A stretch of 7,943 nucleotides of DNA from Anaerolineae bacterium (GTDB lineage: Bacteria > Chloroflexota > Anaerolineae > Aggregatilineales > Phototrophicaceae), in the NCBI GenBank assembly GCA_020848855.1, contig JADLHH010000078.1:1-7943 (forward strand). The letters are read 5' to 3'. The notes under the pieces are model-generated. The model was given only the letters and a program-made list of their open reading frames with translations. It was not told the DNA's origin and made no database searches. This document shows positions 1 to 7,943 of the stretch, piece by piece; the stretch's first letter is position 1; every line of letters starts with the position of its first letter. Made by a program: the position numbers and the translations under genes.

Positions 1-1041
1 GACGATTGCCGCCGCCATCAGCGCCATATTCAGCGGGCTGACCGTCAGCGCACCCTGACCGAGCGCCAGCCGCGCCAGCGCGTCGTCGTCTGCGGCAGTC
101 GGGACAGGCGTCGGCGTGGTGTTGGCGTCGTCGGTGACGAAGCCGGGCAGTGTCGGCTGCTTGTCCAGCCGGAATGTATCGATGGTCGCCTGTACCGTCG
201 CCGAGCCGAGGTCAATCGCCAGCGACTTGAAGGCGTTCGGACAGGCGAATGTGTAAGCGTCGCGCAGCGGCAGCGCCATCGACGGCAAACGCACGGCACA
301 GTTGAGTTGCAGGTCTTGCAGCACGACCGGGTCGGTCGCCTGATCGATGTTTGCATCAATTGGATGGTTGACGAGGAAAGCGGCTGCCATCAGCGGCGTT
401 TCCAGCGCGCCGCCCGGCTGGTAGCGCCCCTGCAGCACGCGGTTGAAGAATGGGTTGCCCGGCGCGGCGATCAGCATATCCCAGTTGGCATCGAGCGTGT
501 TCGGATCGTAGGTCGGCAGGCTGAGCATCGCCAGCACCGCGCCGTCGGGCACGCTCAGGACGACTACCGCACCCTGCTGCCCGTCCATCGCCTCGGCGAT
601 GCGCTCCTGCACGTCGAGGTCGAGTGTCAGGCGCGCGTCCGAGCCTTCCGTCGCGCGGTGCAGCAGGCTGTCGAGCAGCAGCGTGCCCGTGTCGCGCGCG
701 ATTGAACTGCCGCTCAGCACGCCGTCGAACGCGCTTTCCGCGCCGTCCGCGCCGTAGCGCAGGCTGAAGTAGCCGAGCGCGCTGTACATCGCCGGGTAGA
801 GGTACTGGCGAATCACCCGCTCGTTTTCGCCGAGTGTCGATTCCACCAGCGTCCGGTCGTCGCGGTCGACCAGTGTGCCGCGCAGGATCGATGCCGCCGC
901 TTCGACACGGCGCGGGTTATCGGCGCGCTTGAGGATCGTGTCGGGACCGATCACCGCCCAGTAGGTCGCCGCCATAGTGACCACCCCGAACATCGCCAGC
1001 AGACCGATCACCAGGCGGTTGACTTCGCGCGTGAATTTCAC
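1..1041 (-). CDS. Class B penicillin-binding protein (PbpA/PBP2-like), catalytic motifs lost; 3' end off window
   Basis: The frame is open for 347 codons from a GTG two bases after the SEDS stop, with a GGGAGAG Shine-Dalgarno inside the end of the upstream gene. An N-terminal membrane segment (about residues 10-32) is followed by a PbpA-type dimerisation region (NPRRV near 42-46, RGTLVDRD near 54-61, YFSLRYG near 91-97). A transpeptidase fold runs from about 137 (TLDLDVQ, QQGAVVVLS, LPTYDPN) to LGQGALTVSPLNMAL at 327-341. Class B PBPs normally cross-link peptidoglycan outside the membrane with a partner SEDS protein. Here YQPG (207-210) is followed by GALE where the family has STFK, so Ser is Gly211 and Lys is Glu214. 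The SxN motif, 55 residues on, reads Ala266-Cys-Pro268. The KTG motif would lie beyond the window. Family assignment is firm; I infer a non-catalytic, perhaps regulatory, role. The gene is not decayed, since no stop or frameshift is seen. Confidence 0.9.
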   Translation of the reverse strand, partial: MKFTREVNRLVIGLLAMFGVVTMAATYWAVIGPDTILKRADNPRRVEAAASILRGTLVDRDDRTLVESTLGENERVIRQYLYPAMYSALGYFSLRYGADGAESAFDGVLSGSSIARDTGTLLLDSLLHRATEGSDARLTLDLDVQERIAEAMDGQQGAVVVLSVPDGAVLAMLSLPTYDPNTLDANWDMLIAAPGNPFFNRVLQGRYQPGGALETPLMAAAFLVNHPIDANIDQATDPVVLQDLQLNCAVRLPSMALPLRDAYTFACPNAFKSLAIDLGSATVQATIDTFRLDKQPTLPGFVTDDANTTPTPVPTAADDDALARLALGQGALTVSPLNMALMAAAIV

Positions 1042-1043
1042 GG

Positions 1044-2369
1044 CTAGTTCTCTCCCGCCGAAAGCCGCAGCAGCAGACCGACCATGACGAAGTTGACCAG
1101 CAGCGAGCTGCCCCCATAGCTGAAATAGGGCAGGGTGACCCCCGTTAGCGGGATCAGCTTCAGCACGCCCCCCATGATCAGCAGCGTCTGCACGGCGATC
1201 ATCACGCTCAAGCCGACCGCCATCAGCGCCTGAAACGGGCGGAACCGCTGCAGGATGGCGATTCGCAGCCCGCGCACGACGAACACGGCGAAGCAGACGA
1301 CGACCGCGATCACGCCGAGCAGCCCCCATTCTTCCGCCAGCGCCGCGAACACGAAATCCGAATGGACGACCGGGATGTACGTCGGCGACCCCTGTCCGAT
1401 TCCCTGCCCGAAGACGCCGCCCGCCGCGAACGCCAGCAGGCTCTGGACGATCTGAAAGGCACGGTTGTCGGCTTCCAGCCAGGGATTCAGCCAGATATCC
1501 ACCCGAAGCTGCACCACGTCGAATAGCCGATAGGCGGCTATCCCGGCGACCGCCACCAGCAGCGCGCCGATGATCAGCAGCGGGGCGTAGCCGCTGGCGA
1601 CGTACAGCAGCACCAGAAACACCACTAAGAACAGGATCGCCGTGCCGAGATCGCGCTGCCATACCAGAATCACGACCGACAAGCCCCACATCAGCGCGAT
1701 CGGTCCGGCGATGCGCGGCGAAAAGCGCGGGTGTTCGATAGTCATTCGCTTCTGCGCTGCGGGGTCTGCCGCGCGCATTGCCGGGAACTGCTCGGCGAGG
1801 TAGCTCGCCAGGAACACCACCAGAATCACCTTGAGCGCTTCCGATGGCTGGAAGAACAAGCCGCCGACGCCCAGCCACAATTCCGGCGCGCCTTCCAGCC
1901 CGGACGGGTTCGTGCCGAGGATAATGGTGGCGATCAGCAGCGCGAAGCCGACGACCAGCAGCGTGTAGCGATAGGCGCGCAGCAGCCGGACGATGCGCGG
2001 CGTGTAGACGATCACCAGCATCGCGGTTGCCGAAACCAGCAGCCACAGTGTCTGGCGCTCGGTGAAGTTCGGCGCCAGCCGGTCGATCATGACCAGCCCC
2101 CAGCCGCTCATCAGCAGCGCCAGCGGGAACAGCAGCCGGTCGCGCAGCGGCAGACGGCGGTCGAGTAGCCGGCTGCCGACCACCGCGCAGACGATCCAGG
2201 CGATCAGCGGCAGCCAGGCGCGAATTTCGAACGCGCGCCGTTCCAGCGTCAGCGCCAGCAGGTTGACGAACACGAAGCCTCCGCCCAGCACGAGCAGCAG
2301 CACTTCCGCCCAGTGGATCGGCGGCACTTCGCGTTCAAGGCGCTCAGGGAGGTGGAGCGTAACGTCCAT
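1044..2369 (-). CDS. SEDS family peptidoglycan glycosyltransferase (FtsW/RodA)
   Basis: This 441-residue polytopic membrane protein belongs to the family that polymerises lipid II into glycan strands with a class B PBP partner. SEDS signatures seen are FQPSEALK (173-180), QRDLGTA (238-244), a NPW..AD.RAFQIVQS stretch (295-310), GQGIGQGSPTYIP (321-333), HSDFVFA (336-342), EEWGLLG, and PYFSYGGSSL (414-423). Asp301 aligns with the putative catalytic Asp of RodA/FtsW and is intact. The N-terminus carries extra membrane segments before the core (about residues 22-42, 51-68 and 79-96), like the long actinobacterial RodA form. Start is the ATG 19 bases after the MTAP stop; no clear Shine-Dalgarno is visible, so translation may depend on coupling. 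FtsW versus RodA cannot be decided from sequence alone; the PbpA-like neighbour favours a RodA-like elongation role. Confidence 0.95.
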   Translation of the reverse strand: MDVTLHLPERLEREVPPIHWAEVLLLVLGGGFVFVNLLALTLERRAFEIRAWLPLIAWIVCAVVGSRLLDRRLPLRDRLLFPLALLMSGWGLVMIDRLAPNFTERQTLWLLVSATAMLVIVYTPRIVRLLRAYRYTLLVVGFALLIATIILGTNPSGLEGAPELWLGVGGLFFQPSEALKVILVVFLASYLAEQFPAMRAADPAAQKRMTIEHPRFSPRIAGPIALMWGLSVVILVWQRDLGTAILFLVVFLVLLYVASGYAPLLIIGALLVAVAGIAAYRLFDVVQLRVDIWLNPWLEADNRAFQIVQSLLAFAAGGVFGQGIGQGSPTYIPVVHSDFVFAALAEEWGLLGVIAVVVCFAVFVVRGLRIAILQRFRPFQALMAVGLSVMIAVQTLLIMGGVLKLIPLTGVTLPYFSYGGSSLLVNFVMVGLLLRLSAGEN

Positions 2370-2388
2370 CAGCGAATTTTGCAGCCCA

Positions 2389-3249
2389 TCAGGTATTCGG
2401 GAACAGCCGCCCGACGATTGGGCGCAGCCTGCCGATCTGCATCACGGCGCGGTCGGTCATCACGGCATTGTCGAGCGTGTGATGGCAGTCGCAGTCCAGC
2501 GACACATCGAGCAGTTCGACCGCCCGCACAAGCGCCCGCTGGGCGATGCGCAGGTTGTGGTGGAAGGTCTGCACCACCATCGTCGAATTGACCGGCTCCT
2601 CGTGCCATACGTCGTAATCGGTGATGTGCGACATGGTGGTATAGGCGATCTCGGCTTCGCGCGCCAGAAACGCTTCCGGGCAGGTGGTCATGCCGATAAT
2701 GTCGCAGCCCCACTGCCGGAAAATTCGGCTTTCGCCGCGCGTGCTGAAGCGCGGACCCTCGATGGTGATGTACGTCCCGGTCTCGTGCGCCGTGCCGCCA
2801 ACCTCGCGCACAGCCTGCGCCCCGATTTTGCTCAGTTCCGCGCAGAGCGGGTCGGCGACCGAAACATGCGCGACCAGCCCGGTGTCGAAGAATGACCGTC
2901 CGCGATCCGCCTTCGTGTAGTCAACAAGCTGGTCGGGGAAGACGATGTGACCCGGCGCGTAGTCTTCCCGCAGCGAGCCGCAGGCGTTCACGGCGAAGAT
3001 GAAGCGCGCGCCGAGCATTTTCAGCGCGCAGATGTTGGCGCGGTACGGCACGGTGCTGGGCGTGAACACGTGCCCGATGCCGTGACGCGGGATGAAGGCG
3101 ACTCGCTTGCCGCCCAACGTGCCGATCACCACGTCGGCGCTGGGCTTGCCAAAAGGCGTGTCGATCACCTGCGTGACCACATCGGTCAGTTCCGGCATAT
3201 TGTACAGCCCCGAACCGCCGATCACGCCGATCTGGATACTTTCCATCAT
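2389..3249 (-). CDS. mtnP: S-methyl-5'-thioadenosine phosphorylase
   Basis: The enzyme splits methylthioadenosine with phosphate into adenine and 5-methylthioribose-1-phosphate, salvaging a by-product of polyamine and related AdoMet chemistry in the cytoplasm. The 286-residue protein has the PNP/MTAP family features in order: GGSGLY (11-16, phosphate loop), RHGIGH (55-60), YRANI.ALK.LG (69-80), AVNACGSL (86-93), PDQLVDYT (105-112), TIEGPRFSTRGES (162-174), GMTTCPEA (186-193) and TDYDVW (210-215). Asp211 and Asp213 in TDYD match the pair that selects 6-aminopurines, so MTA rather than inosine/guanosine is the expected substrate. Two ATGs are adjacent (3249 and 3246); either could be used, and the nearest purine-rich run upstream is weak. 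It lies 29 bases after the SDR gene and 19 before the SEDS gene, so it is probably co-transcribed with cell-wall genes, an unusual setting. Confidence 0.95.
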   Translation of the reverse strand: MMESIQIGVIGGSGLYNMPELTDVVTQVIDTPFGKPSADVVIGTLGGKRVAFIPRHGIGHVFTPSTVPYRANICALKMLGARFIFAVNACGSLREDYAPGHIVFPDQLVDYTKADRGRSFFDTGLVAHVSVADPLCAELSKIGAQAVREVGGTAHETGTYITIEGPRFSTRGESRIFRQWGCDIIGMTTCPEAFLAREAEIAYTTMSHITDYDVWHEEPVNSTMVVQTFHHNLRIAQRALVRAVELLDVSLDCDCHHTLDNAVMTDRAVMQIGRLRPIVGRLFPNT

Positions 3250-3278
3250 GATGCTGTTCTACTCTTTCCCTGATGTGG

Positions 3279-4070
3279 CTACATGGTGGCGCGGATTCTA
3301 CCGCCATCGACCGGGAGCGCCACCCCATTGATGAATCCCGCCGCCGGGGAGCAGAGAAAGACGGCGGCGTTGGCGAATTCTTTGGGCGTGCCGTAGCGCC
3401 CCAGCGGAATGTCGGCGGCGGCGCGTTCGCGCTCCTGCTCGACGCTCGTGCCGTTTTTGCGCGCTCGCGTTTCCAGCAGGTCGGCTTGCCGCGCCGTTTC
3501 AATCGTGCCAGGCAGGAGACTGTTGACGCGAATCGCCTCTGGTGCGAGTTCCTGCGAGAGTGTTTTCATCAGCCCGACGACCGCCGGACGGATCGCATTG
3601 GTCAGGATGTTGTTTTTGCTCGGCTGTTTGGCGGACGCCGACGCAATCGCCAGAATCGCCGCCCGCCGCGACTGGCGCAGGTAGGGCAGGGCAGCGCGCA
3701 CCAGATTCACCGCGCTCATCAGCGTCGTCTGGGTCGCGCGTTCCCAGTCTGCGGCGGCGAAATCGTCGAACGTGCCGCTGGGCGGTCCGCCCGCGTTGGT
3801 GACGAGGATGTCCAGCCCGCCGAGCATGTCGGCGGCGTTGCGCACCAGCCGCTCGACGGCTGCCGGGTCGCTCACGTCGCCCGCCAGCGTGTAGACCGGG
3901 TTGCCGCTCGCCTGATTGATGCCGGCAGCGGTCTCCTGAAGCGCCCCCAATGTCCGGCTGTTGACGACCACCAGCGCCCCTTCCAGGCTGAACTGGCGGG
4001 CGGTCGCCGCGCCCAACCCCTGACTGGCAGCGGTGACCAGCACTTTCGCCCCGCGTAATCCTAAATCCAT
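3279..4070 (-). CDS. Short-chain dehydrogenase/reductase-like protein, non-canonical active site
   Basis: The 263-residue protein has the SDR Rossmann fold: a cofactor-binding motif TAASQGLG (13-20), a GDVSD acidic motif (64-68), VTNAGG (90-95), a beta5 segment AILAIASASA (138-147), LPGTIET (186-192) and the C-terminal VDGGRIR (254-260). The catalytic Tyr-x-x-x-Lys is absent: aligned on the helix that starts ILTNAIRPAVVGL, the Tyr position is Thr157 and the Lys position is Arg161. I recall a 3-oxoacyl-ACP-reductase-like SDR subgroup (YvrD/APE0912-like) with the same kind of SNAVR-type replacement, so this is probably subgroup-typical rather than damage. The substrate cannot be read from the sequence. 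It starts 4 bases after the FHA gene stop, with GGAG in the end of that gene as a plausible ribosome site, and is part of the fha-SEDS-PBP operon. Confidence 0.9.
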   Translation of the reverse strand: MDLGLRGAKVLVTAASQGLGAATARQFSLEGALVVVNSRTLGALQETAAGINQASGNPVYTLAGDVSDPAAVERLVRNAADMLGGLDILVTNAGGPPSGTFDDFAAADWERATQTTLMSAVNLVRAALPYLRQSRRAAILAIASASAKQPSKNNILTNAIRPAVVGLMKTLSQELAPEAIRVNSLLPGTIETARQADLLETRARKNGTSVEQERERAAADIPLGRYGTPKEFANAAVFLCSPAAGFINGVALPVDGGRIRATM

Positions 4071-4074
4071 GCGC

Positions 4075-4518
4075 TCACTGCTCCAGTTCGAGCCGGAAGC
4101 TCAGGCTGCCGATGCCGATAATGTCGCCGTCGGTGATGATCACCGGCTGGGTGATGGGCATTCCGTTGATGGTCGTGCCGTTGCGGCTCTGGCGGTCTTC
4201 CAGCCACCACTGACCGCTGCGCAGCGCGACCAGCGCGTGCTCGCCGCTGGCGTAGTTGTCGTTGATGGCGATGGTGTTGGTGGGCGAACGTCCGAAGCTG
4301 GTGAGCGGCAGCAGCGGGTATGACTGCCCGGTCGGGGCGAAGCTGTCGCCAATATCGCGCATTTCGATCAGCCGACCATACGTGCGGCGGCTGGCTTCGA
4401 CCTGCACGACCACGCTGCGGTAGTCGTGCCACATGACGACGAACAGCAGCGCCAGCACACCCACGAGCAGCGCGCCGGAAACCATCCGCAGCAGAAAAAG
4501 CGTCAGTTCGGTGCTCAC
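4075..4518 (-). CDS. Membrane-anchored FHA domain protein (FhaB/FipA-like)
   Basis: This is a 147-residue protein with one N-terminal membrane segment (about 7-30) and one C-terminal FHA domain (about 70-145) facing the cytoplasm. FHA domains bind phosphothreonine. The expected signature residues are present: Gly76-Arg77, Ser91-x-x-His94, and Asn113-Gly114 in SRNGTTING. Size and architecture match actinobacterial FhaB/FipA, which links Ser/Thr kinase signals to the division and elongation machinery. Start is the GTG at 4518, with GGAG five bases upstream; 15 bases separate it from the fhaA-like stop. The partner kinase is not in the window. Recognition of FHA is firm; the FhaB role is inferred from order next to an FhaA-like gene and the SEDS/PBP pair. 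Confidence 0.9.
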   Translation of the reverse strand: MSTELTLFLLRMVSGALLVGVLALLFVVMWHDYRSVVVQVEASRRTYGRLIEMRDIGDSFAPTGQSYPLLPLTSFGRSPTNTIAINDNYASGEHALVALRSGQWWLEDRQSRNGTTINGMPITQPVIITDGDIIGIGSLSFRLELEQ

Positions 4519-4533
4519 GACGGCTCCGCCGGG

Positions 4534-5301
4534 CTACAGGATCGGCTGGTCGCCAAAATTGGTCTGGTCGTCGAGCAGGGATGTGTCTTCAAGATAGACG
4601 ATCTGCGTTTTGCCGACACGGATCACGTCGCCCGGTTGCAGGCGGTGCTCGCGGACGATGACATCGTTGACGAGGACGCCCCCCTGGCTTTGCGTGTCGA
4701 ACAGCGTATAGACGCCGAACCGCAGCCGAAGCTGGATGTGATGGCGCGAGACGTAGGGGTCTTCCAGCACGACGTGGTTATCACGGCTGCGCCCGATATT
4801 GACGATGCCGTCCCGCAGCAGGTAGGTCATCTGCCCGTTGACGATGAGTTGAGGGTTCTGCGGCGCGCGCGACTCCGGCATCGCGATCGGCTTCATGACT
4901 GCCGTCGCCGAAGTCGTGCCGCTGCGATAGCCGGCATCGACCACGATTTCGCTGGTTTCGGTGTTCGGCGCGGCGATGAACTCGATAGTCGGCACGTCGC
5001 TCAGCCGATAGCCGACTGCCGCCGCCAGTTCGACCAGATGCTGACCGAGGATATGCTTCAGTTCCGGCTGGCGGCTCATCAGGTGCTCGCACACTTGCGG
5101 GTTGAGGCGAATCAGATAGCGGTCGGGCGCGTACGGGCGCGGGTCGCCGTCGCTGGCTGGCTGGATTCCGCCCTCCATCGCCCGCGCCAGATGCAGCGCG
5201 ATATCCTGTGCGCGGATCGTCTTGCTGAAAAGCTGGGCGAACGTGCCTTCGATAAGCTGCTCCAGCTTCGCCTCTAGGCGTGCGATTGCTTGATCATTCA
5301 T
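4534..5301 (-). CDS. FhaA-like protein: DUF3662 N-terminal domain plus C-terminal FHA domain
   Basis: From the ATG at 5301 the product has 255 residues. The N-terminal region (about 1-110) is the FhaA-type DUF3662 domain, seen in LEAKLEQLIEGTFAQLF (9-25), ALHLARAMEGG (35-45) and YAPDRYLIRLNP (57-68). A linker with little conservation (about 112-150) leads to an FHA domain (about 152-240) with Gly170-Arg171, Ser185-Arg-His187 and a SQGGVLVND turn. The Asn of the usual NGT turn is replaced by Gly. In Mycobacterium FhaA contacts lipid II flippase MviN and wall-synthesis regulators; a comparable role here is inference. In-frame ATGs also exist at 5337 and 5310, but the first overlaps the -35 and the second overlaps the -10 of the promoter, so 5301 is the best start. 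No Shine-Dalgarno precedes it, as expected for a leaderless message. Confidence 0.9.
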   Translation of the reverse strand: MNDQAIARLEAKLEQLIEGTFAQLFSKTIRAQDIALHLARAMEGGIQPASDGDPRPYAPDRYLIRLNPQVCEHLMSRQPELKHILGQHLVELAAAVGYRLSDVPTIEFIAAPNTETSEIVVDAGYRSGTTSATAVMKPIAMPESRAPQNPQLIVNGQMTYLLRDGIVNIGRSRDNHVVLEDPYVSRHHIQLRLRFGVYTLFDTQSQGGVLVNDVIVREHRLQPGDVIRVGKTQIVYLEDTSLLDDQTNFGDQPIL

Positions 5302-5308
5302 GGGGCGC

Positions 5309-5337
5309 ATTATAGCCCGACGCTCAGATCGCGGCAA
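5309..5337 (-). promoter_or_regulatory. Sigma-70-type promoter of the fhaA-fhaB-SDR-MTAP-SEDS-PBP operon
   Basis: On the minus strand a perfect TATAAT (5314-5309) follows TTGCCG (5337-5332, four of six to the consensus) at the ideal 17-base spacing. The expected transcription start, about 6-8 bases after the -10, falls at 5303-5301, on or next to the ATG of fhaA. No other strong promoter is visible in the small gaps downstream, so this site probably drives all six genes. Seen directly: boxes and spacing. Inferred: activity and start point. Confidence 0.8.
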
Positions 5338-5399
5338 TGCGCGCTTACCCTACGTGCTGCCTCTGGCGATATGTGGCTTATCGTGACGTGGGGACATAT

Positions 5400-5428
5400 G
5401 TAGGGGCATGGCGTCGCCATGCCCCTAC
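5400..5428. repeat. Perfect 29-base palindrome (hairpin repeat), 14-base arms
   Basis: Arms 5400-5413 (GTAGGGGCATGGCG) and 5415-5428 are exact reverse complements around one base; as RNA it would fold with a 12-13 bp stem and a small loop. It lies 25 bases after the stop of the PPIase gene, in the 152-base gap before fhaA. No U-tract follows on either strand, so it is not a classical intrinsic terminator, although it could still slow polymerase or protect the 3' end. The GTAGGGGC...GCCCCTAC form resembles palindromic repeats that I recall being dispersed in Chloroflexota and cyanobacterial genomes; copy number cannot be checked here. Confidence 0.9.
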
Positions 5429-5453
5429 GGAAATTACAGGATGGTATATCGGG

Positions 5454-6791
5454 CTAGATTTGCGGCACCCAGACCGGCTCGGTCGGCACGTTGTCTGTCC
5501 ACGCATCGTACAGCACGACGTTGGTGTCCGCCGACTGGCGCAGGTTGGTGAGGTATTCGCTGAACGCCTGATTCTTCGCCTGCTCGAATTCGGTGTCGGT
5601 CATCTCGCGGTCGTCGCGGGCGCGCACCTGAATGATGTGGTAGCCGAAGTCGGTCTTGACCGGTCCGACCAGCGCGCCGATTTCGGCGGTTTTCACCGCG
5701 TCGGCAAATTCCGTAACGTAATTGCTGGCGGGCGCCCAGCCCAGTTCGCCGCCCGACGAAGCGGAGCCATCGGTCGAGATGGCGCTGGCAAGGGCGGCGA
5801 ACGACTCGCCGTTCTGAAGCGCGGCGAGCGCATTGTTGGCTTCTTCTTCGGTGGCGACCAGAATGTGCCGGGCATCGACATACGGCGCGGTGCGCGTCAC
5901 GTCGGTGATCACGGCGTCACGGACTTTGTCGCGCAGCGCGTTCATGCGGAAGTAATCACGGATGTCGGCGTCGCTCGCGCCGGTCAGCGTGCGAATCTGC
6001 GCGAAGAAGTCGGTCTCGCGTTCGGCTGCCTGCGTCGCGATTTCGGTCGCGTTCGGCGTCGACGAAGGTGTCGCCGAGGGCAGCGGTGTAACGGTCGGCG
6101 TCCCGGTCACTTCGCCGGGGGTTGGCGTCAGCGTTGCCGACGGAACCGGCGACGGGGTCGGTGAAACCAGCGGCGTGTGCGATGGCGTCGGCGATGGCGA
6201 AGCGGTCGGCTCGATGCCGGCGGTCGCCGGGTCGTAGCCGAACAGCTTGGCGATCTCGGCGTTCAGGTCGTCTTCGGTGACGGTGATGCCGAGTTCCTGC
6301 GCCTTCTGGCGAACCAGCTCGTCCTCGACCATCGTGTTCAGAACCGAGTTGCCCAGTTGGTCGGTGATCTGAAGCTGCCCGTACCAGGTGCTGTACGGCT
6401 GCTGGCTGGTGATCAACTGCGATAGCTGATCGGTCGTGTAACCGAGACTGCTGTACAGGCTGAGCGCGCTGTCCAACTGCTGAATCAGCAGCGCCCGCTC
6501 GATCTTGGCGCGGGTTTTGAACTCGCCCACGGTGATCGTTTCCCCGTTGACCGTCGCCACCGCCTGATTGGGGACGAGCAGTTGGTCGTTCAGAACGGCG
6601 ACCAGCAGAATCAATGCGGCAATGCCGACCGTGATCAGCGTGCCAATCAGGATCAGGCGTTGAATTTCGATTTCGCGCTCGTGCTTGGAGCGGTATTCAC
6701 GAAGGAGTTTGGGCTGGAGCCGGCTCTTCGATTCGGGTTCCGGTTTGGGTTGAGCGGGCTTTGGCAGCCCGGTGGTGCTGCGCTTCGACAT
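5454..6791 (-). CDS. Membrane-anchored SurA/PrsA-type parvulin peptidyl-prolyl isomerase
   Basis: This 445-residue foldase is anchored by one signal-anchor segment (about 46-68) after a basic cytoplasmic tail rich in Lys, Arg and Pro (1-45). The extracytoplasmic part starts with a SurA_N-like region (about 76-185: VNGETITVGEF, MVEDELVRQKAQELGITVTEDD). Next come a Pro/Thr/Ser-rich spacer (about 194-248), the rest of the SurA_N-like helices (to about 300) and a rotamase domain (about 303-392: ARHILVATEEEA, FAALASAISTDG, GGELGW, GPVKTDFGYHIIQV). Such proteins help exported proteins fold. Start ATG 6791 has AGGGAG five bases upstream. The spacer is unusual for sitting inside the chaperone region rather than next to the anchor. 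It is flanked by the rpsR terminator and the palindrome, so it may be transcribed alone or by read-through. Confidence 0.93.
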   Translation of the reverse strand: MSKRSTTGLPKPAQPKPEPESKSRLQPKLLREYRSKHEREIEIQRLILIGTLITVGIAALILLVAVLNDQLLVPNQAVATVNGETITVGEFKTRAKIERALLIQQLDSALSLYSSLGYTTDQLSQLITSQQPYSTWYGQLQITDQLGNSVLNTMVEDELVRQKAQELGITVTEDDLNAEIAKLFGYDPATAGIEPTASPSPTPSHTPLVSPTPSPVPSATLTPTPGEVTGTPTVTPLPSATPSSTPNATEIATQAAERETDFFAQIRTLTGASDADIRDYFRMNALRDKVRDAVITDVTRTAPYVDARHILVATEEEANNALAALQNGESFAALASAISTDGSASSGGELGWAPASNYVTEFADAVKTAEIGALVGPVKTDFGYHIIQVRARDDREMTDTEFEQAKNQAFSEYLTNLRQSADTNVVLYDAWTDNVPTEPVWVPQI

Positions 6792-6805
6792 CTTCGCTCC
6801 CTGTC

Positions 6806-6879
6806 AAAAAAGAAAACGGGCGCTGGCACGCAAATCGGGGCATGTGGAACGCTTCGTGCCATGCCCCGTGCTGCCAGCG
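6806..6879 (-). terminator. Rho-independent terminator of the rpsF-ssb-rpsR operon
   Basis: Nineteen bases after the rpsR stop, the minus strand forms a two-part stem. An outer arm CGCTGGCA (6879-6872) pairs with TGCCAGCG (6828-6821). An inner arm CGGGGCATG (6868-6860) pairs with CATGCCCCG (6844-6836). The outer stem is followed four bases later by TTTTCTTTTTT (6816-6806). Stem plus U-tract on the minus strand only is the classical intrinsic terminator layout. It sits between rpsR and the PPIase gene and so separates the two units. The inner arms share GGGGCATGGC and CATGCCCC with the palindrome at 5400-5428. Confidence 0.85.
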
Positions 6880-6897
6880 TCTATTCGCGTTATGCGT

Positions 6898-7251
6898 TTA
6901 GTCCTGAACGATGACGAACGGCAGCAGCGCGAGATGCCGTGCGCGTTTAACTTCGCGCGCCAGTTCGCGCTGGCAGCGCGAGCAGTTCCCGGTCTGGCGG
7001 CGCGGCTTGATCTTGCCGGTTTCGGTGACGTAGCGCTTCAGCGTTTCGATATCCTTATAGTTGAAGCAGCGCCCTTTGGGGCAGTACGTCCCCTGACGAT
7101 AGCGCCGCCCGAAACCACGCTGCCCGCGCCCGCGGCGGTCGTCGCGTCCGCCGTCACGGCTGTCGCGCGATTCCCGTCCGCCGCGTCGCCCTACATCCTC
7201 GTTCTCGTCGCCGTCGTCTTCGTCTTCGATATTCGCGCCGCGACGCTTCAT
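6898..7251 (-). CDS. rpsR: Small ribosomal subunit protein bS18, with a long charged N-terminal extension
   Basis: The C-terminal 66 residues are the S18 core that binds 16S rRNA beside S6: [19 protein letters not shown] (63-81), PRRQTG (83-88) and [13 protein letters not shown] (101-113). The first 55 residues are an acidic stretch (8-19) followed by an Arg/Gly/Asp-rich, low-complexity stretch (20-50), making the protein 117 residues against about 75-90 usual. Four cysteines are present, C57-x4-C62 and C90-x2-C93, in the places where zinc-type S18 proteins carry ligands, though the first pair is spaced differently from the usual CPxC. The chosen ATG is the only in-frame start candidate near; an AGGAGA sits about 20 bases upstream, too far to be ideal, so the start is a little uncertain. 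It is third in the rpsF-ssb-rpsR operon. Confidence 0.93.
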
Positions 7252-7280
7252 TTCATCAGGCAGAGTCTTCTCGTCTCCTG

Positions 7281-7676
7281 TCAGAAGGCGTAATCGCCGT
7301 TATCGCCTTCGTCATTCACATAATCGAAATCACTGTGGGCGCGGCGGTCTCCGAGCAGGATCATCTCGTTGGCGACGAGTTCGGTGCGGAAGTGTTTCTT
7401 GCCGCCGTCGTCTTCCCAGCCGCGCGTTTGCAACCGACCTTCAACGTAAACCTGCTGGTTCTTGGTCAGGTGCGCCTTGCAGATTTCGGCAAGGTTTCCC
7501 CAGGCAACTACGTTAAACCATTCGGTTTCTTCGCGTCGTTCGCCTTCAGATGATACCCACGTCCGGCTGGTGGCGACGCTGAAGCTCGTTACCGGGCGAC
7601 CGCTGGGCGTGAAGCGCATTTCCGGGTCGCGCCCCACGTACCCGATAATGATCACTTTGTTCAGACCGCGTCCCAT
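7281..7676 (-). CDS. ssb: Single-stranded DNA-binding protein
   Basis: The 131-residue product (from the ATG at 7676) has the OB fold of bacterial [26 protein letters not shown] at the start, [35 protein letters not shown], and [10 protein letters not shown] near residue 110. It coats single-stranded DNA in replication, recombination and repair. The tail is short and acidic and ends in GDYAF instead of the usual DDDIPF; the acidic run and terminal Phe needed to recruit partner proteins remain. A second ATG lies two codons upstream (7682), but GGGGAA at 7688-7683 fits only the 7676 start. The gene lies between rpsF and rpsR, as in many bacteria. Confidence 0.96.
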
Positions 7677-7682
7677 AAGCAT

Positions 7683-7688
7683 TTCCCC
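7683..7688 (-). promoter_or_regulatory. Ribosome binding site deciding the ssb start
   Basis: GGGGAA on the minus strand ends seven bases before the ATG at 7676, a normal spacing, but directly touches the alternative ATG at 7682. It therefore selects the shorter SSB (starting MGRGLNKV), which also fits the usual N-terminus of the family. Confidence 0.65.
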
Positions 7689-7718
7689 GGCAATCCGACG
7701 GTGCGCGGGTCTCCTCGC

Positions 7719-7943
7719 TTACTCGTCGGTGCGGACGAATAGATAGCGCAGCACATACGGCGACAAATTGAGGTTGCGCTCAATTTCGCCCAGCGCGCGC
7801 GGCTCGATCTTCGCCTCGAACAGCACGTAGAAACCCTCGCGCTGTTTGTCGATTTCGTAAGCCATCTTGCGCCGACCCCAGCGATCGATCCGCGTCACCT
7901 GACCGAGTTCCTCGGCTTCGACCCAGGCGCGTACCTGGTCGAC
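7719..7943 (-). CDS. rpsF: Small ribosomal subunit protein bS6, 5' end off window
   Basis: The last 74 codons before the TAA at 7721-7719 encode the C-terminal part of S6: an RIDRWGRRKMAYEI strand region, GFYVLFEAKIEP, and a LGEIERNLNLSPYVLRYLFV helix-strand ending, with the final residues RTDE. S6 binds S18 in the central domain of the 30S subunit. The protein begins upstream of the window edge, so about 20-25 N-terminal residues are missing. It is separated from ssb by 42 bases and shares its operon with ssb and rpsR, the S6-SSB-S18 order found widely in bacteria. Confidence 0.95.
   Translation of the reverse strand, partial: VDQVRAWVEAEELGQVTRIDRWGRRKMAYEIDKQREGFYVLFEAKIEPRALGEIERNLNLSPYVLRYLFVRTDE

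Follow-up and report, generated by a model that had tools for sequence, protein, structure and literature searches.

A PbpA-type protein without transpeptidase motifs, predicted partner of a SEDS polymerase in Chloroflexota

The minus strand of the DNA stretch analysed here (7,943 nucleotides, hereafter the window) encodes, directly behind a SEDS glycosyltransferase, a homologue of the PbpA-type class B penicillin-binding proteins (PBPs) in which the SxxK and SxN motifs of transpeptidase catalysis are replaced. Judged from its relatives, the window comes from a genome of the Chloroflexota. We consider it probable that the protein, here called pseudo-PbpA, is a natural pseudo-transpeptidase that has been retained as an activator or scaffold of the SEDS polymerase, with cross-linking left to other PBPs. 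As the best account of its retention, we infer the activator or scaffold role from published work on SEDS–class B PBP pairs.

The pseudo-PbpA gene and its altered motifs

The features of the window are given in Table 1. Translation of the minus strand over positions 1-1041 yields 347 residues without a stop, starting from a GTG codon at 1039-1041, two bases past the TAG stop codon that closes the SEDS frame. The window ends ahead of the KTG site. Along its length the gene resembles its neighbours in codon-position composition, and its product is 87% identical to the full-length homologue P0003 (475 aa).

A sequence-only reading of this DNA had recognised a PbpA homologue with GALE at the SxxK site and ACP at the SxN site. 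Translation and a HMMER alignment to Mycobacterium tuberculosis PbpA confirmed both replacements and placed the two sites in the PbpA register; YQPG (residues 207-210) directly precedes GALE, and LGQGALTVSPLNMAL follows. Both the transpeptidase domain PF00905 (40.8 bits, cut-off 22.1) and the dimerisation domain PF21922 (30.8 bits, cut-off 27) score over their cut-offs. The sequence-only reading had counted two of the three motifs as gone. This is correct for SxxK and SxN, but in the family KTG is gone too, which makes three of three. It had also argued that sequencing error was unlikely since Lys to Glu would require two base changes. The argument was wrong, the Glu codon of GALE being GAA, a single change from AAA; the conclusion stands for another reason, namely that 119 homologues share the loss. 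On this comparison, sequencing error or a single odd copy can be excluded as the source of GALE and ACP.

Table 1. Features of the window and of the pseudo-PbpA protein encoded in it.
Feature	Position	Strand	Remarks
pseudo-PbpA, PbpA-type class B PBP homologue	1..1041	-	347 of about 475 residues; 3' end beyond window edge
Predicted membrane helix, residues 1-40	922..1041	-	helix 2-37 in P0003 model; SEDS contact taken from the literature
Pedestal/dimerisation region, residues 41-133	643..921	-	PF21922 matches 54-133; P0003 model
SxxK site, GALE, residues 211-214	400..411	-	HMMER alignment to M. tuberculosis PbpA
SxN site, ACP, residues 266-268	238..246	-	HMMER alignment to M. tuberculosis PbpA
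Cys248	298..300	-	invariant in 88/88 full-length inactive rows
Cys267	241..243	-	invariant in 88/88 full-length inactive rows
SEDS glycosyltransferase (FtsW/RodA family), 441 aa, partner gene	1044..2369	-	
SEDS catalytic Asp338 (HSDF), intact	1356..1358	-	
S-methyl-5'-thioadenosine (MTA) phosphorylase, conserved neighbour	2389..3249	-	
FhaB-like FHA protein	4075..4518	-	
FhaA-like FHA protein	4534..5301	-	

Motif loss in close homologues

The best 120 of 445 homologues of pseudo-PbpA were used. The window protein itself was among them (P0002) and was dropped from the list, and the alignment thus consisted of 120 rows, the window and 119 homologues of at least 51% identity. Among these best 120 of 445, the Lys of SxxK is found in no row, being replaced by Glu in 41 and by Gln in 79; the Ser is retained in 15. 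The SxN motif is likewise absent from all 120 (84 ACP, 31 GCP, 4 SCP and 1 TCP). The KTG motif, which the sequence-only reading had proposed to look for, is absent from all 117 rows with a readable C-terminus, and 106 of these carry HAA, HAT or HAS in its place. Close orthologues, whose alignment had been named as able to overturn that reading, are therefore likewise inactive, and intact ones occur only in more distant lineages. From this alignment, the motif loss in the pseudo-PbpA family is far beyond chance, and catalysis can be taken as lost with as much certainty as sequence data allow.

Distribution in Chloroflexota

A scan of genome contigs with the window protein alone found no relative. 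With an alignment of 38 homologues as the query, 79 loci were obtained (best 80 of 99 matches). One of them, L012, has an internal stop and was left out of all later counts. The motifs are missing from 68 pbpA-type loci (L001-L067 without L012, plus L070 and L071; SxxK readable in 67), and are intact in two loci titled Chloroflexia (L068 and L069). The remaining eight (L072-L079) belong to other groups of PBPs and have their motifs intact.

The class of one member was then represented by a sample of 150 genomes, the best 10 candidates being scored in each. A best match at E 1.5e-38 or lower was found in 48 of the 150. Two of these matches (L222 in G064 and L228 in G024) begin only from the transpeptidase part on and resemble other PBPs, and they were excluded from the pbpA counts and the trees. 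The 46 orthologues comprise 11 motif-intact, 18 full-length inactive and 15 shortened copies, one split copy and one copy in two frames. The split copy (G045) is an inactive one divided between contig ends. In the two-frame case (L216 in G157), PbpA is spread over two frames while the neighbouring SEDS ORF is intact, either through true decay or through an assembly fault; since one of the 46 orthologues is in this state, loss of pbpA may be tolerated. Two loci flagged with one stop in the match (L191 and L206) have ORFs that read as open. ACP is also present in a weak, partial match (L229 in G096).

In a sample of the phylum, PF21922 was detected in 193 of 301 genomes. SxxK is intact in all 29 readable loci of 30, a biased sample which holds only the top PF21922 scores.

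Number of losses

Trees were built with the motif columns masked. The PBPs of other groups (L072-L079) were left out, as were nine fragments, broken copies or other PBPs (L216, L222, L225, L226, L228, L229, L254, L257 and L259). The quick tree holds 143 rows, namely 88 full-length inactive, 15 shortened and 40 active. One branch (SH-aLRT 95) separates 102 of the 103 inactive rows from the 40 active rows and the shortened L208. A careful tree of 58 rows gave the same split, 42 of the 43 inactive rows against 16 (SH-aLRT 95.9; bootstrap 98, a value still not fully settled). Two changes of state suffice on these trees, an ancient loss and an independent one in L208. The sister of L208 (G017) is the intact L185 (G086), to which it is 77% identical over the shared part, the two SEDS genes being 92% identical. 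The root would lie on the intact side because the other groups are intact. Therefore a single ancient loss, followed by at least one more recent one, appears to lie behind the inactive PbpA rows and, as judged from its tree position, L208 is the second and later one.

Fold and candidate active-site residues

An AlphaFold2 model of P0003 (pLDDT 88.2, pTM 0.85) has M. tuberculosis PbpA and other PbpA-type structures as its best structural matches. The model of a natural fusion with the SEDS protein, L064 (pLDDT 88.0, pTM 0.78), also matches PbpA-type chains best. From the model of the orthologue P0003, pseudo-PbpA is predicted to adopt the PbpA fold with an N-terminal membrane helix.

The altered pocket might form a new enzyme that uses Cys267, the His at the KTG Lys site and the Glu or Gln at the SxxK Lys site. 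The invariance of both cysteines in the 88 full-length inactive rows, together with Pro268 in 85 of the 88 and the His that most of the close set carries where KTG had its Lys, would be in keeping with this idea. In the wider set, however, the His is found in 50 of 88 rows and Glu or Gln in 72 of 88, the cysteine pair also occurs in 8 of the 40 active rows, and the surroundings of SxN are missing from 15 loci. We regard a new enzyme as very improbable; since the residues that might form a new active site are not constant across the clade, the idea was set aside. The presence of the Cys248/Cys267 pair in active rows also rules it out as a gain of the inactive clade. For the same reason the pair is probably inherited and structural; a Cys248-Cys267 disulfide is possible.

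Selection on the inactive genes

Nei-Gojobori dN/dS values were computed for 40 of 53 close pairs of relatives of the window gene. The close inactive pairs gave values of 0.06-0.17, near those which the SEDS genes at these loci show. One group is an exception (L047-L049, L051 and L054), with 0.26-0.36 compared to 0.12-0.25 for SEDS; as these loci exceed their SEDS gene, constraint varies. Over all the computed close pairs the inactive genes of the relatives are under purifying selection (0.06-0.36), as the sequence-only reading had proposed.

Eight inactive and four active pairs were picked by hand, each locus being used once, and dN/dS was pooled for two parts of the protein with a codon bootstrap. 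For residues 1-205, the pooled value was 0.111 (95% interval 0.091-0.132) in the inactive pairs and 0.086 (0.063-0.114) in the active pairs. For residues 206-477, the corresponding values were 0.173 (0.149-0.202) and 0.054 (0.038-0.070). The ratio of the second part to the first is above 1 in all eight inactive pairs (1.03-2.22) and below 1 in three of the four active pairs, the exception being L068/L069 (1.23). Thus the membrane helix, the pedestal and the first stretch of the transpeptidase domain are under much the same constraint as their counterparts in active proteins, whereas the active-site part is relaxed, yet not free. Compared with active PbpA, the relaxation is confined to the region C-terminal of residue 205. 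Lost catalytic residues and purifying selection, which together define a pseudoenzyme, are both found here, with selection measured in relatives of the window gene.

Drift-driven loss of catalysis in a gene heading towards a pseudogene would also relax residues 206-477 relative to active PbpA, and would fit the shortened copies and the one frame-broken copy. However, frames have stayed open throughout a deeply split clade, dN/dS lies well below 1, the codon-position composition is like that of the neighbours and the gene row is conserved. Gene decay is a weak explanation, to which we give very little credence.

The SEDS partner and its gene row

On the minus strand of the window the genes follow in the order ssb, rpsR, PPIC-type peptidyl-prolyl isomerase (PPIase), FhaA-like, FhaB-like, short-chain dehydrogenase (SDR), MTA phosphorylase, SEDS and PbpA-like. 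The row ssb, rpsR, PPIase, FhaA, FhaB, (SDR), MTA phosphorylase, SEDS, PbpA recurs across the clade (window 2389-7682; L001-L071). In 55 of 71 loci MTA phosphorylase was found, as the recognised gene that precedes SEDS, and fhaA and fhaB are present in 42 and 44 of the 71. Between its FhaA and PPIase genes the window contains a perfect intergenic inverted repeat (5400-5428) with 14-base arms separated by one base.

Asp338 of the SEDS protein is taken, from its motif, as the equivalent of Escherichia coli RodA Asp262. This catalytic Asp is kept beside an inactive PbpA in 90 of 90 loci, the window and 89 others. Three pairs of loci (L034/L180, L021/L181 and L027/L182) are identical and probably represent the same genomes twice, so the 90 loci stand for at most 87 distinct genomes. 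The Asp is also kept beside an active PbpA in 25 of 25 loci. The active Chloroflexota PbpA proteins (for example L069, L185, L199 and L252) belong to the same gene family, and in the flanks examined a SEDS ORF adjoins 26 of the 40 active tree rows; they differ from pseudo-PbpA in that their motifs are intact.

Shortened and fused forms

In the 15 shortened loci the match to the family model breaks off at column 210-232, and in nine of them it resumes at column 320 or beyond. The unfused shortened forms have 375-401 residues, compared with 475 in P0003. The surroundings of SxN are absent from all 15; the SxxK site is at the very edge and is altered where present. The shortened state requires five changes on the quick tree, at least three of them forced by starred branches.

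Single ORFs that match both the SEDS and the PbpA models were counted as fusions. They make up 28 tree rows, all inactive, and require seven changes on the tree; none was found among the 40 active tree rows. Apparent fusions at active loci were rejected as PbpA ORFs that run upstream over the SEDS ORF in another frame. The natural single-ORF fusions suggest that SEDS and PbpA form a physical pair.

Most members keep the whole transpeptidase domain, which speaks against the activator reading in so far as this, by itself, would not call for a whole domain. The domain could instead serve as a substrate receptor or sensor that binds stem peptides or nascent strands and reports the state of the wall to the SEDS or FHA proteins. 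Such a function would account for the retained domain, for the purifying selection on residues 206-477 (0.173) and for fhaA and fhaB in the same gene row. On the other hand, the SxN surroundings are gone in the 15 shortened loci, and the columns that once held the motifs differ among members of the clade, so that no conserved pocket is evident. We consider a receptor or sensor unlikely, though less so than a new enzyme or gene decay.

A proposed model for pseudo-PbpA as a SEDS subunit

A pseudo-transpeptidase under selection beside a SEDS polymerase, as the sequence-only reading had proposed, is supported by the homologues, the dN/dS of the relatives, the gene order, the P0003 fold and the intact SEDS Asp. 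In our model, pseudo-PbpA would use its membrane helix and pedestal domain to bind the SEDS polymerase encoded next to it. It would turn on or position glycan polymerisation in the manner of active class B PBPs, and transpeptidation would be provided in trans by the other, intact PBPs of the cell. The retained N-terminal constraint, the relaxed or lost catalytic part and the intact polymerase fit the prediction for an activator or scaffold.

In SEDS proteins, extracellular loop 4 is the part on which the pedestal of the class B PBP acts (PMC8078798), and RodA is stimulated by the membrane helix of PBP2 (PMC10449877). RodA is switched on when the transpeptidase domain of PBP2 opens, and closed PBP2 represses it (PMC10257715); by analogy with that RodA-PBP2 model, the domain retained in pseudo-PbpA could be inhibitory rather than activating. 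Bacillus subtilis PBP2B still supports division when its serine is replaced, PBP3 supplying the activity (PMC5656894), and Clostridioides difficile SpoVD is partly dispensable as a catalyst (PMC12713402). PBP2B S309A and SpoVD S311A resemble pseudo-PbpA as non-catalytic proteins beside a SEDS protein, with cross-linking by other enzymes. They are laboratory point mutants, however, whereas the dead state of pseudo-PbpA is natural, old and clade-wide. In the alignments M. tuberculosis PbpA (PDB 3un7, 3upn and 3lo7) has the catalytic motifs, all three of which are lost in the pseudo-PbpA family; to go by the entry titles, its acyl-enzyme complexes with beta-lactams have been solved. Published SEDS-PBP fusion ORFs likewise join a SEDS and a PBP part in one ORF (PMC10449877); in the 28 fusions found here the transpeptidase part is always inactive. 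In the literature searched, as titles and the starts of abstracts and with subscription papers thinly covered, no description of inactive class B PBPs that form a natural clade was found.

Whether a class B PBP acts as a cross-linker or as an allosteric activator of SEDS has so far been probed with laboratory mutants. Evolution ran that experiment over a deep split, with an early loss of catalysis, a polymerase that was kept and an N-terminal part under constraint. The pseudo-PbpA clade offers natural minimal partners for reconstitution and structural work, and a route to the residues that carry the activation signal. It also calls for caution, since the annotation 'penicillin-binding protein' need not imply penicillin binding.

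Peptidoglycan is expected in the clade because a member of the Chloroflexota, Litorilinea aerophila, has a peptidoglycan-like layer and pathway (PMC13319060). The chances seem to us evenly balanced for a wider proposal, in which a further peptidoglycan polymerase has been uncoupled from its own cross-linker in this Chloroflexota clade. The class B partner would have been reduced to an allosteric subunit, which in several lineages lost much of its catalytic lobe or was joined to the SEDS polypeptide. Strand synthesis would there be independent of a beta-lactam-sensitive partner, and cross-linking would come from other enzymes or be absent.

Other SEDS proteins and PBPs of the same genomes

Ten genomes with an inactive PbpA were examined for SEDS genes. 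Three SEDS matches were found in eight of them, two in G006 and four in G007. A class B PBP with intact motifs is encoded no more than about 5 kb from each of the two other SEDS genes in G001, G003 and G004, and from one of the others in G002. SxD is a normal variant of SxN, and these neighbouring PBPs have intact SxxK and KTG motifs together with SxN or SxD. The relatives also encode longer PBPs whose motifs are intact; these are probably class A, a guess from their length. Cross-linking can thus come from the intact PBPs encoded elsewhere in these genomes.

The number of SEDS genes also bears on the idea that the SEDS-pseudo-PbpA pair makes a glycan meant to stay uncross-linked, or a polymer other than peptidoglycan. 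The three SEDS matches in eight of ten genomes, the placing of other SEDS genes near motif-intact class B PBPs in the genomes examined and a partner that, from its motifs, should be unable to cross-link are compatible with it. The SEDS motifs beside inactive PbpA are ordinary, however, and the phylum also has active pairs orthologous to this one; we hold a product of this kind to be highly unlikely. A SEDS activator or scaffold with cross-linking by other PBPs is the reading that we prefer here as well.

Two further proteins with altered motifs were noted in this survey. In G009, which also holds the pbpA locus L050, locus L089 (709-2514, plus strand) encodes a class B PBP of 602 aa with TIVQ, SVN and KPG at the three motifs; the cell may thus have two inactive class B PBPs. 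Locus L148 (2770-5103, plus strand) in G011 encodes a transpeptidase-like protein of 778 aa with AVIK, GCD and TTG at the motif sites.
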